Origin: Marinobacter bohaiensis | GTDB lineage: Bacteria; Pseudomonadota; Gammaproteobacteria; Pseudomonadales; Oleiphilaceae | Direction: 5' to 3' | Assembly: GCF_003258515.1 (NCBI RefSeq) | Contig: NZ_QGEH01000001.1 | Span: forward strand, 2,542,001 to 2,606,000 | Length of the DNA: 64,000 bases | Shown: one piece after another, positions 1-64,000 of the stretch | How positions within the stretch are numbered: position 1 is the first letter of the stretch | Layout: each line of letters opens with the position of its first letter | The notes under the pieces: generated by a model | Database searches by the model: none | The model's input: only the letters and a program-made list of their open reading frames with translations | What the model was told of the DNA's origin: nothing | Made by a program: the position numbers and the translations under genes

Positions 1-1129
1 CCCATTCCAACTGGGAAGGCAGGTAACTGATGAAGTACACGTCCGGGCTCAGGAACTTGTGACCCATTACGCCTTCGAGCCAACTGATGATGGCGCTGAT
101 ATTCTCGGCACCGAGGATGCCCAGCACCGTGCCCACCAGCACGCCGACCACGCCGATGATCGCGCCCTGCACGATAAAGATGCGCATGATGCGTCCGGGG
201 GTGGCACCCATGGTGCGCAGGATGGCGATGTCGGCGGTCTTGTCGGTCACCACCATGACCAGAGTGGACACCACGTTGAAGGCCGCCACGGCGACGATGA
301 ACATCAGCAGCAGGCCGATCATGGTCTTCTCCATCCGGATGGCCTGGAACAGGTTGCCGTGGGTGCGGGTCCAGTCGGACACGTAGTAGCGCCCCCCCAG
401 ACTGCGCGCGACCCGCTCGGCCACACCGGGCGCCTTGAACAGGTCGGACACCAGCAGTCGCACGCCCTGGGCCTTGCCCCCGGTGCGCATCAGCTTGGCG
501 GCATCGTCCATGTGGATCAGGGTATAGTTGCCGTCCAGCTCGGCACCGACACTGAAGACGCCCTTGACGGTAAACCGCTTCAGTCGCGGCAACACCCCGG
601 CCGGGGTGATCGACGCCTCGGGCATGACAACCGTGACCTTGTCGCCGATGCCCACCCGCAGGCTCGACGCCAGCAGACGACCGATAATAATGCCGAACTC
701 GCCGGACTTGAGATCGTCCAGCGAACCCTGCTGCATGTGCTTGTCGATGATCGACACCTGGCGTTCTTCGTCCGGCACGATGCCGTTGAGCAGGATGCCG
801 TGGACGTTCCCGGAGCCGGTCATCATGCCCTGCCCGCGGATGAACGGCGCCGCCGCCAGGACATCGGGATCCTCGGTGGCCATGCGATCCAGCCGCTGCC
901 AGTCATCGACAGTGCTCTGCCCCTGGATCGTGGCGTGCGGCACCATGCCCAGGATCCGGTTCTGCAACTCGCGGTCAAAGCCGTTCATCACCGACAGCAC
1001 AATGATCAGCAGGGCGACGCCCAGCATCAGGCCCAGCATCGAGGTCAGCGAGATGAAGGAGATGAAATGATTACGTCGCTTGGCCGCGGTGTACCGCAGA
1101 CCGATGGAAAAGGTTAAGGGTTTGAACAT
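1..1129 (-). CDS. lolC: Lipoprotein-releasing ABC transporter permease LolC/LolE (3' end cut by window)
   Basis: Inner-membrane permease of the LolCDE complex, which extracts mature lipoproteins from the inner membrane and hands them to LolA. About 376 residues are visible, starting MFKPLTFSIGLRYT at the ATG that ends at 1129. A first membrane segment (about residues 25-48, ending LLIIVLSVMNGF) precedes the large periplasmic domain, and the reading frame runs off the window near SPDVYFISYLPSQ. Family members are about 410 residues, so roughly 40 are missing. The frame is fully open, although antisense ORFs overlie it. A PilZ gene lies divergently upstream, as I recall for the Pseudomonas lol operon. 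The choice of lolC over lolE rests on this being the first gene of its transcript and is an inference. Confidence 0.88.
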   Translation of the reverse strand, partial: MFKPLTFSIGLRYTAAKRRNHFISFISLTSMLGLMLGVALLIIVLSVMNGFDRELQNRILGMVPHATIQGQSTVDDWQRLDRMATEDPDVLAAAPFIRGQGMMTGSGNVHGILLNGIVPDEERQVSIIDKHMQQGSLDDLKSGEFGIIIGRLLASSLRVGIGDKVTVVMPEASITPAGVLPRLKRFTVKGVFSVGAELDGNYTLIHMDDAAKLMRTGGKAQGVRLLVSDLFKAPGVAERVARSLGGRYYVSDWTRTHGNLFQAIRMEKTMIGLLLMFIVAVAAFNVVSTLVMVVTDKTADIAILRTMGATPGRIMRIFIVQGAIIGVVGVLVGTVLGILGAENISAIISWLEGVMGHKFLSPDVYFISYLPSQLEW

Positions 1130-1305
1130 TAATGAGGGCCTACCACTTCCCTGAAGTCCGTGCTGTTAACCGCCCCAACGGATCGGTCCAGCTGTTAAAC
1201 TTGAATCGTGCTTACCGTTTGGGGTCCGGAAACCCGGTTGCGGGCCCGCAAGCATCTACCAGTGCCAACCCACAGCCAACCGACAGGAAGTACGAGGTGC
1301 AAGGC

Positions 1306-1908
1306 ATGGCTCCGAACGCAAGCGATGATCGCCGCGAATACTACCGAATCCAGGATCACATCGGCCTGGAGGTCCGCCCACTGGAACCGGATCCGCCGGA
1401 AGATACGACGCGTCCCTTCGACCCTGACCACCTGGCGGCACTGCATTCCGAGCTGCGCCGGGTCGACCAGGATGTGCGCAATCAGCTCGCCAGCCTGGCG
1501 GAAAAAGATCGCCTGCTCGCCAACTTGCTGAAATCCCTGAACACCAAGGTCGACACGCTGGCGCGCATTATGGCCTTTGAGCAAAATCCGTTGCAACCGC
1601 AGCAATGGCGGGATGTGACGCTCAGTGAGGGGGGCATCGCCTTTCCCCTGGCCGATGCGGCGTTTTCACCGGGCGACGCCATCGCCGTCCGAATGACCCT
1701 GCCACCGGAACTTTACCGTCCGGTTGCCGTGGCCGAAGTCGTCTCGATTCGCGAGGATCCCGAAGGCGCACCCTGGGCCCACGCCGATTTCCGCCAGATT
1801 GACGACGCCGACCGCCAGCAGATTGCCCGCCACGTCATGCGCTGGCAGGTCCGCCAGCGGAAACGGGAACGGGTCGACATTGCCGACGACTCGGCCCATA
1901 CCGGGTAA
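1306..1908 (+). CDS. PilZ domain protein
   Basis: Putative cyclic-di-GMP-binding protein of 200 residues. The N-terminus holds DRREYYRI, close to the N-terminal motif of this PilZ subgroup. A helical stretch in the middle (about residues 45-85, HSELRRVDQDVRNQLASLAEK) is likely a coiled coil. The C-terminal PilZ barrel contains RDVTLSEGGIAF, which matches the D/N-x-S-x-x-G signature. The ATG at 1306 is preceded by a GAGGTG-like ribosome site. An upstream in-frame ATG at 1132 would add 58 residues that look non-coding and overlap the divergent promoter region. It is probably a c-di-GMP effector, but its target is unknown. The location beside the lol gene is conserved in Pseudomonas as I remember it. 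Confidence 0.85.
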   Translation: MAPNASDDRREYYRIQDHIGLEVRPLEPDPPEDTTRPFDPDHLAALHSELRRVDQDVRNQLASLAEKDRLLANLLKSLNTKVDTLARIMAFEQNPLQPQQWRDVTLSEGGIAFPLADAAFSPGDAIAVRMTLPPELYRPVAVAEVVSIREDPEGAPWAHADFRQIDDADRQQIARHVMRWQVRQRKRERVDIADDSAHTG

Positions 1909-1929
1909 GCGCAAACGTTTCTTGGGACC

Positions 1930-1958
1930 TTAACCTGTAGTACTGTTGGCCTGATAAT
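1930..1958 (+). promoter_or_regulatory. Candidate sigma70 promoter of the small periplasmic protein gene
   Basis: TTAACC (1930-1935) and GATAAT (1953-1958) are separated by 17 bp. They match the -35 consensus at 4 of 6 and the -10 consensus at 5 of 6 positions. The segment is AT-rich compared with its surroundings and lies about 60 bp before the ATG at 2020. Confidence 0.45.
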
Positions 1959-2019
1959 AAATTTACGTAACCAAAACAACGCGTAGCAGTAGCAAGCAGT
2001 CACTGAGGAAATCGCATTC

Positions 2020-2346
2020 ATGGACAGACATTCAAAGCATGGGCAACGTCGCACAATGGCTCGGGTCACCATGGCTCTGGTGGCCGGCGGCCTGTTGTGG
2101 GGCGCCGCCGGTAGCGTCGCTGCCGATGAGCTCAAGACACCGGTCATGCAGCAGGGCGCGGACCGTGAGCAGGTGCAGATGCCCCGTCACGGCCAGTCCC
2201 AGCAGCAGGTGCGGAGCGACTACGGCCAGCCACAGACCGTCAAGGGGCCGGTGGGCGATCCGCCCATCACACAATGGGTCTACGACGATTTCGTGGTTTA
2301 TTTCGAATACGACCATGTCATCCATTCGGTAAAAAAGCCCGAATAA
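2020..2346 (+). CDS. Small secreted protein, SmpA/BamE-like repeat type (function unknown)
   Basis: 108 residues. A signal peptide (hydrophobic ARVTMALVAGGLLWGAAG, probable cleavage after SVAA) is followed by a short domain: MPRHGQSQQQVRSDYGQP, then PPITQWVYDDFVVYFEYDHVIHSV. This type of small periplasmic protein is widespread in Pseudomonas-like genomes, and the 'M-x-x-G-x-S-x-x-x-V-x-x-x-Y/F-G-x-P' start resembles the helix-turn of SmpA/BamE-like domains. That resemblance is by eye only. The ATG at 2020 has GAGGAA about nine bases upstream, better than the internal ATG at 2056. It is monocistronic, with no known function. Confidence 0.75.
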   Translation: MDRHSKHGQRRTMARVTMALVAGGLLWGAAGSVAADELKTPVMQQGADREQVQMPRHGQSQQQVRSDYGQPQTVKGPVGDPPITQWVYDDFVVYFEYDHVIHSVKKPE

Positions 2347-2536
2347 CAACGGTGGGGCGATCGTAAAACCCGGCGCGTCAGTGAAATCCGAAAACGCTGT
2401 CAGAGAACGGCCAGGGCCGCTGGCGCCCGCCCCCGAAGCAGGTAGAATAGCGACTTCCCAGGTGACCGCCCCATCCTGAAACAGGCTTCAAATCAACGGC
2501 CAGGCGGCACCACGACCGGAAAAAGGTGAACAGAGC

Positions 2537-3589
2537 TTGAGTACCTTCCGCCGTATGCCCGCCGAATGGGCACCGCAAAGTGCCGTTATGCTGACCTGGC
2601 CCCACGCCGGCACTGACTGGCAAGACAGCCTGGATACCGTAGAATCGGCTTTCCGTGCCATTGCCAAAGCCGTGCTGCGCCACGAACACCTCGTACTCAG
2701 CTGCGAGGAGGCCGACCGCCTGTCCAGGGTAAGGGACTCACTCAACGCCTGGGCGCAGGCCAACGCCCTGCCGGGCCGGGTACAGGCGACCGCCGCTCCG
2801 GCGAACGACACCTGGGCGCGCGACCACGGCCCCATCGCGGTTGAGGAAGATGGCCAGGTGCAGCTGCTCGACTTCCGCTTCAACGCCTGGGGTGACAAGT
2901 TCGAATGGCGCAAGGATGACGCTCTCAATCGCCTGCTGAGTGAAGCCGGCCTGTTCGGCCGCACGCCGCTGACAGCGGTGGACTTCGTACTCGAGGGCGG
3001 CTCCATTGAATCCGACGGACAGGGCACCATCCTGACCACCAGCGAATGCCTGATGGCCACCGCCCGCAACCCCGACCTGGATCGCAGCGGAATCGAGGGC
3101 ATGCTGGCGCGGACCCTGGGCGCCGAGCGTGTGCTCTGGCTCAATCACGGCTACCTTGCCGGTGACGACACCGACAGCCACATCGATACCCTGGCCCGCT
3201 TCTGTGCGCCCGACCACATCGCCTACGTGGCCTGCGACGACCAGGAAGACGAACACTACCCGGCCCTGCAGGCCATGGCGGATGAACTCAGGCAATTTCG
3301 CACGGCCGATGACCGCCCCTACCGCCTGACCGCCCTACCCTGGCCTCAAGCCTGCTACGGCGAAGACGGCGAACGCCTGCCGGCGACCTACGCCAATTTC
3401 CTGATCATCAACGATGCGGTTCTGCTTCCGGTCTACGACGTTCCCCAGGACGACGAAGCCATCCGCGTCCTCGGCGACATTCTCCCGGACCGGGAGATTA
3501 TCCCCATCAACTGCCGCCCGTTGATCGAACAGCACGGCAGCCTGCATTGCGTCACCATGCAGGTGCCGGCAGGAGTCGTCACCCCATGA
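2537..3589 (+). CDS. aguA: Agmatine deiminase (peptidyl-arginine deiminase family)
   Basis: Hydrolyses agmatine to N-carbamoylputrescine and ammonia, the first step of the arginine-decarboxylase route to putrescine. The 350 residues have the expected blocks: MPAEWAPQSAVMLTWP at the start, NDTWARDHGP, EGGSIE, GDDTDSHID and the C-terminal HGSLHC, whose cysteine (about residue 338) is the family nucleophile. The start is TTG at 2537 with AGGTG upstream; an ATG at 2555 would remove six residues. Its stop overlaps the start of the next gene by three bases, which suggests translational coupling with aguB. Identification is firm. Confidence 0.93.
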   Translation: MSTFRRMPAEWAPQSAVMLTWPHAGTDWQDSLDTVESAFRAIAKAVLRHEHLVLSCEEADRLSRVRDSLNAWAQANALPGRVQATAAPANDTWARDHGPIAVEEDGQVQLLDFRFNAWGDKFEWRKDDALNRLLSEAGLFGRTPLTAVDFVLEGGSIESDGQGTILTTSECLMATARNPDLDRSGIEGMLARTLGAERVLWLNHGYLAGDDTDSHIDTLARFCAPDHIAYVACDDQEDEHYPALQAMADELRQFRTADDRPYRLTALPWPQACYGEDGERLPATYANFLIINDAVLLPVYDVPQDDEAIRVLGDILPDREIIPINCRPLIEQHGSLHCVTMQVPAGVVTP

Positions 3590-4500
3590 CCGATACACGC
3601 CAACTCCGGGTCGCTGCCATCCAGCAGGCCTGCAGCCCGGACAAAAACGAAAGCCTGGCCACTTCCGAGCGCCTGATCCGCGCGGCTGTGGCCGATGGCG
3701 CTCAACTGGTGGTCCTGCAGGAACTGCACGCCACCCTGTATTTCTGCCAGAACGAAGATACAGACACATTCAACCTGGCCGAGCCCATCCCCGGCCCCAC
3801 GTCCGAGCATCTGGCCGGCCTGGCCCGAGAACTCGACGTCGTGCTGGTGGGCTCGATCTTCGAGCGCCGCATGAACGGCGTCTACCACAACACGGCCGTC
3901 GTGTTTGAGCGTGACGGCAGCCTCGCCGGGCTGTATCGCAAGATGCATATTCCGGACGACCCCGGCTTTTACGAGAAATTCTACTTCACACCCGGCGACG
4001 CCCAGTTCAACGACGGCCACAGCGGGTTTACCCCGATCGACACCTCGGTGGGCAAGCTGGGCCTCCTGGTCTGCTGGGACCAGTGGTATCCCGAAGCCGC
4101 CCGCCTGATGGCACTGGCCGGCGCCGAGCTGCTGATCTACCCCACCGCGATCGGCTGGGACATCACCGACAAAGCGGACGAACAGCAACGCCAGCTTGAA
4201 GCCTGGGTGACCGTGCAGCGCGGCCACGCCGTGGCCAACAACCTGCCGGTCATCGCGCCCAATCGCGTCGGAACCGAGCCGCACCCGGAAGGTATTGGCG
4301 ACGGCATCCGGTTCTGGGGCAACAGCTTCATCTGCGGCCCTCAGGGCGAGTTCCTGGCCCGCGCGGGCGACGCCGGGGAATCCATCCTGCACGCGGTGAT
4401 CGACCGGGACCGTAGCGAGTCCATCCGCCGCATCTGGCCCTACCTGCGGGACCGCCGCATCGAGGCCTATGGTGACATCCTCAAGCGGGTGCGAGATTGA
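3586..4500 (+). CDS. aguB: N-carbamoylputrescine amidase (nitrilase superfamily)
   Basis: Converts N-carbamoylputrescine to putrescine, CO2 and ammonia, completing the pathway begun by AguA. It has 304 residues and a carbon-nitrogen hydrolase fold with the Glu-Lys-Cys triad visible: E46 in LVVLQELH, K119 in LYRKMHIPDD and C163 in LLVCWDQWYPE. The ATG at 3586 overlaps the aguA stop (ATGA), so the longer upstream reading is not used. It ends in TGATG, which is shared with the start of the MoxR gene. Length and motifs are typical, and the pairing with aguA confirms the assignment. Confidence 0.94.
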   Translation: MTDTRQLRVAAIQQACSPDKNESLATSERLIRAAVADGAQLVVLQELHATLYFCQNEDTDTFNLAEPIPGPTSEHLAGLARELDVVLVGSIFERRMNGVYHNTAVVFERDGSLAGLYRKMHIPDDPGFYEKFYFTPGDAQFNDGHSGFTPIDTSVGKLGLLVCWDQWYPEAARLMALAGAELLIYPTAIGWDITDKADEQQRQLEAWVTVQRGHAVANNLPVIAPNRVGTEPHPEGIGDGIRFWGNSFICGPQGEFLARAGDAGESILHAVIDRDRSESIRRIWPYLRDRRIEAYGDILKRVRD

Positions 4501-5420
4501 TGGATCGTATGAAAAAAGTCATCGATGATACGGTCGCCCGTCTCAACGGCATCCTGTTGGGCAAGGATCACCAGGTGCGCCTGGCCGTGTGCTGCATCCT
4601 GGCCCGCGGACACCTGCTGATCGAGGATATCCCGGGCATGGGCAAGACCACCCTGTCCCATGCCATGGCCCGTGCCATGGATCTGAGCTATACCCGCATC
4701 CAGTTCACCAACGACCTGCTGCCAGCGGACGTACTGGGCTTTTCCATGTACGACAAGGAAGCCGGCAGCCTCGTATTCCACCCGGGCCCGATCTTCAGCC
4801 AGGTGGTCCTGGCGGACGAGATCAACCGCGCTTCTCCACGCACCCAGAGCGCGCTGCTTGAGGCCATGGAAGAGCGTCAGGTCTCTATTGAGGGCGAGAC
4901 CCGCCCCCTGCCGAAACCGTTCTTTGTCATCGCCACCCAGAATCCGCTGGAACAGGGGGGCACCTACCCCCTACCGGAATCCCAGCTGGACCGGTTCCTG
5001 ATGCGCATCGAACTGGGTTACCCGGATCCGCGGGCCGAACGTGAGCTTCTGGAAGGCTCGGACCGCCGGCAGCTCACGGCCGAACTGGCGCCTATCCTCA
5101 CGCCCGACAACCTGTCGGTGCTGCAACAAGCCGTCGACCGCATCAAGACCAGCCCGGCCCTGCTCGACTACGTGCAACGCATCCTCCAGCAGAGCCGCCA
5201 GATGCCGGGCGTTCTCTATGGCCTGTCGCCCCGCGCCGGACTGGGTCTGGTGCGAGCCGCCCGTGCCTGGGCGCTGATGGACGGCCGCCATCACGTGCTG
5301 CCGGACGATGTTCAGGCGGTCCTGCCTGCCGTTGCCCGCCACCGTCTGGAACAGGGCGATACCGGCCAGAGTCAGCAGCGCATTCGACAGCTGATGGAAC
5401 AGGTGACCGTTCTGACCTGA
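4500..5420 (+). CDS. MoxR-family AAA+ ATPase
   Basis: 306 residues. Walker A is IPGMGKTT (about 44-51) and Walker B is VVLADE (about 102-107); the MoxR motif ATQNPLEQGGTYPLPESQLDRF follows with the C-terminal lid. MoxR proteins act as chaperone-like ATPases, usually with a DUF58/VWA partner encoded next to them. Here the gene instead overlaps the aguB stop by one base (TGATG), and no DUF58, VWA or transglutaminase gene follows before trxB. A second possible start is TTG at 4497. The family is clear, but substrate and partner are unknown. Co-transcription with polyamine genes is implied by the overlap. Confidence 0.9.
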   Translation: MDRMKKVIDDTVARLNGILLGKDHQVRLAVCCILARGHLLIEDIPGMGKTTLSHAMARAMDLSYTRIQFTNDLLPADVLGFSMYDKEAGSLVFHPGPIFSQVVLADEINRASPRTQSALLEAMEERQVSIEGETRPLPKPFFVIATQNPLEQGGTYPLPESQLDRFLMRIELGYPDPRAERELLEGSDRRQLTAELAPILTPDNLSVLQQAVDRIKTSPALLDYVQRILQQSRQMPGVLYGLSPRAGLGLVRAARAWALMDGRHHVLPDDVQAVLPAVARHRLEQGDTGQSQQRIRQLMEQVTVLT

Positions 5421-5493
5421 GCGGACGGCCCTTGAAAAAGTCGGCTCGACCGTCATATCCGTTGGAAACCCGGCACGGAAGCCACGCCCATAG

Positions 5494-6570
<1,077 letters not shown>

Positions 6571-6581
6571 CTCGCCGCAGA

Positions 6582-6626
6582 AAGCCCGACGGCGCGCCTG
6601 ATCCGGCGCCCGTCGGGCTTTTTTGT
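6582..6626 (+). terminator. Rho-independent terminator after trxB
   Basis: AAGCCCGACGGCG (from 6582) pairs with CGCCCGTCGGGCTT (ending about 6620) across a short loop, with one bulge. A run of six T follows. It lies just after the trxB stop. Confidence 0.85.
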
Positions 6627-6716
6627 GGGTCATCCCCGAGTCGTGCCCGAGTCCGGCGTAGATGCTACCCTTCCTGTAAAGAGCCAACGGCGTGCACTGG
6701 AGTACCCGACCCGACA

Positions 6717-7430
6717 ATGACCTCATTGCCCTGGCTTGATCCCGATGAGCTCTGGTTCCCCTCGCCGGAAGAGGCTTTGGACGAACCTGACGGCCTGTTG
6801 GCGATTGGCGGCGACCTCGCCCCCGAGCGGCTGGAAAGAGCCTATCGTTCCGGCATATTCCCCTGGTTCAGTGAAGAGCAACCCATTCTCTGGTGGTCGC
6901 CCAACCCCCGCTGCGTGCTCATTCCCGATGAGGTGCACATTTCGCGGCGACTGAGGCGCACGCTCAACCAGGAACGCTTCCGCATCACCATCGACCGCAA
7001 TTTCTCCGGTGTGATTCGCGGTTGCGCCGAGGTACGCGAGGAAGGCACCTGGATCACCGACGAGATGGAACAGGCCTACAAGCGCCTGCACCGCCGCGGC
7101 CTGGCACACTCCTTTGAAGCCTGGAACGACCGGGGCGAACTGGTCGGCGGACTCTATGGCGTCGCCATCGGGTGCTGCTTCTTCGGCGAATCCATGTTCA
7201 CCCGGGAAACCGACGCGTCCAAGGTCGTCTTCGTCCACGTCGCCCGTCAACTGCAGGCCTGGGGCTATGCGCTCATGGACTGCCAGGTGGAAAACAGTCA
7301 CTTGATCAGCCTCGGGGCGCGGTGTATTCCACGCAAATCCTTTTTAACTATACTGGAGAAAAACATCGACAAATCACCCGGACACCAGCAGTGGATCCTG
7401 GAAAAACACTGGACCCGCGCCGAACGCTAG
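6717..7430 (+). CDS. aat: Leucyl/phenylalanyl-tRNA--protein transferase
   Basis: Transfers Leu or Phe from aminoacyl-tRNA to N-terminal Arg or Lys of proteins, creating N-degrons recognised by ClpS. It has 237 residues with family blocks WFPSPEEALDEPDGLLAIGGDL, GIFPWFSEEQPILWWSPNPR, GTWITDEMEQAYKRLH, GGLYGVAIG, FFGESMF and DCQVENSHLISLGA. It stands directly before bpt (11 bp gap), and the clpS/clpA genes lie 2-4 kb on, so the whole Leu/N-degron route is clustered. The start ATG gives the expected N-terminus, although the upstream ribosome site is weak. Confidence 0.95.
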   Translation: MTSLPWLDPDELWFPSPEEALDEPDGLLAIGGDLAPERLERAYRSGIFPWFSEEQPILWWSPNPRCVLIPDEVHISRRLRRTLNQERFRITIDRNFSGVIRGCAEVREEGTWITDEMEQAYKRLHRRGLAHSFEAWNDRGELVGGLYGVAIGCCFFGESMFTRETDASKVVFVHVARQLQAWGYALMDCQVENSHLISLGARCIPRKSFLTILEKNIDKSPGHQQWILEKHWTRAER

Positions 7431-7441
7431 CAGGAGGTGTG

Positions 7442-8158
7442 ATGAGCAGCCTCAAGACACTGGTATTCTTCGCAACCCCCCCACACGACTGCAGCTACCT
7501 GTCTGACCGCGAGGCGACGACCATGTTTGTCGACCCCCGCGCCCATGTCGACAAGCGCCTCTACAGCCAGCTCACGGCCCTTGGTTTTCGTCGCAGCGGC
7601 TCCCACTATTACCGGCCGCATTGCGAAAACTGCAACGCCTGCATCCCGGTGCGGCTGGACGCCACCGCGTTTCAGCCCAACCGATCCCAGCGCCGGGTCT
7701 GGAAGCGCAACGAGGACATCACCTTCCGCCTGCAACCGGCACGTTTCCAGGAAAATTACTACCAGCTCTACGCCCGCTATATCGAGCAACGCCACCATGA
7801 CGGCGATATGTATCCGCCCTCACGGGAACAGTTCACCTCTTTCCTGGTGGAAGGCGCCAACCAGAGCGAGTTCCTGGAAATGTGGCGCGACGACGAGCTC
7901 ATTGGCCTGGCCGTCCTGGACGCGCTTGACGACGGACTTTCCGCCATCTATACCCTGTTCGACCCGGATGAAGAGGGGCGCAGCCTGGGTACCCTGGGGA
8001 TTCTCTGGCAAGTGGAAGAAGCCCAGCGCCGGCATCTGCCGTTCCTGTACCTGGGGTACTGGATACGTGAATGCCGAAAAATGAATTACAAGTCGCGCTT
8101 CAAGCCGCTGGAGGCCCTGATCGGCGGCCACTGGCAACCGCTGAACGTCAGTGATTGA
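7442..8158 (+). CDS. bpt: Aspartate/glutamate leucyltransferase (Bpt/ATE family)
   Basis: Adds Leu to N-terminal Asp or Glu of proteins, a second N-degron-generating transferase, formerly annotated as arginyl-tRNA-protein transferase. It has 238 residues. The N-terminus holds CSYLSDREATTMFVDP, then GFRRSGSHYYRPHCENCNACIPVRL with the conserved cysteines, and SQRRVWKRNEDI. The C-terminal GNAT-like part includes LYLGYWIRECRKMNYKSRFKPLE. The ATG at 7442 follows GGAGGTG at ideal spacing, so the long upstream reading frame that overlaps aat is rejected. Probably co-transcribed with aat. Confidence 0.94.
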   Translation: MSSLKTLVFFATPPHDCSYLSDREATTMFVDPRAHVDKRLYSQLTALGFRRSGSHYYRPHCENCNACIPVRLDATAFQPNRSQRRVWKRNEDITFRLQPARFQENYYQLYARYIEQRHHDGDMYPPSREQFTSFLVEGANQSEFLEMWRDDELIGLAVLDALDDGLSAIYTLFDPDEEGRSLGTLGILWQVEEAQRRHLPFLYLGYWIRECRKMNYKSRFKPLEALIGGHWQPLNVSD

Positions 8159-8187
8159 GGCGGCCGGCACGGCCGGCAGGATCCGGC

Positions 8188-8216
8188 AACTTTCCATTTT
8201 GCCATCGGGTTATAAT
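8188..8216 (+). promoter_or_regulatory. infA promoter
   Basis: A perfect TATAAT lies at 8211-8216. The matching -35 position 17 bp upstream (AACTTT, 8188-8193) is poor, so an activator or a strong extended context may help. Transcription would start near 8223, giving a leader of about 110 bases before infA. Confidence 0.5.
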
Positions 8217-8249
8217 TCAGGCAGAATTGCGCACATTTATCGCGCTGGG

Positions 8250-8285
8250 CGTCGGGCCCTTGATTTTTCTATTTCCGGCCCGACG
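8250..8285 (+). promoter_or_regulatory. Stem-loop in the infA leader
   Basis: CGTCGGGCC (8250-8258) and GGCCCGACG (8277-8285) are exact inverted repeats of nine bases around an 18-base AT-rich loop. There is no T-run after the right arm, so a terminator is unlikely. If the TATAAT at 8211 is used, the hairpin lies in the mRNA leader about 47 bases before the infA start. A role in leader stability or feedback is conjecture. Confidence 0.5.
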
Positions 8286-8331
8286 TTATAGCCCGTAATC
8301 AATCGACTCAAACACGTGAGGTTCCTACTGA

Positions 8332-8550
8332 ATGGCGAAATCCGATGTCATTGAAATGGAAGGTGTGATTGTAGACACCCTCCCCAACACCATGTTCCGC
8401 GTTGAGCTGTCCAACGGCCACGTCGTGACAGCCCACATTTCCGGCAAGATGCGCAAGAACTACATCCGCATCCTGACCGGCGACAAGGTCAAGGTTGAGC
8501 TGACTCCCTACGACCTGAGCAAGGGCCGCATCGTCTACCGCGCCCGTTAA
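8332..8550 (+). CDS. infA: Translation initiation factor IF-1
   Basis: 72-residue OB-fold protein that binds the ribosomal A site during initiation. The sequence [13 protein letters not shown]...[14 protein letters not shown]...[11 protein letters not shown] is the family from end to end, at exactly the usual length. It sits between bpt and the convergent clpA gene, has its own promoter, and is closed by a strong terminator. Confidence 0.97.
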
Positions 8551-8596
8551 TCGGTTTCCGCACTGCGATTTGCCGGGCCGACAACGCCCGCGCCGT

Positions 8597-8628
8597 CAAA
8601 AGCCCCGCCTTTCGCGCGGGGCTTTTTG
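8597..8628 (+). terminator. Rho-independent terminator after infA
   Basis: AGCCCCGC (8601-8608) pairs with GCGGGGCT (8616-8623), followed by TTTTGTTTT. It is 50 bases past the infA stop. Confidence 0.85.
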
Positions 8629-8711
8629 TTTTCCCGCTTTTGTATCCCCACTTGTTTGCCGCTTGCCCGTCGGCCCCGTTGCCCAGCGAACCCGCCTGCT
8701 GACGCGAGCAT

Positions 8712-8743
8712 AAAAAAACCCGCTTCCAGAGAAGCGGGTTTTC
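8712..8743 (-). terminator. Rho-independent terminator after clpA
   Basis: AACCCGCTTC and GAAGCGGGTT are inverted repeats around a five-base loop. On the minus strand the stem is followed by a run of seven T. It sits 18 bases past the clpA stop. A-rich and T-rich flanks could let it also stop readthrough from infA. Confidence 0.85.
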
Positions 8744-8760
8744 TATACCGATGCCGAATC

Positions 8761-11028
8761 TCAGACAGCTTCGGCGGGTTCGTTCTCGTACTCGAAAACC
8801 AGTTCGTCGTTCTCGAGATGGATATGAACCTCCCCTCCCGTCTCGGCCAGGGCTCCGAACAGGATCTGCTCGGCCAGCGGCCGCTTGATCTTGTCCTGGA
8901 TCAGGCGCGACATTGGGCGGGCGCCCATGGTCACGTCGTAGCCCTTCTCGGCGAGCCAGAGCTTGGCGTCATCGTCCACATGCAGGACAACGCGCTTCTC
9001 ATCCAACTGCGCCTGAAGCTCGGTGAGGAACTTGTCCACCACGTGGGTGATGGTGTCCCGCTGCAGATCGGCAAACTGGATGATGCCGTCCAGGCGATTG
9101 CGGAACTCCGGCGTGAAGGTCTTGGTGATCACTTCCATGCCGTCGGTGCTGTGATCCTGCTCGCTGAAGCCGATCGAGCGACGCGTCATGGTCTCGGCAC
9201 CGGCGTTGGTGGTCATCACCAGGATCACGTGGCGGAAATCCGCCTTGCGGCCGTTGTTGTCGGTCAGCGTGCCGTGATCCATCACCTGCAGCAGCAGGTT
9301 GAACACTTCCGGATGCGCCTTCTCGATCTCGTCCAGCAGCAGGACGCAATGCGGCTGCTTGTTGACCGCCTCGGTCAGCAAACCGCCCTGATCGAAGCCG
9401 ACGTAGCCGGGAGGCGCACCGATCAGCCGCGACACGGTGTGACGCTCCATGTACTCGGACATATCGAAGCGCACCAGCTCGATCCCCAGGATTTTGGCCA
9501 ACTGCCGGGTGACCTCGGTCTTACCGACCCCGGTGGGGCCGGAAAACAGGAACGCCCCTTCCGGCTTCTCCGGTGCCTTCAGGCCCGCCCGCGCCAGCTT
9601 GATGGCGGTGGACAGGGACTCTATGGCACGGTCCTGACCGAACACCACCATCTTGAGATCCCGCTCCAGGTTGCGCAGCAGATCCTTATCGCTGGTGGAT
9701 ACGCTCTTCGGCGGAATTCGCGCGATGGTGGCCACCACGTCCTCAATCGAGGAGACACCGATGACCTTGCGGCGCTTGTTGCTCGGCATCAGGCGCTGAC
9801 GGGCACCGGCCTCGTCGATCACGTCGATGGCTTTGTCCGGCAGGTGCCGGTCGGTGATGTAACGATCCGCCAGCTCAGCCGCCACGCGCAGGGCCTTGTC
9901 CGTGTACTTGAGGTCGTGATGCTTCTCGAAGTGGGACTTCAGGCCGCGCAGGATCTGGTAGGTATCCTCGACGCTGGGCTCGTTGACATCGATCTTCTGG
10001 AAACGGCGCGCCAGGGCGCTGTCTTTCTCGAAGATACCGCGGAATTCTGAGAAGGTCGTGGAGCCGATGCAACGGATCTCCCCGGAACTCAGCAGTGGCT
10101 TGAGCAGGTTGGAGGCGTCCATGACGCCACCCGATGCCGACCCAGCACCGATAATCGTATGAATCTCGTCAATAAAGAGAATCGCATGATCCTCTTTCTT
10201 GAGCTCGGCCAGAAGCCCCTTGAAGCGCTTCTCGAAGTCGCCACGGTACTTGGTGCCCGCCAGCAGCGCGCCCAGGTCCAGGGAATAGACCACGGCGTCG
10301 GAAATCACGTCCGGCACCTGACCGTCGACCACCCGCTTGGCCAGACCTTCGGCGATGGCGGTCTTGCCGACGCCGGCCTCGCCGACCAGCAGCGGGTTGT
10401 TCTTGCGGCGCCGCACCAGAATCTGCACCACCCGCTCGACTTCGTGCTCGCGACCGATCAGCGGATCGATGCGGCCCTGCCGGGCCTGCTCGTTCAGGTT
10501 GGTGGCATAGCTCTCCAGCGGCTTGGAGGACGTTCCGTCCTCGCCCACCTCTTCCTGGGTATGGTCGGTGCCTTCCTGCTCTTCTCCGCCCTGAACCCGG
10601 GAAATACCGTGGGATACGTAATTGACGACATCAATCCGGGCAATGTTCTGCTTCTTCAGCACATACACAGCCTGACTTTCCTGCTCACTGAAGATGGCCA
10701 CCAACACATTGGCCCCGGTTACTTCCTTCTTGCCGGAAGACTGGACATGGAAGACAGCCCGCTGCAGCACACGCTGGAAACCGAGCGTCGGTTGGGTTTC
10801 ACGCTCACTGTCGTTATGGGGAATCAGGGGCGTGGTCGAATCCACGAACTCCAGAAGCTCTTCCTGGAGTCGCTGCAGATCTGCGCCGCATGCCTTGAGC
10901 ACACCGATGGCAGAGTCATTGTCCAGCAGAGCCAACAACAAGTGCTCCACCGTCATGAACTCGTGCCGCTTGTCACGGGCATTCTTGAACGCAGTATTCA
11001 GCGTGATTTCCAGATCTTTACTTAGCAT
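8761..11028 (-). CDS. clpA: ATP-dependent Clp protease ATP-binding subunit ClpA
   Basis: Hexameric AAA+ unfoldase that feeds substrates, including ClpS-delivered N-degron proteins, to ClpP. It has 755 residues: an N-domain (about 1-145, [11 protein letters not shown]...[14 protein letters not shown]), an acidic linker, D1 with Walker A GEAGVGKT (about 216-223) and ILFIDEIHT, and D2 with Walker A GPTGVGKT (about 497-504) and [13 protein letters not shown]. It ends in the usual LAEQILFG region plus an acidic tail. The start is the ATG at 11028 rather than the TTG four codons upstream, and matches the ClpA N-terminus. It is directly downstream of clpS (18 bp gap). Confidence 0.97.
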
Positions 11029-11046
11029 GGGCCACCCCAAGGTCTA

Positions 11047-11409
11047 TCAGTCCGCACGTTCAATCTCGCAAAGCAGCGGGTGCTCACACTCCGAAGAGTA
11101 CTGGTTCACCTGTGCCGCTTTGGTCTCCGCGATGTCACGGGTGTACACCCCACATACAGCTTTTCCCTGCGTATGGACGAGCAGCATCACCTGCGTCGCC
11201 TTTTCTTCGTTCATTGCGAAGAATTTCATCAGGACATCAACGACGAAATCCATCGGCGTGTAATCGTCATTGAGTAACACGACCCGAAATCGCGCCGGGC
11301 GTTTCAGGGCCGGTTTCTCAGGAGAAGTCACCAGACCGTCGTCGTGATCCGGATCCTGATCATGATCCCCCTGATTCAATATTAGTAGAGAATTCTCGAT
11401 GTTCCGCAT
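11047..11409 (-). CDS. clpS: ATP-dependent Clp protease adapter ClpS
   Basis: N-recognin adapter that binds N-terminal Leu, Phe, Trp and Tyr and delivers such proteins to ClpA. 120 residues: a disordered N-terminal arm (acidic DQDPDHDD) and the core starting [21 protein letters not shown]. The conserved NDDYTPM and the [20 protein letters not shown] block complete the fold. It is encoded just upstream of clpA on the same strand, in one transcript, and divergent from cspD. The start ATG at 11409 gives a normal length, though its ribosome site is weak. Confidence 0.95.
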
Positions 11410-11739
11410 GGTTCGTTCCGGAATTTAGATGCTCGCCTGCTGGCCGAGTTCCGCTCTTGAATGAAGGTGGTTCCCCTGACGAACGTTTTCAAGACGAGGC
11501 AGGTTAAACCTTGTTTATCGACGTCATCATCTTAACGCCTGAGCCGCCCCGCCAACCAGTTTTTTGCCTATTGACTCTGTGGAAATATTGGTCAAGAGTA
11601 GGTACTGCTATTGTAAAATTATGTAAACCCGGAAGCCGCACCATCCGGCACCGCATCGACTACACTATTATTCTGTTTCGGCATTTGTAACTTAATGAAA
11701 AGCAATAATAAGACGAGCAGGAAACCAAGGGAGTGAATC
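11410..11739. other. Divergent clpS / cspD intergenic region
   Basis: 330 bases without a gene. The cspD-proximal part is AT-rich for this genome, with several TATTAT- and TAAAAT-like hexamers (for example around 11610-11625 and 11661-11671), none with a convincing -35. It must hold the promoters of clpS (minus) and cspD (plus) and a long cspD leader. I see no small ORF or structured RNA that I could name. Confidence 0.5.
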
Positions 11740-12060
11740 ATGCCTCAAGGCAAAGTGAAGTGGTTCAATAACGCCAAGGGTTACGGCTTCATTATCGAGG
11801 ATGGCGGCAGCGAAGACCTGTTTGCTCATTTCTCGGCTGTCCAGATGGAAGGCTACAAGACACTGAAAGCCGGCCAGACGGTCAGTTTCGATAAGAAGCC
11901 CAGTGACAAGGGAACCCACGCGGTCAACATCGTCCCTCTTGATCGCCTGGAAAAGCGGGAGCCTACGCAGAGCAAGGCAGCAAACTCCGATCACGCGGAA
12001 TCGCGATCGGAGCGCTCGGAAACCGCCAACGACAGTCAGATGCGAACGGCCCACGCCTGA
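11740..12060 (+). CDS. cspD: Cold-shock-domain protein, CspD-like, with C-terminal extension
   Basis: 106 residues. Residues 1-68 are a full cold-shock domain: [15 protein letters not shown] (RNP1), DLFAHFSAV (RNP2) and the GQTVSFD strand. This single-strand nucleic-acid-binding fold, next to clpS-clpA, corresponds to CspD, a stationary-phase DNA-replication inhibitor in E. coli. Residues 69-106 are an unusual polar tail ([21 protein letters not shown] and on), about 30 residues longer than E. coli CspD. AAGGGAG precedes the ATG at good spacing. The domain is certain; the functional equivalence to CspD is inferred from position. Confidence 0.88.
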
Positions 12061-12412
12061 CGCCGGCTACAGGGATTACCAACCGGCCAAGCGTCGGCTA
12101 AGCAATGAATAAAGCGGTCTGACTTTGGTCAGATCACCCTCAAACTTCGTGCTGGAGAACGGACAACCCGGCACAACAACGCAGTCTATTTGCCGAAAGC
12201 CGGTGCGTGATGCACCGGCTTTTTTATGGGCGGATGTCCTTATGAGCGACTATCGCTCGTAACCGTGCCCGGCACCCACTGAACCGTCCCGCGCGGCGGC
12301 GCCTGTAACAGGCCGATGACCGCCCGGTCATAGTGATCGCCGCCACCGTCTTGTAAGATCAGTAATCGAATTCATCCGGCGGCATCACTCCGCCTCTGCC
12401 AGCAGAGCATCG
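12061..12412. other. Gene-free gap between cspD and rluE
   Basis: 352 bases with no supported ORF. It contains the hairpin terminator at 12196-12225 and, further on, a GC-rich stretch leading to rluE. In related genomes this slot commonly holds icd (isocitrate dehydrogenase), with rluE divergent from it in E. coli; icd is not in this window. Confidence 0.5.
12196..12225 (+). terminator. Rho-independent terminator downstream of cspD
   Basis: AAAGCCGGTGC (12196-12206) pairs with GCACCGGCTTT (12212-12222), followed by further T. It lies 135 bases past the cspD stop. Confidence 0.82.
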
Positions 12413-13021
12413 ATGGCCAACCTGATTCTCCTCAACAAGCCGTACAACGTACTGTGTCAGTTCACCGACCCTGAGGGGCGTCCAACCCTGGCCGATTATG
12501 TGCCCCATCGCGACGTCTACCCGGCTGGGCGGCTCGACTTCGATTCCGAGGGACTGGTGCTGCTGACGGATGACGGCCAACTCCAGCATCGGATTGCCTC
12601 GCCGCGCCAGAAGATGGCGAAAACCTACTGGGTGCAGGTCGATGGCGCCATCGATGACGCGGCGCTTGAGCGCCTCGCCGCCGGCGTGGACCTGAAGGAC
12701 GGCCCCAGCCGTCCGGCCAGGGCCAGGCGTCTGGAAGACCCGGACATCTGGCCGCGCCAGCCGCCGGTGCGTTACCGCGCCAACGTGCCCACCAGTTGGA
12801 TTGAACTCACGCTAACCGAGGGTCGCAACCGCCAGGTACGTCGCATGACCGCCGCCGTTGGCTTTCCGACCCTCCGCCTGATCCGGCGCTCGATCGGCGA
12901 CTGGTCCATCGACAAGCTGGCGCCCGGTGAAAGCCGCCACCTCAGTATCCATTTACCCCGATCGTCCGGCGCACCCCGCCAGCGCCGGGGCGCGTCGCGG
13001 TCCAACAGAAGGAAGACCTGA
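12413..13021 (+). CDS. rluE: 23S rRNA pseudouridine synthase RluE
   Basis: RsuA/RluB/E/F-family pseudouridine synthase; the E. coli enzyme makes pseudouridine 2457 in 23S rRNA. 202 residues. It begins LILLNKPYNVLCQFT and has the catalytic motif AGRLDFDSEGLVLLT with Asp at residue 42. KTYWVQVDG and GRNRQVRRMTAAVGFPTLRLIR follow. There is no S4 domain, as expected for RluE. A basic tail (RQRRGASRSNRRK) may help RNA binding. It is immediately followed by nudJ with no gap, as in E. coli (rluE-nudJ-mnmA-hflD-purB). Confidence 0.92.
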   Translation: MANLILLNKPYNVLCQFTDPEGRPTLADYVPHRDVYPAGRLDFDSEGLVLLTDDGQLQHRIASPRQKMAKTYWVQVDGAIDDAALERLAAGVDLKDGPSRPARARRLEDPDIWPRQPPVRYRANVPTSWIELTLTEGRNRQVRRMTAAVGFPTLRLIRRSIGDWSIDKLAPGESRHLSIHLPRSSGAPRQRRGASRSNRRKT

Positions 13022-13468
13022 ATGACCTGGAAGCCACACGCCACCGTTGCCGTCGTTACCGAGAAAGACGGTCGATTCCTGATGGTCGAAGAGCGCAGCA
13101 ATGGACTGGTCGTCTTCAATCAGCCGGCCGGCCATGTGGAAGAGAACGAAACCATCCTGGAGGCGGCCTGCCGGGAAGCCCTTGAGGAAACCGGCTGGCA
13201 GGTCGAGCCGCGCCACTTTCTGGGGCTGTACACCTACCAGGCGCCGGCGACCGGCAAAACATACTATCGCATGTGCTTCGTCGCCGAGGCGCTGACTCAT
13301 GAGACCGACGAACTGGACGACGACATCATCGCCGCCCACTGGCTCACCTACGAAGAGCTCAAGGAGCAGTCGGAAAAACTGCGCAGCCCTCTGGTGATGC
13401 GCTGCATTGAGGATTATCTGGCCGGCCGCCGTTTCCCGCTGTCGGTGATCATCGATCCGGCGGCCTGA
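13022..13468 (+). CDS. nudJ: Nudix hydrolase, NudJ-type phosphatase
   Basis: 148 residues. A complete Nudix box, G-x5-E-x7-REU-x-EE-x-GU, spans residues 37-59 (GHVEEN...REALEETGW). Known NudJ acts on hydroxymethylpyrimidine pyrophosphate, thiamine pyrophosphate and nucleoside di- and triphosphates. The ATG directly abuts the rluE stop (TGAATG), so the pair is co-translated. Family and neighbourhood agree; substrate is taken from the E. coli enzyme. Confidence 0.92.
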   Translation: MTWKPHATVAVVTEKDGRFLMVEERSNGLVVFNQPAGHVEENETILEAACREALEETGWQVEPRHFLGLYTYQAPATGKTYYRMCFVAEALTHETDELDDDIIAAHWLTYEELKEQSEKLRSPLVMRCIEDYLAGRRFPLSVIIDPAA

Positions 13469-13579
13469 TCCTGAGGCCGGTCGGGGCGGACGTGCTACTA
13501 CGGATCACCCGGCGCCGCAAACCTGTTAGAATGCGCGTCATTCAACACACATTTGCGAGCAACTGCGTCCGCCACCGTT

Positions 13580-14725
13580 ATGACTGAGTCCGCGTCCAGC
13601 GCCAACCAAAACACCCGCGTCATCGTCGGCATGTCCGGCGGTGTTGACTCCTCCGTCGCCGCCCTCCTCCTGCAGGAACAGGGATACACCGTCGAGGGGC
13701 TGTTCATGAAAAACTGGGACGAAGACGACGGCACGGAATACTGCACCGCCATGACCGACCTGGCCGACGCCCAGGCGGTGGCCGACAGGATCGGCATCAA
13801 ACTGCACACCGCCAGCTTTGCCGCCGAGTACTGGGATCGCGTGTTTGAGCACTTCCTGTCGGAATATCGGGCCGGACGCACCCCGAACCCGGATATCCTG
13901 TGCAACAAGGAAGTGAAGTTCCGCGCCTTCCTCGACTACGCCGTGACCCTGGGCGCCGACTACATCGCCACTGGCCACTACGCCCGCCGCCGCATCACCG
14001 ATGACGGCCGCGCGCAGCTGATCAAGGGCCTGGACGACAACAAGGACCAGAGCTACTTCCTGCACGCTGTTTCCGGTGAACGCATTGCGCGCACCCTGTT
14101 TCCGGTTGGCGAGATCGAGAAGCCGGAAGTGCGCGGCATCGCCGAGAAAGCGGGTCTGGTCACCCACGACAAGAAGGATTCCACCGGCATCTGCTTCATT
14201 GGTGAACGCAAGTTCCGGGATTTCCTCAAACAGTACATTCCGGCCCAGCCGGGAAACATCGAAACGCCGGACGGCGACGTCATTGGCCGCCACCAGGGCC
14301 TGATGTACCACACCATCGGCCAGCGACAGGGTCTGGGTATCGGCGGACTGAGCCACTACAACGACGATCCCTGGTACGTGGCGGAGAAAGACCTGGACCG
14401 CAACGTGCTGATCGCCGTGCAGGGCAAGCAGCATCCGCTGCTGTTCTCCCGCGGGCTGACCAGCGGCCCCATTGACTGGGTGGCGGGCGAGCCGCCGGCG
14501 AAGGAATTCCGCTGCCATGCCAAGACCCGCTACCGCCAGCCTGACCAGGCCTGCACCGTCACGGTGACCGACGCGGGCACCCGCGTGGTTTTTGACGACG
14601 CCCAGCGCGCCGTCACCCCCGGTCAATCGGTGGTGTTCTACGACGGCGACATCTGCCTTGGTGGCGGCGTGATCGAAACCACGTGGCGCGATGAAGCGCC
14701 CGGCCTGGACCGGACCGCATCCTGA
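13580..14725 (+). CDS. mnmA: tRNA-specific 2-thiouridylase MnmA
   Basis: Thiolates U34 of tRNA for Lys, Glu and Gln using sulfur relayed by the Tus proteins (a tusA gene is at 34.8 kb). 381 residues: PP-loop GMSGGVDSS (17-25), [11 protein letters not shown], catalytic C108 in [12 protein letters not shown] and C205 in [10 protein letters not shown], then the C-terminal barrel domains. The start is the ATG at 13580; the longer reading begins with a TTG and adds nine unlikely residues. TTAGAAT at about 13526 may be its -10 element. Confidence 0.96.
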
Positions 14726-14796
14726 GCCGACGGTGTCGCTGAAAGACGACCACCGGGCACCCCATTTCCCGCTAACCCGACAGACGTGAGGTGACG

Positions 14797-15438
14797 TTGA
14801 GCCGCTCACTGGAAGATCAGACCCTGGCCCTGGCCGGCGTGTTTCAAGCCGCCGAACTGGTGCAACAGATTGCCCACCAGGGCCAATGCGCGCAGTCCAC
14901 GTTCGAGACCTGCATTCGCTCCCTGTTCATGACCGATCCTCCCAACACGCTCAGCGTCTATGGCGAACTGCGTGACCTGCGGGAAGGCCTGTCGGTCCTG
15001 CACGGTCTGATGCAGAAGCAGGACGGCCAGCAGGACGTGGAAATCCTGCGCTACACCCTGAACCTGATCCACCTGGAAGCGCGCCTGCGCAAGCAGCCGG
15101 ACATGATGGACGTCATCGGCAGCCGCATCGACCAGGCCCGCCACACCGCTGAGCATTTCGGCTACAACCACATCAATCTGATCAACAACCTGGCGTCGAT
15201 CTACACCGACACCATCAGCACCTTCCGTCTGCGCATCCAGGTCACCGGCGACCCCAACCAGCTGCGGGTCGAGGAAAACGCCGCGCGGGTGCGCGCCCTG
15301 CTCCTGGCCGGCATCCGCTCCGCCGTGCTCTGGCGGCAGCTGGGTGGGCGCCGCTGGCACCTGGTGTTCTACCGCAAGCGTGTGGTGGAGACCGCCAGGC
15401 GACTTTCGGAGCAGGCCAACCAGGCCGTTTTTCACTGA
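14797..15438 (+). CDS. hflD: HflD homolog (high-frequency lysogenization regulator family)
   Basis: About 213 residues, mostly helical, membrane-associated in E. coli, where it binds lambda CII; its housekeeping role is unclear. Family features: early LALAGVFQAAELVQQIAHQG, then FETCIRSLF, LNLIHLEARLRK, and the end LWRQLGGRRWHLVFYRKRVVETAR. I place the start at TTG 14797 because GAGGTG sits six to seven bases before it; a GTG at 14791 would add two residues but overlap that site. It lies between mnmA and purB exactly as in E. coli. Confidence 0.88.
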   Translation: MSRSLEDQTLALAGVFQAAELVQQIAHQGQCAQSTFETCIRSLFMTDPPNTLSVYGELRDLREGLSVLHGLMQKQDGQQDVEILRYTLNLIHLEARLRKQPDMMDVIGSRIDQARHTAEHFGYNHINLINNLASIYTDTISTFRLRIQVTGDPNQLRVEENAARVRALLLAGIRSAVLWRQLGGRRWHLVFYRKRVVETARRLSEQANQAVFH

Positions 15439-15522
15439 ACCGCGCCGCCGGGTGGTGTATCATAGGCGCCATTTTCCAGCGTGGGTGATCACCGCGAGCG
15501 CCCACGCATCCCGCATCGATGA

Positions 15523-16925
<1,403 letters not shown>

Positions 16926-16926
<1 letters not shown>

Positions 16927-18077
16927 TGCAGCTTCCCGGTGGCCTCGACGTCGATGTCTTCCTGCGCGATTACTGGCAGAAGAAGCCGCTCGTTATCCGT
17001 CAGGCCTTTCCCGGCCTGACCTGCCCGGTGACACCGGACGAACTGGCCGGCCTGGCCTGCGAGGAGGCGGTGGAGTCCCGCATCGTCGTCGAGAACGATG
17101 GCGGACGCCCCTGGCAGCTGGAGAACGGCCCGTTCCAGCCGGAGCGGTTCGAGCAGTTGCCGGCGACCCACTGGACCCTGCTGGTGCAGGGTCTGGACCA
17201 CTGGGTGCCGGAGCTGGCCCCGTTACTGGACCGCTTCCGCTTCATCCCCAACTGGCGTCTCGACGACATCATGGCCAGCTACGCGCCGCAAGGCGGCAAC
17301 GTCGGTCCCCACTACGACCAGTACGACGTGTTCCTGCTGCAGGCGGAAGGCCATCGGGAATGGCAGTTCGGCGGCCAGTGCGATGAAACCTCGCCCCGCG
17401 TGGACGGCACGCCGCTGCGCATCCTCAAGGATTGGCAACCGGAAGAAACCGTGGTGCTGGCGCCGGGGGACATGCTCTATATCCCGCCCGGCGTGGGCCA
17501 TCACGGCATCGCCCAGGACGATTGCATCACCCTGTCCATCGGCTTCCGCGCGCCCAGCCACGACGACATTCTCACCGGCTTCAGCGACTTCCTGTGCAAC
17601 CAGCCCGGCGCCGAGCAGCTGCTGCGCGACCCGGACCTGGCACCCCAGGACAATCCCGGCCTGGTCAGCGATGCCGCCGTTGATGGCGTCAAGGCGATTG
17701 TCGAGAATGCACTGCGCCGGGAAGACCTGCTGGCCCTGTGGCTGGGCCAGTACAGCACCGCGCCCAAGAGCGCCCAGATCGTGCAGCCTCCAGAAGAAGC
17801 GCTGGACGCCGAGCAGCTTGGCGCGGCCCTCGAAGACGGTTTTACGCTGCGCTGGAATGAAGGATCGCGCTTCGCCTACCGCCCCATGGACGACCGGATT
17901 GCCCTGTTCGTGGACGGTGAACGCTACCTGCTGAACGGCGACGCTCGCTGGATCGCCCCCCTGCTCTGCGCCCGTCACCAGCCGGACCCGGCACGGATGC
18001 GTGAAGCCGCCGCGGACCCGGCCCTCGCTGGCCTGCTCGTCACACTGATCAACCAAGGCAGCCTGTACCTGGAATGA
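16926..18077 (+). CDS. roxA: Ribosomal protein uL16 3-hydroxylase (JmjC/cupin oxygenase RoxA, YcfD)
   Basis: Fe(II)/2-oxoglutarate-dependent oxygenase; E. coli YcfD hydroxylates an arginine of ribosomal protein uL16. 383 residues. The N-terminus DVDVFLRDYWQKKPLVIRQAF is the family opening. Metal ligands H129 and D131 lie in GPHYDQYDVFLLQ, with the third histidine at about 192 in PPGVGHHG. GDMLYIPPG is typical, and the C-terminal winged-helix part is present. It is coupled to purB (1-base overlap) and to the GNAT gene downstream (4-base overlap). Confidence 0.93.
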
Positions 18078-19036
18078 CACTGAAGATTCGCAAATACAGC
18101 TGGCAGCTGGCGCCGGCCTCGATCAAGGCCATTCGTCAGCAGGTGTTCATCGACGAACAGGGTGTCCCGCCCGAGCTGGAGTGGGACGATACGGACGAGG
18201 TGTCCGATCATTTCGTCGCGGTCCTGCCGGACAACACGCCGGTGGCGGTCGCCCGCCTGGTGCCGTCGATCACCGACATCGGCCGCATCGGACGCATGGC
18301 GGTCGTCAAGGAGCACCGGGGTAAGGGCTACGGCGAGCAGCTGTTGCGCCACCTGATGGCAGAAGGCGCCGAACAGTTCAGCGAACTCTGGCTCAGCGCC
18401 CAGCAATACGCGGTGCCCTTCTACGAGAAGCTGGGCTTCCATGTATGCTCCACGCCTTACGACGACGCCGGCATACCGCATCTGGACATGCGCTGTCTGG
18501 CCGCGACCCAGATTATCGAGTCCGGCCGGGAACAGGCTCCAACCATCGCTGGGCGCGATGACGCCACCTGGCATTTTGCCCAGGAGAATGATTTTACCGA
18601 TTTGCTGGACACGATCGCCGGTCAGGCCAACCAGCGCCTCTGGCTCTACGACCGCCTGCTGGATCACGACCTCTACGACCGCGAGCGTCTGCGGGACATT
18701 TTCTCCGCCATGGCGCGGCGTCACCGGGTCTGCGAGATCCGCCTGCTGGTCCACGACGACAAGCCGCTGGTCCAGCGCCGCCACCAGATTGTGCAGCTGA
18801 TGCGCCGACTGCCCAGCAAGATCGAGTTGCGCCTGGTCAATGACGACTACCCGGCCGAAGACGCGCCTTTCCTGATTGGCGATCGCGAGACCATCGCCTG
18901 GCGCCACGGTTTCGACACCCTGGAAGGCTGGGCCCGGTTCAGCGACTCCGGGCGGGTCAAACTCCAGGCGGAGGCCTTCCAGCGTATGTGGGATACGGCC
19001 CGCCCGTCCCTGGAGCTGCGCGAACTACCGCTCTGA
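18074..19036 (+). CDS. Two-domain GNAT acetyltransferase
   Basis: 320 residues. Residues 1-145 form a GNAT domain of the ElaA type: IRQQVFIDEQGVP, then the acetyl-CoA loop RMAVVKEHRGKGYGEQLL and QQYAVPFYEKLGF. Residues 150-320 form a second domain of unknown role (TWHFAQENDFTDLLDTIAGQ...RLWLYDRLLDHDLYD), reminiscent of the phospholipase-D-like C-terminal part seen in similar Pseudomonas proteins; that likeness is a by-eye impression. The ATG overlaps the roxA stop (ATGA). Its 3' end overlaps the convergent LysR gene by 12 bases. Substrate unknown. Confidence 0.85.
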   Translation: MTLKIRKYSWQLAPASIKAIRQQVFIDEQGVPPELEWDDTDEVSDHFVAVLPDNTPVAVARLVPSITDIGRIGRMAVVKEHRGKGYGEQLLRHLMAEGAEQFSELWLSAQQYAVPFYEKLGFHVCSTPYDDAGIPHLDMRCLAATQIIESGREQAPTIAGRDDATWHFAQENDFTDLLDTIAGQANQRLWLYDRLLDHDLYDRERLRDIFSAMARRHRVCEIRLLVHDDKPLVQRRHQIVQLMRRLPSKIELRLVNDDYPAEDAPFLIGDRETIAWRHGFDTLEGWARFSDSGRVKLQAEAFQRMWDTARPSLELRELPL

Positions 19037-20035
19037 CTGCAGACTCGGCTGCGGCCCCTGGTTTTCGAAGGGCCGGCCGAAGTCGGCAAATTCCTCATCC
19101 ACCTCGGCCGCCACATCCACAATCAGGCGGCGCAGCCACTGGTGATCCGGGTTGTGCTGGAGCAGCGGGCTCCAGGCCATTTTCAGTTCGAACGGGGGGA
19201 TCCGGAATGGCGGCACTTTCACCACCAGGTTGGCGTTGTGCTGCTGAAGCCAGGCGGCCCGGCTGGGTAGCGTGGCGATCAGGTCGTGTTGCTCGGCCAG
19301 CAACATCGCCACCTGATAATGACGGGTAAATACCGAAATCCGCCGCTTGCGCCCCATCAGACCCAGCGCTTCGTCCACCCAACCCAGCCGCTGCACGTCC
19401 TGCGGGTTGACCCCGACGCCCACCCCAAACCCGGTCTTGCTGACCCAGATGTGACTGGCGTCAAGGTAGGTGTCGAGGGTAAATGGCTCGCGCAGGATCG
19501 GGTTGTGCGCGCTCATCAGGCAGGCGAAATACTCGGTCCACAGGGTTTTCTGGTGGAACGACTGCGGCAGCTTGTCGAAACGGTTGATGGCCATGTCCAG
19601 CCGCCCCTGCTCCACATCGGGGAAGCTCACGTCACTGGGCGTCAGCACGTCCAGCGTCACATTTGGCGCTTCCTGGCGGATACGGCGAAGGACCCGGGGG
19701 ATCAGGCAGGATTCGGCGTAATCACTGGCCATGATACGGAACACCCGGTTACTGTCCGCGGCGGAGAATTCGGACTTGGCCTGCACCGCCCGCTCTATGT
19801 CCGAGAGCACGCTACGCACCAGCGGTTTAAGCTCTAGCGCCCTTTCGGTGGCCGTCATCCCCTCACTGGTGCGCACCAGCAGAGGGTCTTCGAACAGATC
19901 GCGAAGGCGGCGCAGGCCGTTGCTCATGGCCGGCTGGGTAATACCCAGGTGATTGGCCGCCTTGGTGACGTTCTTTTCGCGCAACAACACGTCGAGATAG
20001 ACCAGAAGATTCAGGTCGACGCGGGAAATATCCAT
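19025..20035 (-). CDS. LysR-family transcriptional regulator
   Basis: 336 residues. An N-terminal winged helix-turn-helix (VDLNLLVYLDVLLREKNVTKAA, HLGITQPAMSNGLRRLRDLFEDPLLVR) and a type-2 periplasmic-binding-like effector domain follow. The pattern 'NLLVYLDVLL...E.NVTKAA' is that of the NodD/PcpR-like branch, whose members often respond to aromatic or other small ligands. The ATG at 20035 is preferred over TTG 20041. The gene faces the unknown 258-residue protein divergently, the usual layout for a LysR target, but no target can be named. Confidence 0.88.
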   Translation of the reverse strand: MDISRVDLNLLVYLDVLLREKNVTKAANHLGITQPAMSNGLRRLRDLFEDPLLVRTSEGMTATERALELKPLVRSVLSDIERAVQAKSEFSAADSNRVFRIMASDYAESCLIPRVLRRIRQEAPNVTLDVLTPSDVSFPDVEQGRLDMAINRFDKLPQSFHQKTLWTEYFACLMSAHNPILREPFTLDTYLDASHIWVSKTGFGVGVGVNPQDVQRLGWVDEALGLMGRKRRISVFTRHYQVAMLLAEQHDLIATLPSRAAWLQQHNANLVVKVPPFRIPPFELKMAWSPLLQHNPDHQWLRRLIVDVAAEVDEEFADFGRPFENQGPQPSLQSER

Positions 20036-20333
20036 CGGCAAGTTCCAGAGAGAATCAGGGGCTCAGCCTATCATTCATCAGATAAATACAAAACAAGAAG
20101 ACCATCACCTTCCGGAATCAAACAGTCGCTCAAACCCAAGGGCCTTGAGTGCCATCCGGCGGACTCGTTGCATAGAACACACAACTTAACCCTTTGAACA
20201 CGCTTAATACGCTATACTCGAAGCCGGTATTACGGATACGGTATCGACAGATTTTCCGATAGGGATAATCAGGCGGATCCAGGTGATGCGCCGCCATAAT
20301 AAACATCAACGATAGAGAGACGGCTGCCCGGGC

Positions 20334-21110
20334 ATGGATACAACGCTCATTGTCATTTTCTTCGCGGTTATCGTACTGGTGTCCATCGCCGTTATCGTGC
20401 TTGTCCAGGCTCGCGAAAAAGCCCGGATCGAACGGGCCCGCAAGGCCAAATCCAGCGAAGACGGTTTTCGCCTCTGCCTGAGACTGCTGGATGAACTGCC
20501 TCCGCAGTACCTCACCCGGGACATCAAGTCGATCCTGCTGATGCGGGCCGAAGACGCTTGCCGCGAGCTGAAGGGGCTCAAGGGGGCTCAGCCCGTCGAC
20601 GACTGGGAAAAAGATCTCGTCACACGGCGGGAACGGATGCAAGACGGTGCCGACGAACGCTCTCCCGTGCGCATCGACAGTCCGGCCCGGGCCGGCGAAG
20701 TCCGCTCCATGTTGCAGTCCCTGTACCGGATCATCGAGGCCATGCAGAAGCGGGGCCGTCTCGACACCAAGCTGGCGCGCAAGAACCTCAAGCTGACGGT
20801 TTTCCTGGTGCACAAGACCACCGCCGACTTTCATGTCGCCCAGGCCCGCGACATGATCCGCCAGAAGCAGCTGCGCAAGGCAATCCACGCCTATCACCTG
20901 GCATCGACGGAGATGGGCAAGACCAAGGATCACCCACTGGCGGTCAAGTCCATCAAGAGTTACCGGACCCGCATCAAGGAGCTGGAGGACATGGTGACGA
21001 CCGAAGGGGCCAAAAGCCAGGAAGAGGAAAAGCACCGTCTCGACAAGGAATGGGACACCTTCCTGCACGAAGAGGAAGAGTGGAAGAAAAAAGCGGACTA
21101 TGACGACTAG
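20334..21110 (+). CDS. Membrane-anchored helical protein, function unknown
   Basis: 258 residues. One N-terminal transmembrane helix (about residues 4-25, LIVIFFAVIVLVSIAVIVLV) is followed by a charged, almost wholly helical cytoplasmic part with likely TPR-like or coiled-coil packing (KLARKNLKLTVFLVHKTT, QLRKAIHAYHLASTEM) and a Glu/Lys-rich C-terminus. I recognise no catalytic motif. It stands 85 bases upstream of the SagS-like kinase on the same strand, so it may share its transcript and be an accessory protein. The start ATG is the first in frame before the membrane helix; the ribosome site is poor. Confidence 0.75.
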   Translation: MDTTLIVIFFAVIVLVSIAVIVLVQAREKARIERARKAKSSEDGFRLCLRLLDELPPQYLTRDIKSILLMRAEDACRELKGLKGAQPVDDWEKDLVTRRERMQDGADERSPVRIDSPARAGEVRSMLQSLYRIIEAMQKRGRLDTKLARKNLKLTVFLVHKTTADFHVAQARDMIRQKQLRKAIHAYHLASTEMGKTKDHPLAVKSIKSYRTRIKELEDMVTTEGAKSQEEEKHRLDKEWDTFLHEEEEWKKKADYDD

Positions 21111-21195
21111 TGTTAGTGGCCGATGACCCGGGCAACGCAGTGCACTGCATGGACAGCCTGTTCGGCCGCCTTGTCCGAACAGGGACTGTAAACCG

Positions 21196-23520
21196 GTGAG
21201 TATGACATTCACAAAGCGCCTGTCGTTCAGGCTGACCCGCAACACAGTGCTCCTGGCCATGGCCCTGGGCGTCCTGCTCAATATGGTCCAGGTCACGCTG
21301 GACTATTTCACCGCCCGCAAGAGCATGGACGAGGAAATCCGGGCACTGATGGACATCAGTTTCAGCCCTGCCTCCCAGATCGCCTACAACATCGACACCC
21401 GCCTGGCCAAGGAACTGCTCGATGGCCTGCTGCGCCACCCGGCAATCATCGACGCCCGCATCGTCGACCCGGACGGCCGGGTGCTGGCCGCCTCTTCACG
21501 GCGCTCCACCGAGTCCACCTACCGGGTTCTGAGCGACTTCCTGTTCGGATCTTCCCGCGAATACAGTGAAAACCTGCGCGTGCCCCAGCTGGAGGAAATC
21601 CCCCTCGGCCAACTGGAAGTGCGCATCGACACCTATCACTACGGCACGGCCTTTCTGAGCCGCGCCGGGTATACCCTGTTCAGCGGCTTCATCAAGAGCC
21701 TGATCCTGAGCATCATCCTGCTGTTCGTGTTCTATTTCATCCTCACCAAACCGCTGATGCGAGTCATCCAGGCCCTGCGCGAGGTGGAACCGCAGGCGCC
21801 GGAAAAAGTGCGTCTGCCGATCCCGGGCAATCACCAGAACGACGAGATCGGTCAGATGGTCGGCATCATCAACGAGCACCTGGATACCATCGACAGCAGC
21901 CTGGACCAGGTGCGCCTGGCCGAAAGCAAGATGAAGCACTATTCGTCCAAGCTGGAACGGGAGGTCGAAGACCGCACCCGGGAGATCTCCGAGAAGAACG
22001 AAGCCCTGCAACGCGGCAACCGGGCCCTGATCCGGGCCAAGGAAGACGCCGTACACCGGGCCCGCAGCCGCGCTAACTTCCTGGCCAGCATGAGTCACGA
22101 AATCCGCACCCCACTCAACGGCGTGCTGGGTATGCTGGAGCTGGCCCTGGACGGCGAGATGTCGCCAAGTCAGCGCAACCGGCTGGAGATCGCCCGCAAC
22201 GCCGGCCAAAGCCTCCTGGGACTGCTCAACGACATTCTGGACATTTCCAAGGTGGAAGCCGGCAAACTGAGCCTGGAAGCGATCGAGTTCAGCCTGCGCG
22301 ATGTCATTGAGGAATGCGCCACCCTGCTCAACCAGCAGGCCCGAGGCCGCGACGTGCAACTGGTGATCGACATCGACCCGGCCCTGCCGGAAACCTTCCA
22401 GGGCGACCCGACCCGGGTACGCCAGATCATCAACAACCTGCTGGGCAACGGCATCAAGTTCACCGAGGCCGGTGAAGTCCGCATCCGCGCTCTGTGCCAG
22501 GATGGCGAGACCCGGATTGACGTGATCGATACCGGCATCGGCATGACCGACGAGACCCTGCGCCGCATCTTTTCGCCGTTTGCCCAGGGTAAAGCCGACA
22601 CCACCCGACGCTTCGGCGGCACCGGGCTCGGGCTGACCCTGTGCCGGCAATTGGTGGAACGCATGCATGGACAGATTACCGTGGAGTCCCGCGAAAACCG
22701 CGGCACCCATTTCACAGTCATCCTGCCCCTGCCCGTCCGCAGCCCGTCCCTGGTCACCCAGATGGACCAGTCCCCGTTGCGGGACCAGGGCGTCATCCTC
22801 GACATCCCGCTGGACAATCCGCATCGCCTGCCACTGGAACGTCAGCTCCAGGCCTGGCAGATTCCCGTGCTGGAAACCGATGCCGAGCAGGCCGGCGCCT
22901 ACCTGTGCGACACGGATCTCTGGACCCGGGGGGCGCTGGTGGATCAGTCCCCCGTTGCCCCCCTGATCCTGTTCGGTGAACCGGAGCAGTCGATCACCAA
23001 CCTGGCCGGGGAAACACCTCGGGTAGTGGCCCTGCCCCTACGCCGCGACCAGCTGCAGGACGTTCTGCAGTGGGCTTCAGGGGAACGGGCAGCGGATGAG
23101 ATCGCCGCGCCCTCGCCGCCCCGGGAAGCGAGCCCGGACCTGAACATCCTTCTGGTGGAGGACAACCGGGTCAACCAGATCGTGGCCAGCAGCATGCTGC
23201 GCAAGCTGGGGTATCGGGTGGATCTGGCGGAGAACGGTGAGCGGGCCCTGGCCGCCCTGCGCCAGCAGGATTACGACATCGTGCTGATGGACTGTCAGAT
23301 GCCGGTGATGGACGGCTACGCCGCCACTGGCCACATTCGCAAACACCCGCAATGGAAACATCTGCCGGTGATCGCCGTAACGGCCAACGTCATGCAGGGG
23401 GACAAGGAAGACTGCCTGGCAGCGGGCATGAACGACTACGTCACCAAGCCCTACAACAAGGACGAGCTACGCGCGGTGATCGAACGCTGGGCCGGCCATA
23501 CCGTCGCTCAGGGTAAATGA
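21196..23520 (+). CDS. sagS: SagS-like hybrid sensor histidine kinase
   Basis: 774 residues. A membrane helix (about 17-36) and a periplasmic sensor region are followed by a second helix (about 164-184) and HAMP-like and coiled-coil linkers. The HisKA domain has H301 in MSHEIRTPLNG, the HATPase domain has IINNLLGNGIKF and GTGLGLTL, and the C-terminal receiver domain has phospho-acceptor D699 in IVLMDCQMPVMDG. P. aeruginosa SagS, which governs the motile-to-sessile switch and signals through HptB, has this architecture and stands beside ospR and gpx, as here. GTG at 21196 is used; an ATG at 21202 is possible. The 3' end overlaps the convergent ospR gene by 13 bases. Confidence 0.87.
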   Translation: MSMTFTKRLSFRLTRNTVLLAMALGVLLNMVQVTLDYFTARKSMDEEIRALMDISFSPASQIAYNIDTRLAKELLDGLLRHPAIIDARIVDPDGRVLAASSRRSTESTYRVLSDFLFGSSREYSENLRVPQLEEIPLGQLEVRIDTYHYGTAFLSRAGYTLFSGFIKSLILSIILLFVFYFILTKPLMRVIQALREVEPQAPEKVRLPIPGNHQNDEIGQMVGIINEHLDTIDSSLDQVRLAESKMKHYSSKLEREVEDRTREISEKNEALQRGNRALIRAKEDAVHRARSRANFLASMSHEIRTPLNGVLGMLELALDGEMSPSQRNRLEIARNAGQSLLGLLNDILDISKVEAGKLSLEAIEFSLRDVIEECATLLNQQARGRDVQLVIDIDPALPETFQGDPTRVRQIINNLLGNGIKFTEAGEVRIRALCQDGETRIDVIDTGIGMTDETLRRIFSPFAQGKADTTRRFGGTGLGLTLCRQLVERMHGQITVESRENRGTHFTVILPLPVRSPSLVTQMDQSPLRDQGVILDIPLDNPHRLPLERQLQAWQIPVLETDAEQAGAYLCDTDLWTRGALVDQSPVAPLILFGEPEQSITNLAGETPRVVALPLRRDQLQDVLQWASGERAADEIAAPSPPREASPDLNILLVEDNRVNQIVASSMLRKLGYRVDLAENGERALAALRQQDYDIVLMDCQMPVMDGYAATGHIRKHPQWKHLPVIAVTANVMQGDKEDCLAAGMNDYVTKPYNKDELRAVIERWAGHTVAQGK

Positions 23521-23981
23521 TCCAGCAACGCCTGCAGTGACGATCGCAACTGCCGGGCCTGCTCCGTATCCAGGCCGCTGCGGCACATCAGTTCGCCGGG
23601 CACGGATTCGGCACGTTGGCGCAGGGAGCGGCCGGTCTCGGTCAGGGATACCACAACCACCCGCTCGTCCTCCGGGTGACGCTGACGCCGCAGCAGACCG
23701 CGGGATTCGAGGCGCTTCAATAGCGGCGTCAGGGTCCCGGAATCGAGCCGCAGCCGCTGCCCCAGGAAAGAGACGCTGATCACTTCGGTGGCCTCGGCAA
23801 CCTGCTCCGCCTCCCACAACACCAACATCACCAGGTATTGCGGATAGGTCAGCCCGAGCTCTTCCAGCAGCGGGCGATAAAGGCCGGTGATCGCGCGATT
23901 GGCCGCGTACAGCGCGAAACAGACCTGGTTGTCCAGCGCCAGCGGATCCTTGTTCTCACTCATTGCGGTCGTGGTACCCAT
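23508..23981 (-). CDS. ospR: OspR/OhrR-type redox-sensing MarR regulator
   Basis: 157 residues, MarR-family winged helix (VISVSFLGQRLRLDSGTLTPLLKRLESRGLLRR, wing with DERVVVVSLTETG). C21 in NQVCFALYAANR is the reactive cysteine of OhrR-type peroxide sensors; a second cysteine, C133, could form the disulfide of two-cysteine members such as OspR. The ATG at 23981 immediately follows the gpx stop (TGAATG), so regulator and peroxidase are translated together. An internal start at 23963 is possible but less well placed. Likely represses its own operon until oxidised. Confidence 0.86.
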   Translation of the reverse strand: MGTTTAMSENKDPLALDNQVCFALYAANRAITGLYRPLLEELGLTYPQYLVMLVLWEAEQVAEATEVISVSFLGQRLRLDSGTLTPLLKRLESRGLLRRQRHPEDERVVVVSLTETGRSLRQRAESVPGELMCRSGLDTEQARQLRSSLQALLDHLP

Positions 23982-24470
23982 TCATGACAGAAGCTTTTCG
24001 ATATCCTCCCGGATGTCTTCCGGGCGGGTTGTCGGCGGGTAGCGCTTGACCACCTCACCCTCGCGGTTGACGAGAAACTTGGTGAAGTTCCATTTGATCT
24101 TCTCCGACCCCATCACGCCGCGCGCCTCACGCTTGAGAAACTGGTAGAGGGGATGCGTTCCGTCGCCATTGACCTCGATCTTGGCGAACATCGGGAAGTC
24201 AACGCCATAGTTCAGGCTACAGAACTGGCTGATCTCGTCGTTGTCACCGGGATCCTGGCTCATGAACTGGTTACACGGAAAACCCAGCACGCTGAGCCCG
24301 CGATCCGACAGCTCACGGTGAAGCGCCTGCAACCCTTCGAACTGCGGGGTGAAGCCGCACTTGCTGGCCGTGTTCACAATCAGCATCACATGGCCCTTGT
24401 ACTCGGCCAGGGACCGGTCCCTGCCCTGGATATCCTGCACGTTGAAGCTGTAGATGTCTTCCGTTGCCAT
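23982..24470 (-). CDS. gpx: Glutathione peroxidase (BtuE family)
   Basis: Reduces peroxides with thiols. 162 residues: NTASKCGFTPQFEGL with the active cysteine, GFPCNQFMSQDPG with the conserved Gln, and KIKWNFTKFLV with the Trp-Asn pair of the tetrad. The start is the ATG at 24470, with GGGGAGTG upstream; the longer frame adds 26 residues that lie in the promoter. First gene of a two-gene operon with the MarR regulator. Confidence 0.93.
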   Translation of the reverse strand: MATEDIYSFNVQDIQGRDRSLAEYKGHVMLIVNTASKCGFTPQFEGLQALHRELSDRGLSVLGFPCNQFMSQDPGDNDEISQFCSLNYGVDFPMFAKIEVNGDGTHPLYQFLKREARGVMGSEKIKWNFTKFLVNREGEVVKRYPPTTRPEDIREDIEKLLS

Positions 24471-24604
24471 AGTCACTCCCCGATTAGCGGTGTCTTTCGG
24501 AATCCGGTCGCCAGCCTGACGGGCACCGGGCTTATTATTTTTCACCATTTAATTTTGCACAACAGAGTGCGTCTGGCAACGACGTAACACCGCCGATCAG
24601 GCCA

Positions 24605-25273
24605 TCAATCGACGGTCATCGACAGGATCCGGCTGATGTGTGCCATGGGCAGGCCGGACTGTTCGCGCCAGGTGACGAAGGCGTCGTTCACGCGCTGCCT
24701 GTCCGCCTTACGAGTGGGTTTATCGTCTATCACATCGCTGGCCTGCAGGGCCGCCAGCACATCGTCGGTCAACAGAAAGGTGTCGCGACCGACCAGACGC
24801 AGGAAGCGAGCGCCGGAATGACCGCCCATGCGCTGGAAACGCTTGCCGAGCCAGCGCCACAACCCGAACAGGTCGTCGTCCGGCCACTGCGCCAGAAACT
24901 GGCCGAAACCGCCCTCCGCCTGACTGACGCGATGCAGTTCGCCGGCATTGACCGGGATCGTGCGCAGCTTGCCCCAATGACGAATCAGCTTCGGGTTCTG
25001 CATGGCGGATTCCAGCTGCTCTTCGGAGAGCAGCATCAGTTTCTCCGGCTCAAAGGCCCAGAACCATTCCTCGAACACCGGCCAGCGCTCGTTGATCAGG
25101 CTGTGCTTCATGCCGGCCTGAAAGATCCGTCGGGTCATGGCGGACAGGTAGAATCGATCGGGCAAACCGGCCAGCTCCTGAGCGCTGCGCACCGGCGGCA
25201 TCCGCGCCGCCAACGCCGAAGGACCGCCCGCGCGGGCAGCGGCACGATCGTGGATGACGTCAAAAGCCAGCAT
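24605..25273 (-). CDS. DNA-3-methyladenine glycosylase I family protein
   Basis: 222 residues. It has the helical glycosylase pattern of the Tag family: FYLSAMTRRIFQAGMKHSLINERWPVFEEWFWAFEP, MQNPKLIRHWGKLRTIPVNA and GRDTFLLTDDV. It probably removes alkylated adenine from DNA. Unlike classical Tag it lacks the N-terminal CxW zinc-binding motif and begins MLAFDVIHDRAAARAG, so it belongs to a divergent branch. The ATG at 25273 fits the family start. It sits where some relatives carry msrB between gpx and alaA. Substrate not certain. Confidence 0.82.
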   Translation of the reverse strand: MLAFDVIHDRAAARAGGPSALAARMPPVRSAQELAGLPDRFYLSAMTRRIFQAGMKHSLINERWPVFEEWFWAFEPEKLMLLSEEQLESAMQNPKLIRHWGKLRTIPVNAGELHRVSQAEGGFGQFLAQWPDDDLFGLWRWLGKRFQRMGGHSGARFLRLVGRDTFLLTDDVLAALQASDVIDDKPTRKADRQRVNDAFVTWREQSGLPMAHISRILSMTVD

Positions 25274-25501
25274 GTCTGTCTCCCTGTACACTGAATACCG
25301 ATACAGCAAGTCATCAGCCGCCAACTGTACCGGTCGCCGGGCCAGAGACTGTGACTCTCAAATTCCGGGCCATTGTGCCACTATTCATCACAATTCAGGA
25401 GCCTTTCGCCCTTTCTACCCAACTGGCGCTTTGGCTAGAATAGAACGCTTCCGGGATAACCGGGCAATCGATACACCCCATCTTTCAGGAATTGAACGCT
25501 C

Positions 25502-26716
25502 ATGCAGAATTTCAAGAAGTCCGCCAAGCTGGATAACGTGTGCTATGAAATCCGCGGTCCGGTTCTGCGTGAAGCGCGTCGCCTGGAAGAGGAAGGCCAT
25601 CGGGTACTGAAGCTCAACATCGGCAACCCGGCCGCCTTCGAGATGGACGTTCCCGAAGAGATCCAGCAGGACGTCATCTATAACATGCACTCAGCCCAGG
25701 GCTACGTGGAATCCAAGGGCCTGTTTTCCGCCCGCAAGGCGGTCATGCATTACTGCCAGCAGCGCGGCATCGAAAAAGTCGACATCGACGACGTCTACCT
25801 GGGCAACGGCGTCAGCGAGCTGATCGTCATGTCCATGCAGGCCCTGTTGAACACCGGTGACGAGGTGCTCGTTCCAGCCCCGGACTATCCGCTCTGGACC
25901 GCCGCCGTCACCCTGTCCAGCGGCAAGCCGGTGCACTACCACTGCGACGAATCCCAGGACTGGTTCCCGGACATCGACGACATTCGCAGCAAGATCACAT
26001 CGCGCAGCCGCGCCATTGTGCTGATCAACCCGAACAACCCGACCGGTGCCGTGTATCCGCCGGAACTGCTGGAACAGGTCATCGAACTGGCACGCCAGCA
26101 CAACCTGATCGTGCTGTCCGACGAAATCTACGACAAGATCCTCTACGACGGCGCCAGGCACGTATCCACCGCCTCCCTGGCGGACGACGTGCTGTTCTTC
26201 ACCTACAACGGCCTGTCCAAGAACTACCGGGCGGCGGGTTACCGCTCCGGCTGGATGATCATCAGCGGCGCCAAGCACAAGGCCCGTGATCTGATCGAGG
26301 GCATCGAGATGCTGGCCTCCATGCGCCTGTGCTCCAATGTGCCGGCGCAACTGGCGATCCAGACGGCCCTGGGTGGCTACCAGTCGATCAACGATCTGGT
26401 GGCGCCGGGCGGGCGGCTCTACGAACAGCGCGAAACCGCCTGGTCCCTGCTCAATGACATCCCCGGTGTCAGCTGCGTGAAGCCCGCCGGCGCGCTGTAC
26501 ATGTTCCCCAAGCTGGATCCCAAACGCTTTCCGATCTTCGACGATGAGAAGCTGGTCCTGGATCTGCTGATGCAGGAGCGTATCCTGCTGGTGCAGGGCT
26601 CGGCCTTCAATATCGAGGACCGGCAACACCTCCGGGTGGTGTTCCTGCCGCGGGTCGACACCCTGGAAGACGCCGTCAAGCGCCTGGCGCACTTCCTGTC
26701 GACCTACCAGCAGTAA
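25502..26716 (+). CDS. alaA: Glutamate-pyruvate aminotransferase AlaA
   Basis: PLP-dependent class I/II aminotransferase that makes alanine from pyruvate and glutamate. 404 residues: KLNIGNPAAFEMDVPEEI, YLGNGVSELIVMSMQALL, PAPDYPLWTAAV, INPNNPTGAVYP, and the PLP lysine K240 in YNGLSKNYRAAGYRSGWM. The N-terminus MQNFKKSAKLDNVCYEIRGP is that of AlaA (YfbQ). TAGAAT at 25436-25441 is a plausible -10 element. The 154-residue gene and htpX follow on the same strand, as in P. aeruginosa. Confidence 0.93.
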   Translation: MQNFKKSAKLDNVCYEIRGPVLREARRLEEEGHRVLKLNIGNPAAFEMDVPEEIQQDVIYNMHSAQGYVESKGLFSARKAVMHYCQQRGIEKVDIDDVYLGNGVSELIVMSMQALLNTGDEVLVPAPDYPLWTAAVTLSSGKPVHYHCDESQDWFPDIDDIRSKITSRSRAIVLINPNNPTGAVYPPELLEQVIELARQHNLIVLSDEIYDKILYDGARHVSTASLADDVLFFTYNGLSKNYRAAGYRSGWMIISGAKHKARDLIEGIEMLASMRLCSNVPAQLAIQTALGGYQSINDLVAPGGRLYEQRETAWSLLNDIPGVSCVKPAGALYMFPKLDPKRFPIFDDEKLVLDLLMQERILLVQGSAFNIEDRQHLRVVFLPRVDTLEDAVKRLAHFLSTYQQ

Positions 26717-26745
26717 ATCATCGGCAAGCGGGACGTATCAGCACC

Positions 26746-27210
26746 ATGGCAGACATCCACATCGAGGAGTTCTTCCGGGACACCGCCATCATCCTCGTAC
26801 AGCTCTACAACGCCTTTCCGCGCAAGGTAAGCCTGTACGTGGAAGACATCGCCGGCCCGGACACCCCCGACGAGTTCGGCCTGCACAGCCGCCGTCACCG
26901 CGCCTGTTTCTCCACCATGCTGTGGCTCGCCGAAGAGGGGCACATCCGCTACCAGGATACGATCCACCAGGACGCCGTCGACCAGGTGGTGCTGACGCAA
27001 CCCACCTTCACCCGGCTCAACGCCGCGGTGCGCACCGATGCCCTGCCCGCTTCCCTGGCCGGTACTTACCCGGAAGACACCGAAGGCCTGCCGCCCGCGG
27101 TTCAGGCCGACCTGGCCACCAATATCCACCTGGTGCGCGTTGCCCTGAAGCACGGCAACTCATCGCTGCTGGCCGATACGGTCCATACCATCCTCTTCGT
27201 CGGCAACTGA
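26746..27210 (+). CDS. Conserved hypothetical protein between alaA and htpX
   Basis: 154 residues, soluble, acidic; no signal or membrane segment. MADIHIEEFFRDTAIILVQLYNAFPRKVSLYVEDIAGPD leads to HRACFSTMLWLAEEGHIRYQD, which reads like a winged-helix with a recognition helix and wing, so a DNA-binding or protein-docking role is conceivable. I do not know the function. Position between an alanine aminotransferase and htpX is conserved in Pseudomonas as I recall. 29 bp after alaA. Confidence 0.78.
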   Translation: MADIHIEEFFRDTAIILVQLYNAFPRKVSLYVEDIAGPDTPDEFGLHSRRHRACFSTMLWLAEEGHIRYQDTIHQDAVDQVVLTQPTFTRLNAAVRTDALPASLAGTYPEDTEGLPPAVQADLATNIHLVRVALKHGNSSLLADTVHTILFVGN

Positions 27211-27322
27211 TCCGCGACCGAAAAAGCCCGCAGCCCTCCAGGTTAATTCCCTGTAATCCCATTGAACGGGAATTCTGCCGCCCCGATATTGTCTGTCGTA
27301 TTCAACTGGAGGTTGGAACCTG

Positions 27323-28204
27323 ATGAGAATTCTGCTCTTCCTCGCCACAAACCTGGCGGTGATTGTGGTAGCCAGCATCACGCTGAAACTGATTGGCGTG
27401 GACAGCTACCTGGCACAGAACGGCATTGCCTACGGCAACCTGCTGATTTTTGCCGCTGTCTTCGGCTTCGCGGGATCAATTATCTCGCTACTGATTTCCA
27501 AGAAGATGGCGCTCTGGAGCACCCGCGCCCAGATCATCGAACAACCACGCACGCCGGCCGAACGCTGGCTGGTGGAAACCGTGGCCGACCTGGCCCAGCA
27601 GGCCGGCATAAAGATGCCGGATGTGGCCATCTTCCCGGCTAGCCAGTCCAACGCGTTTGCCACGGGCTGGAACAAGAACGATGCGCTGGTGGCCGTCAGC
27701 CAGGGCTTGCTGGAACGCTTCAACAAGAACGAAATCCGTGCGGTGCTGGGTCATGAGATCGGTCACGTGGCCAACGGCGATATGGTGACGCTGGCGCTGA
27801 TCCAGGGCGTGGTCAACACCTTCGTGATCTTCGCCGCCCGGGTGATCGGCTCCGTGGTGGACCGGGTCATCCTCAAGAACGAAAACGGCCACGGCATCGG
27901 CTTTTTCGTGGTCAGCATGATCGCCGAAGTGGTCCTGGGCATCCTCGCCAGCACCATCGTGTTCTGGTTCTCACGCCGGCGGGAATTCCGCGCCGACATT
28001 GCCGGCGCCCAGCTGGCCGGCACCGGCGCCATGATCAGCGCCCTGGAACGACTGCGCCAGGAAAGCGGTGTGCCCGACCAGATGCCCGACTCCATGCAGG
28101 CGTTCGGTATCAACCGTGGCGCCCGCGGTGGCCTGAGCGCCCTGTTCATGACGCACCCACCGCTGGAAGAGCGCATTGCCGCCCTGCAGGGCCGGGGCAA
28201 CTGA
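27323..28204 (+). CDS. htpX: Membrane zinc metalloprotease HtpX
   Basis: Inner-membrane M48 protease that degrades misfolded membrane proteins together with FtsH. 293 residues, the same as E. coli HtpX. Two N-terminal membrane helices (about 1-22 and 38-58), zinc motif HEIGH at 144-148, two more hydrophobic segments (about 157-175 and 193-217), then [16 protein letters not shown] with the third ligand, and the end [23 protein letters not shown] lies before the ATG. Closed by a hairpin at 28212. Confidence 0.95.
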
Positions 28205-28211
28205 GTTTGAT

Positions 28212-28236
28212 GGCGGGGCCCTTCGCCCCGCCTTAT
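28212..28236 (+). terminator. Hairpin terminator after htpX
   Basis: GGCGGGGC (28212-28219) and GCCCCGCC (28225-28232) form a perfect eight-base stem with a five-base loop. The following TTATCT is a poor T-run, so termination may be partial. Confidence 0.6.
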
Positions 28237-28412
28237 CTCTGCACTTTCCCCGGCTTGGGCCCCACCTTCGTACAATAGCTTCCCTCTCCGCCGACTGACA
28301 GACTGTTGCAAAGGTCAGGCAACAGCAGGCATCGTACCGATGTCATCAATCGGACACATAGCTGCTTTAGCCTGCCAGCAGGATGAAACGACAACCGAGA
28401 GAGGCCGGATTC

Positions 28413-28577
28413 ATGACGCAACAGCAACCGCAAACGGAAAGCTGGATGAACGGCGCCGCCATCGTCCTGTCCGATGGCCGTGAAGTACCGATTACCGATG
28501 CGATGGTTCGCTCATCGCTGGCACAGCTGGCTGACGCGGATGACACCCGCGAGGAGCCGCTGCGCAAAGTAGGCTAA
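28413..28577 (+). CDS. Small protein of unknown function (54 residues)
   Basis: MTQQQPQTESWMNGAAIVLS leads to DGREVPITDAMVRSSLAQLA and a short acidic tail. The ATG at 28413 has GAGAGG about 11 bases upstream, better than the earlier in-frame ATG at 28383, whose ribosome site would touch the start codon. The central 'DGREVPITDAMVRSSL' looks like a conserved strand-helix unit, and codon use fits the neighbourhood. It converges on pdxB. Function unknown; reality of the gene is likely but not proved. Confidence 0.6.
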   Translation: MTQQQPQTESWMNGAAIVLSDGREVPITDAMVRSSLAQLADADDTREEPLRKVG

Positions 28578-28670
28578 CAGGCGCGATCCCGGATCGGGCC
28601 GCCGACAGACACAGCGGATAAGTGTTGAAATGGCCGGCCAGCGGACGCTTGCCGGCGGATCGACGAAGCG

Positions 28671-29819
28671 TCAGGTTTTCAGCTTGAAGGCCAGCGCCTT
28701 GAACACCTGTTGCAGGTCCTTGGCACCGCCCTTGAGCTGCACCTTGGTGCTGGAGAACTCCCGACGCACGGGATAATCGCGGCGCATGGCGTCAAACGCT
28801 GCTGCCCGCTCGCTCTCCGGCAGATCGAGCACCCGCCGGTAGCGGGCGTCGTCGCGACGCACGTCGTAGCAGGCGCGAATCGCCAGGTGAGCGGCTTCCT
28901 GAGCAGTCGCCGACGCCGTAAACGAAAGCTTGCTCAAGGCCGGATCGGCCATAAACTGACCACTCTTCTTGCGAGCCGGCAAACCCAGGAAACGACACAG
29001 CGCCTGGTAGATCCGCTCCGTTCCCCCGACCTTGCCTTCCAGGCTGTAGCCGGCAATATGCGGCGTGATCAACCACAGCATCCGGACCAGCTCCGGGTCC
29101 ACAGCCGGCTCCCCTTCCCAGACATCGAGCACCGCCCAGGGCGGTTCCGGCTGCGCCAGTCGCCCTTTCAGGGCCTGACAATCCACCACGCCGCCGCGAC
29201 CGCTGTTGATCAGCAATTGGGAGGCATTCAGGGTCGCCAGGCGATCGGTATCGATCATGTGCCGCGTCGGGCAATCGCCGTCGTCGGTCAACGGCGTGTG
29301 CAGGGAAATCACGTCACAGGCCAGGACATCCTCGAGCGTGGCAAAGTCTTCGCCGGGCTCGGCCTGCTGCCGCGGCGGGTCGTAACGTCGAACCTCGAAT
29401 CCCAGGCGGCCCAGCGTATCGGCAAGGCGCTGCCCGACGTTACCCGCGCCGACGACGCCCACCGACAGGTCGGACCAGTCGTCATGGCCGCGCTGCTCGG
29501 CATAAATCGACAGGATACTGATCACGTATTCCACGACGCTGGAAGCGTTGCAGCCCGGGGCGCTGGCGAAAGCAATGCCCTGCCCGGCCAGCCACTCGGT
29601 GTCCACGTGATCCGTACCGATGGTGGCGGTGCCCACGAACTTGACGCGACTGCCTTCCAATAACTGCCGATCCACACGCGTGACCGACCGCACCAACAGG
29701 ATGTCGGCGTCCGCCACGTCGGCCGGCGTCAGATCCCGGCCGGACACCCGGCGAATCGTCCCCATGTCGTCGAAGAAGGCATCCAGTAAGGGAATGTTCT
29801 CGTCCGCAACGATCAGCAT
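28671..29819 (-). CDS. pdxB: Erythronate-4-phosphate dehydrogenase
   Basis: Second step of the DXP-independent branch of pyridoxal-phosphate synthesis (4-phosphoerythronate oxidation). 382 residues: MLIVADENIPLLDAFF start, D-2-hydroxyacid dehydrogenase fold, NAD loop VGVVGAGNVGQRLADTLG, FVGTATIGTDHVD, LINSGRGGVVD, and the His in WLITPHIAGYSLEG. The C-terminal dimerisation domain of PdxB is present. Lies 11 bp after the helicase gene on the minus strand and is probably co-transcribed. PLP made here serves AlaA nearby among many. Confidence 0.94.
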   Translation of the reverse strand: MLIVADENIPLLDAFFDDMGTIRRVSGRDLTPADVADADILLVRSVTRVDRQLLEGSRVKFVGTATIGTDHVDTEWLAGQGIAFASAPGCNASSVVEYVISILSIYAEQRGHDDWSDLSVGVVGAGNVGQRLADTLGRLGFEVRRYDPPRQQAEPGEDFATLEDVLACDVISLHTPLTDDGDCPTRHMIDTDRLATLNASQLLINSGRGGVVDCQALKGRLAQPEPPWAVLDVWEGEPAVDPELVRMLWLITPHIAGYSLEGKVGGTERIYQALCRFLGLPARKKSGQFMADPALSKLSFTASATAQEAAHLAIRACYDVRRDDARYRRVLDLPESERAAAFDAMRRDYPVRREFSSTKVQLKGGAKDLQQVFKALAFKLKT

Positions 29820-29830
29820 CTGTCTCTACC

Positions 29831-31120
29831 TTACGCCCGGCGCGGACGGCGCCCTGACGACGGCCGGCGGTTGCCACCGCCGCCACCACTACTCCGACGC
29901 CGGCGACGCGGTTCCTGGGGCTGGGCCAGCTCCGCCATCAGGCCTTCCTCGGGAATCGTGCAAGGCAGTTTCTGGCTGATGTAGGTTTCGATGGCCGGCA
30001 ACGAGAAGGCATCGTCCTCGCTGGCAAAACTGACCGACACGCCGTGCTCACCGGCACGCCCGGTACGGCCAATGCGATGCACGTAGTCCTCGGCGTTTTC
30101 CGGCAGGTTGTAGTTGAACACATGGCTGACGCCGCTGACGTGAATGCCGCGACCGGCGACGTCGGTGGCCACCAGAGCCTTGATCGAGCCGTCCTTGAAG
30201 CGATCCAGGGTCTTCAGACGCTTGTTCTGGGCGATCTCGCCGGACAGCAGCGCGGTACTCACACCCTGGCGGCGCAGATCCTGTTCCAGATCGCGACACT
30301 GGTCGCGCCGGTTGGCGAAAATGATCGCCTTGGTGACCTCCGGGCGCTGGATGTAGTTGACCAGCACCTTCAGCTTGTCGTCCTCGCTGACCATATAAAC
30401 GGTCTGCTCGACGCGCTCAGCGGTCTTCTGCTCCGGTTCGATCTCCACGAATTCAGCGGACCGGGTCCACATGGACGCCAGGTTGAGCACGTCCTGGTTG
30501 AAGGTGGCGCTGAACAGCAGGGTCTGGCGCTCTTCCTTGGGCGTGCACTTGCGGATGATGCGCTTGACGTCAGGGATAAAGCCCATGTCCAGCATACGAT
30601 CCGCTTCGTCGATGATCAGGATATCGAGCTGATCGAGGAACACATCCTGGGAACCCAGGAAATCGATCAGGCGGCCGGGCGTGGCCACCAGCACGTCCAC
30701 GACCTCATTGCGCAACTGGTCGCGCTGGCGATCGTAGTTCATGCCGCCCAGCACGGTCACCACGTTATGGCCGGTGTGGGCACACAGTTCCTCGGCGTCC
30801 TTGGCGATCTGCAGGGCCAGCTCGCGCGTCGGTGCCAGGGCCAGGATCCGCGGTTCGGAGGCGTAGCGCTCCTCCAACGGAATCGGGGACTTCAGCATGC
30901 GCTGGATCGCAGTGATCAGGAACGCGGCGGTCTTGCCGGTCCCGGTCTGGGCCTGACCGATCAGGTCGTGGCCGGCGAGGGTCAGCGGCAGCGTCTCCGC
31001 CTGGATCGGCGTGCAGTATTCGAAACCGATACCGCTGATCGCCTGTTGCAGCTTCGCGTCCAGATCGAACGAGGTGAACGGCGTCTGGCCGTCGTCTTGT
31101 GGCACTTCCATCGTATTCAA
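29831..31120 (-). CDS. rhlB: DEAD-box ATP-dependent RNA helicase, RhlB-like
   Basis: About 429 residues. Q motif FTSFDLDAKLQQAISGIGFEYCTPIQ, motif I AQTGTGKT, PTRELALQ, TPGRL, DEAD (IIDEADRMLDMGF), SAT, and HRIGRTGRAG. The C-terminus is a basic Arg/Gly/Ser tail (PRRRRRSSGGGGGNRRPS), typical of RNA-tethering helicase tails. The N-terminal length and motifs fit RhlB of Pseudomonas rather than RhlE, but this is by eye. Start: TTG 31120 lies five bases after GGAGAGG; the ATG at 31111 is the alternative. Upstream of pdxB in one transcript. Confidence 0.87.
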   Translation of the reverse strand: MNTMEVPQDDGQTPFTSFDLDAKLQQAISGIGFEYCTPIQAETLPLTLAGHDLIGQAQTGTGKTAAFLITAIQRMLKSPIPLEERYASEPRILALAPTRELALQIAKDAEELCAHTGHNVVTVLGGMNYDRQRDQLRNEVVDVLVATPGRLIDFLGSQDVFLDQLDILIIDEADRMLDMGFIPDVKRIIRKCTPKEERQTLLFSATFNQDVLNLASMWTRSAEFVEIEPEQKTAERVEQTVYMVSEDDKLKVLVNYIQRPEVTKAIIFANRRDQCRDLEQDLRRQGVSTALLSGEIAQNKRLKTLDRFKDGSIKALVATDVAGRGIHVSGVSHVFNYNLPENAEDYVHRIGRTGRAGEHGVSVSFASEDDAFSLPAIETYISQKLPCTIPEEGLMAELAQPQEPRRRRRSSGGGGGNRRPSSGRRPRRA

Positions 31121-31246
31121 AGAAACCTCTCCACGGTCTTCGTCCCGCCCTTGTGATGGGTTCGGCGGGAGCAACATGTCATTGTACTCTCATCGAGCGT
31201 CTTACGTTCTCTATCCGCTATCCGCGTCCGCACCTCGTCGGCGTCT

Positions 31247-31777
31247 TCAGGCCTGGAACAGGTGCGCGCCGAAGCGGGAACGGCGGTCGTAGAAATCCAG
31301 CAGGGTATCCAGGAACATCCGGGCCCGCTCCGGCATCTTTTGCGCCAGGTAGGTTTGGGCCTGCAACGCCACGTTCCGCCGGAAGTGTTCCTCGTCGCAG
31401 GCACCATCGCCCGATAGATTGTCGACACTGATGTGAAAGCGGCGACCCGCAGCCTCGCTGAACAGCCACTCCAGGGCCTGGGGCTTGACTTCCACACTCT
31501 CGAAAGCCGCCTGCTGATCACCGGTGCGCCCGTCGGGACAGTACCAGTAGCCGTAATCGTAGAGCTGGCGCCGTTTTTCGCCGGCGATGCACCAGTGGCT
31601 GATTTCGTGCAGGGCGCTGGCAAAATAGCCGTGGGCAAAGACCACGCGGTGGTACGCCTCGCTGTCCGCGGCCGGAATGTATTCAGGCTCGTCCTCTCCA
31701 CGCACCAGTTCTGTTCGCCATCGTGCGCGAAAAAGATCGTTAAAAAGCATTATCAGGTCGTCTGGATGGTGTTGCAT
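31247..31777 (-). CDS. epmC: Elongation factor P hydroxylase EpmC
   Basis: Hydroxylates the lysyl-lysine of EF-P in E. coli-type modification. 176 residues, close to the 182 of E. coli YfcM. LIMLFNDLFR, HGYFASALHEISHWCIAGEKRR with the HExxH-like metal motif, LYDYGYWYCPDGR and FESVEVKPQALEWLF are family blocks. The ATG at 31777 (MQHHPDD) fits; the longer frame reads into the dsbD promoter. epmA and epmB are not in this window. Divergent from dsbD. Confidence 0.92.
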   Translation of the reverse strand: MQHHPDDLIMLFNDLFRARWRTELVRGEDEPEYIPAADSEAYHRVVFAHGYFASALHEISHWCIAGEKRRQLYDYGYWYCPDGRTGDQQAAFESVEVKPQALEWLFSEAAGRRFHISVDNLSGDGACDEEHFRRNVALQAQTYLAQKMPERARMFLDTLLDFYDRRSRFGAHLFQA

Positions 31778-31984
31778 GCGTGCGCTATTGTGCGTGTTTC
31801 GTCCACTCAATACCAGTATTCGGATCAAGACCGCACCAATGGTGGGATTGTTGCGGCATCCACGGCCCCACCGGGTTGCGAACTTTCTGATACCATTCGA
31901 CTCTAAATGGCCAGCTCGCGGCGCGCCCGGTACGGGCCCTGCGCCGCGCTCCGCTTTCACTGACCAGACGAGAAGAGTCGACGT

Positions 31985-33865
31985 TTGACCAGTTTGCCCC
32001 CGATATTCCGCTCATCGACACACCGGCGCGCCTTGCAGGCCCTGCTGACGCTCCTTGCCGTCGTTTTCCTGCTGGCAACCGCTCCGGCACACGCCTTCGA
32101 TCTCAAGTCGGCAACCGGAAACGATCAGCTCGGTGAATTCCTGCCCGTCGATGAAGCGCTGCCGTTCAGCTCGTCCGTGACGGACGGCGGCGTCGCGTTA
32201 CGCTGGGACATCGCCCCTGAGCATTACCTGTATCGCGGACGCGTGACGGTCACCGCGGACAACCCGGACGTCAGGATCGGCGCCCCAAGTTTCACCGTGC
32301 CGGGCCATCTGAAAGACGACCCCTATTTCGGCGAGGTCACGGTCTTTACCGAGCCGGTGACCGCCAATGTGCCGGTCACCCTGCCCAGCGGCATGGACGA
32401 GGCACAGCTGACGGTCAGCTATCAGGGCTGTGCAGAAGCCGGTTTGTGTTATCCGCCTCAGAAGCGACCGGTACTGTTCGTCGGCAATGGCGCCGGAGCG
32501 GCCGGCGCAACAACCGGCGCAGATCCGGCAGGCACCGTTTCTGCTGACAACGCCAGTGGCATCGCCGCGTTGCTGAGCAGCCAGTCGCCCTTGGCGATTG
32601 CCGGACTCTTCCTGCTGCTGGGCCTGGGGCTCACCTTCACGCCCTGCGTGCTACCCATGGTGCCGATCATCACCGCGGTGGTGTCGAACCGGACCAGCAG
32701 CACCGCCCGGGCGCTGGCGCTATCGATCAGCTACGTTCTGGGCATGGCGCTGACCTATGCCGCCGCCGGGGTCCTGACTGGCCTGCTCGGGGCCAGCTTC
32801 AACCTGCAGGCACAACTGCAGTCGCCGCTGGTGCTGGTGACGTTCGCCGCCTTCTTCTTCGTCTTCGCCCTGGCCATGTTCGACGTCTTCGACCTGCGCC
32901 TGCCCCAGACCCTGACCAGCCGACTCGATGCCACTTCCAGCCGGTTGCCCGGCGGCCAGACGCTGGGCGTGTTCGCCATCGGCGCGTTGTCAGCCCTGAT
33001 CGTATCCCCCTGTGTGTCGGCGCCCCTGGCGGGCAGCCTGCTCTATATCAGCACCACCCAGGACGCCGTCCTGGGTGGAATGGCGTTGCTGGCTCTGGGG
33101 CTGGGCATGGGCATTCCGTTGATCCTGGTGGCCGTCGGCGGTCGCCGCTGGCTGCCGAAAACCGGCCCCTGGATGCAGACGGTCAAGGCGTTCTACGGGG
33201 TGATGCTGCTGGCGGTTACCATCTGGCTGCTGGAGCGGTTGCTGCCCGGCTGGGTCACGCTCATTCTGTGGGGCCTTTTGGCGGCGGTCACCGGCGTCCA
33301 ACTGGGGGCGTTCGAGGCGGCCCGTGTCGGCTGGCAGCGCACCTGGAAAGGGGCGGGTCTGGTCCTGTTCGCCTACGCCATTGCGCTGATCGGCGGCGGC
33401 CTCGCCGGTGGTGTGGATCCGCTCCGGCCGCTTGCGCCGTTTACCGCACAGCCAACCCTCGTTCATAACGGCACCAATGATGCCGAAACGATATTCCGCC
33501 GCGTCGATTCACCGGGGGCCCTCCGGAACGCGCTGGCCGACGCCGCCAGCGCCGGCCGTCCGGTGATGCTCGACTTCTACGCCGACTGGTGCATCAGCTG
33601 CAAGGTGATGGAGCGCAACGTGTTCAGCGCGCCAGCGGTGCGTTCAGCCCTGGCCCCGCTGACGCTGCTGCAGATTGACGTGACCGATAACACCGCCGAA
33701 CAGCAGGCCCTGCTGGACGAGCTGGGACTGTTCGGCCCTCCGGCAATCCTGTTCTTCGACGCCGCCGGTGAAGAGCGCATCAACGCCCGCATCATGGGTG
33801 AAATGGACCGGGAACAGTTCCTGTCCCACCTGGAGCGCCTCCAACCCCTCTCCGCGGGCCTGTGA
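31985..33865 (+). CDS. dsbD: Thiol:disulfide interchange protein DsbD
   Basis: Carries electrons from cytoplasmic thioredoxin (reduced by TrxB) to periplasmic DsbC, DsbG and cytochrome c maturation. 626 residues: signal peptide ending APAHA, alpha domain with C149 and C155 (GCAEAGLCYPP), an eight-helix domain with FTPCVLPMVP and SPCVSAPL, and a thioredoxin-like gamma domain with WCISC (C536 and C539). Starts at TTG 31985; no ATG exists before the signal sequence. The stop overlaps the next start by four bases. Supplies reductant needed for the c-type cytochromes CcoO and CcoP. Confidence 0.95.
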   Translation: MTSLPPIFRSSTHRRALQALLTLLAVVFLLATAPAHAFDLKSATGNDQLGEFLPVDEALPFSSSVTDGGVALRWDIAPEHYLYRGRVTVTADNPDVRIGAPSFTVPGHLKDDPYFGEVTVFTEPVTANVPVTLPSGMDEAQLTVSYQGCAEAGLCYPPQKRPVLFVGNGAGAAGATTGADPAGTVSADNASGIAALLSSQSPLAIAGLFLLLGLGLTFTPCVLPMVPIITAVVSNRTSSTARALALSISYVLGMALTYAAAGVLTGLLGASFNLQAQLQSPLVLVTFAAFFFVFALAMFDVFDLRLPQTLTSRLDATSSRLPGGQTLGVFAIGALSALIVSPCVSAPLAGSLLYISTTQDAVLGGMALLALGLGMGIPLILVAVGGRRWLPKTGPWMQTVKAFYGVMLLAVTIWLLERLLPGWVTLILWGLLAAVTGVQLGAFEAARVGWQRTWKGAGLVLFAYAIALIGGGLAGGVDPLRPLAPFTAQPTLVHNGTNDAETIFRRVDSPGALRNALADAASAGRPVMLDFYADWCISCKVMERNVFSAPAVRSALAPLTLLQIDVTDNTAEQQALLDELGLFGPPAILFFDAAGEERINARIMGEMDREQFLSHLERLQPLSAGL

Positions 33866-34722
33866 CGGCCATCCAGCGTGGCGCGGCCTTTGTCCTGGCC
33901 GGCGAGATGCTGCTCGCGGTCATGGGGGCGATCATCAAGCACCTTTCGCCGGACATTCCGTCCGCCCAACTGGTCTTCCTGCGCAATATCCTGGGGCTGA
34001 CCATCATCGGACCGCTGCTGATCGGCCGCGAGGGCGTGGCCGGCCTGAAAACCCGGCACCTGCGCTTTCACCTGATGCGCGCGGTCATCGGCGTCAGCGC
34101 CATGTACTGCTACTACCTGAGCCTGGAGAAGCTGGTGCTGACCGAAGCGGTGCTGCTCAAGCTGACCGCGCCTTTCTTCATTCCAGTCATTGCCCTGCTG
34201 TGGCTGAAGGAAAGCACCTCGCGCCTGATCTGGCTGACCATCGCGGTGGGATTTGCCGGGGTTCTGGTGATCCTAGATCCGGCCTCCGCCGACCTGAACG
34301 ACTACCTGTTTGTCGCGGCGGGCCTCGCCGGTGCCCTGCTCGGAGCCACGGCGAAGGTGACCATCCGGCGCATGGGCGTTGCCGAGCCCAGTGCGCGCAT
34401 CGTCTTCTACTTCGGATTGTTCGGAACTCTGATCACCGCGCCGGCCGCCGCTGCGGTCTGGGTTCCGCCAGGTCTGTCGACCTGGCTCTGGATGGGCGGG
34501 CTTGCGCTTTGCGCCACCCTGGCGCAAATGCTGATCACCACCGCCTACCGCATTGCACCGGCCGGGCAGATTGGCCAGTTCACCTACTCATCGGTGATTT
34601 TCGCCGCACTGCTGGGTTGGCTGTTCTTTATGGAACCGGTGACCGGTTCCCAGGTGGTCGGGTGCGCACTGATCGTCGGCGCGGGCCTGTTCAACCTGCG
34701 CCAACGCCGGGCACCGGCCTGA
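33862..34722 (+). CDS. DMT-family (EamA) membrane transporter
   Basis: 286 residues, about ten membrane helices in two EamA repeats. It begins MTAIQRGAAFVLAGEMLLAVMGAIIKHL; AQLVFLRNILGLTII and AYRIAPAGQIGQFTYSSVIFAALLGWLFF are typical RhaT/YdcZ-like segments. GTG start at 33862 overlaps the dsbD stop (GTGA). Such proteins export amino acids or other metabolites; the substrate cannot be told from sequence. Confidence 0.88.
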   Translation: MTAIQRGAAFVLAGEMLLAVMGAIIKHLSPDIPSAQLVFLRNILGLTIIGPLLIGREGVAGLKTRHLRFHLMRAVIGVSAMYCYYLSLEKLVLTEAVLLKLTAPFFIPVIALLWLKESTSRLIWLTIAVGFAGVLVILDPASADLNDYLFVAAGLAGALLGATAKVTIRRMGVAEPSARIVFYFGLFGTLITAPAAAAVWVPPGLSTWLWMGGLALCATLAQMLITTAYRIAPAGQIGQFTYSSVIFAALLGWLFFMEPVTGSQVVGCALIVGAGLFNLRQRRAPA

Positions 34723-34753
34723 CACGACCACAGAGCCGCGCCGGCCGCAATCG

Positions 34754-34993
34754 TCAGGCGCCCCGCTGGATGTAATAGACGAACTGCGTGTCGGTGTGCT
34801 CTTCCTGCAGCAGCCGATGGTTGAGGAACTGGCAGAATTTAGGCACGTCGCGCTGTGTGGATGGGTCGGTGGCGACCATTCTCAGCACCCCCTCGACCGG
34901 CAATTCCGCCATGCGATTGTGCAGCATCATGACCGGCTCGGGGCACATCAGGCCCGTGGCATCCAGTTCCAGGTCGAAGGTCAGGTCCGCCAA
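34754..34993 (-). CDS. tusA: Sulfur-carrier protein TusA
   Basis: 79 residues with the CPxP motif (LMCPEPVMML, Cys17). Receives sulfur from IscS and passes it to the TusBCD-TusE relay that feeds MnmA for tRNA 2-thiouridine; mnmA is at 13.6 kb in this window. The start is TTG at 34993 with GGGGGAG seven or so bases before it; the nearby ATG at 34998 is out of frame and stops at once. Convergent with the transporter gene and divergent from the ABM gene. Confidence 0.92.
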   Translation of the reverse strand: MADLTFDLELDATGLMCPEPVMMLHNRMAELPVEGVLRMVATDPSTQRDVPKFCQFLNHRLLQEEHTDTQFVYYIQRGA

Positions 34994-35075
34994 ATCATGT
35001 CTCCCCCGCCCTTTACAGGCGAATCGTCGGTTACGGTGCTAGATTGAATTATAAGAACAAAGAGTTGCGGAGGCC

Positions 35076-35363
35076 ATGATGATACGGGTACTGATCGAAC
35101 GCCATATCGCTGCCACCCTGGAATCCGCCTACGAACAGCAGTCGAGACGACTGCTGCAACGGGCCGTCGGCGCCCCCGGCTTCATATCCGGGGAGACGCT
35201 GGTGGACGCCAGGGATGGTAATCACCGACTGACATTGTGCAACTGGCGCTGCATTTCGGACTGGGACCAGTGGTACCACTCCGACGAGCGCAAGGACATG
35301 ATGAACGAACTCAGTCCGATGATGGACCAGGACGAGAAAATCACCATCCTGGAGCAATGCTGA
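35076..35363 (+). CDS. ABM-fold (antibiotic biosynthesis monooxygenase-like) protein
   Basis: 95 residues in a ferredoxin-like alpha/beta barrel pattern: MIRVLIERHIAATLESAYEQ, LLQRAVGAPGFISGETLVDA, LCNWRCISDWDQWYHSDERKD. Small dimeric ABM proteins include mono-oxygenases, haem-degrading enzymes and many of unknown role. GGAGG lies before two successive ATG codons at 35076 and 35079. No catalytic residues are evident. Divergent from tusA. Confidence 0.83.
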   Translation: MMIRVLIERHIAATLESAYEQQSRRLLQRAVGAPGFISGETLVDARDGNHRLTLCNWRCISDWDQWYHSDERKDMMNELSPMMDQDEKITILEQC

Positions 35364-35400
35364 CGGACTCTTGAGGCATGCCGGTTGCTGTCTTGCCCGC

Positions 35401-36468
35401 TCAGCTCATGCGTTCGACAAAGCAGGTAATCTCTTCCCGGTCGTGATACAGGTGCCTTGCCCGCAGGCGCACCTGAACGCCGACCGCGTCCAGGTTTTCC
35501 AGCAGACGCTCACGGCAGGTTAACCACTCGTCGTAGCGCTTTTTCATCGGCAGTTTCAGGTTGAAGACAGCGTACTTGCAGAGCCGCTGGCCCAGCCAGT
35601 CGACCACCATGTCGGTGGTACGACGCGGCTTGTCGACGATGTCGCACACCATCCAGTCCACCGCGCGCTGGGGACGCCACAGGTAACCGTCGGCGCGCAC
35701 ATGCTCGACGTGGCCCGACGCCATCAGCTCGTCGTTCATGGGTCCGTTATCCACGGCGGTCACCAGCATGCCCTGCTGCACCAGCTGCCAGGTCCAACCG
35801 CCAGGCGCCGCGCCCAGGTCCACAGCCTTCTTGGCGCCCCCCAGATAGTCAAGCCACTGGGCATCGGGGATAAACACTTTCCAGGCTTCTTCCAGCTTGA
35901 GCGCGGAGCGGCTTGGCGCCGAAGCCGGCAGCCGCAGCCGCGGGATTCCGCTCAGCCAGGGCGACCGGTTTCCGGCGTGGCTGAGGCCCACCACCATGCG
36001 CTCGAAAGACGGCAGGAAAACTTCCAGGCGCCAGGGGTTGTCGGCGTTTTCCTCCAGAAACCCCGTTTCCCGCAATGCACGGGACAGGGGCGAAGCCCAC
36101 TTGCGCCCGAAATGGCTGAGATCCCGTTGCTCACTGTCTTCAGGCAGCCGGATCTCTACCCGCGCTGCCACCGGCAACTCAGGCTGGTTCCGGAGCACGT
36201 CCAGAACAGCGCCCACCCGGTCTTCCTGCGGCAGGGGCTCGTCGGCGATCACCTGGAACCAGTCGCGCACGAAGACGAGATCCGCCAGTTCGACCTGGTT
36301 CATGAATTGGCCGGGCTCGCCACCATCGGCCAGCACGAACAGCACGCGGCCGGCATGGGCTTCAGGCTGGAAATAGCCGTAGCGTCCAGCCGCTGCGGCG
36401 GCGTCGGTCAGCTCCCGACCCGCCTCGGTCTCGAAGCCGGCCCGGCAGAAAAGAAGAATCTGATCCAT
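35401..36468 (-). CDS. rlmM: 23S rRNA (cytidine-2498 2'-O)-methyltransferase RlmM
   Basis: 355 residues. N-terminal THUMP-like part (ILLFCRAGFETEAGREL), then SRSALKLEEAW and the Rossmann SAM motif AVDLGAAPGGWTWQLVQQGM. The K-D-K-E tetrad region includes VDWMVCDIVDKP and FNLKLPMKKRYDEW. The C-terminal ARHLYHDREEITCFV is the family end. It follows the hydrolase gene by 28 bp on the same strand. Confidence 0.94.
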   Translation of the reverse strand: MDQILLFCRAGFETEAGRELTDAAAAAGRYGYFQPEAHAGRVLFVLADGGEPGQFMNQVELADLVFVRDWFQVIADEPLPQEDRVGAVLDVLRNQPELPVAARVEIRLPEDSEQRDLSHFGRKWASPLSRALRETGFLEENADNPWRLEVFLPSFERMVVGLSHAGNRSPWLSGIPRLRLPASAPSRSALKLEEAWKVFIPDAQWLDYLGGAKKAVDLGAAPGGWTWQLVQQGMLVTAVDNGPMNDELMASGHVEHVRADGYLWRPQRAVDWMVCDIVDKPRRTTDMVVDWLGQRLCKYAVFNLKLPMKKRYDEWLTCRERLLENLDAVGVQVRLRARHLYHDREEITCFVERMS

Positions 36469-36496
36469 GGTGGTTCGCTCGTTCGGTTGGAAAAGG

Positions 36497-37129
36497 TCAG
36501 GTCGTGAGATCGTTGATCCAGCGCGCCGTGCGTTCCGCCGCCTGGGCGATCAACGCCTGCTGGGTGAGGCCGGAGGCTTTGCGCGGCTTGAAATCGTGCT
36601 CGCCATCCTCAAGCCATTCCACGGCAAACGGCAGGGACGACTCAAAATGCGCCAGGACTTCCTCCTGGCGGCCAAACGGGTCCCGTGTCCCCTGGTTGAC
36701 CAGCAGGGGTACAGCCAGTTCGGCAAAATGGTCGGTGCGCCAGCGATCGGGCTTGCCCGGCGGATGGAACGGATAGCCGAAGCAGGCGCAGCCGGCAACC
36801 GGCGCGGCCTGAGAAGCCGCCAGCAACGAAGCGATCCGACCGCCCATGGATTTACCGCCGACGAACACAGGCTTCCGGCTGTCGCCGCCGTAGGCCGTGA
36901 CTTTCCCGGCGAACTCGTCCACCAGCTTTTCCGCCTTGGGGGGCGGCCGCTTCTTGCCATCCTCCCGGCGCCGGGCCATATAGCCGAATTCAAAGCGCAC
37001 CACCTGGACGCCACGCTCGGCCAGCTCGTCAGCCAGTGCGGCCATGAATGGGGAATCCATTGGCGCTCCCGCACCATGGGCCAGCAGCAATATCGGGCCT
37101 GCTTCTCCCGTCTGAATGTCTTCGGCCAT
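36497..37129 (-). CDS. Alpha/beta hydrolase (dienelactone-hydrolase-like, KANL3/TEX30 type)
   Basis: 210 residues. The oxyanion part LLLAHGAGAPMDSPFM and the nucleophile elbow GGKSMGGRIAS (Ser in G-x-S-x-G form) are present, with Asp in GTRDPFG and His in DGEHDFKP as the rest of the triad. It resembles the short alpha/beta hydrolases often annotated as dienelactone hydrolase family. The ATG at 37129 gives the usual start; the longer frame is upstream noise. Substrate unknown. Probably transcribed with rlmM. Confidence 0.86.
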   Translation of the reverse strand: MAEDIQTGEAGPILLLAHGAGAPMDSPFMAALADELAERGVQVVRFEFGYMARRREDGKKRPPPKAEKLVDEFAGKVTAYGGDSRKPVFVGGKSMGGRIASLLAASQAAPVAGCACFGYPFHPPGKPDRWRTDHFAELAVPLLVNQGTRDPFGRQEEVLAHFESSLPFAVEWLEDGEHDFKPRKASGLTQQALIAQAAERTARWINDLTT

Positions 37130-37362
37130 TGGTCGTAGCTCCAAAGGTGTCGCCTTCCCGGCCGGCTCGGGCCAACCGATCCGCAAAGCCCGGCAGTTTA
37201 TCAGCCCTGCCGTGCGAACCCCATATTTGCGGCTACCCTTATTGGAGCGGGGCCAGGGGCAAGGGACAGCTGCTGACTGCACGCTCGAGGGACGCGCCTG
37301 CTCCTCAAGTCGAATAACCCCCTGCTTGGCAGCTATGTCGCTGATTTGGACGACTTGTTTGC

Positions 37363-37376
37363 TTGATCCAGATCAT
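37363..37376 (+). promoter_or_regulatory. ANR/FNR-type box upstream of ccoN
   Basis: TTGATCCAGATCAT matches the TTGAT-N4-ATCAA consensus at nine of ten fixed positions. It is 74-87 bases before the ccoN ATG, consistent with oxygen-limited activation of the oxidase operon by an ANR/FNR protein, as known in Pseudomonas. No anr gene is in the window. Confidence 0.72.
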
Positions 37377-37449
37377 TGAAAAGCGGCTACCCATTAACCA
37401 TACTTGCGAACGCGACATTTCTCCCTCGTAATCCTCTGGCAGGGCCATT

Positions 37450-38880
37450 ATGAGCACAGTGCATCCAACGCTGACCTACAACTACAAGGTAGTGCGCCAA
37501 TTCGCCATCATGACGGTCGTCTGGGGTATCGTCGGCATGGCCATGGGGGTTCTGATCGCCGCCCAGTTGCGCTTTCCCGCCCTGAATTTCGATCTGCCCT
37601 GGACCCATTTCGGCCGACTGCGTCCGCTGCACACCAACCTCGTCATCTTCGGTTTCGGCGGCAGTGCGTTGTTTGCCACCTCCTACTACGTGGTGCAACG
37701 CACCTGCCAGGCCCGGCTGTTTTCCGACGGCCTGGCGGCGTTCACCTTCTGGGGCTGGCAGCTTGTGCTGGTGGCGGCCTGTATCACGCTGCCCATGGGG
37801 TTCACGTCCACCAAGGAATACGCCGAGCTGGAATGGCCCATCGACATTCTGATCGCCCTCACCTGGGTGACCTACGCGCTGGTGTTCTTTGGCACCATTG
37901 CCCAGCGCAAGACCAAACACATCTACGTGGCCAACTGGTTCTACGGCGCGTTCATCATCACGGTGGCGGTGCTGCATATCGGCAACAACCTGGAGCTGCC
38001 GGTAGCAGCGTTCAAATCCTACTCCATCTACAGCGGCGTGACCGACGCCATGATGCAGTGGTGGTGGGGCCACAACGCGGTGGGCTTCTTCCTGACCGCT
38101 GGTTTCCTCGGCATGATGTATTACTTCGTGCCCAAGCAGGCGGAGCGGCCGGTCTATTCCTATCGCCTGTCGATCGTGCATTTCTGGGCCCTGATCGCCA
38201 CCTACGTCTGGGCCGGCGGTCATCACCTGCACTACAGCGCCCTGCCCGACTGGGCCCAGACCGCGGGGATGGTGATGTCCCTGATCCTGCTGGCACCGAG
38301 CTGGGGCGGCATGATCAACGGCATGATGACCCTGTCCGGGGCCTGGCACAAACTGCGCACCGACCCGATCCTGCGCTTCCTGGTGGTGTCCCTGTCCTTC
38401 TACGGCATGTCGACCTTTGAAGGCCCGATGATGTCCATCAAGACGGTCAACGCCCTGTCCCACAACACCGACTGGACCATCGGCCACGTCCATTCCGGGG
38501 CGCTGGGCTGGGTGGCGATGATCAGTATCGGCGCGGTCTACCACCTGATCCCGCGGCTGTGGGGCATCTCCAGCATGTACAGCGTGGGACTGATCAACGT
38601 GCACTTCTGGCTGGCGACCATCGGCACGGTGCTCTACATCGTCGCCATGTGGGTCAACGGCATCATGCAGGGCCTGATGTGGCGTGCGGTTAACGCCGAC
38701 GGCACCCTGACCTACAGCTTCGTGGAGGCCCTGGAGGCGTCCAAGCCCGGCTATCTGGTGCGCCTGATCGGGGGCGTGATCTTCCTCGCCGGCATGTTCG
38801 TGATGGCCTACAACGTGCGCATGACGATCCGCCAGAAGGACGCTGCCGCCCTCGACAACAGCGTGGCGCAGACCGCGTGA
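37450..38880 (+). CDS. ccoN: cbb3-type cytochrome c oxidase subunit I
   Basis: Catalytic haem-copper subunit, 476 residues with twelve or more membrane helices. The low-spin haem ligand region [44 protein letters not shown] for the copper site, [14 protein letters not shown] and [15 protein letters not shown] are all visible. It begins [15 protein letters not shown], the usual start. First gene of ccoNOQP under the box at 37363. High oxygen affinity suits micro-oxic respiration. Confidence 0.97.
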
Positions 38881-38896
38881 GCAGGAGAGAGAGCCA

Positions 38897-39505
38897 ATGA
38901 AGCACGAAGTTGTCGAGAAGAACCTGGGACTGATGGCCGTGCTGATCGTACTGGTGATCAGCGGCGGCTTTCTGGTCGAGGTGGTGCCCCTGTTCTTCCT
39001 CAAGGAAGTGAACGAACCCATCGCCGGCCTGGAGCCGCTCACGCCACTGGAGATGGAAGGCCGGGATATCTATATCCGCGAGGGCTGCCACGTCTGCCAC
39101 ACCCAGATGATCCGCCCCTTCCGCGCCGAAACCGAGCGTTACGGGCATTACTCGGTGGCCGGTGAGTTCGTCTACGACCATCCGTTCCTGTGGGGCTCCA
39201 AGCGTACGGGTCCGGATCTGGCACGGGTGGGCGATCGTTACTCGGATGCCTGGCACCGGGTTCACCTGTACAACCCACGGGACGTAGTGCCCGAATCCAA
39301 CATGCCGGCGTTTCCCTGGCTGTTCGATCGTCAACTGGACCCGGACGGCATCCAGGGCAAGCTGGAGGCGTACAAGATGCTCGGCGTGCCCTACACCGAT
39401 GAGCAGATCGCCGCCGCGCCCGACGAGATCCGCGGCAAGTATGAAATCGAAGCCCTGGTCGCCTACCTGCAGCAACTGGGCACTGTGATTTCGACGAAAC
39501 GGTGA
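38897..39505 (+). CDS. ccoO: cbb3-type cytochrome c oxidase subunit II (mono-haem cytochrome c)
   Basis: 202 residues: one membrane anchor (about 11-35), haem-c motif CHVCH at 64-68, axial Met in [11 protein letters not shown]. Receives electrons and passes them to CcoN. GAGAGAG upstream of the ATG is the ribosome site. 16 bp after ccoN. Haem attachment needs the Ccm system, which is not in this window. Confidence 0.97.
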
Positions 39506-39510
39506 TCGCG

Positions 39511-39696
39511 ATGGATATGAACGACCTGCGCGGGATCCACACCCTGCTCGTGATGATCGCCTTCGTCGGCATTGTCTGGTGGGCTTACAGCGCCCACCGC
39601 CGCAAGCACAACGACGAGGCGGCCAACCTGCCGTTCGAGGACGACGACATCGACCAGCGCACTCAGCAGCGGGACAAGACGGAGAAGAAGCCATGA
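39511..39696 (+). CDS. ccoQ: cbb3-type oxidase subunit CcoQ
   Basis: 61-residue small subunit that stabilises the complex. One membrane helix (about 8-25, HTLLVMIAFVGIVWWAYSA) then HRRKHNDEAANLPFEDDD, the family signature. The ATG at 39511 follows GGTGAT; a GTG at 39502 inside the ccoO end is the alternative. Its stop overlaps the ccoP start by four bases. Confidence 0.92.
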   Translation: MDMNDLRGIHTLLVMIAFVGIVWWAYSAHRRKHNDEAANLPFEDDDIDQRTQQRDKTEKKP

Positions 39697-40592
39697 GTAC
39701 GTTCTGGAGCATCTGGATCAGCGTGATCGTGCTCGGTACCGTCATCGGGTGCTGGTGGCTACTCTGGGCGACACGCAAGAGCCAGACCACCGATACCGAA
39801 ACCGATCGCACCATGGGTCATTCCTTCGACGGCATCGAGGAATACGATAACCCGCTGCCCAAGTGGTGGTTTTATCTCTTTTCGGCCAGTTGTGTCTTTG
39901 CCCTCATCTACCTGCTCCTGTATCCCGGGCTGGGCAACTTCCAGGGCCTGTTTGGGTGGAGCCAGGAGAAACAGTGGGAAGAGGAAATGCAGCAGGCCGA
40001 GGCCCGCTATGGCGAGCTGTTCGCGCGTTACGGCGACGTGCCGATCCCGGAACTGGCGCAGAACGAAGACGCACGTAAGATGGGCCAGCGGCTGTTCGCC
40101 AACAACTGCTCGGTGTGCCACGGTTCCGCCGCGCGCGGCGCCATCGGCTTTCCCAACCTGACCGATGACGCCTGGATCTGGGGCGGCGAACCCGACCGCA
40201 TCCTGCAAACGCTGCACGAGGGGCGCGTCGCCGCCATGCCGGCCAAGGGACTGATGCCCAGTATGACCAATCAGCAGGTGGATGCGGTGGTAAATTACGT
40301 GCTCAGTTTCAGCGACCGCGAACAGGACGCGGAACTGGCCAGACAGGGCGAGGCCGTTTTCGCTCAGGCCTGTGCGCAATGCCACGGCGCGGAAGGCCAG
40401 GGTAACCCGATGCTGGGGGCCCCCAACCTGACCGACGACGCGTGGCTGTACGGCAGCACCTACGAGTGGATCCGGGAAACCGTGGTTTACGGCCGACAAA
40501 ACCGGATGCCGCCGCAGGAGGGGCGCCTGAGCGACGACCAGATCCACATCCTGGCCGCTTACGTCTACGGCTTGTCGCGTCGCGATGAGTAA
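39693..40592 (+). CDS. ccoP: cbb3-type cytochrome c oxidase subunit III (di-haem cytochrome c)
   Basis: 299 residues. Two N-terminal membrane helices (about 5-26 and 56-78) with HSFDGIEEYDNPLPKWW between, and two CxxCH haem sites at 139-143 (CSVCH) and 227-231 (CAQCH), each followed by a cytochrome-c fold with NLTDDAW and a late methionine. ATGA overlap with ccoQ. The longer reading frame upstream is an out-of-phase shadow of ccoQ. Confidence 0.97.
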   Translation: MSTFWSIWISVIVLGTVIGCWWLLWATRKSQTTDTETDRTMGHSFDGIEEYDNPLPKWWFYLFSASCVFALIYLLLYPGLGNFQGLFGWSQEKQWEEEMQQAEARYGELFARYGDVPIPELAQNEDARKMGQRLFANNCSVCHGSAARGAIGFPNLTDDAWIWGGEPDRILQTLHEGRVAAMPAKGLMPSMTNQQVDAVVNYVLSFSDREQDAELARQGEAVFAQACAQCHGAEGQGNPMLGAPNLTDDAWLYGSTYEWIRETVVYGRQNRMPPQEGRLSDDQIHILAAYVYGLSRRDE

Positions 40593-40750
40593 ACCTGTTT
40601 ACCACCGGCCTGTTCTCCGGACGGGCCGCGCAACCGATGGCACACGCCACAGCCGGCCGGGCGGCTACGTACCCGGTGCACCATCCGGTGAGCCCGCAAG
40701 GCAGCGCAAGACTGTCCGCACTCGCCGGCCGTCAGTACTGATGAGAGGTC

Positions 40751-42187
40751 ATGATGAGCCGTCAAATCCCGGTCAAAGACATTGACCCTGCGACTGACGC
40801 TGCCTCCGACAACAAGAAATCCGACAACGTCGAACTCTACGCCAGCCGGAAAAAGATCTACGTCAAAGCCGTTACCGGACTGTACCAGCGCATCCGCTTT
40901 TTCAGCCTGTGGGCGCTGATGGGCATGTACTTCCTGTTCTGCTGGATTCAAATTGGCGGCGAGCCGCTGATCTACTTCGACCTGCCCGGTCGCCAATTCC
41001 ACCTGTTCGGCACTACCTTCTTCCCCCGGGATTTCATCCTGCTGTCGGGCATGCTGATCATTGCCGCCTTCGGCCTGTTCTTCATCACCACCCTGTTCGG
41101 ACGCGTGTGGTGCGGCTACACCTGCCCGCAGACGGTCTGGACCTTTATTTTCATGTGGGTCGAGGAGAAGGTCGAAGGCAGTCGCAATAAGCGCATCAAG
41201 CTCGACCAGGCGCCGGGTAGCACGGCGAAATCCACCAAGAAAGTCATCAAGCACGCCCTCTGGCTGGGCATCGCCTTCGCCACCGGCCTGACGTTCGTCG
41301 GCTACTTCTACCCCGTGCGCGAACTGGCGGTGGACCTGTTCACGCTGCAGGCCAACGGCTGGGCCTATTTCTGGGTGTTCTTCTTCACCGTGGCCACCTA
41401 CACCAACGCCGGCTGGATGCGCGAGCAGGTCTGCCTGTACATGTGCCCCTACGCTCGTTTCCAGTCGGTGATGTTTGACGAAGACACCCGCGTGGTGTCC
41501 TACGACTTCAACCGCGGCGAGCCCCGCGGCGGCCGCCGCAAGGATGCCGACAAAACCGCGCTGGGCCTGGGCGACTGCATCGACTGCGGCCAATGCGTGC
41601 AGGTCTGCCCGACGGGCATCGACATCCGCGACGGCCTGCAATACGAGTGCATCAACTGCGCCCTGTGCATTGACGCCTGCGACGAGATCATGGACCGGAT
41701 GAACTACCCGCGCGGACTGATCCGCTACACCACCGAACACACGCTCCAAGGCAAGCCATCCAAGCTGTTGCGACCGCGCACCATCGGCTATGGTGTGGCG
41801 TTGGCGCTGATGATCGGCGCGCTGGTGTTCACCTTGCTGACCCGCTCCCCGCTGGAACTTGAGGTGCTGAGGGATCGCGGTGCACTCTACCAGATGAACA
41901 ATCGCGGCCTGATCGAAAACTCCTACACCGTCAAGATCCAGAACAAGACGGAAGTGCCGCAGACGCTGACGCTGTCGGTCATCGGCCTGGATACCGCCCG
42001 TATCCTGACCGATACCCGCGTGCGACTGGATGCCGGCGAGAATCTCGCCTTGCCCACGGTCGTCGAAGCCAGTCCCGACGCCTTGCCCGGCACCCACAAC
42101 GACATCGTGTTTGTGGTCAGCGGCGCCGAAGGCAGCGATCTGCGGGCCGAGACTGAAAGCCGTTTCCTGGGCGCCCGACGGCGCTGA
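40751..42187 (+). CDS. ccoG: Cytochrome c oxidase accessory protein CcoG (FixG/RdxA)
   Basis: 478 residues, polyferredoxin-like copper reductase proposed to reduce Cu(II) for the oxidase. Several membrane helices in the N-terminal half with VWCGYTCPQTVW and VCLYMCPYARFQ, then two 4Fe-4S motifs (CIDCGQCVQVCP and CINCALCIDACD), and a C-terminal immunoglobulin-like FixG_C domain. Start at either of two ATG codons (40751, 40754) after GAGAGG. 158 bp after ccoP; no separate FNR box seen. Confidence 0.95.
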   Translation: MMSRQIPVKDIDPATDAASDNKKSDNVELYASRKKIYVKAVTGLYQRIRFFSLWALMGMYFLFCWIQIGGEPLIYFDLPGRQFHLFGTTFFPRDFILLSGMLIIAAFGLFFITTLFGRVWCGYTCPQTVWTFIFMWVEEKVEGSRNKRIKLDQAPGSTAKSTKKVIKHALWLGIAFATGLTFVGYFYPVRELAVDLFTLQANGWAYFWVFFFTVATYTNAGWMREQVCLYMCPYARFQSVMFDEDTRVVSYDFNRGEPRGGRRKDADKTALGLGDCIDCGQCVQVCPTGIDIRDGLQYECINCALCIDACDEIMDRMNYPRGLIRYTTEHTLQGKPSKLLRPRTIGYGVALALMIGALVFTLLTRSPLELEVLRDRGALYQMNNRGLIENSYTVKIQNKTEVPQTLTLSVIGLDTARILTDTRVRLDAGENLALPTVVEASPDALPGTHNDIVFVVSGAEGSDLRAETESRFLGARRR

Positions 42188-42213
42188 TCCGATTTGCTGC
42201 GAGGCTGACACCC

Positions 42214-42720
42214 ATGTCCGAAAATTCCGTCGAAGACCAAGGCCCCTGGTACAAGCAGTTCTGGCTCTGGTTTGTGCTGGCCATTCCGGCGGTCACCATC
42301 CTCTGGTGCATCTTCATGATCACCGTGGCGGTCCAGACCCAGGGCTCAATGGTCAGCGATGATTACTCCAGGGATGGCCTGGGCATCAACATGGAACTGG
42401 CGCGGGACCGCAAGGCCGCCGACCTGGGGCTGAACGGCAACATCCGTTTCGACGAGCGGCGGGTCGCCCTGACGCTGCAAGATGGCGACGGTTTCCCGTT
42501 CCTGGTACTCAACCTGTCGCACCCCACCCTGTCCGAGAAAGACCGCCGGCTCCAGTTGCAGCCGGTGGGAGACGGTCGCTACGAAACCACGCTGGCCACG
42601 CCACTGGAAGGCCGCTGGTACCTGGATCTGCGCGGGCCGGACAACAGCTGGCGTCTGAAGGGCCAGGCGGCCCTGCCGTCCGATATCGCCCTGCCGTTGC
42701 GACCAGCACCGCAGGGGTAA
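42214..42720 (+). CDS. ccoH: cbb3 oxidase assembly protein CcoH (FixH family)
   Basis: 168 residues. One membrane helix (about 16-41, FWLWFVLAIPAVTILWCIF) and a periplasmic beta domain with VSDDYSRDGLGINMELARDRKAADLGL and LYLDLRGPDNSWRL, typical of FixH. Needed for stable oxidase assembly in other species. 26 bp after ccoG and 3 bp before ccoI, same operon. Confidence 0.93.
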   Translation: MSENSVEDQGPWYKQFWLWFVLAIPAVTILWCIFMITVAVQTQGSMVSDDYSRDGLGINMELARDRKAADLGLNGNIRFDERRVALTLQDGDGFPFLVLNLSHPTLSEKDRRLQLQPVGDGRYETTLATPLEGRWYLDLRGPDNSWRLKGQAALPSDIALPLRPAPQG

Positions 42721-42723
42721 ATC

Positions 42724-45207
42724 GTGAGCGATCACACCTGCTTCCACTGCGGTGAACCTGTTTCCGCCCACCCCGCCATCACCCTGACCGTCGACGGCGA
42801 GACGCGCGGCTTCTGTTGCCAGGGTTGCCGCGCCGTATGCCAGTTGATCGTCGATGAGCACTTGACCGGCTTCTACCATCACCGCACCGCCCGCCCCGCC
42901 ACACCGCAACCGCTGGACGAACGCCGGCGCGAACAGTTGGCGCTATATGATCATGAACGGGTGCAACAAACCTTTGTCTCCCGAACCGGCGACGCCAACG
43001 GAACCCCACGCCGCGACGCCCAGCTGCTCATAGACGGACTGTCCTGCGCCGCCTGCATCTGGCTGCTTGAGCATCACCTGGCCCAGCAACCCGGCGTCGA
43101 GCAGTTCAGCGTCAACCATTCCACCCGCCGTGCCCGCCTGGTGTGGAACCCGGATCGGGTTCCGCTCAGTCACCTGCTGGAAGCGATCCATGAGCTGGGC
43201 TATGGCGCCCGCCCCTACGAGCCCGACCAGGCGGAGGCCCAGCTCCAGCGAGAGAAACGCGGCGCGCTGATCCGGCTCTGGATTGCCGGCGCCGGGACCA
43301 TGCAGAACATGATGCTGGCCATGCCGCTCTACTTCGGCCTGATCAGCGGCGTCAGCGAGGCGCAACTCGATTTCTTTCGCTGGGTCAGCCTGCTGGTGGC
43401 AACACCGGTGGTGATGTACAGCGCCCGTCCATTTTTCCGGAACGCACTGCGGGACCTGCGCAGCCGTCACCTGACCATGGATCTGCCGGTGGCGCTCGCC
43501 ATTGGGCTCGCTTACGTGGCCAGCGCCTGGGTCACCGTGGTCGGCGGCGAAGAGGTGTACTTCGAGTCGGTCTGCATGTTCACCTTTTTCCTGTCCCTGG
43601 GTCGCTACATCGAAATGCAGGCCCGTTACCGGGCGGGGTTGAGCAGCGGCGCGCTGGCCTCATCGCCACCGCCGATCGCCACCCGGGAAACCGTCACCGG
43701 CTTCGAGGTGGTGCCGGTGCAGCAGTTGCACCCCGGCGATCGCGTCCGGATCAGGCCCGGCGAGGTGGTTCCGGTGGACGGAATCATCGAGTCGGGACAT
43801 TCCACTCTCAACGAGGCCGCGCTCACCGGCGAATACCTGCCCGAAGCCCGCGGCCCCGGCAGCCGGGCCCATGCCGGGTCGATCAACGGCGAAAATCCGC
43901 TCACGGTCCGCGTGGAACGGGTGGGCCAGCAGACGCGGTTATCGTCCATCCTGCGGATCCTGGATCGGGTACAGGCCGAGAAACCCAGGGTGTCGCAGCT
44001 GGCGGACCGGGTGGCCGGCGTGTTCGTCAGCCGCATCCTGCTGATTGCGCCTGCCGTCTGGCTGGGCTGGTGGCTGTCCGGCTCCGACACCGCCTTCGAC
44101 ACGGCCCTGTCGGTGCTGGTCGTGACCTGCCCCTGTGCCCTGTCGCTGGCGACGCCCACGGTCCTGACAACGGCGACCGTGCGCCTGCGCCGTGCCGGAT
44201 TCCTGCCGACGCGGGGGCATACCCTCGAGTTGCTCAACCGCACCGACACGGTCGTTTTCGACAAGACCGGCACCCTGACCCGGGGCCAACTCAGCCTGAT
44301 CGGGATGCAAACCCTGGGCAGCCTGCCCGAGGACACGTGCCGCGCACTGGCAGGCGGCCTGGAACAGTTCTCCGAGCACCCGGTTGGCCAGGCACTGAAG
44401 GTCATGGCGCGCCCGGATATGCGGATCGACGAGGTAGCCAACCATCTGGCCGGCGGCCTGACCGGGCAGTGGCAAGGTCGCACCTACGCGATCGGCCACC
44501 GGGCTTTTGTCGCCGAACAGACCGGTGTGGCGTTACCCGCCCCTGATGATGACGGCCTGACCGTCTTCCTGGCGAGCGAGGCCGAACCGCTGGCCAGCTT
44601 CCTGCTCGACGACGCCGTCCGTGCCGATGCCCGGGACACGGTCCAGAGCTTCCGCGACCGCGGCATCCACACCGTTTTGCTCAGTGGCGATCGCTCGGGG
44701 CATGTCGAGAAAGTCGGTCGGGCGCTCGGCATAGACACGGTATGCGGTCAGGCGTCGCCGGAGGAGAAGCTGGCGTTCCTGCGCCGCCTGGAAGATCAGG
44801 ACCGCCACGTGCTGATGGTGGGAGACGGCCTCAACGACCTGCCGGTGATGGCCGGGGCCGAGGTATCGGTGGCGGTCGACAGCGCCACCGACCTGACCCG
44901 GCTGAAAGCCGACGCCGTGCTGCTGGGCGACCAACTGACGCCCCTGGCAACGGCCCTGGACACCGCCCGCCAAACGCGCCGGATCATTCGCCAGAACATG
45001 GCCTGGGCACTGTGCTACAACCTGTGCGCACTGCCCCTTGCCGCGGCCGGTCTGGTGCCGCCCTGGGCGGCCGCTCTGGGCATGTCCGCCAGCTCGTTGA
45101 TCGTGGTGCTGAACGCGCTGAGACTGGGACAACCTGACGCCAAAAAGCCAGACCGCGCTGCGCAAGACGGGTTGGCCAGCTCCATCCGGCCTGATACCGT
45201 GACCTGA
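42724..45207 (+). CDS. ccoI: Copper-exporting P1B-type ATPase CcoI (FixI)
   Basis: 827 residues. N-terminal CFHCGEP and FCCQGC cysteines, heavy-metal domain with GLSCAAC (C108, C111), eight membrane helices, CPC motif at 469-471 (VVTCPCALSLATP), phosphorylated Asp513 in DKTGT, and GDGLNDLPVM. It supplies periplasmic copper for CcoN. GTG start at 42724 with the four-base gap after ccoH; no better ATG exists. A normal length for the FixI group. Confidence 0.96.
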   Translation: MSDHTCFHCGEPVSAHPAITLTVDGETRGFCCQGCRAVCQLIVDEHLTGFYHHRTARPATPQPLDERRREQLALYDHERVQQTFVSRTGDANGTPRRDAQLLIDGLSCAACIWLLEHHLAQQPGVEQFSVNHSTRRARLVWNPDRVPLSHLLEAIHELGYGARPYEPDQAEAQLQREKRGALIRLWIAGAGTMQNMMLAMPLYFGLISGVSEAQLDFFRWVSLLVATPVVMYSARPFFRNALRDLRSRHLTMDLPVALAIGLAYVASAWVTVVGGEEVYFESVCMFTFFLSLGRYIEMQARYRAGLSSGALASSPPPIATRETVTGFEVVPVQQLHPGDRVRIRPGEVVPVDGIIESGHSTLNEAALTGEYLPEARGPGSRAHAGSINGENPLTVRVERVGQQTRLSSILRILDRVQAEKPRVSQLADRVAGVFVSRILLIAPAVWLGWWLSGSDTAFDTALSVLVVTCPCALSLATPTVLTTATVRLRRAGFLPTRGHTLELLNRTDTVVFDKTGTLTRGQLSLIGMQTLGSLPEDTCRALAGGLEQFSEHPVGQALKVMARPDMRIDEVANHLAGGLTGQWQGRTYAIGHRAFVAEQTGVALPAPDDDGLTVFLASEAEPLASFLLDDAVRADARDTVQSFRDRGIHTVLLSGDRSGHVEKVGRALGIDTVCGQASPEEKLAFLRRLEDQDRHVLMVGDGLNDLPVMAGAEVSVAVDSATDLTRLKADAVLLGDQLTPLATALDTARQTRRIIRQNMAWALCYNLCALPLAAAGLVPPWAAALGMSASSLIVVLNALRLGQPDAKKPDRAAQDGLASSIRPDTVT

Positions 45208-45295
45208 ACGACGATCCAGTCGCTCGCATGCCCTTTGTGGCGTCAACGCGGTCTTCAGAAACGACTTCAATCAACGGATAAACGAGAGATCCGCC

Positions 45296-45572
<277 letters not shown>

Positions 45573-45583
<11 letters not shown>

Positions 45584-46265
45584 ACTGCTGATCGGCTACA
45601 GCGGGGCGTTCATGATCGGCTTCATGGGCAGCGCCCATTGCCTGGGCATGTGCGGCGGCATCAGCGCGTCGCTGTCGATGGCCCTTCCGGTGGGGCCGGG
45701 CTTCCGCCTGCGCCAGTCGGCCCTGCTGCTGGCATTCAACGGCGGCCGGATCGCCAGCTACATGGTGTTGGCCAGCCTGGTCGCGCTGGTGAGCACCCAG
45801 GCGGCCGGTACCTGGCAATCACTTGGCCCGCTGCTGCGCTCGCTGGCGGGCGCCCTGTTGATTCTGATGGGCCTGTCGCTTGGGCAATGGTGGCAGGGCA
45901 TCCAGTACGTGGAGCGGTTGGGGAAACCGCTCTGGCAGCGTCTTTCGCCGTTAAGTGGCCGACTGATGCCGATCCAGTCGCCCTGGCAGGCGGTCGGCCT
46001 GGGCATGGTCTGGGGCTGGCTGCCCTGCGGGCTGATCTACAGCACCCTGGGCTGGGCGGCATTGCAGCCCAGCGTGCCCGCGGCGGCGCTGACCATGTTC
46101 TGTTTCGGCCTGGGCACCCTGCCCTCCATGCTGGCTACCGGCTACGCCGCCAGTCAGTTGCGCAAATGGCGCAGCCACCCGCTCTTTCGCAGAATCACCG
46201 GCGCCTGCCTGATCGCCTTCGGTCTATGGACCCTGCCCGTATCCGGCCTGCTGATGGCCCGCTGA
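45573..46265 (+). CDS. TauE/SafE-like membrane protein of the cbb3 locus (DsbD/CcdA-like)
   Basis: 230 residues, six or so membrane helices. GSAHCLGMCGG near residues 20-30 and WGWLPCGLIYSTLGWAA carry conserved cysteines that recall metal or thiol transport by CcdA/DsbD-like or UreH-like proteins. Homologs follow ccoS in Pseudomonas and are listed as sulfite exporter or heavy-metal transport proteins. A role in copper or thiol handling for oxidase assembly is inferred from position. The ATG at 45573 overlaps the ccoS 3' end. Confidence 0.85.
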
Positions 46266-46335
46266 TCTTTATAGATGCAATTTTCACAAGATTTTAACGT
46301 TCATTTATTGACCAATCGATCGTCCGTGATCTATT

Positions 46336-46348
46336 GTTCATCATGAAC
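46336..46348. promoter_or_regulatory. Palindrome upstream of the 163-residue gene
   Basis: GTTCATCATGAAC is a perfect inverted repeat (GTTCAT / ATGAAC around one central base) in an AT-rich 165-bp gap. It lies 83 bases before the ATG at 46431 and could be an operator; the binding protein is unknown. Confidence 0.4.
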
Positions 46349-46430
46349 TTAGCGGTTAATGCTAAAGTGAAAGTGGCAGATAAAGATTTAACTGTCTGTC
46401 CCTGATGCAGGCATCGTGAGGGCTTGATCC

Positions 46431-46922
46431 ATGTCCCAGGCATCTGCACTCCTTGATCACGTTATTCGCCCCGTCGCCCAGTCGCTCGGCGAACCCCACC
46501 CCATCCTTGACGAAATTCTGCTGGGAGCCGCCACCCTGCGCCGTTTCGACCCCTTTGCCATCGCCGACGATGAGGGCCTGGGCGTGTTCGGCATTTCTCC
46601 CATCCTGCATCGACAGGTGTGGGACGAATACCTGGCCTTCGACCCGGAACGGGCCAGCCGCGTGCGCGGTTTTGCCAGCCAGCATGAGTTCCTGGTGAAT
46701 CCGGATCTGGAATTGATCACCAACGCCCGTTACGGGGCGGCCGTGGCGATCAGCGCGCTGGAGTGGGTGAAGCCGTCGTGGCCGCGCCCCAACGACGCGG
46801 ACGGGCTGACACGGCTCTGGTCGAGCCTGCTGCACATCGAGGAAGAGAGTTACCTGGCGCGCCTGCACAAGGCCCTGGCTCCGCTGTGCCTGGCAGCACC
46901 GCGGGGCCTGCCTGCGATTTGA
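46431..46922 (+). CDS. Protein of unknown function between the cbb3 locus and ttcA
   Basis: 163 residues, soluble and acidic, no signal or membrane segment. Blocks: SLGEPHPILDEILLGAATLRRFDPFAIADDEG, GVFGISPILHRQVWDEYLAFDP, ASQHEFLVNPDLELITNARYGAAVAISALEW. The 'GVFGIS...W..YL..DP' and 'N...I..ARYGAAVA' pattern is loosely like a lysozyme-fold protein ('G..GI.Q......' then 'N...G...L'), but no catalytic residue is certain and I do not claim it. GAGGGC precedes the ATG. In Pseudomonas this place holds hemN and anr. Converges with ttcA (9 bp apart). Confidence 0.72.
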   Translation: MSQASALLDHVIRPVAQSLGEPHPILDEILLGAATLRRFDPFAIADDEGLGVFGISPILHRQVWDEYLAFDPERASRVRGFASQHEFLVNPDLELITNARYGAAVAISALEWVKPSWPRPNDADGLTRLWSSLLHIEEESYLARLHKALAPLCLAAPRGLPAI

Positions 46923-46931
46923 CGCGGCCGG

Positions 46932-47816
46932 TCAGAGGTTGAGTACGTCCAGACGCTCGTAGGCGGGCGACGGCTGACTGTCCTGAACGTCCGACTCACC
47001 GCCCTGGCGCCAGTCCACTTCCAGCCGCTCGAAATCGTAGATCGCCGGATCCGCCAGGTGCGACGGAGACACGTTGCAGATGGCACGGAACATGGACTCG
47101 ATCCGGCCCGGATGCTCCCGGTCCCAGGCTTTCAGCATGTCCTTGACCACCTGACGCTGCAGGTTCTCCTGGGAACCGCACAGGTTGCAGGGGATGATGG
47201 GGAACTGACGCGCCTCCGCATAACGCTCGATGTCCTTCTCCCGGGCGTAAACCAGCGGGCGGATCACCACATTGCGACCGTCGTCGCTCTTGAGTTTGGG
47301 CGGCATGGTCTTCAGGCGACCGCCGTAGAACATGTTGAGGAACAGGGTCTCCAGCAGATCGTCCCGGTGGTGGCCGAGCGCGATCTTGGTGACCCCATGC
47401 TCTTCGGCGAAGTTGTAGAGGATGCCCCGGCGCAGGCGTGAGCACAGGCCGCAGGTGGTCTTCCCTTCCGGCACCTTCTCCTTGACGATGCTGTAGGTAT
47501 CCTTCTCGATCACGTGGTATTCGATACCCAGCGAGGACAGGTATTCCGGCAACACATGCTCAGGGAAACCGGGCTGTTTCTGGTCCAGGTTGACGGCAAT
47601 CAGCTCGAACGGCACCGGCGCGCTGCGCTGCAGGTTCAGCAGGATATCCAGCATGGTGTAGGAATCCTTGCCCCCGCTCAGGCAGCACATGACCTTGTCG
47701 CCGGCCTCAATCATGCCGAAATCGGAGATCGCCTGGCCAACATCCCGGCGCAGCCGTTTCTGCAATTTGTTGAGTTCCAGCGTGGCCTTGCGTTCGTCTT
47801 TGAGCTGCTCTGACAT
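46932..47816 (-). CDS. ttcA: tRNA 2-thiocytidine(32) synthetase TtcA
   Basis: Makes 2-thiocytidine at position 32 of some tRNAs with a 4Fe-4S cluster. 294 residues: PP-loop [16 protein letters not shown] (about 44-58), cluster cysteines in [12 protein letters not shown] (CxxC), [18 protein letters not shown], and the third ligand region [14 protein letters not shown]. Divergent from the TetR gene. In Pseudomonas ttcA also lies near the anr/cbb3 region. Confidence 0.96.
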
Positions 47817-48020
47817 AATCCTGCCGGTGATCGGGAAAATGGGGCACGAGTATACCGAAAAGGCCCTCCGCCGTCAGTCATGGCTCCTTCTATTCCGGGT
47901 TTCACGTATACCCGACCCTGGTCGCTTTCAGAGACTCTAGCGTCAAGGATGACAATCAGTTCATAAAAAACAGGCCCGGCCCGAAATCAGCCGAGGCACC
48001 CAAGGAAAGGGACCGTAATC

Positions 48021-48668
48021 ATGATCGATACCGCCACGCTCGGTAAACGCGAACGTAACCGCCTGAACAACCAGAAAGCCATTCTCGACGCCGCCCGCGA
48101 CTGTTTCCGGGAAGTCGGGTACGAGCAGACCACCATCCGCGACATCATCCGCCGCACAGACCTGGCGGCCGGCACTTTCTACAACTACTTCTCCGACAAA
48201 CGCGACATTTTCATCGCGCTTTTCCGCGATTTCCTGGAATCCCTGCGCACGCTGGTGAAGCAGAGCCAGGGCGCCGCCCAAAGCGAGCAGGAACTGGTTC
48301 ACCATACCTACCGTGCCCTGTTCCAGGCCGCCGCAGCAGACCCGGTCACCTACGACCTGGCCCACCGTAACGACCAGGCGATCCGCGATCTCTTCGGCGC
48401 CGGCATCCTGGACCTGGCCACCGCCGCCCTGGATCGCAACATCTGCGGTGCCGTCAGCCGCGACCACAGCCACGGCGTGGAATCGGGATACCTGACCGCG
48501 GCCTGCCGGGGCATTGCCTACGAGGTCAGCCTCAAAGTTGCCGAACGCTGCATGACGCAGCCGTCCCTGGATGCAGAGCGGGAGGCAGACAGCGCCGCTG
48601 ACTTCGTCCGCGACCTGATCCTGGGCAACAGCGGAAACACCCCCGTTACCCTACTGAAACGCGCCTGA
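48021..48668 (+). CDS. TetR-family transcriptional regulator
   Basis: 215 residues. N-terminal HTH: KAILDAARDCFREVGYEQTTIRDIIRRTDLAAGTFYNYFSDKRDIF. A C-terminal ligand-binding helical domain follows with no conserved signature; two His-rich spots (LVHHTYRAL, RDHSHGVESG) are notable. It is followed by the DnaJ-related gene 50 bp on, so both could be one transcript, and is divergent from ttcA. Ligand and targets unknown. Confidence 0.88.
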   Translation: MIDTATLGKRERNRLNNQKAILDAARDCFREVGYEQTTIRDIIRRTDLAAGTFYNYFSDKRDIFIALFRDFLESLRTLVKQSQGAAQSEQELVHHTYRALFQAAAADPVTYDLAHRNDQAIRDLFGAGILDLATAALDRNICGAVSRDHSHGVESGYLTAACRGIAYEVSLKVAERCMTQPSLDAEREADSAADFVRDLILGNSGNTPVTLLKRA

Positions 48669-48718
48669 TCAGGCGATCGGGGCTTCCACTGCCTGACGGC
48701 CTGCATTAGGCTCAGGGT

Positions 48719-49399
48719 ATGGATGCATCCACCACCACACAGCCCGACGACGGACAAGGCGCGCGTGCTGCCCGCTCGGCCGCGCTGCAGCAAAAGATTG
48801 CGGCCGTGATGGCGGCCGCCGAGGCGATCCTGCGGGAGCAGGCGGAGGGCGTCAGCGAGCTGGCGCTGATTCGCCAGCTCCAGCACCCGCCCTGGCAATT
48901 ACTGGACAGTGTCGATTTCTCCGAGCCGTCCGCCATCTACCCGGCGCATTTCCTGCTGTTCCACTGCCTCTATCGGCTCAGGGATGACCTGAACGCCAAC
49001 GGCGAGCAGCTCGACATCTCTCCCATGCGCATCCGCATCCGGTTATCGCCAATGGTTTCCGGCGACGGCATGCCGGGCAATTGCGACCGGCTGCGCGAGT
49101 TCTATCTGGACCTGAGCCAGTACAACCTGTCCGAGGGCGCGGTACAGCGCATGCTCGACGATTTCTGGGCCGGTCGCGCCCCGGTTACCGCGGATCGCGA
49201 CAGCCTGGACGAAGCCGCCCAGGTGCTGGGATTCGAAGCCATACCCGACGACTTCGCTACCATTCGCCAGGCCTACCGCCGCCAGGCGATGCACGCCCAC
49301 CCGGACCGGGGCGGCACCAAGGAAGCGGTGCAGGATCTCAATGCCGCCTTCCACACCCTGCGCGACTACTTTCTCTCCAGCGCAACCGCCGACCGTTGA
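48719..49399 (+). CDS. DnaJ-related protein (DNAJ_related domain plus C-terminal J-domain)
   Basis: 226 residues. The N-terminal part (about 30-155, LIRQLQHPPWQLLDSVDFSE...FLLFHCLYRLRDDL) is the DNAJ_related domain; the last 60 residues form a J-domain with the HPD motif in MHAHPDRGGTKEAVQDLN. It should stimulate DnaK ATPase, but its clients are unknown. The J-domain at the C-terminus is the reverse of DnaJ itself and is usual for this family. ATG at 48719 after AGGCTCAGGG. Confidence 0.88.
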   Translation: MDASTTTQPDDGQGARAARSAALQQKIAAVMAAAEAILREQAEGVSELALIRQLQHPPWQLLDSVDFSEPSAIYPAHFLLFHCLYRLRDDLNANGEQLDISPMRIRIRLSPMVSGDGMPGNCDRLREFYLDLSQYNLSEGAVQRMLDDFWAGRAPVTADRDSLDEAAQVLGFEAIPDDFATIRQAYRRQAMHAHPDRGGTKEAVQDLNAAFHTLRDYFLSSATADR

Positions 49400-49495
49400 A
49401 GCCTGCAAGCCAATACGCTATAGACGTTCATGATCTCCGCCCGCGGAGATACCCAGGGGCTGTCGTCCCTTCCCAATGCACGAGAAGGAGAACCC

Positions 49496-50545
49496 GTGAA
49501 AGCCATACCCTCTGTTATCCGTTCGCCGCTGATGACCGGCCTGCTGCTCACTGTCAGTCTGCCCGCCGCCGCAGATCTGGCCGTACTGCAATACCACCAC
49601 GTCAGTGACGACACGCCGGCCGCGACCAGCACCACGCCGGCGCTGTTCGACCAGCAACTGGAGCTGATCGACACACTGTCGTTGCCGGTGGAACCGCTGC
49701 GGACCGCCACCGAGCACGCGCTGTCCGGACAGATGGGCGCCGATCCGGCGGTGGCGATTACCTTCGACGACGCCTACACCTCGGTTTACACCACCGCCGC
49801 CCCCAAACTGCTGGAGCGGGACTGGCCCTTCACGGTCTTCGTCAATACCGACGCCATCAATGAGGGCCGCCACGACTACATGACCTGGGATCAACTGAAG
49901 GAGCTGGCCAGCCATCCGCAAGTCACCATCGCCAACCACAGCGCCGATCACGGCCACCTGGTGCGCAAGCTCGATGAAAGCGAGGAACACTGGCAGCAGC
50001 GGGCAGCCGCCAGCCTGGACCAGGCGCAGTCGACCCTGGCCAGCAAGCTCGGCACGGACGCGCCGCTGTTTGCCTACCCCTACGGCGAATTCGATGAGAA
50101 CCTGGAAGCCCTGATCCAGGCACGGGACTGGTACGGCTACGGCCAGCATTCCGGCGCGGTCGGGGAAAGCTCCGGCGCTACCCGCCTGCCCCGCTTCCCA
50201 ATGGCCAACGCCTACGGGCAGATGGAGGGCCTGAAAGACAAACTGCTCAGCCGCGCCCTGCCGGTTGACGCGAACACGCTGCCGGACGGCCGTCTGCCTG
50301 AGAATCCCCCCACCCTGGCCCTGGACCTGCCGGAGTCGCTGCGGGCGTCCGCCCTGACCTGCTTTGGCTCCGGCGTGGGACAGCTGGATGTGGAACCGAC
50401 CGGCAACGGCAACCGGGTGACGATCACCGCCGACCAGCCCTTCAACAGCCGCCGTTTCCGCTACAACTGCACCTATCCGGCCGGCGAAGGGCGCTACTAC
50501 TGGCAGTCGGTCCAGTGGCTGGACCGGAGCCAGCCGGAAGACTGA
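49496..50545 (+). CDS. Secreted polysaccharide deacetylase (NodB family)
   Basis: 349 residues with a signal peptide (SPLMTGLLLTVSLPAAA). NodB motifs: TFDDAY (catalytic Asp pair), NHSADHGHL (H-x3-H zinc ligands), FAYPYGEFDENL. A C-terminal ~110-residue part is beta-rich and may bind carbohydrate. Likely deacetylates cell-wall or exopolysaccharide N-acetylhexosamine in the periplasm. The GTG at 49496 sits five bases after AAGGAG and fits the signal peptide; the ATG at 49430 would add 22 unlikely residues. Ends 9 bp from the convergent envelope operon. Confidence 0.9.
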   Translation: MKAIPSVIRSPLMTGLLLTVSLPAAADLAVLQYHHVSDDTPAATSTTPALFDQQLELIDTLSLPVEPLRTATEHALSGQMGADPAVAITFDDAYTSVYTTAAPKLLERDWPFTVFVNTDAINEGRHDYMTWDQLKELASHPQVTIANHSADHGHLVRKLDESEEHWQQRAAASLDQAQSTLASKLGTDAPLFAYPYGEFDENLEALIQARDWYGYGQHSGAVGESSGATRLPRFPMANAYGQMEGLKDKLLSRALPVDANTLPDGRLPENPPTLALDLPESLRASALTCFGSGVGQLDVEPTGNGNRVTITADQPFNSRRFRYNCTYPAGEGRYYWQSVQWLDRSQPED

Positions 50546-50554
50546 TCCGACCGC

Positions 50555-51781
50555 TCAAGGCGCCAACTGCACCAGCCCCAGCAAACCGCTGTGGGCGTGG
50601 TGCAGCACCCGGGGCCCCGCCTCACTCTCGATAACGGTCTGGCCCACCTGGTCCTGCTGGCGCGACAGGATCAGCAGCCAGCGCTCGCCCCGGCCCGGGA
50701 AAACCGGTACCCGCGCCTCCAGGTAACCCAGTCGGTGCCAGTTCTCGGCGGCGTAGTCGAAAGCCAGGTCGGTAACCAGTCGCTGCACGGCCATCTCTTC
50801 ATCGAGGAAAACCAGCGTCGGCACGAAGACGGTGTTGTCGATATAGGACCGAACCTGCGCCACGAACGCTGAAACTGCGGCCGGTTCCGGCAACCGCACC
50901 AGCCGATAGACGCTCTCCCCGGAGGCAAATCGGTAGGTTGGCGCCAGGTCGTCCAGGTCCAACTGGAATTCCCGGGAATCGTCCCATTGCGCCAGGTCCG
51001 TGACCGGCAGCCCGCCGCAGCACCGCTCCCGCCAACGCTGAAGCAGCGTCCCGTCGCGGTCGATGCCGAGTACGGCCAGGGTCTCGCGATTCGCCGCCGG
51101 CACCACGCCGGGCCGGCTTTCAATCACTAAACCTGGCGTCAGCGATGGCGCGGACTCCGCACGCGGTTCCTTCTCGAATCCAGGCTTCGGGCGATAGTAG
51201 TCAACCCGCAGGTTGCCGTGGGCGTCCCGCCAGGTGAAGTACGGCAGCGGATCGCCGTCCCGGACAAAGCCGTCCCGGGCCAGCGCGTCGCCGTCGGGAA
51301 AGTTTTCCAGGGTATATTCGGTGTCGTCGGCAGCCCGGTTCCCGGAATGCTCTGCCGATGCCGGCCGGGGGGAATCCGGTACGCGCGTTGAACGTCGCGG
51401 GACAGCTTCGGGCGCCGCCGTTGCCTTCCCGGGCTCGTTAGCATCACGCGTCGAGGCGACCGGTTCGTCAGGCTCCTGAAGGTGGTCGTTTTCGACCCGC
51501 CGTGCGGCTGCGGGCTTCTCACCTGGCTTCTCAGTGCTCCCCCGGGACCGGGCGTCGTCCGCCGCCGTGGTGTTGCCTTCGCTGCCTTCACTGCGCCGCG
51601 CCTCTTCCACTTTCCGGGCCCGCGCCTCAAGCGGGTCAGCCCCGTCCCGAATCAGGGTATGGTGCACATTGCCGTGCTCGTCGACCCAGGTGAAATAGCG
51701 CTTGTCGGCCTGCGCCGGCGGGGCCATCGCTAGCCCCAGCCCGACCCCAAACAACAACGCCCGCTGTATTTGCCCAATCAC
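50555..51781 (-). CDS. Secreted DUF4124 protein with duplicated motif and MalM-like C-terminus
   Basis: 408 residues. Signal peptide (1-26, GLGLAMAPPAQA), then a DUF4124 unit YFTWVDEHGNVHH (29-41). A long charged linker (50-175) leads to a second copy of the same motif, YFTWRDAHGNLR (181-192). Residues 240-408 look like the MalM family: a CC pair (ERCCGGLPV), QLDLDDLAPTYRFASGESVYRLVRLPEP, and FVPTLVFLDEE. The GTG start at 51781 has AGGAGG at ideal spacing. Last gene of the four-gene envelope operon. Function unknown; MalM itself is a periplasmic protein of the maltose regulon with unclear role. Confidence 0.83.
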   Translation of the reverse strand: MIGQIQRALLFGVGLGLAMAPPAQADKRYFTWVDEHGNVHHTLIRDGADPLEARARKVEEARRSEGSEGNTTAADDARSRGSTEKPGEKPAAARRVENDHLQEPDEPVASTRDANEPGKATAAPEAVPRRSTRVPDSPRPASAEHSGNRAADDTEYTLENFPDGDALARDGFVRDGDPLPYFTWRDAHGNLRVDYYRPKPGFEKEPRAESAPSLTPGLVIESRPGVVPAANRETLAVLGIDRDGTLLQRWRERCCGGLPVTDLAQWDDSREFQLDLDDLAPTYRFASGESVYRLVRLPEPAAVSAFVAQVRSYIDNTVFVPTLVFLDEEMAVQRLVTDLAFDYAAENWHRLGYLEARVPVFPGRGERWLLILSRQQDQVGQTVIESEAGPRVLHHAHSGLLGLVQLAP

Positions 51782-51792
51782 GCCTGCTCCTC

Positions 51793-53418
51793 CTAGAACC
51801 GCGTCCTGAAACTCAGGCCGGCCATCACCACTCGCAGCGAGGTCTTCACATCCAGACCCGCGTAAGGGTTATAGATGATGTTCGTGATCCCCGTGCAGTT
51901 GACGTTGCAGCTGGAATTGGCGGGAATCTCCTCCACCGAGTGCAGGTAACTGAGGTTCATATCGATCTGCGTGTCCCGGTCCCAACGATATCCCAACCCC
52001 ACGCTATAGAGTTTGGTGTCGCCAAACGGCGCCATCACCTGGCGCTGGTCGTCCGGGATCACCGAATCGCGGATTTCCAGCCCCGCGCGCAGGTCCAGCC
52101 GGGACGACGCGTGGTATTCCATGCCGAAACCCCAGGTCCACTGGTCCTTGAAGCCCAACGGGAGTCGCAGCGAATTGGGCGTCGCGTTGTCCGGCGACAG
52201 GATGCGCGCCGCGTTAAGGAACTCCAGGTTGCGGTCAAACTGGAAGTTCAGGGCATCCCACTCGGAGAAATCGGTCCAGCCCACATCCGCATTCAGTGTC
52301 AGCTTGGGGTGGACATCGACGCTGATACCGGTCTGGAAATGCTGCGGATAGGTCAGGTTCAGGCTGACGTTACCCGACTCCCGCGGCGCGCCGGACGGCA
52401 GGCTCAGGATGGCCGAGCCGACCGCGCCGATGATCGAGCTGTTGACGCTCTGCCAGAAGCCGGACCAGTCCTCGGTGTACTCGATGGCAAACGAGCCCTT
52501 CATGTTCATGTCCGCTTCCGAGGTGTAGCTCGCCCCCCAGCGGAACCAGTCGGTGGGCTCCCACATCACCCCCAGGGAGTAGTTCGGCGAGACGGTTTCC
52601 TGGACGTCGATACTCAGCGCGCCGATATCATCCCAGGGCCCCACGTTGCCGCCACAGAGCGCAAGCCACGGCGCCAGCGGCTCGTCACCGGTTTCACAGT
52701 TGAAGGCATCCTGCAGCACTTCCGCCACCCCCAGCAGCATGTTGGGCGCCCGCATGTACTGGTCGGCCGCAACGCCCATGTGGGAAATCTGGACACCGGC
52801 CCCCACCGACCATTCGTCGTTGATCTCGTAGCCCACCGTCGGCGCCAAATACGTGGTCCGCTGCAGGGCCGTCGCTTTGGGCTGGTAACGGCCCGGGTCT
52901 TCCTTTTCCCGGTAGTAGCCCGCCGCCATGGGCATGTAGAAGGCGTTGGCAAACGTCAGCTTGGAACCCGGCGACTGAACGCTGATCCCCGCCGACGGCG
53001 CCAGGGCCGGCCCCTTGGGCAGCTTCTGGATACCGTAACCGGGCACATAGAGGGCAACGTTGTTGGTGTGACTGTGACTGTTGGCGATGGGGTCCCGCTG
53101 TTCGCCAGTCAGGGGGTCGGTTTCCAGGCCATCGATGCCGAAGATTTCGTAGCCTTTCGGGGCGGTGAAATCGGCGTCGATATCCATGTAGATGCCCATC
53201 AGGTTGACCTCGAACTGCCGCCCCTCCAGCTTGGTCAGGCCCGCCGGGTTGTAGTGCACGGCCATGATCCCCGGTGGATCGGCCGTCACCGCATTACCCA
53301 GGGCCAGCGCCTTGGGATGAATGGTCAGGTTCTGGGTCATTTGCGCCTGAACGCTGCCGGCGAGCAGCCCAGCCACCAGCGTCCCCGCCAGTCGCAGTGC
53401 GTTGGAGTCGGATCGCAT
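51793..53418 (-). CDS. FadL/OmpP1-family outer-membrane protein
   Basis: 541 residues. Signal peptide (LRLAGTLVAGLLAGSVQAQ), the NPAG motif of the family in HYNPAGLTKLEG (following the AVTADPPGIMAV segment), many alternating beta strands, and a C-terminal Phe (GLSFRTRF) as in barrel proteins. FadL proteins carry fatty acids or other hydrophobic molecules across the outer membrane. A long loop holds four cysteines in two pairs. Start ATG 53418 (signal peptide, AGGGG upstream); a GTG at 53460 overlapping the previous stop would add 14 residues. Substrate unknown. Confidence 0.87.
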   Translation of the reverse strand: MRSDSNALRLAGTLVAGLLAGSVQAQMTQNLTIHPKALALGNAVTADPPGIMAVHYNPAGLTKLEGRQFEVNLMGIYMDIDADFTAPKGYEIFGIDGLETDPLTGEQRDPIANSHSHTNNVALYVPGYGIQKLPKGPALAPSAGISVQSPGSKLTFANAFYMPMAAGYYREKEDPGRYQPKATALQRTTYLAPTVGYEINDEWSVGAGVQISHMGVAADQYMRAPNMLLGVAEVLQDAFNCETGDEPLAPWLALCGGNVGPWDDIGALSIDVQETVSPNYSLGVMWEPTDWFRWGASYTSEADMNMKGSFAIEYTEDWSGFWQSVNSSIIGAVGSAILSLPSGAPRESGNVSLNLTYPQHFQTGISVDVHPKLTLNADVGWTDFSEWDALNFQFDRNLEFLNAARILSPDNATPNSLRLPLGFKDQWTWGFGMEYHASSRLDLRAGLEIRDSVIPDDQRQVMAPFGDTKLYSVGLGYRWDRDTQIDMNLSYLHSVEEIPANSSCNVNCTGITNIIYNPYAGLDVKTSLRVVMAGLSFRTRF

Positions 53419-53456
53419 ATCGTGAATCCCCTGCCTTCGTTGCGCTTTGGGTCGGC

Positions 53457-54464
53457 TCACTCCTTGAGTCCCGAGAAGTTGATGGGCAGGGAAAGCCCGA
53501 TGTTGAAGTCCGGTGCGTCTTCGGTGAGACCAATGCCGACGCTGGTGTTGAGGATGGTGGTGTCACTCACCCGGGTGCCGAGGGAAAAGCTGAGAAACCC
53601 GGTCATCTGGTCCTGGGCGACGGCTTCGGTGCCGTCACTGAATGACAGGGTGGTCTCGTCGCTGTAGCTGATCTGGGTGGAGACGCTCAACGAAATGTCG
53701 TAGGACAGGGAATAGGCAAAGCCCAGCGAGCCCGACAGACCGAACCCAGGCTCCACTTCCGTCAGCAGGCGGGCACCACGGACCTGATCCAGGCCGTCTT
53801 CCTTGACGTTGTAGCTGGCGCTGGCCGAGCCGAACAGCACCACCGGATCGAGCACCTTGGACAGGCTGGCCCCGCCGGACACCGTGTAATAGCCCGAGCC
53901 GGTCGAGAGCTGCCGCCGGATATCAATCTCGTAGGGACTGACCCCGGTCTTGGTGGTGATCGAGGTAAACAGCGTGGTGGACATCTGGCCCGGCACGTAG
54001 GCGCTGGGCTGCCAGCGGGCGGTGAAAGAAACGTCGCCCACGTCGTAGATTTCCAGCTCGTCCTGGGTGTCGTACTTGACCACCAGCGGCAGTCGCGCAC
54101 CGATGGTCAGGTTGTCGAACAGGCCATAATCGTAGGAAAAGGCGTTGGTGAAGCTGTGGGTGGCGGACGGCACGATGTCCAGGTTCCGTACCGAGCCATC
54201 GGAGATTTCCAGGTCCAGCCGCTGGTCGCCGGTGTAGGAATAATCGAACGAGTATGTCAGGGCGTGAGTGCCCTCCGCCTGCAGCGAATAGTTTTTCTCC
54301 GCGGACTCGAAGACTTCCTCCAGCTGTTTGGTGGCATCCTCGTCCCCCTCCTGCCTGGACAGGGCTTCTCGCGCCTGATCGGCGTTGTCGTCCTGTGCCA
54401 GCGCCAGCATCGGCTGGCCGGCGGCGGAAAAGATGATCAAACCTCGCACTACCCAACGCTTCAT
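53457..54464 (-). CDS. Outer-membrane beta-barrel protein with helical N-terminus, FapF-like in layout
   Basis: 335 residues. Signal peptide (1-23), then a charged, probably coiled-coil N-terminus (DNADQAREALSRQEGDEDA to EEVFESAEKNYSL), then about 260 residues of alternating strands (LTYSFDYSYTGDQRLDLEI, TIGARLPLVVKYD, ARWQPSA) ending in IGLSLPINF. A coiled coil plus barrel, encoded after a C39-type peptidase, recalls FapF, the pore of Pseudomonas functional amyloid secretion; the match is of arrangement, not a proved homology. Strong AAGGGAA ribosome site before the ATG. Not a substrate-binding protein. Confidence 0.8.
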   Translation of the reverse strand: MKRWVVRGLIIFSAAGQPMLALAQDDNADQAREALSRQEGDEDATKQLEEVFESAEKNYSLQAEGTHALTYSFDYSYTGDQRLDLEISDGSVRNLDIVPSATHSFTNAFSYDYGLFDNLTIGARLPLVVKYDTQDELEIYDVGDVSFTARWQPSAYVPGQMSTTLFTSITTKTGVSPYEIDIRRQLSTGSGYYTVSGGASLSKVLDPVVLFGSASASYNVKEDGLDQVRGARLLTEVEPGFGLSGSLGFAYSLSYDISLSVSTQISYSDETTLSFSDGTEAVAQDQMTGFLSFSLGTRVSDTTILNTSVGIGLTEDAPDFNIGLSLPINFSGLKE

Positions 54465-54519
54465 CCGAGTTCCCTTTTATTCTTGGAATAGGTCTGGCTG
54501 ACGGGCCCCGCTCCCGCAA

Positions 54520-55320
54520 TCAGTTGCGGCGGTAATAGAGTTGTTTGCGGGTGTTCTCGACCGTGCCGTCAGGATTGTTCTTCTGTTGTTCCAGCAGATT
54601 GTTGATGCGACGTTCGGTCGCCTCGTAAAAATCAGGAATGGTGTCCATCGCCAACAGCGTCATCGTCTGGTCGTCGACAAAACGCATGTCCTCGTCGCTC
54701 AGCTGAAGCACATCGAGCGGCTTCTCTTCGCCGGGAAACACGATGAACAGGACGTTGTCGTCCCACTTTTCCTCAAACTGAACCAGCGGAAAGGAAATGT
54801 TGCCGATGGACGGATCCGCCAGGAAAACCCGATCGTCGCGGATCGCGCGCAGCACCACGAAATGCTTGAAGCCGGCATGATGAATGGGAACGATGGCCGG
54901 ATGATCCAGCTCCCGGAGGTCTTCGACGTTGGCGCGGAACCCCCCTGAGGGATAACCCAGCGCGGTGACCAGCCGTTTCATGTCGAGCATGGAGAAGGCG
55001 CGGCGCTGCACGATCCGTTCGCTCTCGCCGTAGTGGAGCAGCCCCTCCATTACCTGGCGCTCGTTCAGGTTGCGCCCCAGGTAATAGCGCAGCACCGTGG
55101 TCAGCGCGGCCGAACCGCAACTGTAGTCGTAGGCCTGGCGCACGATATGGCGATAGCGCTGTTCGACCAGAGGCGCCACGGTGAACTCGCTACGCAGGGT
55201 CTGTGGCGAGGCGTCGTAATCCTGTTCGATCACGATGTCCCGTGGGCCGAAGGGTTCCACGTCGGTAGCTTCCCGGACCATCGCGAATGTCAGCAAGGAC
55301 CCGGCCAGGACCAGCATCAT
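54520..55320 (-). CDS. Membrane-anchored C39-family cysteine peptidase
   Basis: 266 residues. The N-terminal hydrophobic segment (LVLAGSLLTFAMV) is a short anchor or uncleaved signal. The peptidase core has catalytic C68 in YDYSCGSAALTTVLRYYLG, H153 in FKHFVVLRAI and D169 in LADPSIG, the C39 (bacteriocin-processing) triad. Similar stand-alone C39 proteins include FapD of the amyloid operon. The C-terminal helix (ATERRINNLLEQQKNN) is extra. First gene of the operon; start ATG 55320 or 55317. It probably cleaves a secreted or barrel-linked substrate in the periplasm, not identified here. Confidence 0.85.
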   Translation of the reverse strand: MMLVLAGSLLTFAMVREATDVEPFGPRDIVIEQDYDASPQTLRSEFTVAPLVEQRYRHIVRQAYDYSCGSAALTTVLRYYLGRNLNERQVMEGLLHYGESERIVQRRAFSMLDMKRLVTALGYPSGGFRANVEDLRELDHPAIVPIHHAGFKHFVVLRAIRDDRVFLADPSIGNISFPLVQFEEKWDDNVLFIVFPGEEKPLDVLQLSDEDMRFVDDQTMTLLAMDTIPDFYEATERRINNLLEQQKNNPDGTVENTRKQLYYRRN

Positions 55321-55437
55321 GGCAATATCGCTTCCCTGTTAAATGGGCACAGGTCTTCTGGAGCACATTGGATTGTCTGATTAGCGGTCGGTGCGCTCTG
55401 CGCGGCGGTCGTTATCATTGTTGTGCGCGTGCCTGGC

Positions 55438-55452
55438 GTTACATCTTGTAAC
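55438..55452. promoter_or_regulatory. Palindrome upstream of the C39/FapF-like operon
   Basis: GTTACATCTTGTAAC is a perfect inverted repeat (six-base arms, three-base centre), 118-132 bases before the peptidase start. It may be an operator for that operon. No family of regulator is claimed. Confidence 0.45.
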
Positions 55453-55635
55453 GGGAAGATACCGAATCGATACCGCGCTTAAAGATAACTGTGCCTCATT
55501 CGGTAGAGCCGGATCGGCTTGCGGGCACCGCTTTTGCGAGCCAGTTCACGCCGTGGAATGACAGGCGAACGAAAGCCGCCAGAGACAGTGGCTGATCATT
55601 GCAGAGAGGGAAAAGCGGAAATCGGGAAGGAAATC

Positions 55636-55663
55636 CGGGCACCCGCCGGCCGGCGGGTGCCCG
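55636..55663 (-). terminator. Strong hairpin after aceF
   Basis: A perfect 28-base palindrome with 14-base arms (CGGGCACCCGCCGG and its complement) starts 13 bases past the aceF stop. The downstream minus-strand T content is modest (ATTTCCTT), so it is probably a terminator of moderate strength or an mRNA 3'-end stabiliser. Confidence 0.7.
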
Positions 55664-55675
55664 TAACAGGCCGGT

Positions 55676-57604
55676 TTACAGCAGCAGATGACGCAGGTCT
55701 TCCAGACCCGCCCGCAGCGTGTTGGTGAACCGGGCCGCGTCAGCGCCGTTGATCGCACGATGGTCGTACGACAGCGACAGCGGCAGCATCAGCCGCGGCT
55801 GGAAGGCGGAGCCGTCCCAGACCGGGGCCATCTTGGACTTGGAAACACCCAGGATTGCCACTTCCGGCGTGTTGACGATCGGCGTGAACGCCGTGCCGCC
55901 AATGCCGCCGAGGCTGGTGATGGTGAAGCAGGCACCCTGCATGTCCTTGGGGCCCAGCTTCTTGTCGCGCGCTTTCTGGGCCATGACCTGGCACTCTTCC
56001 GCCAGCTCCCACAGGCCCTTCTGGTCGACGTTGCGAATCACCGGAACCACCAGGCCATCCGGCGTATCCACGGCGATGCCGATGTGGATGTAGCGCTTCT
56101 GGATGACTTCCTTCTTCTCCATGTCCAGGGACACGTTGAAGTTCGGGTGCTCGGCCAGTGCCTTGGCGCAGATCTTCAGCAGGAACGCCATGGGCGTCAG
56201 CTTCACGCCGCGCTTCTCACCTTCGGCTTTCTTCGACTTGCGGAAGTCCTCCATCTCGGTGATGTCGGCTTCCTCAAACTGGGTCACGTGCGGCACGTTG
56301 AGCCAGCTGCGCTGCATGCTGTCCGCCGTCAGCTTCATCAGGCGGCTCATGCTCTGGCGCTCGATCTCACCGAACTGGCTGAAGTCCGGCAGTTTCACCG
56401 CCGGCAAGCCCGCCCCGGCCGGAGACGCATCCTGCTGCACCTTGGCCAGAGCCTGCTTGATGTACTTCTCGACGTCCTCTTTGAGGATGCGGTTCTTGGG
56501 ACCACTGCCCTGGATGCGGCCCAGGTCGGCGCCCAGTTCCCGCGCCAGACGGCGCACCGCCGGGCCAGCGTGAACCTTCTTGCCCGACTTGGCCGCCGGC
56601 TCAGCCGCAGCCGTCGGTTGGCTGGCCGGCGCCGGTTCGGACTTGGCCGGGGCTGCCGGCCTGGACTCCGGCTGGGCCGCCGGAGCCGGTGCGGCAGCGC
56701 CGCCGCTGGTCTCGATCTGGCCAACCACGTCGCCTTCGCTGATGCGATCACCAACGCTGACGCTGATGGCCTTGACTTTACCCGCGGCCGGAGCCGGCAG
56801 TTCGACGGAGGCCTTGTCGGATTCGACCACCAGGATCGGGTCTTCCTCGGCCACGTCGTCGCCTGCTGCGACGCTGATCTCGATGACTTCCACCGAGTCG
56901 GCACCACCCAGGTCGGGCACCACGATGTCTTCGCTGCCACCGCCGGACGCAGCAGGCGCAGACGCCGCCGGTGCTTCGGCCGGTTTCTCGGCAGCCGGAG
57001 CGGACTCGGCCGCCGCCGGCGCGGATCCGCCCGCGGTTTCGATCTGGCCGATCACGTCGCCTTCGCTGATGCTGTCACCCACGCTCACGGACAGCGCCTT
57101 GAGGGTGCCGCCCGCCGGCGCCGGCAGTTCCACCGATGCCTTGTCGGACTCGACCACCAGGATGGCGTCCTCCGCCTCCAGGCTGTCACCGACCTTCGCG
57201 CTGATTTCGATGACTTCGACGGAATCGGCACCGCCCAGGTCCGGCACGACGATGTCTTCGACACCGCCGCCCGAGCTTGGGGCCGGCGCTTCTTCCTGGG
57301 CCGGAGCCGGCTCGGCTTCAGCCTTGGCCGGGGCGTCCTCTTCAGCGGCGCTGTCGGCGGTTTCGCCCTCGCCCGCTTCGATCTGGCCAACCACGTCACC
57401 CTCGCTGAGGCTGTCACCGACGCTGACGTTCAGCGCGGTGATCTTGCCGCCCTTGGGTGCCGGCAGCTCGACGCTGGCCTTGTCCGATTCCAGGACCAGG
57501 ATGGGATCCTCTTCGGCCACGGTATCGCCCACTTTGACGCTGATCTCGATGACTTCGACCGATTCCGAACCACCCAGGTCGGGAACACGAATATCTTCTG
57601 CCAT
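55676..57604 (-). CDS. aceF: Pyruvate dehydrogenase E2, dihydrolipoamide acetyltransferase with three lipoyl domains
   Basis: 642 residues. Three lipoyl domains carry the lipoylated Lys in ESDKASVELP at about 42, 155 and 264, joined by Ala/Pro-rich linkers. A peripheral-subunit-binding domain (HAGPAVRRLARELGADLGRI, about 346-365) and the catalytic acyltransferase follow, with H615 in SYDHRAINGADAARF. The second and third domains repeat nearly verbatim blocks (IVVPDLGGADSVEVIEIS), pointing to recent duplication or homogenisation. 22 bp after aceE in the same operon. Transfers acetyl groups to CoA. Confidence 0.96.
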   Translation of the reverse strand: MAEDIRVPDLGGSESVEVIEISVKVGDTVAEEDPILVLESDKASVELPAPKGGKITALNVSVGDSLSEGDVVGQIEAGEGETADSAAEEDAPAKAEAEPAPAQEEAPAPSSGGGVEDIVVPDLGGADSVEVIEISAKVGDSLEAEDAILVVESDKASVELPAPAGGTLKALSVSVGDSISEGDVIGQIETAGGSAPAAAESAPAAEKPAEAPAASAPAASGGGSEDIVVPDLGGADSVEVIEISVAAGDDVAEEDPILVVESDKASVELPAPAAGKVKAISVSVGDRISEGDVVGQIETSGGAAAPAPAAQPESRPAAPAKSEPAPASQPTAAAEPAAKSGKKVHAGPAVRRLARELGADLGRIQGSGPKNRILKEDVEKYIKQALAKVQQDASPAGAGLPAVKLPDFSQFGEIERQSMSRLMKLTADSMQRSWLNVPHVTQFEEADITEMEDFRKSKKAEGEKRGVKLTPMAFLLKICAKALAEHPNFNVSLDMEKKEVIQKRYIHIGIAVDTPDGLVVPVIRNVDQKGLWELAEECQVMAQKARDKKLGPKDMQGACFTITSLGGIGGTAFTPIVNTPEVAILGVSKSKMAPVWDGSAFQPRLMLPLSLSYDHRAINGADAARFTNTLRAGLEDLRHLLL

Positions 57605-57626
57605 GATGCTGTGTCTCCTTGCCGGT

Positions 57627-60281
57627 TTACTTCAGAACGGGATCGGTCGCGTCGGCATCGATGCCGAATTCGCGGATGGCATCCTCGACCACTTCAGGCT
57701 TGATCTTGCCCTGGCGTGCCAGGGAGCCCAGTGCGGCAACCACGACGTGGCCACGGTCGACTTCGAAGTGACGACGCAGCTTCTCGCGGGTGTCACTGCG
57801 GCCGAAGCCGTCGGTGCCCAACACGGTATAGTCGCCCTTGACCCAGGCGCGAACCTGGTCGGCGTACAGGCGCATGTAGTCGGTGGATGCGATCACCGGC
57901 GCATCGGAGTCGCCCAGCACTTCCTCAATGTACGGTGTGCGCGGACGGGACGCCGGATGCAGGCGGTTCCAGCGGTCGATGTGACGGCCGTCGCGCGCCA
58001 GCTCGTTGAAGCTGGTGACGCTGTAGACGTCGGAGGCCACGTCGTACTTCTCCGCCAGGATCTTGCCGGCTTCACGCACCTCATTGAGGATGGTGCCGCT
58101 GCCCATCAGGCGTACAGAGTGCTTGGCTTTCTTGCCGCCGTTCTCTTCCAGCTTGTAGATACCCCGGATGATGCCGTCTTCCACGCCTTCCGGCATGGCC
58201 GGGTGCGCGTAGTTCTCGTTCATCAGGGTGATGTAGTAGTACACGTCCTCGTTGTCGCCGTACATGCGCTGCATGCCGTGGCGCACGATGACCGCGATTT
58301 CGTAGGCGAACGTCGGGTCATAGGACACGCAGTTCGGCACGGTGGCGGACAGCACGTGGCTGTGGCCGTCCTGGTGCTGCAGGCCTTCGCCGTTCAGCGT
58401 GGTCCGGCCGGCGGTACCACCCAGCAGGAAGCCGCGGGAACGCATGTCACCAGCAGCCCAGCACAGGTCGCCGACACGCTGGAAACCGAACATCGAGTAG
58501 AAGATGTAGAACGGGATCAGCGGGTAGTCGTTGGTGCTGTAGGACGTCGCGGCGGCAATCCAGGCGGACATGGCACCGGCTTCGTTGATGCCTTCCTGCA
58601 GGATCTGGCCCTTGCGGTCCTCACGGTAGTACATGATCTGGTTACGGTCGTTGGGCGTGTACTTCTGCCCCTCGGCCGTGTACAGCCCGACCTGGCGGAA
58701 CATACCGTCCATACCGAAAGTACGGGCTTCGTCCGGCACGATCGGCACCACTCGGGAACCAATCTGCTTGTCTTTGATCAGCGTGCCCAGCATGCGCACG
58801 AACGCCATCGTCGTGGACAGCTCGCGGTCGCCACTGGATTCCAGCTGCGCCTTGAAGTTCTCCAGCGGCGGGATAGTCAGCGGCTGACTCTCGGTGCGAC
58901 GACGCGGCAGGCTGCCGCCCAGTTTGTCGCGCATCTTCTTCATGTACTGCATTTCCGGGGAATCCGGCGCCGGACGGTAGTACGGCATGCCTTCGATTTC
59001 GTCGTCGGAAATGGGCACACCGAAGCGGTCACGGAATTCCTTGATGGTTTCCATGCTCAGCTTCTTCTGCTGGTGCGCGGTGTTCTGCGCCTGGCCTTGT
59101 TCGCCGAAGCCGTAGCCCTTGATGGTGTGGGCCAGGATCACGGTCGGGCCACCCTTGTGGTTGACCGCTTCGTGATAAGCCGCGTAGACCTTGTACGGGT
59201 CGTGGCCGCCGCGGTTCAGGGCGTAGATGTCGTCGTCGGACATGTGCTCGACGCGCTTGAGCAGCTCCGGATCGCGACCGAAGAAGTTCTGGCGCACGTA
59301 GCCACCGCCGTTGGACTTGAAGTTCTGCATCTCGCCATCGACGGCTTCGTCCATGACCTTCTGCATGCGGCCATCGTCGTCCTGTTCGAACAACGGATCC
59401 CACAGGCGGCCCCAGACAACCTTGAGCACGTTCCAGTTGGCGCCACGGAAGATGCCTTCCAGCTCCTGGATGATCTTGCCGTTACCGCGCACCGGGCCAT
59501 CCAGGCGCTGCAGGTTGCAGTTGACCACGAAAATGAGGTTGTCGAGCTTCTCTCGACCGGCCAGACCGATGGCACCCAGCGTTTCCGGCTCGTCGCACTC
59601 ACCGTCACCAATGAAGCACCATACCTTGCGGTCCGCGCCCTGCGTCTGCTCGCGGTTCTGCAGGTACTTCATCACGTGCGCCTGGTAGATCGCCTGGATC
59701 GGGCCCAGACCCATGGATACAGTCGGGAATTGCCAGTAATCCGGCATCAGCCAGGGGTGCGGATAGGAAGACAGGCCGTTGCCGTCCACCTCGTTACGGA
59801 AGTTGTCCAGCTGCTCTTCGCTCAGTCGGCCTTCCAGGTAGGAACGCGCGTAGATGCCCGGCGAGATATGGCCCTGGAAGTACACCAGGTCGCCTTCGCG
59901 GGTTTCATCGCCGGCGTGGAAGAAGTAGTTGTAGCCCACATCCATCAGAGTGGCGATGGATGAGAAAGAGTGGATATGGCCACCCAGCTCGCCCGGACGC
60001 TTGTTGGCCCGGATAACCGTGGCCAGGGCGTTCCAGCGGATCAGGGAGCGGATACGACGCTCCATGAACAGGTCACCCGGCATACGCGCCTCGCGACTGG
60101 CGGGGATCGTGTTGCGGTACGGCGTGTTGACGCTGTACGGCAGCATCGTACCTTCCCGGCTGGCACGCTCGCCCAGACGCTCAAGCAGAAATGCTGCCCG
60201 GTCAAGCCCTTCCTCACTCAGTACGGATTCGAGGGATTCAATCCATTCCCCGGTTTCCGTCGGATCTTCATCATGCAACAT
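57627..60281 (-). CDS. aceE: Pyruvate dehydrogenase E1 component (homodimeric)
   Basis: 884 residues, the single-chain E1 type of gammaproteobacteria. It decarboxylates pyruvate using thiamine diphosphate. TPP-binding GDGECDEPETLGAI lies at about 226; conserved HIHSFSSIATLMDVGYNYFFH, GHISPGIYARSYLEGRL, VVWGRLWDPLFEQDDDG, and the C-terminal VLGTDGFGRSDTREKLRRHFEV are present. GAGGAGATATTGA precedes the ATG. First gene of aceEF, divergent from malT. Very long antisense reading frames overlie it and are shadows of GC-rich codons. Confidence 0.97.
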   Translation of the reverse strand: MLHDEDPTETGEWIESLESVLSEEGLDRAAFLLERLGERASREGTMLPYSVNTPYRNTIPASREARMPGDLFMERRIRSLIRWNALATVIRANKRPGELGGHIHSFSSIATLMDVGYNYFFHAGDETREGDLVYFQGHISPGIYARSYLEGRLSEEQLDNFRNEVDGNGLSSYPHPWLMPDYWQFPTVSMGLGPIQAIYQAHVMKYLQNREQTQGADRKVWCFIGDGECDEPETLGAIGLAGREKLDNLIFVVNCNLQRLDGPVRGNGKIIQELEGIFRGANWNVLKVVWGRLWDPLFEQDDDGRMQKVMDEAVDGEMQNFKSNGGGYVRQNFFGRDPELLKRVEHMSDDDIYALNRGGHDPYKVYAAYHEAVNHKGGPTVILAHTIKGYGFGEQGQAQNTAHQQKKLSMETIKEFRDRFGVPISDDEIEGMPYYRPAPDSPEMQYMKKMRDKLGGSLPRRRTESQPLTIPPLENFKAQLESSGDRELSTTMAFVRMLGTLIKDKQIGSRVVPIVPDEARTFGMDGMFRQVGLYTAEGQKYTPNDRNQIMYYREDRKGQILQEGINEAGAMSAWIAAATSYSTNDYPLIPFYIFYSMFGFQRVGDLCWAAGDMRSRGFLLGGTAGRTTLNGEGLQHQDGHSHVLSATVPNCVSYDPTFAYEIAVIVRHGMQRMYGDNEDVYYYITLMNENYAHPAMPEGVEDGIIRGIYKLEENGGKKAKHSVRLMGSGTILNEVREAGKILAEKYDVASDVYSVTSFNELARDGRHIDRWNRLHPASRPRTPYIEEVLGDSDAPVIASTDYMRLYADQVRAWVKGDYTVLGTDGFGRSDTREKLRRHFEVDRGHVVVAALGSLARQGKIKPEVVEDAIREFGIDADATDPVLK

Positions 60282-60364
60282 TCAATATCTCCTCGTGCGG
60301 AAGCTGGGCGCGACCCGGCTTGGTGAATGACTGGTCGTTACGGAGCGAACCTGTTCATAATGGC

Positions 60365-60396
60365 GGGAACCACTACCATCGGAGGGAACCACTACC
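60365..60396. repeat. Direct repeat in the aceE-malT intergenic region
   Basis: GGGAACCACTACC occurs twice, at 60365-60377 and 60384-60396, 19 bases apart centre to centre. The second copy lies inside a small inverted repeat (ATCGG ... CCGAT, 60378-60399). It is between the two divergent starts, 84-115 bases from aceE, so it may be an operator or a leader element. Confidence 0.6.
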
Positions 60397-60500
60397 GATC
60401 AGGGTTGGCGTAAGCCAGGCGACCTTATACCAGAACGCGGCCCTGTTAAGTCCTACGACTTTTGTAGTAATTAATAAATCAATGTATATTTGAGGCGCTC

Positions 60501-60506
60501 TATAAT
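60501..60506 (+). promoter_or_regulatory. -10 element of a malT promoter
   Basis: A perfect TATAAT lies in an AT-rich stretch about 44 bases before the malT ATG; no good -35 is seen 16-18 bases upstream, consistent with a promoter that needs an activator. A PdhR site was looked for and not found. Confidence 0.4.
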
Positions 60507-60549
60507 AGGGTTTTTTTGCTATTATTTACAACAAAAGAGCTTGATCCAG

Positions 60550-63312
60550 ATGGTCATGACAACAACAGTCGAGCCCGGTCAGCGCACCTTCATCAGCGCC
60601 AAAACCTTATCACCACAAGCCCCAACGGCGCTCATTAGCCGGGAAAAATTCAATGACGTGCTGCATGAAACGAATAGCGTAGGCCTGCTTCTCGTACAGG
60701 CGCCGGCCGGCTATGGCAAAACCACCACCCTGGCCGAACGGTTGGCAGCGCTCCAGGCCGACAGCGCCTGGTTCCGTCTCGATGCGCCCGACAACGACCC
60801 TGCCCTGTTCGCCGCCTACCTGGCACACGCCCTGGAAGAAGCGCGACCGGGCACCTGTCCGCAAACCGTAAAGACGCTCTCGGACACAGGCTTCGATAAC
60901 CTGCAGGCATTCCTGACCCATCTGCTGGCCGAGATGCCGCTCGAGGCAGACCCTCTTTACCTAGTCCTCGACGATTACCACTTGATGACATCGCCCGAGA
61001 TCCACGATGCCATCCGTTTCCTGCTGCGTCACCAGCCCGGCTACCTGGTACTGGTCCTGCTGACCCGCACTGCGCCGCCGATCGGCGTGGCGCAGTTACG
61101 CATGCAGGGACGCATGCTGGAAATCACCGCCCGCGATCTGGGCTTCGACGCCGACGAAGCCCAGCACTATTTCGAAAGCCGGCTGCGCTACGAGGTCTCC
61201 CGCGAGAGCATCGAGCGCGCCGTGCGACGGGTGGAGGGCTGGATTTCCGCCCTGCAACTGGTGGCCGCGCACGCCCACACCAGCGTCGAATTCAACACCA
61301 TGGTGGAGCAATTCGAGGACGGCAACCAGTTCATCTTCGACTATTTCGACGAACTCATCGGCCGCCAGCTGGATACCGATGCCCTGGGCTTCCTGTTACG
61401 CACCAGCATCCTGGACCGGTTCAACGCTTTCCTGGCCATGCGCGTGGCCGGCCACAGCGACGGCCAGGCCCTGCTCAACCAGCTGATCAGCCGCGGCTAT
61501 TTCGTCATGGCACTGGACAGCAGCGGCCTCTGGTTCCGCTACCACCCACTGTTCAGCGCCTACCTGCGCCACCTGCTGGCCTGCTCGGCCCAGGAAAACC
61601 CTCGCAGCCTGCACCAGAAAGCCTGTGATGCCTGGCGCGAGATGGGCAGCCCCGAGGACGCCGCCCGCCACGCCGTGAAGGCCCAGGACCCGGAACGCAT
61701 CGTCAGTCTGCTCAAGCAACACGGCCGCTCCTTCTTTACAGAGGGGCTGTTCACCCTGCTGCAACAGTGCCTGGACGCCCTGTCTCCGGCGAGTATCGCC
61801 GACGAGCCCATGCTCACCCTGCTGCGCGCCTGGGTGGCACAGAGTCAGTACAAGTCGGACGAGGTGGAGCAGTGGCTGGCCGCGGCGGAAGCCAAGCTCA
61901 AGGAGCATCTGAGCGAGGACGACCTGCGTTCGGTGCAATGCGAATTCAGTGCCGTGCGCGCCCAGGTGGCGATGAACTTCGGCGACTCACACACCGCGCT
62001 GGGGTTGGCCACCGACGCCCTGGAACAGGAGGCTCGCTTTCTGCCCACGTCCAAGGTGGCCGCCGCGTCGGTGATGGGCGAAGCTCTGTTCGTCGAAGGC
62101 CACCTCAAGGAAGCCCTGGCGCGAATGCAGGAAACCGAAACCCTGGCGCGCGCCCACGGCGCCCACCAGAACGTGATCTGGGCCTTGTGCCAGCAGTCGG
62201 AAATCAGCGTTGCCATGGGCCTGCTGCAGAAAGCCTATAACGTCCAGGAGCGCGCGTTCCAGTATGCTGAAGAGCATCACCTGCACCACCTCCCGATTCT
62301 GGAATTCCTGTTCCGCATCCGCAGCCAGGTCATGTGGGAATGGCATCATCTTGAGAACGCCGAGCGCTGCGCCCTGCAGGGCATCGAGATCCTCGAAGCC
62401 CAGGGCGAGCGCTGGCACCTGCAGAGCTACACCACCCTGGCCAAGGTGGCCCAGGCCCGTGGGCGCCAGACCCTGTGCGCCGACTACGTGCAGAAGATCC
62501 AGAAGATGCTGGCCTCCGGCGAATACCACATCGACTGGGTCGCCAACTCGCACGCCACCATGCTCTCTTTCTGGGATGCGGTGCGTGACCGCGATGCCAT
62601 CCAGCGCTGGCTGACGGCGGCGCCGGAGTACACCATCGACGACGCCACCAACCACTTCCTGCAATGCAATGCCCGCAACTGGGCTCGCGCCTACCTCAGC
62701 CTGGAGCAGCCGGAGAAGGCCCGCCCGATTCTCGAGGGATTGCAGCAGGTGGCCGAGCGCACCGGCCTGCAGACGGACCTCAACCGCAACCACATCGCCC
62801 TGTCGCATCTCTACTGGCAGCTGGAGAACCGCGACCAGGCCCTGCACCACATGCGCGAGGCGCTGACCCTGGCCAGCACCACCGGCGCCGTGGGCAGCTT
62901 CCTGCGCCTGGGCAAGGTGCTGATCAATGTCCTCAAGGGCCTGATCAGCGACCAGTTGATCGACGGTATGGAACTGCAGCGGGCGGAGCGTCTGATCCAG
63001 CTTTCCCAGCAGCAGCGTGATTTCAGCCGGGCCATCCGCATTACCCTGGACGAAGCCATCATTCAGGACATCATCGACCGTCCGGACGTGCCCGAACTGA
63101 TCCGCACCTCGCCGCTGACCCGGCGTGAGTGGCAGATTCTCAGCCTGATCCACGCCGGCCTGTCCAACGACCAGATTGCCGAACATCTGAAAGTGGCGGC
63201 GACCACCGTCAAGACGCACATCCGTAGCCTCTATCAGAAACAGAACATCACGCACCGCTCGGAAGCCATCGAACTGGCCCGCGACCTGCTCAGCAAGATA
63301 CAGGGGGAGTGA
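60550..63312 (+). CDS. malT: MalT-type ATP-dependent LuxR-family activator
   Basis: 920 residues, like E. coli MalT (901). N-terminal STAND NTPase with Walker A APAGYGKTT (about 51-59) and LYLVLDDYHLMTSPEIHDA, winged and arm domains, a long helical SUPR/TPR repeat region (about 420-790), and a C-terminal LuxR HTH (LTRREWQILSLIHAGLSNDQIAEHLKVAATTVKTHIRSLY). MalT is an activator of maltodextrin genes, with maltotriose and ATP as inducers. The following gene is a GH13 alpha-glucosidase with MalT-box-like sites in front. The ATG at 60550 is preferred; the upstream 20 residues overlap the promoter. A related LAL regulator cannot be fully excluded. Confidence 0.88.
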   Translation: MVMTTTVEPGQRTFISAKTLSPQAPTALISREKFNDVLHETNSVGLLLVQAPAGYGKTTTLAERLAALQADSAWFRLDAPDNDPALFAAYLAHALEEARPGTCPQTVKTLSDTGFDNLQAFLTHLLAEMPLEADPLYLVLDDYHLMTSPEIHDAIRFLLRHQPGYLVLVLLTRTAPPIGVAQLRMQGRMLEITARDLGFDADEAQHYFESRLRYEVSRESIERAVRRVEGWISALQLVAAHAHTSVEFNTMVEQFEDGNQFIFDYFDELIGRQLDTDALGFLLRTSILDRFNAFLAMRVAGHSDGQALLNQLISRGYFVMALDSSGLWFRYHPLFSAYLRHLLACSAQENPRSLHQKACDAWREMGSPEDAARHAVKAQDPERIVSLLKQHGRSFFTEGLFTLLQQCLDALSPASIADEPMLTLLRAWVAQSQYKSDEVEQWLAAAEAKLKEHLSEDDLRSVQCEFSAVRAQVAMNFGDSHTALGLATDALEQEARFLPTSKVAAASVMGEALFVEGHLKEALARMQETETLARAHGAHQNVIWALCQQSEISVAMGLLQKAYNVQERAFQYAEEHHLHHLPILEFLFRIRSQVMWEWHHLENAERCALQGIEILEAQGERWHLQSYTTLAKVAQARGRQTLCADYVQKIQKMLASGEYHIDWVANSHATMLSFWDAVRDRDAIQRWLTAAPEYTIDDATNHFLQCNARNWARAYLSLEQPEKARPILEGLQQVAERTGLQTDLNRNHIALSHLYWQLENRDQALHHMREALTLASTTGAVGSFLRLGKVLINVLKGLISDQLIDGMELQRAERLIQLSQQQRDFSRAIRITLDEAIIQDIIDRPDVPELIRTSPLTRREWQILSLIHAGLSNDQIAEHLKVAATTVKTHIRSLYQKQNITHRSEAIELARDLLSKIQGE

Positions 63313-63369
63313 TGCGAAAGCCGACGGGGACGGACTCCGGGGCGCCGGCCCGCCCAACGCCGGGAAGCT

Positions 63370-63424
63370 CCTCCGCCCCTCTCCTCCCCCGGACTACGCC
63401 ACCATAATTACCGCCGGGAGGATG
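63370..63424. promoter_or_regulatory. Possible MalT boxes before the alpha-glucosidase gene
   Basis: Compared with GGGGA(T/G)GAGG: minus strand GGGGAGGAGA (63380-63389) matches 9 of 10, minus strand GGGGCGGAGG (63370-63379) 9 of 10, plus strand CGGGAGGATG (63415-63424) 8 of 10. Two sites are adjacent on one strand and the third is on the other, 25 bases on, a plausible MalT arrangement. Some similarity is expected by chance in G-rich DNA. Confidence 0.42.
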
Positions 63425-63509
63425 CCCGGGCCAGCACAAGCGCGCACCATAAAGCGATGACAAGAACAAGGGACTCCTTCCCCCCAACCGACTTTGTAGT
63501 GAGTGAGGC

Positions 63510-64000
63510 ATGACAAGAACCGATTCCGACTGGTGGCGCGGCGCCGTCATCTACCAGGTCTATCCACGCAGCTTCTTCGATTCCAACGGCGACGGTATCG
63601 GCGATCTGCCGGGCGTGACCGCCAAACTGGATTACATCGCCGACCTGAACGTGGACGCCATCTGGCTGTCCCCTTTCTTCACCTCCCCGATGAAAGATTT
63701 CGGCTATGACGTATCCGACTACCGCGGCGTGGATCCTATCTTCGGGACACTGGACGACCTGGACAAGCTGATCGCCGAAGCGCACCAGCGCGGCCTGAAA
63801 ATCATGATCGACCAAGTGCTCAGCCATTCCTCCGACCAGCATGCCTGGTTCAAGGAAAGCCGCGCCAGCCGCGACAATCCCAAGGCGGACTGGTACGTCT
63901 GGGCGGACGCCCGCGAGGACGGCACGCCGCCCAACAACTGGCTGTCCGTCTTCGGCGGCTCCGCCTGGGCCTGGGACAGCCGTCGCCGCCAGTACTACCT
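63510..64000 (+). CDS. GH13 alpha-glucosidase (3' end cut by window)
   Basis: 163 residues visible, no signal peptide, so cytoplasmic. It begins MTRTDSDWWRGAVIYQVYPRSF and shows family GH13 blocks FFDSNGDGIGDLPGV, VDAIWLSPFFTSPMKDFGYDVSDYRGVDP, GLKIMIDQVLSHSSDQHAWF and DWYVWADA. These match oligo-1,6- and maltase-type alpha-glucosidases (subfamily 23-like). The catalytic Asp and Glu lie beyond the cut. GAGTGAGG precedes the ATG. Probably hydrolyses maltodextrins under control of the adjacent MalT-type activator; exact specificity cannot be judged from this fragment. Confidence 0.9.
   Translation, partial: MTRTDSDWWRGAVIYQVYPRSFFDSNGDGIGDLPGVTAKLDYIADLNVDAIWLSPFFTSPMKDFGYDVSDYRGVDPIFGTLDDLDKLIAEAHQRGLKIMIDQVLSHSSDQHAWFKESRASRDNPKADWYVWADAREDGTPPNNWLSVFGGSAWAWDSRRRQYY

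Follow-up and report, generated by a model that had tools for sequence, protein, structure and literature searches.

Background

An operon of four genes for envelope proteins in Marinobacter bohaiensis raises the question of what its stand-alone C39 cysteine peptidase cleaves and where the substrate is encoded. The operon lies in a stretch of 64,000 nucleotides, called the window throughout. The original prediction likened the peptidase and the neighbouring barrel to FapD and FapF of functional-amyloid secretion, by layout only, and placed the substrate either elsewhere in the genome or among the operon's own products. FapD is reported to be a periplasmic C39 peptidase needed for amyloid secretion in Pseudomonas, and its own target is called unclear in passages of the same papers (PMC5557850, PMC6173800). 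Colocalised homologues of fapD and fapF have previously been noted in five further phyla (PMC6173800).

Our present results describe a relationship between this operon and the Fil system of Acinetobacter. The Fil name for related genes is already known, and the substrate family and the filament structure discussed below are already present in databases; no assigned function for FilB was found in the literature. We consider it likely that the four genes code for the proteins that mature and export the subunits of a Fil-like pilus filament.

A conserved four-gene operon

All four open reading frames are present on the minus strand within positions 50555..55320 of the window (Table 1). A gap of 55 bp separates filB from filC, filC and filD overlap by 4 bp, and 11 bp lie between filD and filE, in agreement with the small gaps and overlaps originally described. 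The predicted export of the products also fits: by inspection, FilC, FilD and FilE have signal-peptide-like starts, and the N-terminal helix of FilB looks like a membrane anchor.

Table 1. Positions of the operon genes and of selected protein features in the window
Feature	Position	Strand	Basis
filB, stand-alone C39 cysteine peptidase, 266 aa, FapD-related	54520..55320	-	Peptidase_C39 PF03412, 68 bits (cut-off 22)
Likely membrane anchor of FilB: hydrophobic helix at the N-terminus, residues 2-19	55264..55317	-	predicted helix H2-19; hydrophobic start in 14 aligned FilBs
FilB predicted catalytic Gln62	55135-55137	-	invariant in 14/14 FilBs; set against PCAT1 Q15
FilB predicted catalytic Cys68	55117..55119	-	invariant in 14/14 FilBs; aligns to PCAT1 Cys
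FilB predicted catalytic His153	54862..54864	-	invariant in 14/14 FilBs; aligns to PCAT1 His
FilB predicted catalytic Asp169	54814-54816	-	invariant in 14/14 FilBs; aligns to PCAT1 Asp
filC, FapF-related outer-membrane barrel, 335 aa, proposed export pore	53457..54464	-	NF050079, NF058560, PDB 5o68
filD, FadL/Toluene_X-family outer-membrane protein, 555 aa from GTG	51793..53460	-	PF03349, 253.6 bits
filE, exported protein, DUF4124-like N-terminus, long linker and MalM domain, 408 aa	50555..51781	-	PF07148, PF13511
FilE MalM domain, residues 289-387	50621..50917	-	PF07148, 40.6 bits

In 77 of 80 named loci the genes stand as filB-filC-filD-filE on one strand, which is the gene order of Fil; contig ends cut the other three. 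The 80 loci, mostly from Marinobacter, represent the best matches among 450 FilB relatives found. The four-gene operon is therefore real and conserved, beyond chance, and the case in which its genes would rarely be neighbours elsewhere did not arise.

Uptake of hydrophobic compounds, with the FadL channel, a COG4313-like channel and helper proteins at work and the peptidase as a passenger, is a highly improbable function for such a set. FilD does belong to the FadL/TodX family, and COG4313 uptake channels are reported to resemble FapF structurally (PMC6173800), but the peptidase gene keeps its place in the same 77 loci, FilB and FilC occur with neither filD nor filE beside them in a distant genome (G139, locus L082), and the DUF6160 proteins described below are present in all 40 genomes with a strong FilC.

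Relationship to Fil and Fap proteins

Sequence profiles show a true, though distant, relationship of the C39 peptidase to FapD and of the barrel to FapF. The best NCBIfam model for FilB is FilB itself (268 bits, cut-off 475); the FapD model is matched at 118.5 bits (cut-off 330), which upholds the predicted likeness to FapD. FilB is a member of peptidase family C39 by its domain and by the Gln/Cys/His/Asp set. In PCAT1, the active-site residues are reported as C21, H99 and D115 (PMC6959990); Gln62 is equated with Q15 by equal spacing, six residues before the Cys, while the alignment itself shows a one-residue gap there. FilB is probably anchored in the inner membrane and faces the periplasm.

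For FilC, the best NCBIfam model is NF050079 FilC (339 bits, cut-off 630), followed by NF058560 FapF at 62.7 bits (cut-off 700). The FilC profile matches PDB entry 5o68, FapF, with E = 3.2e-23 over profile positions 90-328, and the barrel thus belongs to the FapF family on more than layout. No Pfam family reached its cut-off in a search with FilC, so the alternative of an unrelated phenol-degradation porin, which would have spoken against the original prediction, did not appear. A long coiled coil like that of FapF is one part of the original prediction left unconfirmed: the segment from signal peptide to barrel, read by eye, spans only about 35 residues.

FilD also finds its best NCBIfam model in Fil (NF050080 FilD, 546.6 bits, cut-off 970). 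An alternative start, ATG at 53418 (541 aa) preceded by AGGGG, is possibly the better one. In FilE, the DUF4124 match (PF13511, 18.3 bits) stays below its cut-off of 22, and MalM is present in nine of ten FilE-position proteins tested from relatives. One may speculate that FilD (FadL-like) and FilE (MalM-like) play accessory roles in the envelope, for example in docking or in handing over subunits.

Candidate substrates encoded outside the operon

The peptidase substrates are probably Sec-exported FilA-like (DUF6160) proteins encoded elsewhere in the genome. Among 293 order-level genomes, DUF6160 is present in 41, FilC of at least 184 bits in 40, and both in 40. No genome has a strong FilC without DUF6160, and the single one with DUF6160 lacking a strong FilC shows a weak DUF6160 match. 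FilC scores then drop to 91 bits, and DUF6160 is present in none of the 15 genomes having only such weaker FilC/FapF-like matches (91 bits or less). In 184 class-level genomes, the window's own included, the same four carry DUF6160, strong FilC and strong FilB, although the DUF6160 match of G026 falls short of the family cut-off. At least 23 of the 40 genomes have a DUF6160 gene on the same strand as filC and less than 4 kb upstream of it, a count that took in 57 of the DUF6160 matches listed.

The genome to which the window belongs codes for six leader-bearing proteins, none of them adjoining the operon (three further matches with E 0.38-0.67 were left out, as were weak ones, from E 0.06 upwards, in genomes that lack FilC). 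Its FilA-like protein matches NF050077 with E 7e-7, under the cut-off of that model, and DUF6160 above its own cut-off. A substrate encoded outside the operon, as the original prediction allowed, fits this distribution; its other candidates, the N-terminus of the barrel and the DUF4124 linker, were read by eye only and gained no support.

A double-glycine-type leader behind the signal peptide

Directly after the signal peptide, FilA-like proteins carry a leader in double-glycine register, with hydrophobic residues at -12, -7 and -4 and Gly at -2, ending in GQ. In 40 N-termini, taken one per fetched stretch from the many DUF6160 matches listed, position -12 is L/M in 37 and I/V in three, -7 is L/M in 40, -4 is V/I/M/A in 38, -2 is Gly in 40 and -1 is Gln in 38; the choice of segment within the N-termini favours this register. 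The consensus reported for C39 leaders is L(-12)XXXE(-8)L(-7)XXXXG(-2)G(-1) with a hydrophobic -4 (PMC6959990, PMC10885120). The leaders agree with it at -12, -7, -4 and -2 but not in having Gly, Ala or Ser at -1; among the six own-genome leaders, one has Ala there. A strict form of the motif is found in 34 of the 40 FilA-like proteins, in five of the six own-genome leaders and in none of 373 signal-peptide ORFs from the relatives' loci, signal peptides being called by a crude script.

For C39, Gln at -1 is an unusual residue; it would suit a leader that is a docking tag read by FilB or FilC, to be removed by another periplasmic protease, or with FilB acting only as a chaperone. In type I secretion, C39-like domains without catalytic activity are indeed described as docking modules (PMC6363468). 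We regard this explanation as unlikely: the full catalytic set is kept in all 14 FilBs, and the related FapD is reported to need its active-site Cys for FapC secretion (PMC5557850). FilB probably clips the leader, a short tag, off filament building blocks.

The border of the leader shows in the structure prediction as well. In the model of FilA, predicted to be all-beta, pLDDT stays below 50 at residues 16-39, and an ordered beta domain starts at residue 41, right behind the GQ at 37-38. The leader also seems to be a separable module. In a leaderless paralogue the signal peptide joins the mature domain directly, position 39 of the DUF6160 profile falling on residue 30 (21.7 bits, under cut-off). 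The leader is also found on other proteins: mature parts of leader proteins from two distant genomes gave no match to the FilA mature profile (13 sequences, best E 0.048, including three duplicates from G139, where the same proteins are seen in two overlapping loci). As the mature parts are unrelated, the leader is probably a sorting tag, with several cargoes sharing one FilB-FilC exporter.

A solved filament begins at the putative cleavage site

A search of the PDB with the FilA profile gave 9xfv as sole match up to E = 10 (E = 7.7e-6), and phmmer with a distant FilA also finds it (E = 1.2e-5). This entry is a "bacteria pilus (like)" filament, 'Pilus-like-alpha', from a karst cave, with 25 chains; FilA is thus homologous to a solved filament subunit. 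Residue 1 of the chain aligns directly behind GQ, and the C-termini of chain and FilA coincide, although the 9xfv subunit is shorter (173 aa, against about 244 aa for the mature protein in the window's genome). This start supports the proposed cut. A search with the first 107 residues of 9xfv found relatives in 17 genomes. In all ten loci fetched, a leader ending in TGQ or SGQ immediately precedes the 9xfv-like start, and in nine of them a C39 gene lies directly downstream (within the 1.5 kb examined).

A functional amyloid of Fap type, whose subunit FilA would be secreted by FilB and FilC as FapD and FapF do for theirs, could draw on the homology of FilC and FapF, the FapD match of FilB and the all-beta prediction for FilA. 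Such an amyloid is nevertheless quite unlikely, since FilB and FilC score far below the FapD and FapF equivalog cut-offs, the nearest solved relative of FilA is a pilus-like assembly, and a separate locus with C39 and FapF-like genes is present in the same genome. Moreover, none of the four operon genes matches a Fap subunit model in a library that includes FapB and FapC, as the original prediction had said of the operon.

Proposed mechanism

For the Fil-like pilus apparatus we propose the following sequence of events. FilA-like subunits would be exported by Sec and lose their signal peptide to signal peptidase, as in the standard pathway. The remaining pro-leader would comprise about 16 residues, some four residues plus the 12-residue motif in double-glycine register. 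FilB, membrane-anchored and facing the periplasm, would bind the leader helix via residues -12, -7 and -4 and cut behind GQ. The freed subunit would then be threaded through FilC, for which homology to FapF suggests a role in export, and would polymerise outside into a pilus-like filament, as 9xfv indicates. The leader may also act as a catch against early polymerisation.

More tentatively, with the balance slightly against it, this may be a distinct class of pilus with its own sorting pathway. It would combine Sec-exported pro-pilins, a second, double-glycine-type leader portable across unrelated cargoes, cleavage by a membrane-anchored periplasmic C39 peptidase and subsequent export through a FapF-type barrel; FapD might likewise act on neighbours with true GG/GA leaders.

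FilB, a relative of FapD, gains a candidate substrate family and an exact putative cut site matching the start of a solved filament subunit. The mechanism would serve a named but unexplained pilus system, Acinetobacter included, and would explain the DUF6160 proteins. It would also show double-glycine-type leaders working outside ABC transporters.

Comparison with known systems

By homology, the operon is related to, but diverged from, the Fil "putative pilus" system, which has been studied very little. Fil in Acinetobacter (NCBIfam NF050077-NF050081) is a six-gene operon with homologous FilB, FilC and FilD in identical order, and both have FilA-like proteins and a protein in the FilE position. 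In the present case, several copies of filA lie away from the operon, and the protein at the FilE position contains a MalM domain. As all Fil model scores are below the strict cut-offs of these exception-type models, the operon is called Fil-like, not Fil. A search for FilF matched none of 19 genomes, with controls blank as well; a FilF-like lipoprotein in the distant genome G024 scored 68 bits, under cut-off. Biofilm growth of A. baumannii is reported to come with a rise in FilC and FilF (PMC8792954).

Fap of Pseudomonas shares a periplasmic C39 peptidase adjoining a FapF-family barrel, homologous by profile. The window operon differs in having additional FadL-like and MalM-like proteins and no Fap subunit match, and the Fil-like substrates carry the GQ leader right behind the signal peptide. 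Compared with the peptidase-containing ABC transporters PCAT1, LahT and ComA, FilB stands alone, is probably periplasmic and has no ABC transporter part; in contrast to their double-glycine leaders, the Fil-like leader follows a Sec signal peptide and has Gln at -1.

A conserved Fil-like operon

The original prediction had placed a four-gene operon on the minus strand, and its position and strand were confirmed (see the table of features). Intergenic gaps are 55 bp (filB-filC), -4 bp (filC-filD) and 11 bp (filD-filE). Pfam families found in the operon are C39 peptidase, FadL/Toluene_X and MalM; the DUF4124 score of FilE falls slightly below the family cut-off, and the filC barrel has no Pfam match above any cut-off. 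The top NCBIfam models for the first three genes are FilB, FilC and FilD ('putative pilus system'). Because all three scores stay under the strict model cut-offs, the operon is called Fil-like here. A polysaccharide deacetylase gene also adjoins the operon, by eye, in several relatives (e.g. loci L088, L090 and L093).

Tabulation by tblastn bore out the predicted association of the four genes. Of 80 named loci (the best 80 of 450 FilB relatives, Marinobacter for the most part), 77 keep the order B-C-D-E on one strand and the other three stop at contig ends. Strict order is also kept in 12 of 14 loci of relatives; one of the remaining two has an additional 1541-aa gene between filD and filE, and the other lies on a contig lacking filB. 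Among 12 more distant loci, the tblastn test found the complete set in six, B-C-D with no recognisable filE in four, and B and C alone in two (genomes G139 and G026). The G026 contig stops about 0.4 kb past filC. Since other genes stand downstream of filB-filC in G139, with neither filD nor filE adjoining, FilD and FilE may be accessory. The G139 pair (L082, L083) adjoins type IV pilus genes, by eye; this genome has 15 DUF6160 matches, and its leader proteins are small and scattered.

Coordinates of the features discussed, within the window or the named locus
Feature	Location	Coordinates	Remarks
Fil-like operon, filB to filE	window	50555-55320	minus strand
Polysaccharide deacetylase, PgaB/IcaB-like	window	49430-50545	convergent to filE
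Four leader-bearing proteins	L079 (contig C6)	3429-8670	189 to 803 aa, consecutive, one strand
1541-aa paralogue	L099 (G018)	1165-5790	between filD and filE; TSP3 repeats
Second C39 peptidase and FapF-like barrel	L013 (C1:478000-492000)	4444-8872	window's genome
Double-glycine-leader protein	L112	5860-6336	beside FapD-type peptidase
Double-glycine-leader protein	L113	5624-6142	beside FapD-type peptidase
Double-glycine-leader protein	L114	7645-8187	beside FapD-type peptidase
Double-glycine-leader protein	L102	6469-6816	beside FapD-type peptidase

FilA-like proteins accompany FilC

Searching with the FilA model (NF050077) turned up relatives scattered through the genomes of the window's organism and its kin, each scoring below the model cut-off; all seven tested belong to DUF6160. 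Their N-terminus begins with a Sec signal peptide, followed after some four residues by a 12-residue leader motif (e.g. LDDGAMGNVTGQ) and then the mature part. A C-terminal tripeptide, YGH or WGH, is conserved in many FilA proteins (alignments A2 and A4).

Across 293 genomes of the order, DUF6160 and strong FilC (at least 184 bits; the next score is 91 bits) occur together in 40, spread over 8 families. DUF6160 without strong FilC was seen once (G246, E = 5.6e-5, below cut-off by the tally), strong FilC without DUF6160 in none of the 293, and DUF6160 in none of the 15 genomes having only weaker FilC/FapF-like matches. Fisher p for the co-occurrence is 1e-48, phylogeny ignored. G213 and G324, both of the window's family, have neither. 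At least 23 of the 40 genomes carry a DUF6160 gene less than 4 kb upstream of filC and in the same orientation; the window's own family belongs to the other 17. At class level (184 genomes, own included), DUF6160, strong FilC and strong FilB share the same four genomes, in one of which (G026) the DUF6160 match is below cut-off. Among 19 relatives' genomes, own included, FilA-family matches occur in 14, every one with FilC; a fifteenth FilC comes, as a fragment at a contig end, from G014, a genome 75% complete, where the leader-profile search found leader proteins.

Sequence comparison marks the leader as a module. Small proteins of G139 and G026 have signal peptide and leader in common with FilA; beyond the leader they show no match to the profile of mature FilA (best E 0.048). 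The G018 paralogue joins its signal peptide straight to a FilA-like mature start with no leader (residue 30 aligned to DUF6160 profile position 39; 21.7 bits, sub-cut-off); a GlyGly-CTERM signal in this gene is weak and under cut-off. The strict motif was absent from all 373 other signal-peptide ORFs in relatives' loci, signal peptides being called by a crude script. The window's genome encodes six leader proteins, four clustered on contig C6 and another on C4; the C6 row is possibly a multi-subunit surface structure.

A related filament subunit aligns from just after the leader

In the structural model of FilA, confidence is low for residues 16-39, and an ordered beta protein follows from 41 onward (mean pLDDT 77.7). 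The sole PDB match of the FilA profile is 9xfv, 'bacteria pilus (like)', with 25 chains (E = 7.7e-6); the alignment sets chain residue 1 against the residue that follows GQ and pairs the end of the chain with that of FilA. The window-genome FilA as single query did not find 9xfv in the PDB; a short FilA taken from a distant genome did (E = 1.2e-5), with an identical start. Residues 1-107 of 9xfv have a match in 17 of 398 genomes of that distant family. In all ten loci fetched, a leader with TGQ or SGQ at its end directly precedes the 9xfv-aligned start; in nine of them a C39 gene follows immediately downstream, within the 1.5 kb covered. Signal peptidase is not expected to cleave after TGQ, which implies a second protease; FilB, the protease encoded at these loci, is the candidate.

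FapD-type loci

L013 is a separate, Fap-like locus. The neighbours there are a 413-aa protein built of NDSGND-type repeats, one of 116 aa that contains LSTDQLQESNGR, and one of 254 aa in which LDNPELDQQRGG follows a hydrophobic stretch. They too look leader-bearing by eye; a scripted search did not flag them. In other genomes, exported proteins of 115-180 aa beside FapD-type peptidases carry textbook double-glycine leaders, e.g. LTSEEMAALRGG and LSAQELGEVSGA. The four listed in the table, none with a Pfam family above cut-off, are candidate FapD-type substrates; passages from 2017 and 2018 called the FapD target unclear (PMC5557850, PMC6173800).

Proposed mechanism

The subunits probably pass through Sec export, leader removal by FilB, export through FilC and polymerisation. 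Sec would export the FilA-like proteins and signal peptidase would then remove the signal peptide; FilB would take off the leader, a putative assembly catch, and FilC would carry the subunits out to polymerise into filaments, presumably also in the window's organism. What we observed is homology, leader register, co-occurrence, linkage and a filament N-terminus agreeing with the cut site. In A. baumannii, biofilm is reported to raise FilC and FilF (passage in PMC8792954), and FilF is described as a lipoprotein that needs the type II system for its release (passage in PMC12802150); both the rise and the release agree with a surface structure.

The Fil name, DUF6160 and the 9xfv structure are each already public separately. 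No paper joining them was found in literature on the Fil genes, DUF6160, periplasmic C39 peptidases with double-glycine leaders, FapD targets and the cave filament; the literature covered included few subscription papers and no bioRxiv preprints.

Comparison with double-glycine leaders

According to passages in PMC6959990, PMC10885120 and PMC6363468, C39 enzymes read double-glycine leaders via L(-12), L(-7), G(-2) and a hydrophobic residue at -4, and LahT150 cleavage needs no more than 13 leader residues. With -1 as the last leader residue, 40 FilA-like N-termini have L/M (37) or I/V (3) at -12, L/M at -7 (40), V/I/M/A at -4 (38), G at -2 (40) and Q at -1 (38). Judged by these residues, the FilA-like register is that of C39-read double-glycine leaders. 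The Gln at -1 is a misfit to double-glycine leaders; nearer-classical leaders are found in the window's own genome (LSDAELSEVDGA) and in G026 (LSDNELRTITGQ).
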